A stretch of DNA of 37,023 nt from Acidimicrobiia bacterium (GTDB taxonomy: Bacteria > Actinomycetota > Acidimicrobiia > Spongiisociales > UBA11373): assembly GCA_016932695.1 (NCBI GenBank), contig JAFGCH010000147.1:1-37023 (forward strand), read 5' to 3'. Positions 1 through 37,023 of this stretch are shown here, one piece after another. The notes under the pieces were generated by a model. That model did no database searches, was not told where the DNA came from, and was given only the letters and a program-made list of their open reading frames with translations. Each line of letters opens with the position of its first letter. The first letter of the stretch is position 1. Made by a program: the position numbers and the translations under genes.

Positions 1-14
1 CCTACGCCGAGGCG

Positions 15-296
15 GTGAATCGCTTTCGTCCGAAGTTCGTCGATGACGCCGTTCGGGATCTGGCGTATCGGTGGACTGAGGAGATGGTCGGCTTCTGGGT
101 GGCTTGGCACCTCTACGGCGGCTTCGAGGGCTTGAAGCGGGCCGGGTGGAGTGAGCGGACGATCTATCGGCGGCTGAAGCGGTTCCGGATGGTGTTCAAG
201 AAGCATCCGGACGAGTACTCGATGGTCGGCGTCACGCTCGATCCTGAGGCGTTCTGGAAGACGTACCTCGAACCAAAGCTCCGGGATCAGGAGTAA
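15..296 (+). CDS. Small helix-turn-helix-like protein of the integrated element, possibly 5'-truncated
   Basis: Reads as 93 residues from a GTG at 15, but the frame is open to the window edge (Tyr-Ala-Glu-Ala precede), so the true start may lie outside. The protein is basic; residues 38-62 (a short helix, AGWSERTIYRRLKRFR, then FKKHP) look like a helix-turn-helix with a basic recognition helix, so DNA binding is plausible. It lies 9 bases before the Rep-like gene, and these two with the recombinase form one compact plus-strand unit, as in small integrative elements of actinobacteria. It could be a transcriptional or excision control protein; no specific family is recognised. Confidence 0.6.
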   Translation: MNRFRPKFVDDAVRDLAYRWTEEMVGFWVAWHLYGGFEGLKRAGWSERTIYRRLKRFRMVFKKHPDEYSMVGVTLDPEAFWKTYLEPKLRDQE

Positions 297-305
297 CCGG
301 CCGTC

Positions 306-1403
306 ATGTCTCTCCCCTCCCCCTTCGGTGATCTGTCGGCACAGCTAGTGCCAGGATCGGCAGTACGGGAGCTCGCTTCCGGGATCGACTCGCTGTACCT
401 GTCCGGCCGAGCGACCCTGCCAGAGGGCTTCCTGACGGACCTCGAAGGAGCGAAGAGGCGGGCGATGGAAGGAGGCGAGCCGGTCGGCTTCACCCTCGGC
501 GGGGGTGAGTTCGGTTTGGCTCCCCACGGCTGGGGGCGATACACCTACCGCCTCTCTCACGAGTACGGGCTGATCGGGTTCACACCGAGCCGTCACCTCC
601 CGCCCGTTCGGGTGCAGCCCCGGGCCGAGCTGCTGTGGGGCCTGGGACCGGAGGCGACGGTTGATCACTTCTCGGTGATCGTGGGCTCGGTGGCCGAGGT
701 GGAGTGGTCGGTCTCCCGTGCCGACCTGTTCGCCGATGTTCAAGGCTGGTGGCCCAAGGCCGAGGAGCGGCATCGCTTCGTGTGTCGGGCGAAGACACTC
801 GACACCTTCGAGGAATCGGGCGAGCTCACCGGCTTCCAGATCGGCCGGCGCTCCGGTGGCGGACTGTCGGCTCGGCTGTACGAGAAGTCCGGGCAGGCTC
901 GGAAGACGGGAGCCGAGTGGGTCTTCGATGCATGGGGCGAGGCGTACCGGCCCGGCGAGCCGGTGTGCCGGGTGGAGCTCGAGTTCGGCCGGACCGTGCT
1001 CCGGGAGTGTGAGATCAACGGCCCGGAGAATCTGTTCGAGAACCGAGCCGGTCTGTGGGGGTACGGCACCGAGTGGCTGTCCTACCGGACCCCGACCGGC
1101 GACGGCACCCGGTCTCGGTGGCCGGTGGCCCCGGAGTGGGAGGCCATCCGGAACGTCTCCCTGCGGGATCGGCCCGTCACGGAGCAGCGAACGACGGGGC
1201 CGAAGGCGATGGCGTCGGAGCGCCTGGTCAGTCGCCAACTCAACGGGTGGCTGTCGGTTCTGGGTGCGCTCCGTGAGGTGTGGACTATCGACGAAGCGCT
1301 CGGGGCCGCCGATCCGATGCTGCGTGAATTGGAGCGGGAGACCGGGATCCCGTTCTCCGCCCGTGTGGAGAAGAAGCGGCGGCGGATGGAGTGGGGGCTA
1401 TGA
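306..1403 (+). CDS. Rep_trans/MobT-like replication-initiation or relaxase-like protein
   Basis: 365 residues. Features of the Rep_trans/MobT group of rolling-circle initiators and relaxases are visible: an early GIDSLYLSG segment (about residues 26-34), a hydrophobic strand with paired acidic residues SRADLFADV (about 138-146), and ARLYEKSGQ (about 191-199), which resembles the tyrosine-bearing motif. In the family the protein nicks one strand at the element's origin. The ATG has only a distant AGGAG upstream (the end of the previous gene). The stop TGA overlaps the ATG of a 32-codon ORF (ATGA), so translation is coupled towards the recombinase. Family assignment rests on motif resemblance only; a plain hypothetical protein of a mobile element is the alternative. 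Confidence 0.55.
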   Translation: MSLPSPFGDLSAQLVPGSAVRELASGIDSLYLSGRATLPEGFLTDLEGAKRRAMEGGEPVGFTLGGGEFGLAPHGWGRYTYRLSHEYGLIGFTPSRHLPPVRVQPRAELLWGLGPEATVDHFSVIVGSVAEVEWSVSRADLFADVQGWWPKAEERHRFVCRAKTLDTFEESGELTGFQIGRRSGGGLSARLYEKSGQARKTGAEWVFDAWGEAYRPGEPVCRVELEFGRTVLRECEINGPENLFENRAGLWGYGTEWLSYRTPTGDGTRSRWPVAPEWEAIRNVSLRDRPVTEQRTTGPKAMASERLVSRQLNGWLSVLGALREVWTIDEALGAADPMLRELERETGIPFSARVEKKRRRMEWGL

Positions 1404-1498
1404 GCGGCCGGGACTACGAGCGGGTAGCGTCCGTGCTCGTCACCGTGAGCCTCCGGATTCTCCGGAAGCGCCGTGGGGAGGAGGACGAGTCGTGTTGA
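1400..1498 (+). CDS. 32-residue ORF linking the Rep-like gene and the recombinase
   Basis: ATG at 1400 overlaps the preceding stop (ATGA), and its own stop TGA at 1496-1498 overlaps the recombinase GTG start at 1492. The peptide begins MSGRDYERVASVLVTVSLR, has a basic RKRR patch, and ends in acidic residues then Ser-Cys. The chain of overlaps suggests a translational relay that delivers ribosomes to the recombinase start. The AGGAGG that probably serves the recombinase lies inside this ORF (about 1478-1485). Whether the peptide itself does anything is unknown. Confidence 0.45.
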   Translation: MSGRDYERVASVLVTVSLRILRKRRGEEDESC

Positions 1499-2949
1499 CC
1501 GTGGCGTACTGCCGGGTCTCCACCGAGGAGCAGGCCGCTGAGGGCTACTCCATCGAGGGCCAGGCCGACAAGCTGCGGGCCTACGCCGATCTCCACGACC
1601 TCGGCCCCGTGACCCTCGTCGAGGATCCTGGCGCCTCAGGGAAGGATCTCGAACGGCCCGGCCTCCAGCAAGTGCTCGCCATGATCGAGCAGGGCCACGT
1701 CGAGCACCTGTTGGTGTGGCGGCTGGATCGGCTCTCCCGGAACCTCGGAGATCTGATCCTGCTCGCCGACACCTTCGGCAAGGCTGGGGTCGCTCTGCAC
1801 TCGTTCACCGAACGCCTCGACCTCTCGTCGGCGACGGGCCGGATGTTCTACAACGTCCTGGGATCGTTCGCCCAGTTCTACCGGGAGCAGCTCGCCGAGA
1901 ACGTCGTCATGGGGATGGCCAAGGCCGCCCAGGAAGGCAAGTGGATCAACCGCCCGAAGACCGGCTACGACCTCATCAACGGCGACCTGATTCCCAATGA
2001 TGACAGTGAGACCGTACGGCGGATCTTCCGGCTTCGTGCCGAAGGCTGCTCCTTCAGTGAGATCGAACGGCGTACCGGCGTGAAGTACTCGACGGCCAAG
2101 GGGATCATCGAGTCACGGATCTACCTCGGCGAGGTCGTGTTTCGGGGCGAGTGGTTCCCCGGCCAGCATGAAGCGCTCATCACCGAGGAAGAGTGGGAGC
2201 GGGCCCAGCGGGGATGGGTCAAAGGCCGACGTCGCCAGAGCCGCCATCCCCTCTCCGGTGTCGTCCGCTGCGGGTTGTGTGGCCGGGTGGCCGGCGTCGA
2301 TGGGAACGGCCGAGGACAACGGTTCTTCAGATGCGTGCATCGGGGCCAGGGCTGCGATCAGCCTCGACGGTCGGTTGCCGGGATCGAGCGGGCCGCCCTG
2401 CTCGGTCTGCGGATCCTGGGGCACGACGAGGCGTTGCAGGAGGCGATTCGGGGCGAGCTGCGGAGGGCGACCGGGCCGGGACCCCGCAGGGGGACGGCCC
2501 GGTCCCCCGCTCTCGCCGACCAGCTCCGGGAACGACGCCGGAAGCTCCTCGACCTGCACTACGCCGGGAGGATCAGCGCCGAGCTCTTCGCCGAGCAGGA
2601 GTCGGATCTCACCATGCAGCTCCGCTCACTCGAAGCCGAGCTGGCCGAAACCTCTCGACGCTTGCAGGAGCGGAACGAGATCGCCCAGGCGTTCGAGGAC
2701 GTCGCCCGCCATCTCGCCGATCTCGACATCGAGGAGATCTGGGAGGAAGCCGACGAGAAGCAGCGCTGGATCATCGCCTCCGATCTGCTCGACGAGATCC
2801 GCTTCTACCCCGACCACCTGGAAGTCAAGGTCTCGGGAGCGCCCCGGATGAACGTAAGCCTCCGGGAAGTGGGACTCACCGGAGGCTCTAGTTTCTACAG
2901 TGTCGGAGACCCGACCCGAACCCCTACTCCCCCATGGCCCGACCGCTAG
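1492..2949 (+). CDS. Large serine recombinase (site-specific integrase)
   Basis: 485 residues from GTG 1492, preceded by AGGAGG. The N-terminal resolvase domain begins MLTVAYCRVSTEEQ with the nucleophile Ser10 and has the later RLDRLSRN motif (about residues 80-87). A recombinase domain follows (about 160-260). A zinc ribbon (CGLCG then FFRCVHRGQGC, about 260-290) and a long charged coiled coil (about 340-430) come next, the standard order for phage/ICE integrases that join attP to attB. The frame is open upstream of 1492, but that is antisense-type read-through, because the catalytic motif fixes the start. The last 20 residues (after GGSS) are proline-rich and unlike the rest, and the stop lies in CTAG shared with the convergent thioesterase gene. 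The gene's end therefore probably lies at or near the integration junction. Confidence 0.9.
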   Translation: MLTVAYCRVSTEEQAAEGYSIEGQADKLRAYADLHDLGPVTLVEDPGASGKDLERPGLQQVLAMIEQGHVEHLLVWRLDRLSRNLGDLILLADTFGKAGVALHSFTERLDLSSATGRMFYNVLGSFAQFYREQLAENVVMGMAKAAQEGKWINRPKTGYDLINGDLIPNDDSETVRRIFRLRAEGCSFSEIERRTGVKYSTAKGIIESRIYLGEVVFRGEWFPGQHEALITEEEWERAQRGWVKGRRRQSRHPLSGVVRCGLCGRVAGVDGNGRGQRFFRCVHRGQGCDQPRRSVAGIERAALLGLRILGHDEALQEAIRGELRRATGPGPRRGTARSPALADQLRERRRKLLDLHYAGRISAELFAEQESDLTMQLRSLEAELAETSRRLQERNEIAQAFEDVARHLADLDIEEIWEEADEKQRWIIASDLLDEIRFYPDHLEVKVSGAPRMNVSLREVGLTGGSSFYSVGDPTRTPTPPWPDR

Positions 2950-3731
2950 CGCTGGTCAAGGAACAGGGCCTGGTTGGCCCGGCCGACGAAGCCCTTGGTG
3001 TCGAACAGGGCGGTATCGGAGATGCCGCGGCCGAGGGGGTCCAGGTAGGTGACGGCGTCGAGCGCGATCCACTCCCCTTCCGGCTCCCGGGCGAGGTACA
3101 CCCCCAGGTCGGTGTTGGGGAACAGCCATTCCTCGAAGGGCAGGGCCCACGAGATGCCGTTGGCCGAGTCCACCACCGCCATCAGCGTCTGGAACGGCGT
3201 CGGCACCTCCCCGGGCACGACGGGCACTCGCAGCCGGAACCACAAGGTGGCTCTCCCGGGCCGCTCCACGCTGCCCGCCACCAGGCGCTTTTCCACCCCG
3301 GAGCCGAAGAAGTCCTCGTAGTGCCGGAACGAGATGTCGTACGGCGGCAGGGTGTCGGGCAGGGGTGGCATCGGCGGCGGGGTGTCCACCGGCGGAGGCA
3401 GCGGAAGCGGGCCGGTGCGCCGCACCCGCCAGGCGAAGGCCCGCATCAGGGCGTCTCCCCCGGGTCCGATCACTTTGGCCTCCACCAGTTGCACCCGCCG
3501 GCCGGAGCGCTCCATCGCGGTCTCGACCCGCAGCGGTACCACGGGGATCTCCCCCATGATGTCGATGGTCAGCCGTACCACCCACCAGCGGTCCCCCTCC
3601 AGGGCCTCCAGCGCCCGGGCGATCAGGGCCCCGGGCGGGCCGGCGTGCAGGGCCTGCTCCGTCCACGGGCTCCGGGCCGCCTCGGTGGGCACGAAGAGGT
3701 CGCCTTCACGGTGAAACAGGGCGTCGGGCAC
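2946..3731 (-). CDS. Thioesterase family protein (acyl-CoA thioesterase-like, double hot-dog)
   Basis: 261 residues from GTG 3731. The HAGPPGALIARALE motif near the N-terminus, the WWVVRLTIDIMG strand and the second hot-dog half (about residues 150-255, WLFPNTDLGVYLAREP) fit the TesB-like/4HBT_3 family, which hydrolyses acyl-CoA thioesters or binds acyl groups. An in-frame ATG further upstream (3824) is less likely: a TAGCAT box lies exactly 7 bases before GTG 3731, giving a leaderless mRNA. It is divergent from the VOC gene. The stop TAG shares CTAG with the recombinase stop, so an element may have inserted at this gene's 3' end and supplied the last codons. Substrate unknown. Confidence 0.75.
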   Translation of the reverse strand: MPDALFHREGDLFVPTEAARSPWTEQALHAGPPGALIARALEALEGDRWWVVRLTIDIMGEIPVVPLRVETAMERSGRRVQLVEAKVIGPGGDALMRAFAWRVRRTGPLPLPPPVDTPPPMPPLPDTLPPYDISFRHYEDFFGSGVEKRLVAGSVERPGRATLWFRLRVPVVPGEVPTPFQTLMAVVDSANGISWALPFEEWLFPNTDLGVYLAREPEGEWIALDAVTYLDPLGRGISDTALFDTKGFVGRANQALFLDQR

Positions 3732-3738
3732 GGGCCCG

Positions 3739-3744
3739 ATGCTA
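3739..3744 (-). promoter_or_regulatory. -10 box of a leaderless promoter for the thioesterase gene
   Basis: TAGCAT on the minus strand followed by 7 bases and the GTG start at 3731. It matches the TANNNT -10 pattern seen before other first genes in this window. No clear -35. Confidence 0.55.
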
Positions 3745-3810
3745 TCGGCCGCCTTCCCCACGGGCGAAGCGGCTGCGATACGGTGGTTCCTCCCCGAGGA
3801 GGCATTGCGC

Positions 3811-4245
3811 ATGGCCGTCCGCATCCAAGTCGTCGTCGACTGTCACGATCCCGCCGGCCTCGGCCGCTTCTGGGCCGAGGCCCTCGGCTACGAGGAGGAG
3901 GCTCCCCCGCCGGGGTTCGACGACTGGCCCGCCTTCCTGCGCTCCATCGGGGTTTCCCAGGCCGATTCGGATAAGTACTCCGCGGTAGTGGATCCCGAGG
4001 GGACGGGGCCCCGGGTCTTCTTCGAGAGAGTGCCGGAGGACAAGGTGGTGAAGAACCGGGTGCACCTGGACCTCAGTGTGGGAGGCGGCCGGGGTGCTTC
4101 GGACGAGGAACGCCGGCAGAACGTCGCCCGGGGAGTCGCCCGCCTGGAGGGGCTGGGGGCCACGGTGGTGGGCCCCAAGGAGGAGATGGGCGTCTACTGG
4201 GTGGTGATGCAGGACCCCGAAGGCAACGAGTTCTGCCTGGACTGA
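3811..4245 (+). CDS. VOC-superfamily (glyoxalase-like) protein
   Basis: 144 residues. It opens MAVRIQVVVDCHDPAGLGRFWAEALGY, the typical first beta-alpha unit of a glyoxalase-like/VOC domain. The half-repeat NRVHLDLSVGG and the ending VVMQDPEGNEFCLD are also standard, so one full domain is present. Members bind a divalent metal or act as drug-binding or isomerising proteins; no substrate can be given. The start at ATG 3811 is chosen because GAGGAGG lies 8 bases upstream and a TACGGT -10-like box lies at 3779-3784. It is monocistronic and convergent with the YqgE gene. Confidence 0.8.
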   Translation: MAVRIQVVVDCHDPAGLGRFWAEALGYEEEAPPPGFDDWPAFLRSIGVSQADSDKYSAVVDPEGTGPRVFFERVPEDKVVKNRVHLDLSVGGGRGASDEERRQNVARGVARLEGLGATVVGPKEEMGVYWVVMQDPEGNEFCLD

Positions 4246-4266
4246 GGGGCTCGTCCGGCGCTGTGC

Positions 4267-4833
4267 TCAGTTGAGGGATGGGTCCTCCGGGAAGTCGGCG
4301 AAAAGGGCCACGGGCCCGCGCTGGCGCCGCAGCACCCGCCGCCACAGCCCGCCGGGGGCCGCGGTGAAGGGATCCTCGGCGGCAGCGGGCAGCACCCACC
4401 AGTCGCTCGAGGAGACCTCGAAGTCCAGTTGCCCCGCCGCCCAGCCGGCATATCCGGCGAAGACCCGCAGGCGCTCCAGGGCTCCCAGTTCCTCTGCCGG
4501 GGAGGCGCTGAGGTTCAGCAGGCCCAGACGATCGTCGACGGGCGTCCAGGCCTCGGATTCGGGCCTTCCGGTGCGCTCGGGGGCGAGCGCCGCCAGCCCC
4601 ACCGCCATCTCCGGCTGGACCGGGCCTCCCAGGAAGACCACGTTCGGCGGAGCCAGCGCTTCCACCCAGTCGGGGAGGGCGTCGGTTACGGGGATGCCGG
4701 TGGGGCGATTCAGCACCAGGCCCAGGGCGCCGTCCTCGTCATGGCGGCAGATGAACACCACGGTGCGGACGAAGTTGGGATCCACCAATCGCGGGCCCGC
4801 TACCAGCAGCTTGCCGCCCAGGGAGGTGCCCAT
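4267..4833 (-). CDS. YqgE/AlgH family protein
   Basis: 188 residues. It begins MGTSLGGKLLVAGPRLVDPNF and contains FICRHDEDGALGLVLNRP and VFLGGPVQP, the signature segments of the YqgE/AlgH (UPF0301) family at about residues 26-67. Length matches the family. Its molecular role is poorly known; it is a soluble cytoplasmic protein linked to alginate regulation in Pseudomonas, which need not apply here. A TAGGGT -10-like box (4848-4853 on the minus strand) would give a very short leader. The gene diverges from the membrane-protein gene at 4897. Confidence 0.9.
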   Translation of the reverse strand: MGTSLGGKLLVAGPRLVDPNFVRTVVFICRHDEDGALGLVLNRPTGIPVTDALPDWVEALAPPNVVFLGGPVQPEMAVGLAALAPERTGRPESEAWTPVDDRLGLLNLSASPAEELGALERLRVFAGYAGWAAGQLDFEVSSSDWWVLPAAAEDPFTAAPGGLWRRVLRRQRGPVALFADFPEDPSLN

Positions 4834-4883
4834 GGCCCCATGATGGCACCCTAGGCGAGCGTCATGGGCCCCTGCCGGCCGGG

Positions 4884-4889
4884 TAGGGT
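4884..4889 (+). promoter_or_regulatory. -10 box of a leaderless promoter for the LPG-synthase-like gene
   Basis: TAGGGT followed by exactly 7 bases and ATG 4897. A similar TAGGGT on the other strand (4848-4853) serves the divergent yqgE-like gene, so the two start regions are about 35 bases apart. Confidence 0.5.
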
Positions 4890-4896
4890 CGCGATC

Positions 4897-5979
4897 ATGC
4901 AGGACCCGGCAGGCCCGGCGTCCCGCCCCCGGCGGGCCCGACGCATCCTCCAGGCGGTCACCTCACTGGCCATCGGCTGGGCGCTGCTGGTCGGAGTGCT
5001 GCCCCGCCTGGCCGACCTCGGCCAGGTGTGGGAGACGGTCCGCAGCCTGACGCTGCTGAGCACCCTGGTACTCATCGGTCTCGCGGTCTGGAACCTCTTC
5101 GGGTACCAGTTCGTCATGATGGCCTCGCTGCCGGGGCTGCGCCTCCATCACGCCTTTCTGACCGGGCAAATCGCCGCCGCGGTCACCAATACCGTGCCGG
5201 CGGGGAGCGTGGTGGGCATCGGGGTGACGTACGCCGTTCTCTCCTCCTTCGGGCACGGGGCGGCTCCCATCGCCATGGCGGCGGTGCTCTCGGGATGGTG
5301 GAACACGCTGGTGATCTTCGGCCTCCCCTCGGTGGCCGCCCTCCTGCTCGCCTTGGAGGGCGGCACCAACCGCCTCCTGCTCTCGGCGGCCGCCATCGGG
5401 CTGGCCCTGCTCGCCGGGGCGATCGTGGTCCTCTTCCTGGTCTGCACCCGGGAGCGCGTCGCTCGGGCGGTGGGCCGGGGCGGGCAGCGGGTGGTGTCGT
5501 TCCTGCGGCGCCTGGTGCGCAAGGGGGAGGTTTCTGGGTGGGATGAGGGATTCGCCCGCTTTCAGCGCAACAGCGCCGTCCTGATCCGGCGGCGCTGGCA
5601 TCTGCTCACCCTGGCCACCCTGGTCAGCCACCTGTCGATCTTCTGGGTGCTGCTGGCCTGCCTGCGCGATCTGGGGGTGGGGCCGGAGGTGATCTCCTGG
5701 CCGAAGGCGCTGGGGGCCTTCGCCGTGGTGCGCCTGGCTACCGCGGTGCCCATCACCCCGGGGGGCCTGGGCCTGGTGGAGGTGGGGATGACCGCGGCGC
5801 TGAGCCTGGCCGCCGGCGAGGGGGCCGATGTAGAGGCGCCCATCATGGCTGCCGTTCTTCTGTTCCGGGCCCTCACCTACCTGCTCCAGGTGCTGCTCGG
5901 CGTGGTCTGCTACCTGCTCTGGCAGCGGGAGGCGCGCCGCCAGGCCGGGGATGCTGCCGAAGCTCCGGAGACGGCCTGA
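4897..5979 (+). CDS. LPG-synthase transmembrane / UPF0104 (YbhN-like) family membrane protein
   Basis: 360 residues from ATG 4897. After an Arg-rich cytoplasmic N-terminus come about eight hydrophobic helices (roughly residues 18-36, 43-68, 110-135, 140-175, 230-250, 260-280, 300-325, 330-350). The segment with LPGLRLHHAFLTGQIAAAV and the conserved PITPGGLGLVEVGM motif (about 287-300) identify the flippase-like domain of lysylphosphatidylglycerol synthases. The catalytic synthetase half is absent, so this is the stand-alone membrane form, probably concerned with lipid translocation; the substrate is unknown. An earlier in-frame ATG (4864) is disfavoured because the -10 box overlaps that region. 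Confidence 0.85.
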   Translation: MQDPAGPASRPRRARRILQAVTSLAIGWALLVGVLPRLADLGQVWETVRSLTLLSTLVLIGLAVWNLFGYQFVMMASLPGLRLHHAFLTGQIAAAVTNTVPAGSVVGIGVTYAVLSSFGHGAAPIAMAAVLSGWWNTLVIFGLPSVAALLLALEGGTNRLLLSAAAIGLALLAGAIVVLFLVCTRERVARAVGRGGQRVVSFLRRLVRKGEVSGWDEGFARFQRNSAVLIRRRWHLLTLATLVSHLSIFWVLLACLRDLGVGPEVISWPKALGAFAVVRLATAVPITPGGLGLVEVGMTAALSLAAGEGADVEAPIMAAVLLFRALTYLLQVLLGVVCYLLWQREARRQAGDAAEAPETA

Positions 5980-6054
5980 TTCCGCCTGACCGGAGCGAGG
6001 GCATCGACCTACACCGGCGTGTTTTCCCAGGTCGGAAGGGCTTGACGCGCCCGG

Positions 6055-6060
6055 TACCTT
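6055..6060 (+). promoter_or_regulatory. Weak -10-like box upstream of the 6093 gene
   Basis: TACCTT, with TTGACG 11 bases further upstream (too close for a standard -35). The transcript would have a leader of about 25 bases containing GGAAG 6 bases before ATG 6093. Confidence 0.3.
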
Positions 6061-6092
6061 GAGGCTGTCCCCTACCCCTGTGGAAGCCTCCC

Positions 6093-6296
6093 ATGGACTG
6101 GCTCTGGACCGACGCTCTCGCCGCTCTCCTGGTCGAGCACGACCGGGTGGAGGGGGCGCGGGTGGCGGGGTGGGTCGAACGGCCCGAGGCCTACCGCCTG
6201 CCCGAGGGGGCCGAGCCCATTGAACTGGCGCGGGAACTGCTGCGGCACGCCGCCGAGGTCCCCTGCGGGCACCAACGCCTCTTGGGGCCGTGCTGA
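6093..6296 (+). CDS. Small hypothetical protein, 67 residues
   Basis: Begins MDWLWTDALAALLVEHDRVEG; no membrane segment or recognised motif. Two cysteines lie near the C-terminus (PCGH... and a final GPC). Codon usage is like the flanking genes (GC-rich third positions), there is a GGAAG ribosome-binding site 6 bases upstream, and a strong hairpin follows within 10 bases. These together support a real gene. Function unknown. Confidence 0.6.
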   Translation: MDWLWTDALAALLVEHDRVEGARVAGWVERPEAYRLPEGAEPIELARELLRHAAEVPCGHQRLLGPC

Positions 6297-6301
6297 CGCG
6301 A

Positions 6302-6328
6302 CCGTGCCGCCGTTTGACGGCGGCACGG
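6302..6328. terminator. Strong GC hairpin between convergent genes
   Basis: Perfect 12-base-pair stem, arms CCGTGCCGCCGT and ACGGCGGCACGG, with loop TTG. It lies between the stop of the small plus-strand gene (6296) and the stop of the DsrE-like gene (6344). No T-tract follows, as is usual for high-GC actinobacterial terminators; it could serve both strands. Confidence 0.75.
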
Positions 6329-6343
6329 CGGGCTGGGAGCGGG

Positions 6344-6868
6344 CTAGACGAAGATGATCTGGGCGTCGCGGCTGAGGTCCAGGAACTCGGAGACGTTGAT
6401 AATGTCCTCGACCTCGTCGACGAAATCATCCTTGGTGAGCTTCATCATGTCGACCGACATCCTGCAGGCCCACAAGTGGCCGCCGGCGTCGTGGATCTGA
6501 GTTAGGAACTCCCTGACCGGCGGTACGCCCAGGCCCTTGATCTTGCCCCGCATCATCCACGAGGCCAGGCTGCTCATTCCCGGCAGCGCTCCCAGGGTTT
6601 GGGGCATCGCCAGCGAGGTGCTGCCGATGCGCATGGCGGTGTTCCCCACCGGGGTGAGGCTGAGCTTGTCCACGGTCTTCTTGCGGATGATGTCGAGGCC
6701 CCAGAAGGTGTAGAAGAGGTGCAGTTCGATGCCCTCCTGCACCGCTCCGTTCCCCATGATGAGGCCGGGGTAGGCCATGTCCAGGGTCCCTTTGGAGCAG
6801 ATGATGGCCAGCTTGCGGCCGGCGTCGTCATCGAAGCGGGGGGCGATGAAGCCCTCACTAATGGTCAT
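6344..6868 (-). CDS. DsrE-family (DsrE2-like) sulfur-transfer protein
   Basis: 174 residues. It opens with the DsrE fold strand KLAIICSKGTLDMAYPGLIMG and continues with GIELHLFYTFWGLDII. The helix AGGHLWACRMSVDMM carries the conserved active-site-type Cys135, and a second cysteine, Cys24, sits in the first loop as in the membrane-less DsrE2/DsrE3 group (COG2210-like). Family members carry persulfide sulfur in the cytoplasm. It is the last gene of the sulfur operon, 27 bases after the DsrC/TusE-like gene, with GGAGA before the ATG. The two proteins are probably donor/acceptor partners (inference). Confidence 0.85.
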   Translation of the reverse strand: MTISEGFIAPRFDDDAGRKLAIICSKGTLDMAYPGLIMGNGAVQEGIELHLFYTFWGLDIIRKKTVDKLSLTPVGNTAMRIGSTSLAMPQTLGALPGMSSLASWMMRGKIKGLGVPPVREFLTQIHDAGGHLWACRMSVDMMKLTKDDFVDEVEDIINVSEFLDLSRDAQIIFV

Positions 6869-6895
6869 GCGGGGTCTCCTCGGTGCGGGGGTCGG

Positions 6896-7213
6896 CTACA
6901 CGCAACCCTTGGGCTTGGGCAGTCCCGCCACGTAGGCCATCTTGCGGGCGGGCTTGCCGGGGAACAGGGTGTAGAGCGCCTTCGTGTCGACGCCGGCCAG
7001 AGTGGAGACCCGCCGCAGCGTGGCCGTCTCTCCCTGTTCGGTGTAGTCGCTCCGGAGGAACCGGATCACCTTCCAGTGCTCGTCGGTGAGGGGATCGATG
7101 CCGATCTGGCCGGCGAGGAAGGTGGCGATCTCCTCGGTCCACTGGGCGGGGTCGGTCATGAAGCCCTCGTCGTTGAGGGATACCTCACGGCCGGCGATGG
7201 TGGCAATGGGCAT
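6896..7213 (-). CDS. DsrC/TusE-like sulfur carrier with only the C-terminal cysteine
   Basis: 105 residues, family-typical length. It contains DEHWKVIRFLRSDYTEQG (about 44-61), LYTLFPGKPARKMAYVAGLPK and the conserved flexible C-terminal arm ending PKGCV. The penultimate Cys104 (CysA) is present, but the residue 11 positions earlier, where true DsrC has CysB, is Ala93. It should therefore act as a TusE-type single-cysteine sulfur acceptor and could not form the intramolecular disulfide of DsrC from sulfite reducers. The start ATG 7213 has AGGAGA 9 bases upstream. It lies between DUF1641 and the DsrE-like gene. Confidence 0.9.
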   Translation of the reverse strand: MPIATIAGREVSLNDEGFMTDPAQWTEEIATFLAGQIGIDPLTDEHWKVIRFLRSDYTEQGETATLRRVSTLAGVDTKALYTLFPGKPARKMAYVAGLPKPKGCV

Positions 7214-7226
7214 GGGCTGTGCTCTC

Positions 7227-7934
7227 CTATGTTGTCTGGGGAACGGACGGCGGGGGAGAATCGGGAACCCCCAGGGCTTCGAGCAGCCCGACGGCCCGGG
7301 CCAGGCCGCGGCGGGCCGCAGGGCGGCGCAACTGCCACAGGAGGCGCAGCAAGCCCTTGTCGCCCGCCGGCGCCCGGCGCAGGCTCACCGCAGCTGCCGC
7401 CACCAGGCGCATCACGTCGGGATGGGCCAAGTCCTTGAGGGCGTGGACGGCCGGCGCCACGCTCTCCCCCATGGCCCGGAGGTCGTCGGGGGTGAGCGAG
7501 GCGACCACCCGGTCGGCCAGCTCCTTCATCGCTCCCAAGAAGGCGAAGTAGCCGCGCTGCTCCAGGTCGTCGAGGCGGACCATGGCGGCGGCAAGCATGT
7601 CGCGACTCAAGGGAGCCAGGTCGGCGCCCAAGGCGGAGAGGCTCTCCACCTGGTCGAGCAGGGCTTCGAGGTAGGGCAGGTCGCGCAACAGGCGCTTGGC
7701 CGCCCGCAGCAGGTCTGCGGGCTCGATGAAGCCGCGGACCTCGTCGAGTTCCCGTGAGACCAGTTGCATTGCCTCGGCGGTGACCGGGGCGAGGTCGTGG
7801 CGCAACTCGTCCCACATGCCGCGGCGAGTCTCCTGTTCGCGCAGGGCGGCGGCTACGAAATCGACCTGCGCAGAGACCGCGTCCAGCTTGGCCTCGAGGG
7901 CCGCCAGGCGATCTTCGGCGACGGCGGTTGCCAT
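7227..7934 (-). CDS. DUF1641 family protein
   Basis: 235 residues: an N-terminal coiled-coil helix (about 5-40, with LAALEAKLDAVSAQVDFV), then a helical region containing RGYFAFLGAMKELADRVV and HPDVMRLVAAAA, typical of DUF1641. This family accompanies sulfide:quinone oxidoreductase-like and formate-dehydrogenase-associated operons; its role is unknown, perhaps as a partner or scaffold of the flavoprotein. No cysteines or membrane helices. The start lies 5 bases after the SQR-like stop, with AAGGAG upstream, so the two are co-translated. The C-terminal 15 residues are Pro/Ser-rich and probably disordered. Confidence 0.8.
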   Translation of the reverse strand: MATAVAEDRLAALEAKLDAVSAQVDFVAAALREQETRRGMWDELRHDLAPVTAEAMQLVSRELDEVRGFIEPADLLRAAKRLLRDLPYLEALLDQVESLSALGADLAPLSRDMLAAAMVRLDDLEQRGYFAFLGAMKELADRVVASLTPDDLRAMGESVAPAVHALKDLAHPDVMRLVAAAAVSLRRAPAGDKGLLRLLWQLRRPAARRGLARAVGLLEALGVPDSPPPSVPQTT

Positions 7935-7939
7935 GGCGG

Positions 7940-9169
7940 TCAGCGCTCCTTCCCGTACATGCTCATCTCGGCGGGCAGGGGGATCTCACGGCCGCGGAGG
8001 AGGAGATTCCAGTACACCCAGCGGAACATCATCTTCCCCCAGTGGTTGGTCACCGTTTCCTGCAAGAGGGAGAAGGGGCCGATCCCGGGCAGGGGGTACT
8101 TGCCCGGGAGGGGCTCGGTGTCGTAGTTGAAGTCGATCAACAGGCCCTTACCGAACCCCGACTCGATGAAGCAGTTAGCGTGACCATCGAAGCGTTCCAG
8201 CATTTCCAGACCCTCGACGTAGCGGGGGAAGTTGTCGGCGAAGACCTCTACCGAGAAGTGCGCCACCGAGCCCGCCTTTGAGGTGGGCAGCGCGGCGGCG
8301 TCGCCGAGAGCGAAGATGTTGGGGTAGCGGGTGGAGAGGAACGTGCCCTTGTCGACCGGCACGTGGTTGAGTTCGTCGCCTAGGCCGGCCCGGGCCACCA
8401 CTTCGGCGCCCATGTTCACCGGGACGGTGACCAGCAGGTCGTAAGGCAGCTCCCGGCCGTCGTAGGCCACCAGCGCCCCGGCGTCGGCGTCGATGCGTTC
8501 CACGTACAAGTCGGTCTCGACCCGTATCTCCTTGGCTTCGAGCACCCCGGTTAGGTGGCTGGCGGCTACCGGCTTGGTGAACACCTCGCTCATAGGGGTA
8601 GCGAAGACCAGCTCCACCTTGTCGCGGCGGCCGTGCTCCCGGAACCACCAGTCGGCCAGGAAGGTGAACTCCAGCGGGGCCACCGGGCACTTGAAGGGGA
8701 ACTCCATGATGTTGACCACCATGCGGCCCCCCTCCCAGGACTTGAGCCGTTCGTACAGGGCGACGGCGCCGTCCGCGGTGTAGAACTGGTGGATGCTGTC
8801 GCCCACCGCATCCCCGTCGTAGCCCGGCGTCTGCGCGGGAACGGGACGGGTGCCGGTGGCGATGACGAGGTAGTCGTAGTCGAGGTGGCGGCCGCCGGCC
8901 AGGGCCACTCGCTGGCGCTCGGGGTCGATCTCCTCGATCTGCCCCAGGATCATCTCCACCCCGGCGGGGATGAAGTCCCGGCGCGGCCGCTCCACGTCGC
9001 GGCGGCGGTAGATGCCGAAGGGGATGAAGAGGTAGCCCGCCTGATAGTGGTGACAGGCGTCCTGGTCCACGACGGTGATGTGCCACTCGGCCGGGTCGAG
9101 ACGCGGTCGGAGTTTGTTCACCACAACGGTGCCGGCAGTGCCGGCGCCGAGGACCAGTAGTCGCTTCAC
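7940..9169 (-). CDS. Sulfide:quinone oxidoreductase-like FAD-dependent flavoprotein
   Basis: 409 residues. The FAD-binding N-terminus is KRLLVLGAGTAGTVV (3-17); the second dinucleotide motif is LDYDYLVIATGTRPVP (96-111); the late FAD motif is YPNIFALGDAAALPTSKAG (282-300). Cys161 (in FPFKCPVAPLEF) and Cys333 (in HANCFIE) fall where SQR has its redox-active pair, so sulfide or persulfide oxidation with electrons to quinone is plausible; Cys39 is a third cysteine. Start is GTG overlapping the stop of the regulator (GTGA). It is the enzyme gene of the five-gene sulfur operon. Other SQR-family members (flavocytochrome c-like, NDH-2-like) remain possible. Confidence 0.85.
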   Translation of the reverse strand: MKRLLVLGAGTAGTVVVNKLRPRLDPAEWHITVVDQDACHHYQAGYLFIPFGIYRRRDVERPRRDFIPAGVEMILGQIEEIDPERQRVALAGGRHLDYDYLVIATGTRPVPAQTPGYDGDAVGDSIHQFYTADGAVALYERLKSWEGGRMVVNIMEFPFKCPVAPLEFTFLADWWFREHGRRDKVELVFATPMSEVFTKPVAASHLTGVLEAKEIRVETDLYVERIDADAGALVAYDGRELPYDLLVTVPVNMGAEVVARAGLGDELNHVPVDKGTFLSTRYPNIFALGDAAALPTSKAGSVAHFSVEVFADNFPRYVEGLEMLERFDGHANCFIESGFGKGLLIDFNYDTEPLPGKYPLPGIGPFSLLQETVTNHWGKMMFRWVYWNLLLRGREIPLPAEMSMYGKER

Positions 9170-9927
9170 GTGTCACTCCTTTGAGAGGGCTCGGCCGCGG
9201 GGGCGGCCATCGCTTGCAGGCGAGTCAGTAGGGCGGCGGCGCGAGGCAATAGCTCCAGCGCTCGTGCCATCTCTCGCGCCTCCAGGTAGTGGACTTCGGT
9301 GCAGTGCTCCTGGACGACGGCGGTCGGCACGCCTAGATCCGCCGCGAGGTGGGCGATCTGTTCGGGTTCGGGTGGCCAGGCGGCCGGAGCGACGCCCCCC
9401 ACCAGCACCATGCCGACGAGGCGGTCGTCCTCGCGGATCAGGCTCCGGGCGCACAGGAAGCCGAGAGGAGTGGCCCGCCATTGCGGGTCAAGATCGACTT
9501 CCGCGGCCAGGGTCTGCCAGCCCACGATGCAGCGTTCCAGTACACCGGGATGACGGTGCACCGCCTCGAAGAGCCCGCAGGGGTTGGCGGGCGTCGTCAG
9601 GGGACGGCCCTGGATGTCGGTGAGCACCACCATCGCCCCGAAGGCCTCGCCGAGGAAGTCGGCTAGGGCCGCCAGTGTCTCGGGTTCGACTGCGCTGCCG
9701 ATGATTCTGTTGGGGACCGGCACAACCGCCCGCCCGCCGCGCAGGAAGTCCTGCAAGCCGTCCTCGGGGAAGCGCCATTGCCTGCCCACCTTGATCGCTG
9801 GGAGCCGGCCGTCTTCGGCCATGCGATAGATGGTGGAGCGATCCACCTTGATGAGACGTTGGACGTCTTGAGTGGTGAGCAGAGTCACTCGTGCAGAGAA
9901 CTGAGGAGCGCTGTGCATCTTGTGCAT
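9166..9927 (-). CDS. HTH-PocR one-component regulator of the sulfur operon
   Basis: 253 residues in two parts. Residues 14-63 form an excisionase/MerR-type winged helix (LLTTQDVQRLIKVDRSTIYR ... IKVGRQWRFPEDGLQDFL). Residues about 75-210 form a PocR sensory domain, PAS-like, with Cys117 (NPCGLF), Cys133 (ERCIVGW) and Cys159 (FLCARSL) at positions typical of PocR, plus Cys209. PocR domains are predicted small-molecule sensors. Here the cysteines could alternatively sense sulfur species (inference). The ATG at 9927 is supported by a TATGAT box 8 bases upstream (leaderless). The stop overlaps the SQR-like start, so regulator and target are co-transcribed and feedback is likely. Confidence 0.8.
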   Translation of the reverse strand: MHKMHSAPQFSARVTLLTTQDVQRLIKVDRSTIYRMAEDGRLPAIKVGRQWRFPEDGLQDFLRGGRAVVPVPNRIIGSAVEPETLAALADFLGEAFGAMVVLTDIQGRPLTTPANPCGLFEAVHRHPGVLERCIVGWQTLAAEVDLDPQWRATPLGFLCARSLIREDDRLVGMVLVGGVAPAAWPPEPEQIAHLAADLGVPTAVVQEHCTEVHYLEAREMARALELLPRAAALLTRLQAMAAPAAEPSQRSDT

Positions 9928-9938
9928 CGTTATGCATC
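9912..9938. repeat. Three direct TGTGCATC-type repeats over the operon start
   Basis: TGTGCATC at 9912-9919 and 9921-9928 and TATGCATC at 9931-9938, spaced 9-10 bases (about one helical turn). They span the start codon and -10 box, so a protein bound there would block transcription. Part of the repetition is constrained by the coding sequence Met-His-Lys-Met-His. Operator function is a guess. Confidence 0.35.
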
Positions 9939-9965
9939 ATAGTCTGCTTGCGTAATACTGCACAA
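9936..9965 (-). promoter_or_regulatory. Promoter of the pocR-like sulfur operon
   Basis: On the minus strand: TTGTGC (9960-9965), 18 bases, TATGAT (9936-9941), 8 bases, ATG 9927. The region is visibly poorer in GC than its surroundings. The -10 is the closest to consensus in the window. Confidence 0.6.
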
Positions 9966-10013
9966 ACTGATGCTATGCAGCGCATCGCGCTCCGCGACTG
10001 TGCTCTGGCCGAC

Positions 10014-10961
10014 TCAGCGCAGGGTCAGGCCCGGACCGAGGCGCACCCGCTGCCGCTCCAGTTCGGCCGCCTGCTCCCTCCATCGATCGCGATGGACCCG
10101 TTCATGAAAGGCGCCGAGGCGGTCGCCGATGCGGTCGAGCTCCTCATCGGTGAGCGCCGCCAGCTGCCCGAAGGTGGTGATCCCCAGGCCGTGGAGCAGG
10201 TCCTCGATGACCGGGCCGATGCCGCTTACCTCCTTCAGGTCGTCCGGCCCCTCGCGGAGTCGGCCGGCGGCCCGGCATCGGTCGAGGAGCAGGGAGATGA
10301 GGCGCTCTTTCTCCTCGAGGACCCGGCGCTGGGAGCGAATGGTCTCCTCGGCGCGTGCCAGTTCGCCGGAGCCACGGGCCTCCAGGCGCCGGCGGAAGCG
10401 CTCCTCGGCGGGGGCGTAGCCCTCTTCCGGGGCGGCCGCCGCGGGGAGCCGCTGCTGTAGCTCGGCCGATCTGCGGCGCTCCGCGTCGAGGGCCTCCTGG
10501 AGCCGAGCCGTCTCGGCCGCCGGGGCGGAGTGCCTCTCCCCCAGGCGAAAGTTGCGTCGGCGCTCGATCTCAAGGTCACGGCGGAGACGAGCCAGAACGA
10601 TGGCCTCGGCGCCGGAGGCGAGGTCGGGCTGCGGGGCGGCGTCGGGAACGGAGAGCCCGTCGCGAGCGGGAAGAGAGGCACGGAGGCTCTCGAGCTCGGC
10701 CAGCCGCTCTTCTCTCTGGGCGATCTCGGCCCGGTGCGCCCGGCGCAAGGCCGCCAGTTCCTCTTCAGCGGCCTGGAGCCGGGCGGAGACGGCGGCGAGG
10801 CGATCGGCGGTGTCCTGCAGAGCAGCGAGGCGTCGGCTGCGGTCGGCGAGGACCTGATCCCGGGCCGCAAGGGCTTCGAGGGCCGCTGCCAGCCTCTCCG
10901 CGTCCGTGGGGACCGCGCCGCCGCTGCCTGTGGGGGCAGAAGCGTGCTCACGCTGCTGCAC
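10014..10961 (-). CDS. Coiled-coil protein with C-terminal helix-hairpin-helix domain
   Basis: 315 residues. Residues about 20-95 and 120-235 are Arg/Glu/Ala-rich heptad-like coiled coil. Residues about 240-300 hold a helix-hairpin-helix unit (DDLKEVSGIGPVIEDLLHGLGITTFGQLAALTDEELDRIG) of the kind in H3TH/ribosomal-S13-like proteins, suggesting DNA or protein binding. The GTG start at 10961 has GAGGAGG just upstream and a TACACT -10-like box at 10987-10992. It stands alone between the sulfur operon and the GNAT gene. Function not recognised; a structural or nucleoid-associated role is possible. Confidence 0.7.
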   Translation of the reverse strand: MQQREHASAPTGSGGAVPTDAERLAAALEALAARDQVLADRSRRLAALQDTADRLAAVSARLQAAEEELAALRRAHRAEIAQREERLAELESLRASLPARDGLSVPDAAPQPDLASGAEAIVLARLRRDLEIERRRNFRLGERHSAPAAETARLQEALDAERRRSAELQQRLPAAAAPEEGYAPAEERFRRRLEARGSGELARAEETIRSQRRVLEEKERLISLLLDRCRAAGRLREGPDDLKEVSGIGPVIEDLLHGLGITTFGQLAALTDEELDRIGDRLGAFHERVHRDRWREQAAELERQRVRLGPGLTLR

Positions 10962-11041
10962 CGCCCCTCCTCCTCCTGCTTCTCACAGTGTAGGGGACGG
11001 CCACCCGGAGCGCGCAGCCGACCGTCATCAACGCGGGGGTG

Positions 11042-11047
11042 TAGGTT
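11042..11047 (+). promoter_or_regulatory. -10 box of a leaderless promoter for the GNAT gene
   Basis: TAGGTT, 7 bases, then GTG 11055. It fixes the start of a frame that is open far upstream. Confidence 0.55.
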
Positions 11048-11054
11048 GGGAAAG

Positions 11055-11528
11055 GTGGAGGTGCGCGCGGCCGGAAGAGACGATCTCATCGGTATCGGGC
11101 GCGTCGCAGACGCGGCGCATTGGGAGGCTTACTCGGCCCTCTTGGGGCCGCGGGTGATCTCGGCACTGCTGCGGCGCGACTATTCCCCAGCTGCGGTGCG
11201 CCGCCGGCTGCTGTCGGGCGGTTTGCTGGTGGCGCTGGACGAGGGCCGCTTGGTGGGGTTCGCCGATGCCTCGGTCGAGGCGGACCACATCCGTTTGAAT
11301 GCCCTGGCTACCGACCCCGAACGCCGGCGTGCTCGCGTGGCGGCCCACCTCCTCGAATCGGTGCGAGGGCTCGCTGCCGACTTGCCGGTGAGCGCCGACG
11401 TGCTCCTCGGCTGCCATCCCGTCGAGGGGTATCTGGAGGCCCAGGGGTTCGTGCCGGGAGAGGTGATCGAGTCGGACCTCTTCGGGGAACTCACCGTGGA
11501 GCGGCGCTGGTGGTTGGCGCCCGCCTGA
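11055..11528 (+). CDS. GNAT-family N-acetyltransferase
   Basis: 157 residues. The order of elements fits GNAT: EVRAAGRDDLIGIGRV at the start, strand GGLLVALDEGRLVGFADASV (about 54-73), strand IRLNALATDP then RRRARVAAHLLESV (about 79-102), the acetyl-CoA pyrophosphate loop and helix, and the late VEGYLEAQGFVPGE. The loop RRARVA lacks the usual glycine of R/QxxGxG/A, so cofactor binding may be altered. Substrate unknown. The gene lies 24 bases before the adenosine deaminase gene, which has its own leaderless promoter. Confidence 0.75.
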   Translation: MEVRAAGRDDLIGIGRVADAAHWEAYSALLGPRVISALLRRDYSPAAVRRRLLSGGLLVALDEGRLVGFADASVEADHIRLNALATDPERRRARVAAHLLESVRGLAADLPVSADVLLGCHPVEGYLEAQGFVPGEVIESDLFGELTVERRWWLAPA

Positions 11529-11539
11529 GCGCGCCCGGC

Positions 11540-11545
11540 TAGCCT
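11540..11545 (+). promoter_or_regulatory. -10 box of a leaderless promoter for the adenosine deaminase gene
   Basis: TAGCCT, 7 bases, then GTG 11553. Confidence 0.55.
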
Positions 11546-11552
11546 GCGCCCC

Positions 11553-12599
11553 GTGGAACGGGCGATCCTGCAGCGGCTTCCCAAGGTGGTGTTGCACGAC
11601 CACCTGGACGGCGGGTTGCGCCCCGCCACCGTCCTCGAACTGGCCCGGGAGCAGGGCTACACCGGGCTCCCGGCCGCCGACGTGGAGGGCTTGAGCCGCT
11701 GGTTCTTCCAGGGCGACTCGGCCACTCTGGTGCGGTATCTGCAGGCCTTCGAGCAGACCCTGGCGGTGATGCAGACGGCCGACGCGCTGGCGCGGGTGGC
11801 GCGGGAAGCGGTGCTCGATCTGGCAGCCGATGGGGCGGTCTACGCCGAGTTGCGCTTCGCCCCCCTTCTACACCTCCGCCGGGGCCTGGCGCCCGAGGAG
11901 GTACTGGGCGCAGTGCTGGCAGGGTGCGCCGAGGGCGGCCGCCTCGCCGGGATCCCCGCCAAGGTCATCGTCTGTGCCATGCGGCAGAACGACGACGCTT
12001 CGGAGGTGGCCGAGTTGGCCGCCGCCTATGCGGGACGGGGAGTGGTGGGCTTCGACCTGGCAGGTCCGGAGGCAGGCTTCCCCGCCTCCCGGCATCGGGC
12101 GGCTTGCCGCGCTGCCGTTGCCGGTGGGCTGCACCTCACCCTGCACAGCGGGGAAGGCGCCGGGGTGGAGAGCATTGCCGATGCCCTCGGGTGCGGCGCC
12201 GAGCGCCTCGGCCACGGAGTCCGCTTGGTGGAGGATCTCACCGTACGCGATGGCCGGGTGGTGGGCTTCGGGCCGGTGGCGGCTCAGGTGCACGCTCGCG
12301 GCATCGCTCTGGAGGTGTGCCCCTCCTCGAACCTGCACACCGGCATGTACCCGACCGTCGAGCAGCATCCGGTAGGCCTTCTCCACCGGGCGGGGTTCGC
12401 CGTGACCCTCAGCCCGGACAACCGCCTGATGAGCGGCACCTCGATGACCGACGAGTTCGCCCTGGTAGTCGAGCATCACGGGTTCGACATCGGCGACCTG
12501 CGGGCGGTCACGCTGCGAGCCGTCGAGGCGGCCTTCTGCGAGGCCGCCACCCGAGACGAGGTGCGGGAGCGGGTCCTGGCCGGCTATCCGGCGGCCTGA
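11553..12599 (+). CDS. add: Adenosine deaminase
   Basis: 348 residues, normal length. It deaminates (deoxy)adenosine to (deoxy)inosine in purine salvage. Metal and active-site motifs are in order: [16 protein letters not shown] (9-24, HxH zinc ligands), [10 protein letters not shown] (about 195-204, with the catalytic Glu; canonical HAGE is HSGE here), ERLGHGVRL (about 217-225) and [12 protein letters not shown] (about 284-295, the metal-binding Asp). It starts at a leaderless GTG. The 3' end overlaps the convergent ppgK gene by 16 bases, so the two transcripts run into each other. Together with hpt at 18 kb it gives an inosine-hypoxanthine salvage route. Confidence 0.9.
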
Positions 12600-13366
12600 T
12601 CGCCATTCCCGCTTGCCGGACCGGCGGGGTCTCCCCCGGCGGCCAGCAGGGCGGCCCCGACGATGCCGGCGTTGTTGCGGAACCGGGCGGGGACGATCTC
12701 GGCGCGAGAGCGTAGTAGCGGCACCCACCGGTGATAGTCCCGGCTCACCCCGCCGCCCACGATGAGTAGATCCGGGGAGAACAGCCGTTCTACATAGGCG
12801 AGGTACTTGTCCACCCGCCGGGCCCACTTGGCCCAGCTCAGGCTTTCGCGGGTCTTAGCCTGCGCGGCCGCCTTGACCTCGGCGCTGCCGCCCCACATCT
12901 GCAGGTGGCCCAGCTCCGTGTTGGGGACCAGGTGCCCGTCCACGAACAGGGCACTGCCGATGCCGGTGCCGAAGGTGAGCAACAGAACCACTCCGCCCCG
13001 ACCGCGTCCGGCTCCCGCCCGCATTTCGGCGACTCCGGCGGCGTCGGCATCGTTCACCACCACCGTGGGCAGGCCGGTCGCCTGGTGCAGCAGGGCGGCG
13101 GCGTCGATGCCGATCCAGGAGGGGGCGATGTTGGCGGCGGTGTGCACCACGCCCCGGTGGACCACGCTGGGGACGGTGCAGCCGAGAGGGCCCTCCCAGT
13201 GCGCCCTGGCCACTAGCCGCGCCGCCGCCTTGGCAACGGCCCTGGGAGTAGACGGGGAGGGAGTGGCTACCCGGAAGCGCTCCGTCAGCAGTTCGCCCGA
13301 AGCTGTGTCGACCACCGCACCCTTGATGCCCGACCCCCCGACGTCGATGCCCATAGCCTCGGTCAC
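12584..13366 (-). CDS. ppgK: Polyphosphate glucokinase (ROK family)
   Basis: 260 residues. It phosphorylates glucose from polyphosphate (or ATP). The phosphate-binding [16 protein letters not shown] lies at 6-21, [15 protein letters not shown] follows near 105-119, and [26 protein letters not shown] (about 128-153) includes the ROK ExGH element. These are close to actinobacterial PpgK, which lacks the zinc cysteines of other ROK kinases, as here. The GTG start overlaps the gcvPB stop (GTGA), so it is the third gene of the gcvPA-gcvPB unit; the next possible start is ATG five codons in. The association of PpgK with glycine cleavage is unusual. Confidence 0.9.
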
Positions 13367-14853
13367 GGGTCCTCCATGAACCAGGTGAGGACGGGTCGGC
13401 GGGCGGCGCGGGCGTCGTCGGGCCGCCGCACCGGGGTGGCTCGGGGATGCTCATGGGCCCCTGCCGGATCCTCGCGAGCCAGATGGGCGATTGCCAGCAA
13501 GGAGGCGGCCAAGGCCTCGACCGTCTCGGGGGATTCAGTCTCGGTGGGTTCCACCATCAATGCTTCCTCGACGATGAGGGGGAAGTACATGGTCGGGGCG
13601 TGGAACCCGAGGTCCAAGAGGGCCTTGGCGACGTCGGCCGCGCGCACCCCGGTCTCACGCTTCAGGCGCGCCGCCGAAGCGACAAACTCGTGCATGCAGG
13701 GCTCGGCGTAGGGGAGGTCGTACTCCGCGGCGACCAGTCTCTCGAGGTAGCGGGCGTTGAGCACGGAGCGCTCCGCCACGCGGCGCAGCCCGGCGCCGCC
13801 CAGGGCGCGCATGTAGGCCAGGGCGCGCACCACCACCAGGAAGTTGCCGTGGCCGCCGTGTACCCGGCCGATCGAGGCCGCGGGCATCTCCCAGGCCAGG
13901 GTGCCGTCGGGTTGCCGGGTCGGGAGCGGCCCGGGCAGATAGGGGGCGAGGTGGCTCACCACCGCCACCGGGCCGGCGCCGGGGCCTCCTCCCCCGTGCG
14001 GGGTGGCGAAGGTCTTGTGGAGGTTGGAGTGGACGATGTCGAAACCCATGTCGCCGGGACGGGCGACGCCGAGGATGGCGTTGAGGTTGGCCCCGTCGTA
14101 GTAGACGAGGCCGCCGGCATCGTGCACCGCGCCGGCGATGGCGGTGATCTGCTCCTCGAAGAGGCCCAGCGTATTGGGGTTGGTCAGCATGAGGCCGGCC
14201 ACCTCTTCGTCCACCAGGCCGCGCAGGGCGTCGAGGTCGACCATGCCCCGGGAGTTGCTGGGCACCGGCACGGCGCGGTAGCCGGCGAGGCTGACCGAGG
14301 CGGGGTTGGTGCCGTGGGCCGAGTCGGGGATGATGACCTTGGAGCGCGGGTTGCCCCGGGCCTGGTGGTAGCCCCGCATGATGAGCAGGCCGGTCAGCTC
14401 ACCGGCGGCGCCGGCCGGCGGCTGGAACGTAGCCCGGGCCATGCCGGTGATCTCACAAAGGATCTCCTCCGCTTCCCGCAGCACTTCCAGGGCCCCCTGG
14501 GCGAGAAGCGGTGGGGTGGCCGGGTGCAGCTGCCGAAAGCCCGCCAGGTCCGCCGCCCAGTCGCAGACCTTGGGGTTGTACTTCATGGTGCACGACCCGA
14601 GCGGGTAGGCCCCGAGGTCCACGCCGAAGCTGCGGTGCGCCAGGCGGGTGAAGTGGGCCACCAGGTCGCGCTCGGCGACTTCGGGGAGGGGAGGCGGGGC
14701 GGCGGCCTCGGGCAGATCGAGGGCCGCTTCGGGGACGTCCAGGGCGGGCAAGGACCAGGCCCGCCGCCCCGGCGCCGACAGCTCGGCCAGCGTGGGCTCG
14801 GCGGCCCCGCCGACGAGAGGTGAGGAGGCGGCGCGGCCGCCGGGCTCAGGCAT
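13363..14853 (-). CDS. gcvPB: Glycine dehydrogenase (decarboxylating) subunit 2
   Basis: 496 residues. With GcvPA it forms the P protein of the glycine cleavage system, which decarboxylates glycine on pyridoxal phosphate and passes the aminomethyl group to lipoyl-GcvH. PLP-enzyme features: [23 protein letters not shown] (about 92-114), [34 protein letters not shown], and the Schiff-base lysine in [17 protein letters not shown] (about 278-294). The ATG start overlaps the gcvPA stop by 8 bases. An Ala/Pro-rich N-terminal extension of about 60 residues precedes the conserved core. The frame is open further upstream, but that is out-of-phase with homology. Confidence 0.95.
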
Positions 14854-16180
14854 CGGCCAAGACCTCCTGGAGGGCGGCGGCATACCCGTCGAGTTCGGCG
14901 CGGGTCCGCCTCTCGGTGACGGCCACCAGCAGCGCCGACCCCAGCTCCGGGTAGTCCCCCGAGAGGGGGATGCCCGCCAGGTAGCCGCGGCCGGCCATGG
15001 CCGCCACGACCGCTTCGGGCTCCTGCGGCAGCGAGAGGGCGAACTCACGAGCGAAGGGGGCCGCCAGCGGGAGGCTCACCCCGGGGATCTCGGCGAGGCG
15101 GGTGGCCAGGTAGTGGGCCTTCTGGATGCTCTGGCGGCCTACCTCGGCCAGGCCTTTCGGTCCCAGCCAGGCGAGATGCACCGCGGCCCCCAGGGCATTG
15201 AGCCCCTGGTTGGTGCAGATGTTGGACGAGGCCTTTTCGCGACGGATGTCCTGCTCGCGGGTGCGCAGGGTGAGGGTGTAGGCGAGGCGACCATCCTCGT
15301 CCACCGTCCGGCCCACCAGACGCCCTGGGATGCGGCGCATCAGGGCTTCGCTGGTGGCGAAAAGGCCCAGGCCGGGCCCGCCGAACGAGAGTGGGGCGCC
15401 CAGGGGCTGGCCCTCTCCCAGGGCGAGGTCGCATCCCGCCGCGCCCGGTGAGGCGAGGATCCCCAGCAGCATGGGGTCGACCGAGGCGGCGGCCAGGGCC
15501 CCTCTGCCATGCGCCAGGGAGACGGCCGGGCCGTATTCCTCCACTACCCCCAGGTAGTTGGGCTGGGAGAAGAGCACCACGGCGGGGTCGGGCCCGGCGT
15601 CCTCCTGCCAGGCGGTGCGGCCCCCGGCCAGGGGATGCTCCACGATGGTGAGTCCCCGCGCCCGGGCGAAGGTCGCCACTACCTCGCGGGCTCGGGGGGA
15701 GAGGCCCCGAGAGATCCAGACGGCTTGCCTGCCGGTGGCCCCGACCGCCAGGTTCACCGCTTCCAGCGCCGCGGTGGCGCCGTCGTAGAGCGAAGCATTG
15801 GCGACGGGCAGTCCGGTTACGGCGGCGACCATCGACTGGTACTCGTACAGGGCCTGGAGCACTCCCTGTGATACCTCGCTCTGATAGGGCGTGTAGGAGG
15901 TGACGAACTCCGGTCGCAGCGTCAGTGCTCGTACTACCGGGGGAAGGAAGTGGTCGTAGATGCCGCCCCCGGCGAAGCAGACGAGGTGGGAAGCGTTGCG
16001 TTCGGCGAGGCTCCTGAGGTGACCCATCACCTCCGCTTCGGCCATGGGCGGGGGCAGACTCAGCTCCCGGTCGAGCCGCACATCGGCAGGGAGGTGGGCA
16101 AACAGGTCGCCGATGTCTGCCAGGCCCAGGGTTCCGAGCATGCGCTCGACGTCGGCCGCGGTGTGCGGGGTGAAGTCCAC
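14846..16180 (-). CDS. gcvPA: Glycine dehydrogenase (decarboxylating) subunit 1
   Basis: 444 residues, the usual size for the N-terminal half of a split P protein. It opens MDFTPHTAADVERML, matching family N-termini and supporting GTG 16180. Conserved stretches: FAGGGIYDHFLPPVV (about 89-103), EFVTSYTPYQSEVSQGVLQALYEYQS, ANASLYDGATAALEA and RREKASSNICTNQGLNAL. The start overlaps the stop of a 24-codon upstream ORF (TAGTG), so its translation is probably coupled. GcvH is encoded 4.6 kb away on the same strand; gcvT and lpd are not in the window. Confidence 0.95.
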   Translation of the reverse strand: MDFTPHTAADVERMLGTLGLADIGDLFAHLPADVRLDRELSLPPPMAEAEVMGHLRSLAERNASHLVCFAGGGIYDHFLPPVVRALTLRPEFVTSYTPYQSEVSQGVLQALYEYQSMVAAVTGLPVANASLYDGATAALEAVNLAVGATGRQAVWISRGLSPRAREVVATFARARGLTIVEHPLAGGRTAWQEDAGPDPAVVLFSQPNYLGVVEEYGPAVSLAHGRGALAAASVDPMLLGILASPGAAGCDLALGEGQPLGAPLSFGGPGLGLFATSEALMRRIPGRLVGRTVDEDGRLAYTLTLRTREQDIRREKASSNICTNQGLNALGAAVHLAWLGPKGLAEVGRQSIQKAHYLATRLAEIPGVSLPLAAPFAREFALSLPQEPEAVVAAMAGRGYLAGIPLSGDYPELGSALLVAVTERRTRAELDGYAAALQEVLADA

Positions 16181-16254
16181 TACGGCCTCAGAGCGACGAC
16201 GGGGAACGGAGACGCGACCGTGGCGGAAGGGCCGGGGGGCAGACCGCAGATCAC
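16180..16254 (-). CDS. Leaderless 24-codon upstream ORF coupled to gcvPA
   Basis: GTG at 16254 lies 7 bases after a TAGTCT -10 box. The frame runs 24 codons to TAG at 16182-16180, whose G is the first base of the gcvPA GTG (TAGTG). The peptide starts MICGLPPGPSATV and ends in PVVALRP; 7 of 24 residues are proline. There is no ribosome-binding site for gcvPA, so ribosomes finishing this ORF are the likely source of gcvPA initiation. It may be only a translational relay or a regulatory leader peptide responding to elongation or release. Confidence 0.5.
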   Translation of the reverse strand: MICGLPPGPSATVASPFPVVALRP

Positions 16255-16261
16255 GGGCGCA

Positions 16262-16267
16262 AGACTA
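16262..16267 (-). promoter_or_regulatory. -10 box upstream of the gcvPA leader ORF
   Basis: TAGTCT on the minus strand, 7 bases before GTG 16254. It is the only TANNNT box correctly placed before gcvPA; no glycine-riboswitch-like structure was recognised in the 125 bases before gcvPA. Confidence 0.5.
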
Positions 16268-16304
16268 GCGGCGGGCGTCCGCTGCTCCCCCACCGCCCCG
16301 GGGC

Positions 16305-16751
16305 TCAGCCGGTCTGGGCGCCGCCCAGGCTGACCACCTGCGGCGGCCCGGGGAGGCGGGTGGGCAGAGAGATCTCACCGTCGGCCTCGGGGCCGGCAAG
16401 GCCGTACTTCACCAGCAGGTGGAGGTAGTCGCGCTGGTAGAAGACCTTGCAGCGAATCTCCGGGTAGAGGGCCCGTAGGCGCCGCACCTTGCGGTTCTTC
16501 TTGGTCACCAGCTTCTGGTTCATCGTGGTGATCTCGATGAACAGGTCCTCGTCGGGAAGGTAGAAGTCGGGGGTGAAGTAGCCGACGGGGGTGCCCGCGG
16601 CGTCGAACTCGATGGGGAACGAGCGGGGCTCGTACTCCCAGTCGATGCCGTAGAAGTCGAGGAGCCGGGCGAACTGCTCCTCGCTCTGGTGGGCGAACTC
16701 GACGGCCTGGGCCGGGGAGGCGAAATCGTCGACGGCGGAAGGCTCGGTCAC
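16305..16751 (-). CDS. PD-(D/E)XK nuclease-fold-like protein in the resR operon
   Basis: 148 residues. The pattern SEEQFARLLDFYGIDWEYEP (23-42), then YFTPDFYLPDEDLFIEITT (58-76), then KKNRKVRRLRALYP is that of VSR/restriction-like PD-(D/E)XK domains: acidic helix residue Glu24 or Glu25, Asp62 in PD, Glu73 in IEI. The catalytic lysine position (ExK) reads Glu-Ile-Thr; Lys80 or Lys84 might substitute, or the protein may be non-catalytic. The GTG start overlaps the ResR-like stop (GTGA), so the two are co-translated. It may be a DNA-binding or nucleic-acid-processing partner; exact family not recognised. Confidence 0.6.
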   Translation of the reverse strand: MTEPSAVDDFASPAQAVEFAHQSEEQFARLLDFYGIDWEYEPRSFPIEFDAAGTPVGYFTPDFYLPDEDLFIEITTMNQKLVTKKNRKVRRLRALYPEIRCKVFYQRDYLHLLVKYGLAGPEADGEISLPTRLPGPPQVVSLGGAQTG

Positions 16752-17224
16752 GCTTCGATGGGGACGGTTGCTTCGAGGAGGCGGGGCTCGGGAAACATGC
16801 GCCGCAGCTCCCCCTCGAGCTCTTCCTGCACGGGCCCTACCGCGATGCCGAAGACGCCCTGGCCGCGCCGGAAGACGTCCACGACCTCGTCGGCGCTGTG
16901 GGCGGCGTAGATGGTGGAGCCGTCGGAGAGCAGGGTGACATCGGCCAGGGGGCGCTCGCTGTGCATCTGCTCGGACAGGATGCGCATGGCCTGGCGGATC
17001 CGCTTGAGGCTCATCCCGGCATCGAGCAGCCGCTTGACGACGCGCAGCTGGACGATGTCCTGGAAGGCGTACAGGCGCTGTGAACCCGAGCCGGCGGCGG
17101 CCCTGATGCTGGGGGTCAGCAGGCCGGTACGGGCCCAGTAATCGAGCTGTCGATACGTGATACCGACGATCTTGCAGACCTGTGGGGCTCGATAGCCCGT
17201 GTCGTCCCTCACGGCGTGGCTCAC
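16748..17224 (-). CDS. MerR-family regulator (Rv1830/ResR-like)
   Basis: 158 residues. The N-terminal winged helix GYRAPQVCKIVGITYRQLDYWARTGLLTPSIRAAAGSGSQRLYAF (11-55) is MerR type, followed by LKRIRQAMRIL and a C-terminal part with the unusual TLLSDGSTIYAAHSADEVVDVF. Sequence style and position beside the DUF151 gene and the gcvP genes match mycobacterial Rv1830 (ResR), a regulator affecting growth and division. GTG 17224 has a GGGGAG too close to serve it; a second GTG at 17212 is better spaced and may be the real start. A TTGACA/TAGTTT promoter and a 14-base palindrome lie upstream, suggesting autoregulation. Confidence 0.8.
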   Translation of the reverse strand: MSHAVRDDTGYRAPQVCKIVGITYRQLDYWARTGLLTPSIRAAAGSGSQRLYAFQDIVQLRVVKRLLDAGMSLKRIRQAMRILSEQMHSERPLADVTLLSDGSTIYAAHSADEVVDVFRRGQGVFGIAVGPVQEELEGELRRMFPEPRLLEATVPIEA

Positions 17225-17276
17225 CTCCCCGCGAGCTTACACCAGCGCAATTCCGATCCCTGGAACTACCGCTGTG

Positions 17277-17306
17277 AAACTAGAGGTTTGCCCCCCAGGT
17301 TGTCAA
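17277..17306 (-). promoter_or_regulatory. Consensus-like promoter of the ResR-like gene
   Basis: Minus strand TTGACA (17301-17306), 18 bases, TAGTTT (17277-17282). A second TAAGCT box (17234-17239) lies 9 bases before GTG 17224. TTGACA is the best -35 in the window. Confidence 0.6.
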
Positions 17307-17311
17307 CAACC
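17298..17311. promoter_or_regulatory. 14-base palindrome overlapping the -35, with DnaA-box-like neighbours
   Basis: GGTTGT-CA-ACAACC: six-base arms around a two-base centre, covering the TTGACA element. TTGTCAACA (17301-17309) and TGTGGAAAA (17315-17323) each differ by one base from DnaA-box forms. It may be a MerR-type operator (autorepression) or a DnaA-binding region. Confidence 0.4.
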
Positions 17312-17382
17312 CCTGTGGAAAACTCGGTCGCGCGGAAGATGTCGATCGAGGGCCGAGTCACGGCTGGGGGGCGAGCGGAGGC

Positions 17383-17874
17383 TCAGCCGGAATCGAAATC
17401 CTCTGGGGTGACCGTGTCGAGGAAGTTGCGAAAGCGGGCCACCTCGTCTTCCTCTTCCTCCTCGTCGCGAATCTCGACCCCGGATTCCTCGAGCACTTGC
17501 GGGGCAACAAAGATCGGCGACCCGGTGCGGGCCGCCAGGGCGATGGCGTCCGAAGGCCGGGACGAGACCACGATCTCCTCACCGTCGCGGCTGAGCACCA
17601 GGTCGGCGTAGTAGATGCCGTCGCGCATCTCGGTCACCACTACCCGCTGCACCGTGGCATCGAGCGCCTCGAGGGAAAGCCGAAGCAGGTCATGGGTCAG
17701 CGGCCGCTGCGGCCGCACCCCCTCGAGAGCGAAGGCGATGGCGGTCGCCTCCCCCGCCCCGATCCAGATGGGCAGGTAGCGTGTACCGGCCACCTCCTTG
17801 AGGAGCACAATCGGCTGGTTGCTGGGCAGCTCGATGCGCACTCCGACCAGTTCCACCGGGACGTGGTCGCTCAT
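17383..17874 (-). CDS. Bifunctional nuclease family (DUF151) protein
   Basis: 163 residues; homologue of mycobacterial Rv1829. The DUF151 core (about 6-125) shows VGVRIELPSNQPIVLLKEVAGTRYLPIWIGAGEATAIAFALEG and VVSSRPSDAIALAARTGSPIFV, the two most conserved family segments. A very acidic linker (about 136-143) and short tail follow. The family is named for reported RNase/DNase activity; its role in bacteria is unclear. The ATG start overlaps the hpt stop (ATGA), making it the last gene of the garA-ftsR-dac-hpt unit; a non-coding gap of about 160 bases with a promoter follows. Confidence 0.9.
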   Translation of the reverse strand: MSDHVPVELVGVRIELPSNQPIVLLKEVAGTRYLPIWIGAGEATAIAFALEGVRPQRPLTHDLLRLSLEALDATVQRVVVTEMRDGIYYADLVLSRDGEEIVVSSRPSDAIALAARTGSPIFVAPQVLEESGVEIRDEEEEEDEVARFRNFLDTVTPEDFDSG

Positions 17875-18473
17875 GCGATCACCTTATCACCGGGTTCACC
17901 GAAAGCGGCACGGGTGGCCTGCTCTGGGTCGAGGCGGAAGGCGGCCAGGTCGAGCACGGCCCAGAGCCCGGGCAGGTTGCGGTAGCGGCCCTCCCAGTCG
18001 AGCCCGTAGCCGAGCAGGAACTCGTCGCCTACCTCGAATCCCCGGTAGCGGAGGGGGACGTCCACGATCCGCCGGGTGCGCTTGTCGAGCAGGGTGACGG
18101 TGGCCAGGGAGGCGGGCTGTCGGGTTTCGAGGAGACCCAGGAGGTAGGAGAGGGTGAGCCCGGTGTCCACGATGTCCTCCACCAGGAGCACATGGCGCCC
18201 GGAGATGGAAGTAGCGCTGTCCACCGCGATGCCCACCCGGCCTTCCGACCCGAAGCGGGTGAGGCTGAGAAAGTCGATGTCGATGCGGGGGGGCAGCTGC
18301 CTCCCGAGGTCCGCGAGGAAGGGCACCGCCCCCTTCAGCACGCCGAGGAGGACCGGGTTCTTGCCGGCATAGTCCTCGCGAATGGCGGCGGCCAGGTCGG
18401 TGAGCCGCCGGGCGATCGCTGCCGGTGAGACCACCTGGGTGAGCACGGCGGGTGAGGGCGTGCCGCGGCCCAC
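17871..18473 (-). CDS. hpt: Hypoxanthine phosphoribosyltransferase
   Basis: 200 residues from GTG 18473. It converts hypoxanthine/guanine plus PRPP to IMP/GMP. Motifs: NPVLLGVLKGAVPFLADL (about 39-56), LTRFGSEG flexible loop, the PRPP-binding VLLVEDIVDTGLTLSYL (about 95-111), VTLLDKRTRR and VGDEFLLGYGLD. The start at 18473 is preferred over GTG 18446 because GGGAGG lies 9 bases upstream and it overlaps the carboxypeptidase stop (TAGTG). In many actinobacteria hpt sits beside tilS/ftsH; its place in this cluster is different. Confidence 0.9.
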   Translation of the reverse strand: MGRGTPSPAVLTQVVSPAAIARRLTDLAAAIREDYAGKNPVLLGVLKGAVPFLADLGRQLPPRIDIDFLSLTRFGSEGRVGIAVDSATSISGRHVLLVEDIVDTGLTLSYLLGLLETRQPASLATVTLLDKRTRRIVDVPLRYRGFEVGDEFLLGYGLDWEGRYRNLPGLWAVLDLAAFRLDPEQATRAAFGEPGDKVIA

Positions 18474-19522
18474 TAGCGCTCGCCTCCCAGCAGGGCCGGC
18501 AGCAGATCGCGCAGTGCGGTGGCCAGGGCGCTCTCCGCCGGGCTCAGCGGCGCCGTGGTGTCGGGTCGCCGGCCGTCGTCGAGCGGGCCCGCCGCTTGCA
18601 GCCGTGCTCGCCTCCAGGCCGGCCACTCCGCCAGTTCGTCCAGGTGGGTGCCGAAGGCGTAGAAGTGGTCCTGGGGGCCGAGGATACGCCCCGCGTAGGC
18701 CATGAGGTCGGCGGTCTCCGCCATGTGGTCGGGTGATCCCATCACCACCCCGACGAACTCGTCGTGGGCCAGAGCCGCGTATGAGAGGAGCACCTCGCCG
18801 GCGTTCGCCGTGTCGCCCGTCTTCAGCCCCAGCACCCCGGGGAAGGTCCCCAGCAGCCGGTTGGTGTTGCGCACTTCCATGACCCGGCCCCCCGGGGTGA
18901 AGGTGATGAACTTGAGGCGAGTGAGGCGGGTGAGGCGCGGCTCCTGGATGGCGGCGGTGGCCAGGCGGATGAGGTCGCGGGCCGACGACACGTGGCCGCT
19001 GGCGTCGAGGCCGTGGGGGTTCTCGAAGTGCGTGTTCGTCATGCCCAGGTCCGCCGCCTTCTGGTTCATCAGAGCGACGAAGGACTCCAACGACCCAGCG
19101 GTGTGCTCGGCGAGCGCGGCGGCGGCACAGTTGTCCGAATACACCAGCATGTCGGCCATGAGGGCCTCGACCGTCCACACTTCCCCCTGGTAGACCTTCT
19201 GCTGGCCCGTGTAGCCGATTGGGGTGCTCGCCGCCCGGGCGCTGATGGTCACCTCCTGGTCGGGCTCGATCCCCTGCTCGATCACGACCAGCGCCGTCAT
19301 CACCTTGGTCACCGAGGCGGGGGCCCGGACCTCATCGGCATCGGCAGCCCAGACCAGGGCGGCTTCGTCGACCGAGTACAGCGCCCAGGACCTGGCGGAG
19401 AGGATCGGGGGTTCGTGTGCCGGGAACGCGGCTATGGGCAGCGGGGGCAAGTCGGCTCCCAGCGGGTTCAGGGAGGCCAGGGGGAGCCCCAACGCAAGCA
19501 GCAGAGCGGCCAGGGCGGGCAA
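18473..19522 (-). CDS. D-alanyl-D-alanine carboxypeptidase (S11 penicillin-binding protein)
   Basis: 349 residues. It trims the terminal D-Ala of peptidoglycan side chains outside the membrane. The three active-site motifs are present: SVTK (about 69-72), SDN (about 128-130) and KTG (about 235-237), with SSARDLIRLA and FENPHGLDASGH typical of DacF/DacB types. The start must be at or after TTG 19522, because an in-frame TGA (the ftsR stop) lies two codons upstream. The N-terminal 20 residues are hydrophobic (LPALAALLLALGLPLASL) but lack positive charge, an odd signal sequence. No C-terminal membrane anchor is evident. Fourth-from-end logic of the operon ties wall trimming to FtsR and GarA. Confidence 0.85.
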   Translation of the reverse strand: MPALAALLLALGLPLASLNPLGADLPPLPIAAFPAHEPPILSARSWALYSVDEAALVWAADADEVRAPASVTKVMTALVVIEQGIEPDQEVTISARAASTPIGYTGQQKVYQGEVWTVEALMADMLVYSDNCAAAALAEHTAGSLESFVALMNQKAADLGMTNTHFENPHGLDASGHVSSARDLIRLATAAIQEPRLTRLTRLKFITFTPGGRVMEVRNTNRLLGTFPGVLGLKTGDTANAGEVLLSYAALAHDEFVGVVMGSPDHMAETADLMAYAGRILGPQDHFYAFGTHLDELAEWPAWRRARLQAAGPLDDGRRPDTTAPLSPAESALATALRDLLPALLGGER

Positions 19523-19525
19523 CGG

Positions 19526-20221
19526 TCAGGCCCCCAGCAGTTCCCGCAGCCGGGAGCGAACGACGGCATCCTGCAAGTCGCGCGCCGCCTGGGCGCAGTC
19601 GGCGAGCACCTCCGCGGCCTGGCGGCGGCCGGCGGGGGTGCGGTGTCGCAGGAGGGGACCGGTGAGCTGCGAGAGGAGGTCGACCTCGCGATGCGAGGCC
19701 AGGCACAGCGACTTGACATGGCGCGGCTCCAGGCCGCGAGAGACGAGGCGCTGGGCGGCGCGGGCTACTGCAGCGTCGTCCTCCCCGAAGGTGGGCTCGT
19801 CGTCGGCCCCACGCCGGCGATCGAGCACCCCGTGTTCCACGAGGCGATGCACCAGCTCCAGCGGCACTCCGGCGGCCCGGGCCAAGTCGTCGGCAGTCAT
19901 GCGGGCCTTGCCCCCGGCAAAGTAGGCCTCGGGGAGGGGGCCGGCGGCCGGCGACACCGTTGGCTCCTCGCCCCGCTCCCACGCGGCCAGCTTGGCCTTG
20001 ATCACCTTCAGCGGTAGGAAGTGATCTCGCTGCTGGCGGAGGATGTAGCGAACTCGCTCGACGTCGGGGGCGCGGAACTGGCGGTACCCCGCCGAACTGC
20101 GCGCCGGGCGGATGAGGCTCTGAGATTCCAGGAAGCGCAACTTGGAGATGGTGATGTCGGGGAACTCCTCGTGGAGGAGTTCGATCACCTCGCCGATGGA
20201 AAGGGCCCGGCGTTCGCTCAT
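19526..20221 (-). CDS. ftsR: MerR-family regulator FtsR (Rv1828-like)
   Basis: 231 residues. The N-terminal MerR helix (LSIGEVIELLHEEFPDITISKLRFLESQSLIRPARSSAGYRQF, 7-49) has the FPDITISKLRFLE signature of Rv1828/FtsR. A linker follows, then a C-terminal domain with a second helix-turn-helix-like part (MTADDLARAAGVPLELVHRLVEHGVL) and ending RSRLRELLGA. In Corynebacterium the homologue activates ftsZ; here the same role is inferred. The ATG overlaps the FHA-gene stop (ATGA), and the next gene starts 3 bases after its stop, so garA, ftsR and the carboxypeptidase gene are tightly coupled. Confidence 0.88.
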   Translation of the reverse strand: MSERRALSIGEVIELLHEEFPDITISKLRFLESQSLIRPARSSAGYRQFRAPDVERVRYILRQQRDHFLPLKVIKAKLAAWERGEEPTVSPAAGPLPEAYFAGGKARMTADDLARAAGVPLELVHRLVEHGVLDRRRGADDEPTFGEDDAAVARAAQRLVSRGLEPRHVKSLCLASHREVDLLSQLTGPLLRHRTPAGRRQAAEVLADCAQAARDLQDAVVRSRLRELLGA

Positions 20222-20652
20222 GCCCCGCGCGCCACGACGAGGTGAAAGCGGCCGATGATGACCTCGTCACCGGGGCTCAGGGGAGCCTCCTCGATGCGCT
20301 TGCCGTTGACGTAGGTGCCGTTGGTTGAACCCAGGTCCTCCACCAGCAGCCGACCTTGGCGCACGTGGAAGGCGGCGTGGTGGCGGGAGACCGTGATGTC
20401 GTCGAGGAAGAGGGCGGCCGCCGTGTTGCGCCCTGCCTCGTGGCTTCCCTGCCCCAAGTGCCAGTGGGCCCCGCGCAGCGGGCCATCGGTAGCCACCAGG
20501 GCGAAACCCTCGAGCCCGGGGATGCCGGCAGCCGCCTCGCGTGCCCGGATGCGGCGCGCTTCGTCGACCGGGTCGTAGGTCAGGGTGGCGTCTGCCTCCC
20601 CTTCCGGTATCGGCAACGGGTCATCCTGGCTGGGGTCGCGCCGCGGGGTCAT
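20218..20652 (-). CDS. garA: FHA-domain protein, GarA/OdhI-like
   Basis: 144 residues. The C-terminal FHA domain has EAGRNTAAALFLDDITVSRHHAAFHV and VEDLGSTNGTYVNGKRI (about 72-120), all the phosphothreonine-contacting residues of the family. The N-terminus is flexible; threonines in TLTYDP (about 23-28) stand where GarA/OdhI have the ETTSVF phosphosite, but the motif differs. GarA-type proteins inhibit 2-oxoglutarate dehydrogenase and affect glutamate metabolism depending on Ser/Thr-kinase phosphorylation. The start is ATG 20652: a TACCAT box lies exactly 7 bases upstream and overlaps the other candidate ATG (20661). Neighbour ftsR matches the Rv1827-Rv1828 order. Confidence 0.85.
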   Translation of the reverse strand: MTPRRDPSQDDPLPIPEGEADATLTYDPVDEARRIRAREAAAGIPGLEGFALVATDGPLRGAHWHLGQGSHEAGRNTAAALFLDDITVSRHHAAFHVRQGRLLVEDLGSTNGTYVNGKRIEEAPLSPGDEVIIGRFHLVVARGA

Positions 20653-20659
20653 CGCCGTC

Positions 20660-20665
20660 ATGGTA
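20660..20665 (-). promoter_or_regulatory. -10 box of a leaderless promoter for the garA unit
   Basis: TACCAT on the minus strand, 7 bases, ATG 20652. It decides between two in-frame ATGs. Confidence 0.55.
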
Positions 20666-20703
20666 GCCCACGAGGCCTCGAACCCTCGAGAGAAGGTCGA
20701 GAG

Positions 20704-20720
20704 CCGCCCGCGTCGGGCGG
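20704..20720. terminator. GC hairpin after gcvH
   Basis: Arms CCGCCCG and CGGGCGG with loop CGT, 20 bases after the gcvH stop and before the garA promoter; a plausible intrinsic terminator without T-tract. Confidence 0.4.
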
Positions 20721-20739
20721 GCCGGGCAGCGGGTGGTCT

Positions 20740-21120
20740 CTACTGTCCGGTGAGGGCCCGGTAGGCGGCGGCGTCGAGCAGGTTCTCGATGGCCCCGGGA
20801 TCGTCGGGGGCAATGAGCGCGAACCATCCCTTGCCGTAGGGGTCGTCGTTGACCCACTGGGTGTTGGCGGGCAGCGCCTCGTTGATCGCGTCCACGATGC
20901 CGTCCATGGGGGCATAGACCTCGGCCACCGACTTGGTGGAGTCGATGTCGGCGATGGTATCGCCGGCGGCGACCCGGCGGCCCACCTCGGGGAGGCGGAC
21001 GAAGACCACCTCTCCCAGGGCCTCCTGGGCGTAGTCCGTGATGCCGAGGCGTACTCCCGATGCTTCAAGGAGAGCCCACTCGTGTTGGTCGGTGTAGCGG
21101 CGGTCCTCGGGGATGTCCAA
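20740..21120 (-). CDS. gcvH: Glycine cleavage system H protein
   Basis: 126 residues. Lipoyl carrier that shuttles the aminomethyl group among P, T and L proteins. It opens MDIPEDRRYTDQHEWALLE; GITDYAQEALGEVVFVRLPEVG (27-48) and the lipoyl lysine Lys63 in IADIDSTKSVAEVYAP are typical, and NEALPANTQWVNDDPYGKGWF completes the fold. The TTG start at 21120 is well supported by AGGAGG six bases upstream; the longer open frame is not coding. It lies 20 bases after pgsA and begins the stretch matching Rv1826-Rv1828. Confidence 0.95.
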   Translation of the reverse strand: MDIPEDRRYTDQHEWALLEASGVRLGITDYAQEALGEVVFVRLPEVGRRVAAGDTIADIDSTKSVAEVYAPMDGIVDAINEALPANTQWVNDDPYGKGWFALIAPDDPGAIENLLDAAAYRALTGQ

Positions 21121-21140
21121 CCCGCTCCTCCTGATCGGCG

Positions 21141-21710
21141 TCAGGGGGAGGATACCGAGGCCGCCCGCCGGCGCGCCGCCACGGCGTCGACGAAGTACTG
21201 CACCCCCACGGCGTAGTAGAGGATCAGACCGGGCACCACCACCGCCCAGGCCCACCAGATGAAGAAGGGGTGGTCGAAGCCGGCGTAGACGTAGAAGGAG
21301 CCGATGGCCGAGTAGAGAGAGAAGGTGGCCACCTTGCCGAGGTAGCGGACCTCGAGGCGAACCTTCCAGCGCCAGGCCGCGATCACCGCGCCCACGGCAA
21401 TGACCGACTCCCGGACTACGAGCGCCAGGGCTACCGGCCAGGGCAGCACGCCGGCCACCCACCCGCCGATGACCGCCGCGGTGATGGCGAGGCGGTCGGC
21501 GATCGGGTCGAGCATCTTCCCCAGTTCGGACACTTGATTCAGGCGCCGGGCCAGGTATCCATCCACCCAGTCGGTGCCGCCGATGCCGCCCAATAGGAGC
21601 CCGGCAGCCAGGGGTTGGTCCGCCCCGAACAGCAGCCATAGGAAGAGCGGCACCAGGGCCAGGCGCAGGGCCGACACCAGATTGGGGATGGTGAGGACAC
21701 GCCGGCTCAC
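21141..21710 (-). CDS. CDP-alcohol phosphatidyltransferase (PgsA-like)
   Basis: 189 residues, membrane protein with about five hydrophobic helices. The CDP-alcohol signature DWVDGYLARRLNQVSELGKM followed by LDPIADR fits Dx2DGx2ARx8Gx3Dx3D exactly (about 47-72). MSRRVLTIPNLVSALRLALVPLFLWLL at the N-terminus is typical of phosphatidylglycerophosphate synthases. The substrate is probably glycerol-3-phosphate, by position and similarity to mycobacterial pgsA2 (Rv1822), but cardiolipin-synthase-type use cannot be excluded. The GTG start overlaps the previous stop (GTGA). Confidence 0.85.
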   Translation of the reverse strand: MSRRVLTIPNLVSALRLALVPLFLWLLFGADQPLAAGLLLGGIGGTDWVDGYLARRLNQVSELGKMLDPIADRLAITAAVIGGWVAGVLPWPVALALVVRESVIAVGAVIAAWRWKVRLEVRYLGKVATFSLYSAIGSFYVYAGFDHPFFIWWAWAVVVPGLILYYAVGVQYFVDAVAARRRAASVSSP

Positions 21711-22114
21711 GGCGCCTGCCTCACCCGGAAGGCGATACGACCCAGCTCCTCTTCCTCGTGCTCCACGATGAACACGTAGCCGCCGGGCTGGGCAAAGCGC
21801 ACCCCGAAGAAGGGGACCACCAGCGGCACCAGGCTGGAGGCTCCCGCCGGCAAGGTCGGCGGGGCGCCCACCCGCAGCGTGGCTCGCGACTCGACTTCCA
21901 GCGGGGTGCCGTCCTCGTCGAGGAGCCGGATGGAGAGCGCCAGGTCTCGATTGCGGTCGGATGGCCCGACTTCGGCTACCAGCACCACCATGATCTGGCG
22001 CACCGCGGCCGGGAAGGCGGCGGCGTTGATGCCGTCGAAAGCCCCGCCCAGGACGTAGAGCCGCCCGGCCGCCACCTGGGCGGAGTCGGCGAGCATGGCC
22101 ACTGTGAGCCGCAC
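21707..22114 (-). CDS. DUF6941-like conserved protein
   Basis: 135 residues. The N-terminus MRLTVAMLADSAQVAAGRLYVLGGAFDGI matches the pattern of a conserved actinobacterial family (DUF6941 by memory), predicted beta-rich and cytoplasmic; VPLVVPFFGVRFAQPGGYVFIVEHEEEELGRI near the end resembles an immunoglobulin-like strand pair. Function unknown. The GTG start lies 8 bases after TACCCT, so it is the leaderless first gene of the unit with pgsA and gcvH, and it diverges from the radical SAM gene. Confidence 0.65.
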   Translation of the reverse strand: MRLTVAMLADSAQVAAGRLYVLGGAFDGINAAAFPAAVRQIMVVLVAEVGPSDRNRDLALSIRLLDEDGTPLEVESRATLRVGAPPTLPAGASSLVPLVVPFFGVRFAQPGGYVFIVEHEEEELGRIAFRVRQAP

Positions 22115-22122
22115 AATGCATG

Positions 22123-22128
22123 AGGGTA
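22123..22128 (-). promoter_or_regulatory. -10 box of the DUF6941-pgsA-gcvH unit
   Basis: TACCCT on the minus strand, 8 bases before GTG 22114. A TACCCT on the plus strand at 22173-22178 faces the other way, 6 bases before GTG 22185 in the radical SAM gene. Confidence 0.45.
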
Positions 22129-22166
22129 GCCGCCGCCTTGGGCACCTCGTCGGAGCGGACCCGCCG

Positions 22167-23339
22167 ATGAACTACCCTGTCCAGGTGGCCCCGACGGAGT
22201 TCGACCTTCCGCGACTGCAGCGCGCCCTGGCAGGACGCGCTCGGCATTTCCGCCGCCTGAGGGTGACCGGGGCCACCTCCGGATTGCAGGCTTTGAGCCT
22301 GGAGGTGACGCGCCGCTGCGTCGCTCACTGCGTGATGTGCAACATCTGGAAGACCCCGCACACGCTCCGCGAGCTGAGTGTGGATCAATGGCTATCGATG
22401 CTCCGCTCCCCCGCCGCCGCGGACTTGCGGGAGCTCGACGTGACCGGCGGGGAGCCGTTCCTGAGAGACGACCTCGACGACCTGCTGCTCGGGGCCGCTA
22501 ACCCGGCACGGTCGGGGCTGGAGCGCCTGCATTCGATCGCCATCACCACCAACGGGTTCCTCACCAAGCGCGTGCTGCGAACGATCGGCGGGGTGGCAGG
22601 GCCGCTGGAAGATGCCGGGGTCGGGCTGGTTTTCGCTTGTGCGATGGATGGCATCGGCGAGATCCACAATCGCATTCGCGGCTACCCGGGGGGCTGGGAC
22701 CGTCTCCACACGACTATCGAGGGCCTCTGCGCCCTGCGCGAGCGTCACCCCGGCATGGTCCTCGGCCTGAAGATGACGGTGCATCACTACAACGTCGGCC
22801 AAGTGCACGCAGTGGCCGCCTACGCGGCCGACCACGGGATGTTCACCATCATCTCGCCGTTCATCGTCACTCCGGCTCGGTACGGGAATCTCGACCTGGA
22901 GGCCGATCTGGCGTTCACCCCGGAGGACATCGACGCCCTGCGTGACTTCTACGGGGGGCCGACTTTCCGCTGGTCCTACTACGCGCGGGAACTCGAGGAG
23001 TACTTCCGCACGGGGCAGATGAACAAGGTGTGCACCGCCGGGTTCAACTATGCGTTCATCCGCAGCACGGGCGACTTGTACCCTTGCCCCCTGCTCGAGA
23101 TGCCCCTCGGCAACGTACTCGAGCAGCCCCTCGAGAGACTGCTCGCCTCGCCGGCGGCGCGCCGTTTCCGGCGGAAGGTTGGACGCTACCCGTCGTGCCA
23201 AACTTGCACTGAGCCGGGCCTCGAAAGGTACGCTCTCCCGTTTGAAGGCCGCCGCTACCTTGAGCTCAGCCGGCGCCTGGACGCCGGTGAGTTCCGGCAG
23301 CTGCACGAGCACCTGGGTCTGGACAAGTACCTGGATTGA
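22167..23339 (+). CDS. Radical SAM protein with SPASM-type C-terminus
   Basis: 390 residues from ATG 22167. The 4Fe-4S motif CVAHCVMC, here the CxxxCxxC of radical SAM enzymes, is at about residues 52-59; ELDVTGGEPFLRDDL (about 90-104) is the SAM-binding GGEP motif. The C-terminal third holds further cysteines (KVCTAGFNYAFIRSTGDLYPCPLLEMPLGN, then YPSCQTCTEPG), typical of SPASM auxiliary clusters used in peptide or small-molecule modification. The substrate cannot be told; no precursor peptide was found next to it. The start may instead be GTG 22185, which follows a TACCCT box by 6 bases. An ATG at 22095 is unlikely. Confidence 0.85.
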   Translation: MNYPVQVAPTEFDLPRLQRALAGRARHFRRLRVTGATSGLQALSLEVTRRCVAHCVMCNIWKTPHTLRELSVDQWLSMLRSPAAADLRELDVTGGEPFLRDDLDDLLLGAANPARSGLERLHSIAITTNGFLTKRVLRTIGGVAGPLEDAGVGLVFACAMDGIGEIHNRIRGYPGGWDRLHTTIEGLCALRERHPGMVLGLKMTVHHYNVGQVHAVAAYAADHGMFTIISPFIVTPARYGNLDLEADLAFTPEDIDALRDFYGGPTFRWSYYARELEEYFRTGQMNKVCTAGFNYAFIRSTGDLYPCPLLEMPLGNVLEQPLERLLASPAARRFRRKVGRYPSCQTCTEPGLERYALPFEGRRYLELSRRLDAGEFRQLHEHLGLDKYLD

Positions 23340-23354
23340 ACCCGCAGGCGGTAA

Positions 23355-23372
23355 CACCCGATCGATCGGGTG
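23355..23372. terminator. 18-base perfect palindrome between convergent genes
   Basis: CACCCGATCGATCGGGTG, 15 bases after the radical SAM stop and before the convergent dehydrogenase stop at 23386. As RNA it folds with a CACCCG/CGGGTG stem on either strand, so a bidirectional terminator is likely; a protein-binding palindrome is an alternative. Confidence 0.55.
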
Positions 23373-23385
23373 AGCGGCAGGACGA

Positions 23386-24561
23386 CTAGCCCTCCTCCCA
23401 GCGCTCGGTCCAAGTGAAGCCGCGCCGCCGGGCCTCCTCCATGAAGCGGGAAGCAGGCACCGCCTTTTCCAGGGAGTGCACTCCGGCGGGGACGTGGCCG
23501 GCGGCGATCAGCGCGGCCATGATGGCCGCATGCCAGCCGGTGAGGCGCTCCATGGCGGCGAATCCGGTGGCCGGATCGTGGCGGTCGACCATGTCCACCA
23601 CTACCGCCGCCTGATGCGTCCCGTCCTCTCCCTCGGCGCGAGCGCGCAGCACGCAGACATCCTCCAGGCCGGAGGTCTCGATGATCGGCCCCAACAGAGC
23701 GTGATAGAAGTCCCGCGGGGTCACCGCGATCCCTCCCACCGGCACGGCGTCGCGCCCGAATAGCCCCAGGTCCTTGAAGGCCTTGAAAGCTGCCAGGTGG
23801 CCCGGATAGCGCAGCGTCTTGTTGTCGTAGGTGTCGAGCACGTCCTCGAGGCCGTAGGGCACGGTGGAAGTCCCACCGGAGGTGACGAAGGCCTCGAGGA
23901 CGCCCAGCTCCTCGAAGCGGACCTCTTCGACCTCGGTGAGGGTGTCGAGGTGGGTCAGGCGGCCGCCGCGCAGCACGATGGCCCGTCCGTCGTACTCGTT
24001 GGTGAGGCCCTCGAGGTTGAAGCACAGGCGGTAGCCCCAGGGGGCGGAACGATCCTGCGGGAGCCCGCCGTCGAGCAGGTGCACCCGGCGCGGGGTGAAC
24101 CCTCGGGAGCGCAGCAGCTCCATGGCGTAGAGGCCGAGGGTGTTGTTCATGCCGGGCCCCATGCCGCAGTCGGGCACCACCGCCACTCCCGCCTGGCGGG
24201 CTTCGGGGTGCATTGCGAGTTGAGCGAGCACGGTGTCGGTATGCCCGCCCATGTCCACCATCCCGGTGCCGGCGGCGATGGCGGCTCGCGTGATGGGAAG
24301 CAGCAGGGCGTAGGGGACGGCGCACACGAAGGCATCGAGCGGCTCGAGGAAGCGGCCCAGGGCCCCCCGGTCGGCGGCGTCCACCTCCACCGGCTCTACG
24401 GCCTCCCGTTCCAGGAGGTGGTTGAGGCGAGCCGCGGCGGCGCCCGCGACCTCTGCGGCGCGGTCGCCCAGGAGCACCCGGGTGGCCCCGCCGTGGACCG
24501 CCAGGTCGTATGCCGCTGCCGTGCCCTGCCTCCCGGCTCCCAGCACCCCGTACGCCGTCAT
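23386..24561 (-). CDS. Saccharopine dehydrogenase-like NAD(P)-binding enzyme
   Basis: 391 residues. The N-terminal Rossmann motif is MTAYGVLGAGRQGTAAAYDLA (1-21). DAFVCAVPYALLLPITRAAIAAGTGMVDMGGHTDTV (about 80-115) and VPDCGMGPGMNNTLGLYAM are typical of the saccharopine dehydrogenase/lysine 6-dehydrogenase group, which oxidises lysine or related amino acids; which substrate applies here is unknown. ATG 24561 has GAGGAG six bases upstream; the open frame before it is a shadow. It is convergent with the radical SAM gene and follows the zinc-ribbon gene by about 85 bases. Confidence 0.8.
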   Translation of the reverse strand: MTAYGVLGAGRQGTAAAYDLAVHGGATRVLLGDRAAEVAGAAAARLNHLLEREAVEPVEVDAADRGALGRFLEPLDAFVCAVPYALLLPITRAAIAAGTGMVDMGGHTDTVLAQLAMHPEARQAGVAVVPDCGMGPGMNNTLGLYAMELLRSRGFTPRRVHLLDGGLPQDRSAPWGYRLCFNLEGLTNEYDGRAIVLRGGRLTHLDTLTEVEEVRFEELGVLEAFVTSGGTSTVPYGLEDVLDTYDNKTLRYPGHLAAFKAFKDLGLFGRDAVPVGGIAVTPRDFYHALLGPIIETSGLEDVCVLRARAEGEDGTHQAAVVVDMVDRHDPATGFAAMERLTGWHAAIMAALIAAGHVPAGVHSLEKAVPASRFMEEARRRGFTWTERWEEG

Positions 24562-24646
24562 GGTGTCTCCTCGCGTGTGGTCGGGCGCATTCTGGCGCGG
24601 GGAGCGGGGATGCGGGGGCGCCGGCGGGCGGAGGTCGCGGACGGGG

Positions 24647-25297
24647 TCAGGCCTTGGTGCCGCACTCCCCGCAGAACTTGGCCCCGGCCTCCAGCTTGGC
24701 TCCGCAATTGGAGCATTTGGCCGCCGGGGCGATGCGAGCGCCGCACTCGGGGCAGAACTTGGTTTTGGCCGGGAGCGGGGCCTCACACTGTGGGCAGGAG
24801 GCGCTGGCCCCCTCGCGCCACGACTCCTCGGTGAGCATGGCGCGGTCATCCTCGGCGACCCGGGAGTGCGCCCAGATCTCCTCCACCGTGCGCGAGGATT
24901 GGGCGGCGGCCATCTCTACCCCGAGGTCCGGGGCACAGTCCTTGCAGAGGCCCTTGCCGTCGTTCCAGCACTGGCGGCGGCATACCCACGCCGAGCAGCG
25001 GGGGCACTGGCGGAAGTCGGGCTTGAGGGCCGCCGCCGCCTCACGGAACGCCTTGTCGTGCGCCTTCTCCCAGGCTGCGGAGCGCACCTGTTCGCCGACC
25101 TCGGCGGCTCGCCCGAACAGGCCTCCCAGAAGGCTGGAGGCCGTCTGGAGCCCGCCGGCGACCCGGGCGGCGGCGTAGTCGTCAAAGGGGGTGCGGTAGC
25201 CGGTGCCGCAACGGTCGCAGACGAACTCGAACTGGAAGCCTTCGCTAGTGCTGTGGTCGTGGTAGTTCCGGGTGAACTCGATCTTCTGCTCACTCAT
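24647..25297 (-). CDS. Multi-zinc-ribbon protein
   Basis: 216 residues with many CxxC knuckles: CDRCG (about 27-31), CPRCSAWVCRRQCWNDGKGLCKDC (about 97-120), CPQCEAPL, CPECGARI, CSNCGAKL and CGECG near the end, so at least four metal sites, the last two being double zinc ribbons. The middle is alpha-helical with Arg/Ala. Such proteins are often scaffolds or membrane-associated factors of unknown role in actinobacteria. The ATG has GGAAGG 9 bases upstream. The gene follows tRNA-Pro by 80 bases on the same strand. Confidence 0.7.
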   Translation of the reverse strand: MSEQKIEFTRNYHDHSTSEGFQFEFVCDRCGTGYRTPFDDYAAARVAGGLQTASSLLGGLFGRAAEVGEQVRSAAWEKAHDKAFREAAAALKPDFRQCPRCSAWVCRRQCWNDGKGLCKDCAPDLGVEMAAAQSSRTVEEIWAHSRVAEDDRAMLTEESWREGASASCPQCEAPLPAKTKFCPECGARIAPAAKCSNCGAKLEAGAKFCGECGTKA

Positions 25298-25376
25298 GGT
25301 GAATGGCCTTCCTGGCCGGCCGGGACCCCCTCGGCGGCACCGGCCGTCGAGGGAGGACGCCCGGTAAAGTGCCGGG

Positions 25377-25451
25377 TCGGGCTGGCCGGATTCGAACCGG
25401 CGACCTCTTGACCCCCAGTCAAGCGCGCTAACCAAGCTGCGCCACAGCCCG
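25377..25451 (-). tRNA. tRNA-Pro (anticodon GGG)
   Basis: 75 bases. Acceptor arms CGGGCTG and CAGCCCG pair with A as discriminator. The anticodon arm is CTTGA-CTGGGGG-TCAAG with loop anticodon GGG, reading CCC (and CCU) codons. The T arm contains GCCGGTTCGAATCCGGC. The 3' CCA is not encoded (ACCC follows). It lies between der and the zinc-ribbon gene, same strand. Confidence 0.93.
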
Positions 25452-25488
25452 GGACGCGGGCAGTGTAATGCCCGGGGCGGCACATGCC

Positions 25489-26817
25489 CTACTGCCGGCG
25501 CGAGTCCTCCGCTCCCCTTCCGCTGCGGGCGACCAGGCGTAGCGGCGTGCCCACGAAGTCGTATTCGGCGCGCAGGCGGCCCTCGAGGAAGCGGAGGTAG
25601 TCGGGAGCGAGGTCGCCGCCGCGCACGAACAGGACCACCGTCGGGGGATTCACGCCCGCTTGGACGGCGTACATGATGCGGGCGCGCCGCCCCCGGCGGG
25701 TCGGGGCGGGGTGGGCCTCCTGCCAGTCCCGCACATGGCGGTTCAACTGCGGCGTGGGCACGCGGAACCGGCGCGCTTCGAGGACGGCCCGCACCGCCGC
25801 CGACAAGCGGTGCAGCCGGGCGCCGGTGCGCGCCGAGACCCTCAACACGGGAGCCCAGGACACGAACCCCAGGCGATCCCCCGTGCCGTCCTCGGTGTTC
25901 TCCTTGTCCTCGGGATCGGCGGCGTCCCACTTGTTGAGCAGGATGATCAGGCCGGCACCGGCGGTGGCTATCTCCTCCGCCAGGCGCTGCTCTTGGTGGG
26001 TGATCCCCTGGGTGGCGTCGGCCACCAGCAAGGCCACATCGGCAGCGGCCAGGGCCTCTCGGGCCCGCTGCACCGAGTAGAACTCGGTGGCTTCATCGAC
26101 CCGGCTGGCGCGTCGGATGCCGGCCGTGTCCCAGACGCGAAAAGGCTCGCCGTCGAGTTCGACGACGGCATCAATGGGGTCGCGCGTGGTGCCGGGCTCC
26201 GGGGAGACCAGAACGCGCTCCTCCCCGAGGAGCCGGTTCAGCAAGGTGGATTTGCCGACGTTGGGCCGGCCGAGGATCGCCAGAGTGGGAAGGTGGTCGT
26301 CGGCGAGGGGAGCCTCACTCTCCGGGAGGCGGGCTACCACGGCATCGAGCAGATCGCCTGTGCCGCGGCCGTGCAGGGCGCTGATCGGGTACGGCTCGCC
26401 CAGGCCGAGGCTCCACAGGTGCCCCACGTCGAGGTCGACCCCCGGACCGTCCGCCTTGTTGGCGGCCAGCACCACCGGCACTCCCGAGCCCTGTGCGAGG
26501 CGGGCCACCGCCAGGTCGTCGTCGGTGTAGGCGGTAGTAGCGTCGGCTACGAAGACCACGACATCCGCGCCTCCGAGGGCCGCCTCCGCCTGGGCGCGGA
26601 TGCCGGCCACCAGGTCGTCGCCTTTGACCGCCCACCCTCCGGTATCCACCAGGATGAAGTGCCGTCCGGCCCACTCGGCGATGAATTCCTTGCGGTCGCG
26701 GGTGACGCCGGGCTTCTCCTCGACCACCGCCGCCCGGCGTCGCAGGATGCGGTTGACCAGAGTGGACTTGCCCACGTTGGGGCGCCCCACCACCGCGACC
26801 ACGGGAAGACGGCTCAC
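25489..26817 (-). CDS. der: Ribosome-associated GTPase Der (EngA)
   Basis: 442 residues with two GTPase domains and a KH-like C-terminus. The first P-loop is AVVGRPNVGKST (about 8-19) with DTGGW and NKAD; the second is AILGRPNVGKST (about 170-182) with DTAGI and NKWD. PGTTRDPIDAV is the switch I of domain 2. It is needed for 50S maturation. The GTG start at 26817 has GGAG six bases upstream; a TATCCT box (26868-26873, minus strand) is a possible -10 with a leader of about 45 bases. It is divergent from ispH. Confidence 0.95.
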   Translation of the reverse strand: MSRLPVVAVVGRPNVGKSTLVNRILRRRAAVVEEKPGVTRDRKEFIAEWAGRHFILVDTGGWAVKGDDLVAGIRAQAEAALGGADVVVFVADATTAYTDDDLAVARLAQGSGVPVVLAANKADGPGVDLDVGHLWSLGLGEPYPISALHGRGTGDLLDAVVARLPESEAPLADDHLPTLAILGRPNVGKSTLLNRLLGEERVLVSPEPGTTRDPIDAVVELDGEPFRVWDTAGIRRASRVDEATEFYSVQRAREALAAADVALLVADATQGITHQEQRLAEEIATAGAGLIILLNKWDAADPEDKENTEDGTGDRLGFVSWAPVLRVSARTGARLHRLSAAVRAVLEARRFRVPTPQLNRHVRDWQEAHPAPTRRGRRARIMYAVQAGVNPPTVVLFVRGGDLAPDYLRFLEGRLRAEYDFVGTPLRLVARSGRGAEDSRRQ

Positions 26818-26900
26818 CGGTGACTCCGGGCGGCGGTGTAGAACGCAACGAAGCAGGGCACGACCCCAGGATAGGGCCCCGGTTGGCGAGACCCCCTCCC

Positions 26901-26906
26901 TAGCAT
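26901..26906 (+). promoter_or_regulatory. -10 box of a leaderless promoter for ispH
   Basis: TAGCAT, 7 bases, ATG 26914. It distinguishes this start from ATG 26905, which overlaps the box. Confidence 0.6.
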
Positions 26907-26913
26907 GGCGGGC

Positions 26914-27963
26914 ATGGTGGAGCAGGTGCTGCTGGCCGAGCCGCGGGGGTTCTGCGCCGGCGTCGAGATGGCCATCAAGGCCCTGACATGGATGACCCGG
27001 GTGTTTCCCGCTCCGATCTACTGTTACCACCAGATCGTGCACAACTCCGCCGTGGTCGCCGCCTTCGAGGCCGCCGGCGTGGTGTTTGTGGACGATCTAG
27101 CGGCCGTGCCGCCCGGCGCTCCCCTGATGCTCTCCGCCCATGGGTCCGCACCCGAAGTGGCCGGGGCGGCAAGCTCCCGGGGGGCCGTTGTGGTGGACGC
27201 GGTCTGCCCGCTGGTGACCAAGGTCCACCACGAGGTACGGCGGCTGGCCGGGGCCGGTTACCGGATCCTCTACGTCGGCCACGAGGGGCACGATGAGGCG
27301 GTGGGCACCATCGCCGAGGCTCCCGACGCGGTGACCCTGATCGATCCCGAGGCAGGCTTGGCGTCCCTGCCTTCTTCCGCCGGGGCGCCGGTGGCCCTCC
27401 TGGCCCAGACCACCCTGGGGCACCACGAGTGGGAGGGCGTCCTCGCCGAGGCCCGGGCACAGTTCCCCGACCTGTGGACCGCCCGCCGCAGCGACCTGTG
27501 CTACGCCACGACCAACCGGCAGGCGGCGGTGGAAGCCCTGGCGCAACGGGCCGACCTCGTCCTGGTGGTCGGCAGCGCCAACTCGTCCAATACCCGGGCG
27601 CTGGTCCGGGTGGCGCGGGCGGCCGGGGCTCCGGCTCACCGCGTAGAAGGGCCCGAGTCCATCGATCGGGCCTGGCTCGCCGGGGCGGGCGTCGTCGGGG
27701 TGACTGCGGGGGCTTCGGCTCCCGACGGCGCGGTGCGGGCCGTGGTCGCCGCTCTGGCCCCACGGCGCGGGGTCCAGGTGGTGCAGGTCACCACCGAGGA
27801 GGAGTACTTCCCCCCGCCGCCGCAGCTACGCGCCCTGCTGCTGGCCCTGCAGGCAGCGGTGGAAGGGGGCTACGGGGCTCGCCGGCCCGGCCGGGCGGGG
27901 CTCATCGAGGACGACCGCTCCTGGAGCGCAGCCCGGGCCCTCGAGGTGCTCCCGACCGGCTGA
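26914..27963 (+). CDS. ispH: 4-hydroxy-3-methylbut-2-enyl diphosphate reductase
   Basis: 349 residues. Last enzyme of the MEP isoprenoid pathway; makes IPP and DMAPP using a 4Fe-4S cluster. The three cluster cysteines are in EPRGFCAGVEMAI (about 9-21), VVDAVCPLVTKVHHEV (about 94-109) and SDLCYATTNRQ (about 191-201). HQIVHNSAVV, SAHGSAPEV, LAQTTLGHHEW and VGSANSSNTRAL are all family motifs. The start at ATG 26914 follows a TAGCAT box by 7 bases. The gene is inserted on the opposite strand between der and cmk and converges on cmk with a 19-base gap. Confidence 0.95.
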   Translation: MVEQVLLAEPRGFCAGVEMAIKALTWMTRVFPAPIYCYHQIVHNSAVVAAFEAAGVVFVDDLAAVPPGAPLMLSAHGSAPEVAGAASSRGAVVVDAVCPLVTKVHHEVRRLAGAGYRILYVGHEGHDEAVGTIAEAPDAVTLIDPEAGLASLPSSAGAPVALLAQTTLGHHEWEGVLAEARAQFPDLWTARRSDLCYATTNRQAAVEALAQRADLVLVVGSANSSNTRALVRVARAAGAPAHRVEGPESIDRAWLAGAGVVGVTAGASAPDGAVRAVVAALAPRRGVQVVQVTTEEEYFPPPPQLRALLLALQAAVEGGYGARRPGRAGLIEDDRSWSAARALEVLPTG

Positions 27964-27982
27964 GACGGGGCCGGCCGGGCGC

Positions 27983-28633
27983 TCAGTCGGTGGCTTCGGC
28001 CACCAGCCCGAGGATGAGGGCCACCACCTGCTCCACAGGCAGGGCGGTGGTATCGATCACCACGGCGTCTTCCGCCGGCCGCAATGGGGAGGCTTCTCGT
28101 GTCGAATCGAGGTGGTCCCGGGCCCGCAGCTGGTGCTCGATGTCCGCCACCTTCAGCCCGGCGGCCTCGGCATCCCCGGCTCGCCGCCGCGCCCGCTCGG
28201 CTGCATCGGCGATGAGGTACACCTTCACCGGTGCCTCAGGAAACACCACCGTGCCGATGTCGCGGCCTTCGACCACGGCCCGGCCGCCGTGGCGGCTCAC
28301 CCAATCGCGCTGCTGCTGCACCACCACCCGCCGCACCTCGGGGAAAGCCGACACCACGCTCACCAAGGCGCCCACCTCCGCGGCGCGCACGGCGTCGGTC
28401 ACCACCTCGCCGTCGAGGAGCATGGCCCCGCCGGCGTAGTCGAGCCGGGAGGCTCGGGCGACCTGCAAAACCGCCTCACCGTCGGTGGAGTCTGCGCCGG
28501 CGCGCTGGACCGCCAGTGTCAGGGCGCGATAGAAGGCGCCTGTGTCCAGATAGGGGATGCCCAGGGCGGCGGCCAGCGCCCGGGCCACAGTGCTCTTGCC
28601 CACTCCCGCGGGGCCGTCGACGGTCACGACCAC
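27983..28633 (-). CDS. cmk: Cytidylate kinase
   Basis: 216 residues. Phosphorylates CMP/dCMP. The P-loop VVTVDGPAGVGKSTVARALA lies at the very N-terminus; YLDTGAFYRALTL and HGGRAVVEGRDIGTVVFPEAPVKVYL (about 115-140) are the substrate-binding signatures, and DHLDSTREASPLRPAEDAVVIDTT is near the end. GTG 28633 is chosen: GGAGG lies 4 bases upstream, and family members begin four or five residues before DGPAG. GTG 28627 (GTGA with the aroA stop) is the alternative. It overlaps aroA by 10 bases. Confidence 0.93.
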   Translation of the reverse strand: MVVTVDGPAGVGKSTVARALAAALGIPYLDTGAFYRALTLAVQRAGADSTDGEAVLQVARASRLDYAGGAMLLDGEVVTDAVRAAEVGALVSVVSAFPEVRRVVVQQQRDWVSRHGGRAVVEGRDIGTVVFPEAPVKVYLIADAAERARRRAGDAEAAGLKVADIEHQLRARDHLDSTREASPLRPAEDAVVIDTTALPVEQVVALILGLVAEATD

Positions 28634-29886
28634 AGCGCCTCCAATGCCTCGCCGAAGCCCGGCCATGACACCGCCACCGCCTCGAACCCCTCCACCAAGA
28701 CCTCGGGCGCCACCACCGCCGCCACCGCCGCGGCGATGGCGATGCGGTGGTCGCCGCCGGCGTCGACACTTCCTCCGGCGAGACCGCCGGTTCCCTGCAC
28801 CACGAAGCCGTCGGGGCGCTCTTCGGCGTCGCCGCCCAGCGCTCGGATCAGCCGGACGGTGGCCGTGGCTCGATCCGTCTCCTTGACTCGCAGCTCGGCC
28901 GCTCCGGCTACCACCGTCTCGCCCTCCGCGGCCGCGGCCAGGATCCCGACCAGGGGCAGCTCGTCGATGGCCCGCGCCGCAAGCAGGCCCTGGATACGGA
29001 TCCCGCGCAGGTCGGCCCCGGACACCACGACGTCGCCGACCGGGTCGCCGTGGAGGAGTCTGGTAGCCGCCCGAGTCACCCGAGCCCCCATCGCCTCCAG
29101 GATGTCGAGGAAGCCGGTACGCCCGGGGTTGAGGGTCACGTCGCGCACGGTCATCTCGGACCCAGGCCGCAGAGCGGCCGCGGCCAGGAGCCCGGCGGCC
29201 GAGGAGAGATCCGCCGGCAACTCATAGTGCGCCGGGGGCACCGGCCCGGGAAGGAGCTCGAAGGACGAGGGACCCAGCCGGCGCCCGAGGCCCATCGCTT
29301 CCAGCCAGCGCTCGGTGTGATCGCGAAACCCCGCGGGGGAGGTGATCGTGGTGGCGCCTTCCGCCTGGAGGCCGGCGAAGGCCACCGCGCTGCGCACCTG
29401 GGCCGAGGCCTCGGTCACGGCGACGGCGGCGCCGTGCAGCGAGGCGGGCCGCATCGTCAACGGCGGCCGTCCTCCCGGGCCCAGTTCGATGCGCGCCCCG
29501 AGGGCCTCGAGGGGGCCGGCCAGCCGGTCCATAGGCCGGCCCATCAGGGAGCCGTCCCCCACCACGGTGCTGGTGAACGCACGCCCGCAGAGCGCCCCCG
29601 CCAGGAGCCGCATGGTGGTCGCCGAATTGCCCGCGTCGAGGGGCCCCGGCGGGGCCGTCCAGGCGTCGATGCCTCGGGAGCGGACCTCGCCGCGGGCCAC
29701 TTCCACCCCCAGGTAGCCCAACGCTTCGGCGGTGGCGGCGACGTCCTGCCCCGGCCCGAGGTTGGCCACCCGGCTGGTGCCGGCCGCCATGGCCGCCAGC
29801 AGCAACGCCCGATGCGAGAGGGACTTGTCGCCGGGGATGTGGGGGGCGGCGCGGCACGGACCGGGTGGTAGGCGAAACGCTCTCAC
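28624..29886 (-). CDS. aroA: 3-phosphoshikimate 1-carboxyvinyltransferase (EPSP synthase)
   Basis: 420 residues; shikimate pathway. HIPGDKSLSHRALLL (16-30, Lys21), LDAGNSATTMRLLAG (83-97), GDGSLMGRPMDRL, ASAQVRSAVAFAGL, ELPADLSSAA, DELPLVGILAA and LRVKETDR give the full active site. The residue corresponding to E. coli Gly96 is Ala89 (GNSAT), as in the glyphosate-insensitive class II enzyme of strain CP4; GDKSLSHR, GDxSLxxRPM and SAQVRS also lean to class II. GTG start 7 bases after the rluB stop, no ribosome-binding site in between, so probably translated by coupling. It overlaps cmk. Confidence 0.95.
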   Translation of the reverse strand: MRAFRLPPGPCRAAPHIPGDKSLSHRALLLAAMAAGTSRVANLGPGQDVAATAEALGYLGVEVARGEVRSRGIDAWTAPPGPLDAGNSATTMRLLAGALCGRAFTSTVVGDGSLMGRPMDRLAGPLEALGARIELGPGGRPPLTMRPASLHGAAVAVTEASAQVRSAVAFAGLQAEGATTITSPAGFRDHTERWLEAMGLGRRLGPSSFELLPGPVPPAHYELPADLSSAAGLLAAAALRPGSEMTVRDVTLNPGRTGFLDILEAMGARVTRAATRLLHGDPVGDVVVSGADLRGIRIQGLLAARAIDELPLVGILAAAAEGETVVAGAAELRVKETDRATATVRLIRALGGDAEERPDGFVVQGTGGLAGGSVDAGGDHRIAIAAAVAAVVAPEVLVEGFEAVAVSWPGFGEALEALWS

Positions 29887-29893
29887 CGGAGCA

Positions 29894-30598
29894 TCATCCC
29901 ATGTACAGCGATCGGACCTCTTCTATGGTGAGATGCCGCCAGGTCCCGGGCCTTAGCTTCGGGTCGCGCACCGGCCCGATGGCGGTGCGTACCAGGGCTT
30001 CCACCGGATGGCCGACGGCGGCGAGCAGGCGCCGCACTTCGCGCTTGCGCCCCTCCCCCATCACCACCTCCACCAGGGCCCGCCCGCCCTGCTGGCCCAC
30101 GAGATGGGCCGCCAGGGCGCGGGCGGGGCCGTCCTCCAACTCCACCCCCGCGCTGAGGGCGCGCAGTGCCTTGCGCCCCGGAGAGCCGGCGACGCGCGCC
30201 AGGTAAGTCTTGGATACCTGATGGCGCGGGTGGGTCACCCGCGCGGCCAGTTCACCGTCGTTGGTGAGGATGATCAGGCCCTCGGTATCGGCATCGAGGC
30301 GGCCCACCGGGTACACCCGGGTGCCGCTCGGCACCAGGCCGACCACGGTGGGGCGACCTTGCGGGTCGGAGGCGGTGCTCACCACTCCGGCCGGCTTGTA
30401 CACCAGGTAGTACACCAGGTCGGGCTGCAGGGGTAGGGGGATCCCATCGACCTGAACGCGAGCCGCGAGCGGGTCGATCTTCTGCCCGAGATGAGCCGGC
30501 TCCCCATCCACGGTGACCCGGCCGGCGCGGATCATCTCCTCGGCCCCGCGGCGCGAGGTCAGGCCCGAATGGGCGATCAGCCGCTGGAGTCGCTCGAT
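29894..30598 (-). CDS. rluB: RsuA/RluB-family pseudouridine synthase, apparent AUC start
   Basis: 234 residues if begun at ATC 30598. Residues about 4-45 form the S4 RNA-binding domain (ERLQRLIAHSGLTSRRGAEE then IRAGRVTVDG); the catalytic domain has VGRLDADTEGLIILTNDGELA (about 95-115, with the catalytic Asp in GRLDADTEG) and GRKREVRRLLAAVGHPVEAL. No ATG, GTG or TTG exists in frame between the S4 start and a long upstream stretch inside scpB; the first ATG (30535) would cut off 21 residues of the S4 domain. GGAGGA stands 3 bases before the ATC. It makes pseudouridine in rRNA. It overlaps scpB by 22 bases. Confidence 0.85.
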   Translation of the reverse strand: MERLQRLIAHSGLTSRRGAEEMIRAGRVTVDGEPAHLGQKIDPLAARVQVDGIPLPLQPDLVYYLVYKPAGVVSTASDPQGRPTVVGLVPSGTRVYPVGRLDADTEGLIILTNDGELAARVTHPRHQVSKTYLARVAGSPGRKALRALSAGVELEDGPARALAAHLVGQQGGRALVEVVMGEGRKREVRRLLAAVGHPVEALVRTAIGPVRDPKLRPGTWRHLTIEEVRSLYMG

Positions 30599-31167
30599 GG
30601 CTCCTCCGGGCGAAAAGGCTCCTCCAGCCGGGCCACCACCCCCGCCGGGGGGACATGGTCGGCAAGTGGGGGCAGCTCGTCGCGCGAGCGCAGGCCCAGC
30701 TTCTCGAGGAACAGGTCGGTGGTGGCGTAGAGCGCTGCGGCTCCGGGCCCCGGGGCGCGACCCACGACATCGATGAGCCCGCGGCGCTCAAGGGTGTGCA
30801 AGGCGTGATCGGAGTCCACCCCGCGGATCTCGGAAACCTGTGCCCGGGACACCGGCTGCCGGTAGGCCACCACCGCCAGGGTCTCGAGCGCCGCCCGGCT
30901 GAGCCGGGCCGCAGTGGCCCCGGCGGCGAACCTCTCGAGGTAGGGGTGGAGATCCGGCCGGGTATAGAGGCGCCATCCGCCTCCCACTTCCCGCAGCACC
31001 AGCCCCGAGTCGCCCCCTGCCAGGCGCTCGGCCAGGGCGGTAAGCGCCTCGGCGGCCGCGGCGACGGGCACCTCGAGGACCTCGGCCATCTCAACCACCG
31101 GTACCGGTTCCTCGGCGACGAAGAGGATCGCCTCCAGCGCCGGGAGCAGAGCGCTCACCTCTGCCAT
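30577..31167 (-). CDS. scpB: Segregation and condensation protein B
   Basis: 196 residues. Two winged-helix domains: LPALEAILFVAEEPVPVVEMAEVL (about 8-31) and LETLAVVAYRQPVSRAQVSEIRGVDSDHALHTLERRGLIDVVGR (about 95-138), diagnostic of ScpB, the dimeric partner of ScpA on SMC. The C-terminal tail (PEEPSSDSSG) is short and acidic. The ATG overlaps the scpA 3' end by 13 bases and its 3' end overlaps rluB, the order scpA-scpB-rluB common in Gram-positive bacteria. Confidence 0.95.
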   Translation of the reverse strand: MAEVSALLPALEAILFVAEEPVPVVEMAEVLEVPVAAAAEALTALAERLAGGDSGLVLREVGGGWRLYTRPDLHPYLERFAAGATAARLSRAALETLAVVAYRQPVSRAQVSEIRGVDSDHALHTLERRGLIDVVGRAPGPGAAALYATTDLFLEKLGLRSRDELPPLADHVPPAGVVARLEEPFRPEEPSSDSSG

Positions 31168-31913
31168 TCGCTCACCAGGCCCAGCGCGGCGTCACGGCGA
31201 TGGCGCAGGACGATCGGCGTGCCCGGGTGCTCCTGGGTGGCTTCGATCAGGCCCCAGCGCACCAGTTCCAGCACCGCCAGGAAGTAGGCGACGACCTCGA
31301 CCGGGCGATGCAGCGCCCCGGTGAGGCGCTCGAAGTCGGTCTGTATCTCGGCGGCGACGCGGTCGCGCACGGCTTCGATCGCCGCCGCCACGGAGGGCAG
31401 GTCGAGGTCGAGGTGGTCCAGGTCCGGCTCCCGGGGCCGGGCCAGCAGGCGGGCGGCCAACTGCGCCAAGCCGGAGGGACCCCAGGGCAGCCGTACCGCC
31501 GGGGGTGGCGGCGTCACCTCCGGGTCGAGCCCCGCGTAGCGGCCCACGAGTCGGGCGGTGGCCTCCATGCGATGAGCGAGCACCGCGGCGACGTCCTTGA
31601 ACGTCAGGCAGGCCAGGAGGCGGCTCAGCAGACGATCCCGCTCCTCGGCGAGCGCCAGCTCTTCGTCGGGATCTACCGGCGCGGCGCCGGGCAGCAGGCG
31701 ACGCGCCTTCATCTGGATGAGGGTGGCGGCGATCAGCAGGAACTCGGAGGTGACCTCGAGGTCGAGGGTTCGTATCCGCGCCAGGTGGGCCAGGTACTCA
31801 TCCACCAGCCCCACCAGGCTGAGTTCGGTGATCTCCAGCTGCCGCTCGGTGATCAGGCGCAGCAGTAGGTCTAGGGGGCCTTCAAAGACTGGGGTGGTCA
31901 CCTGGTAGCTCAT
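31155..31913 (-). CDS. scpA: Segregation and condensation protein A
   Basis: 252 residues. Kleisin of the SMC condensin. The N-terminus MSYQVTTPVFEGPLDLLLRLI binds the SMC neck; LEVTSEFLLIAATLIQMKARRLLP (about 52-75) and the C-terminal winged helix (RPVEVVAYFLAVLELVRWGLIEATQEHP) bind the cap side. The start at ATG 31913 matches family N-termini; a TACCAT box lies 12 bases upstream, so an internal promoter within the long unit is possible. Confidence 0.95.
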   Translation of the reverse strand: MSYQVTTPVFEGPLDLLLRLITERQLEITELSLVGLVDEYLAHLARIRTLDLEVTSEFLLIAATLIQMKARRLLPGAAPVDPDEELALAEERDRLLSRLLACLTFKDVAAVLAHRMEATARLVGRYAGLDPEVTPPPPAVRLPWGPSGLAQLAARLLARPREPDLDHLDLDLPSVAAAIEAVRDRVAAEIQTDFERLTGALHRPVEVVAYFLAVLELVRWGLIEATQEHPGTPIVLRHRRDAALGLVSEWQR

Positions 31914-31959
31914 GGCGCAGGGGACATGGTATTGCCCGGAGTGCGGCGCACAGGGCCTT

Positions 31960-32439
31960 TCAGGCGTGATCGGCGCGGCACAGGGCGGCCCAGTCCTCCG
32001 GGGTGATGCTGCCGGGTCTCCCGGTGTGGTGGTGCCGGGCATAGGCGACCACCAGAGGCTCGGCTCCGGCGGCCGCGAGGTCGGCGGCACCGGATGAAGT
32101 GTGGGCCAGGTAGGCGGCCGCCCGACCCGGGGCGGGGAGGTGCAGGAACCCCAGAGTGGTGGCCAGGGCCCGTCCCACGGGGCCGAGGCCGGCATGGCGC
32201 TTGCCCACGTCGTGCAGCAGGGCGGCCCGGGCCAGGTCGCGCCGCCCCGGGCAGGCCGCGAGCACTGCCCGGGCGCATTCGAGCCCGTGCCGCTGGTCGG
32301 CCCGCGGCTGTCCCCAAAAGAGGCCGCTTTCGGCCTCGCGCAGCAGGACCGCCGCCTCTGTCTGATCCGCGGGGCCCAGTGGGGCCGCCCGCAGCACACC
32401 GAAGAACCGCCGCACCAGGTGAGGGAGCGCCGAGGTCAT
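31960..32439 (-). CDS. HD-domain protein (HDIG-type phosphohydrolase-like)
   Basis: 159 residues. H-x-x-x-C-A...RAALLHDVGKRHAG (HGLECARAVLAACPGRRDLARAALLHDVGKRHAGLG, about 50-85) shows the HD metal motif His-Asp with an earlier His, and VVAYARHHHTGRPGSI (about 131-147) gives the further histidines. Typical of actinobacterial HD proteins next to ScpA; nucleotide or cyclic-nucleotide hydrolysis is possible but unproven. ATG overlaps the site-2 protease stop (ATGA). Confidence 0.75.
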   Translation of the reverse strand: MTSALPHLVRRFFGVLRAAPLGPADQTEAAVLLREAESGLFWGQPRADQRHGLECARAVLAACPGRRDLARAALLHDVGKRHAGLGPVGRALATTLGFLHLPAPGRAAAYLAHTSSGAADLAAAGAEPLVVAYARHHHTGRPGSITPEDWAALCRADHA

Positions 32440-33125
32440 ATCACCACCCGCAGAAGCCAGCCGACCGCGGTACCGACGAAAGCCAGCGACCCGGGCAGGG
32501 CAACGATCAGCAGGAACAGGACCAGGAATCCGTAGGGGGCTAGCTTGTGGAAGGCCTTCCGGGCTCCCGCGGGGAGGACGAGAGGAAGCAACCGGCTTCC
32601 GTCCAAGGGCGGGATCGGCAGCATGTTGAAGACGGCGAGGGCGCAGTTCACCAGGACGACGGCGAAGAGGACTCGCCCCCACAGGGCCCCGGTGCGGATC
32701 CCCACGTCCAGCCCTTCCCAGTAGACCCCCGTTCCCAGCGCCGCCGTGCCCCCGGCCGCCCGCAAGTCGATCAGAGGGCTGAGGCGTCCCACTACCAGAG
32801 CCAGGAGGAGGTTCGTCGCCGGCCCAGCGAGGGCGACTAGCGCCATCCCCTCGTTGGGGCGGCGAAAGTGAGCCGGCTCTACCGGCACCGGCCGGGCCCA
32901 GCCCCAGACGCTCTGCCCGGCCACGGCGAGTACAGCGGGGAACACGAGCGACCCGAAGGGATCCAGGTGGCGGAGGGGGTTAAGGGTGATGCGCCCGGCA
33001 TGGCGCGCTGTGGGGTCTCCCAACCGCTCCGCCACCCAGCCGTGGGCCACCTCGTGGAGCACCACGCTGGGGAGGAGGATGGCCAGGAACAAGACGACGT
33101 CGAGGAGGCGGTTGTCCGAGATCAT
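32436..33125 (-). CDS. Site-2 protease family (M50) membrane metalloprotease
   Basis: 229 residues with about five to six hydrophobic segments. The zinc motif HEVAHGW is at about 24-30, inside the first membrane helix. ITLNPLRHLDPFGSLVFP (about 46-63) and NMLPIPPLDGSRLLPLVLP (about 166-184) are the conserved substrate/metal motifs (the second supplies the Asp ligand). It is of the short, single-domain YwhC/Rip3-like kind without a PDZ domain. Substrate unknown. It is the first of the pair with the HD gene. Confidence 0.88.
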   Translation of the reverse strand: MISDNRLLDVVLFLAILLPSVVLHEVAHGWVAERLGDPTARHAGRITLNPLRHLDPFGSLVFPAVLAVAGQSVWGWARPVPVEPAHFRRPNEGMALVALAGPATNLLLALVVGRLSPLIDLRAAGGTAALGTGVYWEGLDVGIRTGALWGRVLFAVVLVNCALAVFNMLPIPPLDGSRLLPLVLPAGARKAFHKLAPYGFLVLFLLIVALPGSLAFVGTAVGWLLRVVI

Positions 33126-33170
33126 GGGGTCCCCGACTCCCGGCGGGAATGCCGCCTGCTCACCGGGGCA

Positions 33171-33521
33171 TCACCCCGACTTCGACTTGCACTCCACGCA
33201 GTACACCGACTCCGGGCGGATGGCCAGGCGGTCGGCGCCGATCTCGCGCCCACAGGCCAGGCAGATGCCGTACTGCCCTTCGCCGAGCCGCCGCAGGGCG
33301 ACGTCTACCGAATCGAGGTTCTTCTTGAGCGAGTCGACCAGTCCGAGCACCTCCGTGCGCTCCGCGGTGGCGGCGGCAGCATCGGCGAAGCCGTCGCCGA
33401 ACTCGACGTCGGCACGCAGCTCGCCCGTCTCCTCGGCACCCAGCTGCGCCAGGCGCTCTACCAGGCGAGCGCGCGCCTCGAGGAGGAGTCGTTCGGCGTC
33501 GGGATAGGTGGCGGTAGTCAT
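33171..33521 (-). CDS. TraR/DksA zinc-finger family protein
   Basis: 116 residues. A coiled coil (about 8-75) is followed by QYGICLACGREIGADRLAIRPESVYCVECKSK with the four-cysteine zinc finger intact (CLAC and CVEC). Related proteins bind the RNA polymerase secondary channel; in actinobacteria the role is less clear. The start at ATG 33521 is preferred; TTG 33530 overlaps the xerD stop. It separates xerD from the site-2 protease gene. Confidence 0.85.
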   Translation of the reverse strand: MTTATYPDAERLLLEARARLVERLAQLGAEETGELRADVEFGDGFADAAAATAERTEVLGLVDSLKKNLDSVDVALRRLGEGQYGICLACGREIGADRLAIRPESVYCVECKSKSG

Positions 33522-33526
33522 GGGGC

Positions 33527-34408
33527 TCAAGTGCTCCGGGGGTGGGAAACGGCGTACACCTCGAGGAGATGCCGCGGCGATACTCGGGTGTAGACCTGTG
33601 TAGTGCTGATGCTAGCGTGCCCAAGGAGTTCCTGTACGGTTCTCAGGTCGGCTCCACCCTCCACCATGTGGGTTGCCGCCGAGTGCCGCAGGACGTGGGG
33701 CGATACCGCGTCGGGGTCGAGGCCGGCCCGCGCCGCCTGGCGACGGACGATGCCCCAGATCCCCTGCCGGGTCAGGCGGCCCCCGCGGCGGTTCAGGAAC
33801 ACCGCCCCCGAGTCGCGGCCGGGCCGGCGCCGGGCCAGCCGATCGGGCAGGTAAGCCGCCAGCGCCCGGCAGGCGGCGCCGCCCACCGGGACGACTCGCT
33901 GCTTGTCACCCTTGCCTGTCAGCCGGGCGGTGGCCTCGGAGAGGTCGAGGTCCAACTGGTCCAGGGCCGCCGCCTCGGCGACGCGTGCCCCGGTCGCATA
34001 CAAGAACTCCAGCAGGGCCCGGTCGCGACGGCCTTCCGGGGTGGCCGGGTCGGGCACCTCCAGCAGGCGGAACACCTCTTCCACGGTCAGTGCCTTAGGG
34101 AGGGCGGTCGGCCGCCGCGGGCTGTCCACCAGCACGGTGGGGTCGGAAGCAGCCAGCCCTTCGGCCGTCAGGAAGCGGTGAAAGCCGCGCACCGCGGCCA
34201 CGTGACGGGCGATCGAAGCCGGGGCCAGGCCCCGGCGATAGAGGGCGGCCACGAAGCCGGCCACCGCGTCCGGGTCGGGCTCTGCCCCTGCGAGGTGAGC
34301 GGCGTACCGGCGCAGGTCCCGGCCGTAGGCCGTGACGGTGGCTGCCGCGAGCCCCCGTTCCGCCCGCAGGGCGGCCAGATACTCAGCGACGCGGTCTTCG
34401 AGAGTCAC
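33527..34408 (-). CDS. xerD: Tyrosine recombinase XerD-like
   Basis: 293 residues, normal size. The N-terminal SAM-like domain (about 1-85) begins MTLEDRVAEYLAALRAERG. Catalytic residues: Arg in ATGARVAEAAAL (about 143-154), Lys in TGKGDKQRVVPVG, HVLRHSAATHM (HxxR), GHASISTTQVY (His and the nucleophile Tyr in QVYTRV, about 275). It resolves chromosome dimers at dif with XerC. GTG start overlaps the NUDIX stop (GTGA). Position between NUDIX and scpA is the conserved actinobacterial place of xerD. Confidence 0.93.
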   Translation of the reverse strand: MTLEDRVAEYLAALRAERGLAAATVTAYGRDLRRYAAHLAGAEPDPDAVAGFVAALYRRGLAPASIARHVAAVRGFHRFLTAEGLAASDPTVLVDSPRRPTALPKALTVEEVFRLLEVPDPATPEGRRDRALLEFLYATGARVAEAAALDQLDLDLSEATARLTGKGDKQRVVPVGGAACRALAAYLPDRLARRRPGRDSGAVFLNRRGGRLTRQGIWGIVRRQAARAGLDPDAVSPHVLRHSAATHMVEGGADLRTVQELLGHASISTTQVYTRVSPRHLLEVYAVSHPRST

Positions 34409-34950
34409 CGGCCGAGGTGTCGCGCCAGCGCGTAGATGCCGAGGATGGTCTTGGCGTCGCGCAGGGCACCGGCATCCAGGGCGGCCAGCGCCTCCTCGCA
34501 AGTTAGGGAGACGACGGCCGCGGCCTCTTCTTCGATGCCCTGGGGGGCGGCTCCCACCGCCTCGAGTTGCTCGGCCAGGTATACCAGGGTGAGCTCGTCG
34601 CTGAAGCCCGGCGACGTATAGGCCTCATGGAGCAGGGTCACCCGGCCGGGGCGCAGGCCGACCTCCTCGACGCACTCCCGGCGCGCCGTCTCGGCCGGAT
34701 CTTCCCCGGGCACGTCGCGCTTGCCCGCCGGTATCTCCAACAGCGAGCCGCCCGTGGCGGCCCGGTACTGCTGCATCAGGTGCACGCGGGCGCCGTCCCA
34801 GGGGATGACGGCTACCGAGCCGGGGTGGCGCACGATGTCGCGGGCCGTCCAGCCGGTGCCGTCGCCCAGGTGATAGCAGCGCTCGAGGGTGATGAAGGCC
34901 CCCCGAGCCACGAAGCGCTTCCCCAACAGCGGGAACTCGGGCACGGCCAC
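34405..34950 (-). CDS. NUDIX hydrolase, probably ADP-ribose pyrophosphatase
   Basis: 181 residues. The Nudix box (GKRDVPGEDPAETARRECVE then EVGL, about 76-99) has one extra residue between G and the first E, as in several actinobacterial ADP-ribose pyrophosphatases; LLEIPAGK before it and LLHEAYTSPGFSDELTLVYLAEQL after it support that group. GTG 34950 begins six bases after the pyrG stop; GTG 34944 is equally possible. Cytoplasmic nucleotide housekeeping. Confidence 0.88.
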   Translation of the reverse strand: MAVPEFPLLGKRFVARGAFITLERCYHLGDGTGWTARDIVRHPGSVAVIPWDGARVHLMQQYRAATGGSLLEIPAGKRDVPGEDPAETARRECVEEVGLRPGRVTLLHEAYTSPGFSDELTLVYLAEQLEAVGAAPQGIEEEAAAVVSLTCEEALAALDAGALRDAKTILGIYALARHLGR

Positions 34951-34956
34951 AACAGG

Positions 34957-36663
<1,707 letters not shown>

Positions 36664-37023
36664 CTACCCGCCTGCGCCGGCCCGCCGCGCCGTGGCGGCA
36701 GCCAAGAGCTCGGCGGCATGCCCCCGGCCGCGCTCACTCTGCGGCAGCCCCCCGAGCATGCGGGCCAGCTCCGCCAGCCGGTCCTCCGCCTCCACCCGCC
36801 GCACTTGGGCCCGGCTGCCTTCCCGATCGACCACCAGATGGGTGTCGGCGAAGGCGGCCACCTGGGGCAGATGGGTGACCACCAGGACCTGGCGGCCCCG
36901 CGCCAGGGCGGCCAGCTTCTCGCCCATGGCGAGCGCAGTCGCGCCGCCGATCCCGGCGTCGATCTCGTCGAAGGCCACCACCGGTGCCTCCCCCACTCCG
37001 GCGGCGAGGTGGACCGCCAGGAC
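36664..37023 (-). CDS. recN: DNA repair protein RecN, C-terminal part (runs off the window)
   Basis: 119 codons to the window edge. LAVHLAAGVGEAPVVAFDEIDAGIGG carries the Walker B DEID and D-loop of the RecN/SMC-like ATPase; GEKLAALARGRQVLVVTHLPQVAAFADTHLVV gives the H-loop. The rest of the gene lies beyond 37023. RecN acts at double-strand breaks. It precedes pyrG, an order common in actinobacteria. Confidence 0.93.
   Translation of the reverse strand, partial: VLAVHLAAGVGEAPVVAFDEIDAGIGGATALAMGEKLAALARGRQVLVVTHLPQVAAFADTHLVVDREGSRAQVRRVEAEDRLAELARMLGGLPQSERGRGHAAELLAAATARRAGAGG

Follow-up and report, generated by a model that had tools for sequence, protein, structure and literature searches.

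A five-gene operon combining a type III sulfide:quinone reductase, a DsrC-family carrier and a predicted 9-bp operator is conserved in several bacterial phyla

The minus strand of the window (the whole stretch of 37,023 nucleotides of Acidimicrobiia DNA that was analysed) carries five consecutive open reading frames, which encode a regulator, a sulfide:quinone reductase (SQR) flavoprotein, a DUF1641-type protein, a DsrC-family carrier, and a DsrE-family protein, in this order (Table 1). The operon is real and is conserved as a unit in several bacterial phyla. We regard it as a widespread variant of the known gene clusters for sulfide oxidation. It is absent from the literature searched for an SQR-DUF1641-TusE-DsrE operon, where the wording “sulfide quinone” may overlook papers in which the name has a colon. 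Its new, testable features are a proposed DsrC-type acceptor and the predicted operator. The reading that we favor, with a probability of roughly two-thirds, is regulated sulfide oxidation that would serve both detoxification and electron gain.

Table 1. Features of the operon and its flanks, in window coordinates
Feature	Position	Strand	Basis
Predicted operator, three TGCA half-sites	9912..9938	-	Direct repeats; enrichment in 42 promoters
HTH_17 + PocR regulator	9166..9927	-	Pfam/NCBIfam profiles; alignment
Type III sulfide:quinone reductase flavoprotein	7940..9169	-	NF049943 score; C161 codon 8687-8689, C333 codon 8171-8173
Divergent DUF1641 protein	7227..7934	-	PF07849 matches of relatives; all-helical in model
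DsrC/TusE-family carrier	6896..7213	-	PF04358, TIGR03342; C104 codon 6902-6904
DsrE2-like sulfurtransferase	6344..6868	-	PF13686; conserved C135, codon 6464-6466
Perfect 12-bp inverted repeat	6302..6328	-	Hairpin just 3' of last stop codon

The layout agrees with a preliminary description of this DNA. A 4-base GTGA overlap (9166-9169) joins the first two genes, and the later junctions are spaced by 5, 13, and 27 bases. In the flavoprotein, Cys161 and Cys333 lie where that description had placed them, as does Cys104 in the carrier, which has no other cysteine. The family assignments HTH_17 plus PocR, SQR, DsrC, and DsrE_2 have direct Pfam and NCBIfam support. The inverted repeat behind the last gene resembles the stem of a terminator but has no T-run.

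Scanning one genome per species yielded 573 SQR relatives; the closest 80 (56-73% identical) were taken with names. The conservation counts given here therefore apply to this nearest set. Of the two patterns used in the search, one includes Cys161 and neither includes C333. The SQR gene is followed on the same strand by TusE/DsrC-like and DsrE-like genes in all 70 named relatives with enough downstream DNA. A DUF1641 gene lies between the SQR and carrier genes at 55 of these loci; since it is missing from the other 15, it is apparently not essential to the operon. The HTH-PocR regulator heads the operon in 41 of the 72 relatives with upstream room, and the SQR-(DUF1641)-TusE-DsrE order is also found in unnamed relatives. 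The hosts belong to Actinomycetota, Chloroflexota, KSB1, Calditrichota, Verrucomicrobiota, and other phyla, and include Acidimicrobiia, Nocardioides, Kineosporia, Anaerolineae, Thermoflexales, Opitutales, Ignavibacteriales, and Trueperaceae. No conserved neighbors outside the five genes were found at the relatives' loci, viral copies of the SQR were searched for and none was found, and the only DsrC-like carrier found in plasmids was gammaproteobacterial TusE. The preliminary description was to be given up if its five families did not stay together elsewhere; the module is kept together in relatives, and the description survives this check. At loci without the regulator, an ArsR-like or a cysteine-rich MerR-like protein can replace HTH-PocR (families judged by eye); the MerR-like type, again recognized by eye, heads the operon at L099, L103, and L123 (Calditrichota, KSB1, and Neomarinimicrobiota).

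The flavoprotein is homologous to solved SQRs over nearly its full length, both catalytic cysteines included, and scores 602.9 bits (cut-off 525) against NF049943, the model named “type III sulfide quinone reductase, selenoprotein subtype”. Alignment with SQOR-type structures makes C161 and C333 the equivalents of the human SQOR redox pair, and both are invariant in 81 of 81 sequences. Sulfide:quinone activity is predicted from this family membership. Alternatively, the flavoprotein might be a thiol or persulfide-disulfide oxidoreductase that acts on the carrier and not on sulfide. Its strict pairing with a single-cysteine carrier would suit such a role, and the literature searched holds no assay of this flavoprotein family with a single-cysteine carrier; however, the SQR-type cysteine pair, a conserved C-terminal region common to the flavoprotein and membrane-bound SQRs, and the precedent of an H2S-induced type III SQR in Methylacidiphilum (PMC10205796) all argue against this role, which we regard as improbable.

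The residue at position 333 is informative in itself. Seven genomes from one sister lineage (L169-L175, Actinomycetota family f36) have an in-frame TGA in place of the Cys333 codon, within the motif DGHATUF. A stem-loop follows the TGA in all five genomes examined, selA is encoded in six of the seven, and a 2026 review lists NF049943 as a predicted selenoprotein family with an HxxU motif (PMC13188914). The window's own enzyme is not of the selenoprotein subtype, as it has a cysteine codon, TGC, at 8171-8173; a search for selA in its genome found none. The natural Cys/Sec exchange marks C333 as the residue expected to carry sulfur, and position 333 is for this reason very probably a reactive chalcogen site. 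The selenoprotein sister lineage has no TusE/DsrE neighbors downstream of the SQR gene; therefore, the enzyme can work without them. At L169, L171, and L173 the TGA-type SQR gene is followed by a conserved gene whose product, we assume, resembles a glutamine-amidotransferase-like (BPL_N-type) protein, and in several actinobacteria (L112, L175, L176, L184) the SQR gene has close to it genes that we take to be OsmC-like. Two further contigs (G004:C21 and G017:C20) carry an SQR paralogue that scores lower (about 220 bits) and adjoins a separate PF02635 DsrE gene.

The content of the window's genome (G000; assembly 95.5% complete) was judged by family searches. It contains menA and the gene for subunit I of cytochrome bd oxidase, and thus the SQR has a quinone and an oxidase; haem-copper oxidase was searched for and is absent. 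Cytochrome bd is generally regarded as a sulfide-tolerant oxidase. No siroheme sulfite/nitrite reductase (PF01077) was found in this genome, and therefore it has no dsrAB; TusBCD is missing as well, so that two absences noted earlier for the window alone hold genome-wide. In G000 and seven others of the 11 genomes searched, no PF01077 enzyme, assimilatory or dissimilatory, was found, which suggests that these eight depend on reduced sulfur.

Sulfide detoxification, one of the two functions that the preliminary description had offered, is well supported by the SQR family, both redox cysteines, and the Cys/Sec exchange, and its context (menaquinone, cytochrome bd, and strict co-conservation with sulfur carriers) agrees. 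It also has a measured precedent. An SQR(III)-TusA-DsrE2 operon of Methylacidiphilum fumariolicum SolV is induced 1.7-1.8 fold by H2S and is proposed to turn H2S into elemental sulfur (PMC10205796). This is the closest measured system to the operon of the window: in both, a small sulfur carrier and DsrE2 come after a type III SQR, the SQR type called the least known, but the SolV carrier is TusA and not a DsrC-family protein, and neither HTH-PocR nor DUF1641 is reported in the SolV operon (PMC10205796).

We infer the SQR reaction and the sulfur-transfer steps, including the direction of flow and the order of the carriers, from family knowledge together with conservation. Sulfide would bind the SQR at the C161/C333 pair; two electrons would pass through FAD to menaquinone, with the DUF1641 subunit helping, and would then leave by cytochrome bd or by anaerobic reductases. 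The sulfane sulfur left on the SQR, probably at C333, would then move to form a persulfide on Cys104 of the carrier, on the DsrE2-like protein (C135), or on both, with a protein carrier taking the sulfur in place of a small thiol or TusA. No dedicated persulfide oxidase linked to the operon was found.

The proposed acceptor is the only DsrC-family protein in the window's genome and scores well above the family cut-offs (110.2 against 24.9 for PF04358; 75.1 against 53.5 for TIGR03342). With the DsrC of dissimilatory sulfite reductase systems it shares the family and the C-terminal arm bearing CysA, here the penultimate residue C104, which is invariant among the aligned carriers. However, CysB is replaced, and with a single arm cysteine in a genome that has neither a NIR_SIR protein nor dsrAB, the carrier is not DsrC proper. 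The DsrE-like protein is a member of PF13686 (122.5, cut-off 25) with C135 invariant among the aligned proteins, but falls short of the DsrE2 equivalog NF047629 (118.5 against 210 bits).

Thiolation, the other function offered earlier, has fared poorly. The carrier, being TusE-like, could bring sulfur from the SQR or the DsrE protein to MnmA for 2-thiouridine synthesis in tRNA. Such a role would be consistent with the presence of MnmA in the genome and with a single-cysteine DsrC-family carrier that keeps only CysA, as does TusE in the E. coli TusBCD-TusE-MnmA relay. Yet all 14 control genomes have MnmA, and 13 of them lack a DsrC-family gene; the window's carrier has no TusBCD-type set beside it, is linked to an SQR, and reaches only 61.6 of the 191 bits required by the TusE equivalog PRK11508; some near relatives lack the SQR; and a dedicated sensor-regulator is ill-suited to a housekeeping role. 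A supply line to tRNA is, in our opinion, very improbable.

The claim that Hdr is absent holds within the window but not for the genome, where an unlinked locus on another contig (L186; contig C15, 4000-16557) carries DsrE2-FlpD/MvhD-HdrA-HdrA-HdrC-HdrB-like genes with TusA. This locus is one candidate for the final sulfur acceptor and a possible sulfur or electron partner. The operon could accordingly be the front end of a dissimilatory pathway, in which SQR sulfur would travel via the carrier to the Hdr-like complex (HdrA-HdrA-FlpD-HdrC-HdrB, TusA, DsrE2), and a TusA-DsrE pair does lie close together in 6 of the 11 genomes examined. It should be noted, however, that the SQR-TusE-DsrE operon occurs without TusA in 4 of the 11 (G001, G015, G029, and G118), so the Hdr/TusA locus is not a general partner, and that the C15 stretch shares no operator with the operon. 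We consider a dissimilatory front end unlikely.

Regulated sulfide oxidation can also be stated in a more specific form: a direct handover of sulfur from the SQR to a DsrC-family protein, at its C-terminal cysteine, which would give such proteins a role in several phyla apart from DsrAB and tRNA thiolation, under a sulfur-sensing PocR-BldC-like regulator that acts on 9-bp TGCA repeats. This form is tentative, its chances being somewhat below even. If true, a type III SQR-DsrC-family module would explain DsrC-like genes in bacteria without dsrAB or TusBCD and would supply a testable protein acceptor for SQR.

The DUF1641 label given in the preliminary description is sound for the family, since PF07849 hits were obtained for 42 of the 44 homologues in the alignment, the best with E 1.4e-11, although the window's protein alone has no DUF1641 match in a profile search. 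The protein is predicted by modeling to be all-helical; a sequence search of the PDB found no relatives, and a fold search found no match. It is likely an accessory subunit on the membrane or quinone side that helps coupling to quinone. This role is suggested by ForE and by gene order in haloarchaea. ForE, the DUF1641 protein of the B. subtilis formate dehydrogenase ForCE1, is needed for menadione reduction and for most of the bound menaquinone (PMC8808070); it is likewise encoded beside a quinone-linked enzyme, but its partner is a molybdenum formate dehydrogenase and not an SQR (PMC8808070). On haloarchaeal plasmids (Haloarcula hispanica, Natrinema caseinilyticum), a DUF1641 gene comes directly after that of an SQR-like flavoprotein 34% identical to ours, with a DsrE2-like gene alongside. 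These clusters differ in having TusA for TusE, a linked MBL-fold hydrolase, and other gene orientations; the Haloarcula cluster reads TusA-SQR-DUF1641-DsrE2-TusA, adjoins the MBL-fold gene, and also includes YeeE/YedE transporters.

The regulator consists of an N-terminal HTH_17 domain of excisionase/BldC-like type, a PocR sensory domain (PF10114, 49.1 against a gathering score of 23.9), and a C-terminal helix. A sequence search of the PDB gave no relatives, and a fold search matched the protein only weakly, with low TM-scores, to IclR/GAF-like structures. The PocR cysteines C117, C133, and C159 are kept in 37, 41, and 36 of 42 regulators, respectively, and may sense sulfide, persulfide, or redox state. 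We offer this role only as a suggestion, because divergent members suggest that such cysteines are common in PocR domains generally; the three-cysteine PocR may be generic to its family and not specific to sulfur.

The promoters headed by this regulator share a distinctive TGCA pattern. In the window, the half-sites lie at 9914-9917, 9923-9926, and 9933-9936, at spacings of 9 and 10 bp. The density of TGCA is 22.2 per kb in 42 regulator-led promoters and 3.5 per kb in control windows drawn at random from the same loci. Among TGCA pairs spaced by 30 or less, 58 are at spacing 9 and 21 at spacing 18 (two repeats), while no other spacing has more than 10. At least two in-register sites are present in 76% of the regulator-led promoters, 2.6% of the promoters of 39 operons without a recognized regulator, and 2.0% of random windows; the sole exception among the 39 (L111) has an apparent decayed HTH fragment upstream.

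BldC, a related small HTH protein, binds 9-bp direct repeats head-to-tail (PMC5859096). The repeats described here have the same period, but the regulator's HTH is only distantly related to BldC (21.1 bits, far below the model's cut-off of 77), is fused to PocR, and goes with a TGCA core where BldC has AATT (PMC5859096). The most economical reading is autoregulation, in which HTH-PocR would bind cooperatively to the repeats over its own promoter, head-to-tail like BldC. As a conserved predicted operator of HTH-PocR, the TGCA pattern, which is not described in the literature searched, provides a concrete and cheap handle on what PocR domains sense. The repeat is missing from the stretches around the C15 Hdr/TusA/DsrE2, cytochrome bd, second TusA, and menA loci, and hence no wider regulon is seen at these four; a second TGCA pair in the window, at 34772, is probably due to chance. 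Since the repeats extend across the regulator's annotated start, the true start of this gene may be the GTG at 9886-9888.
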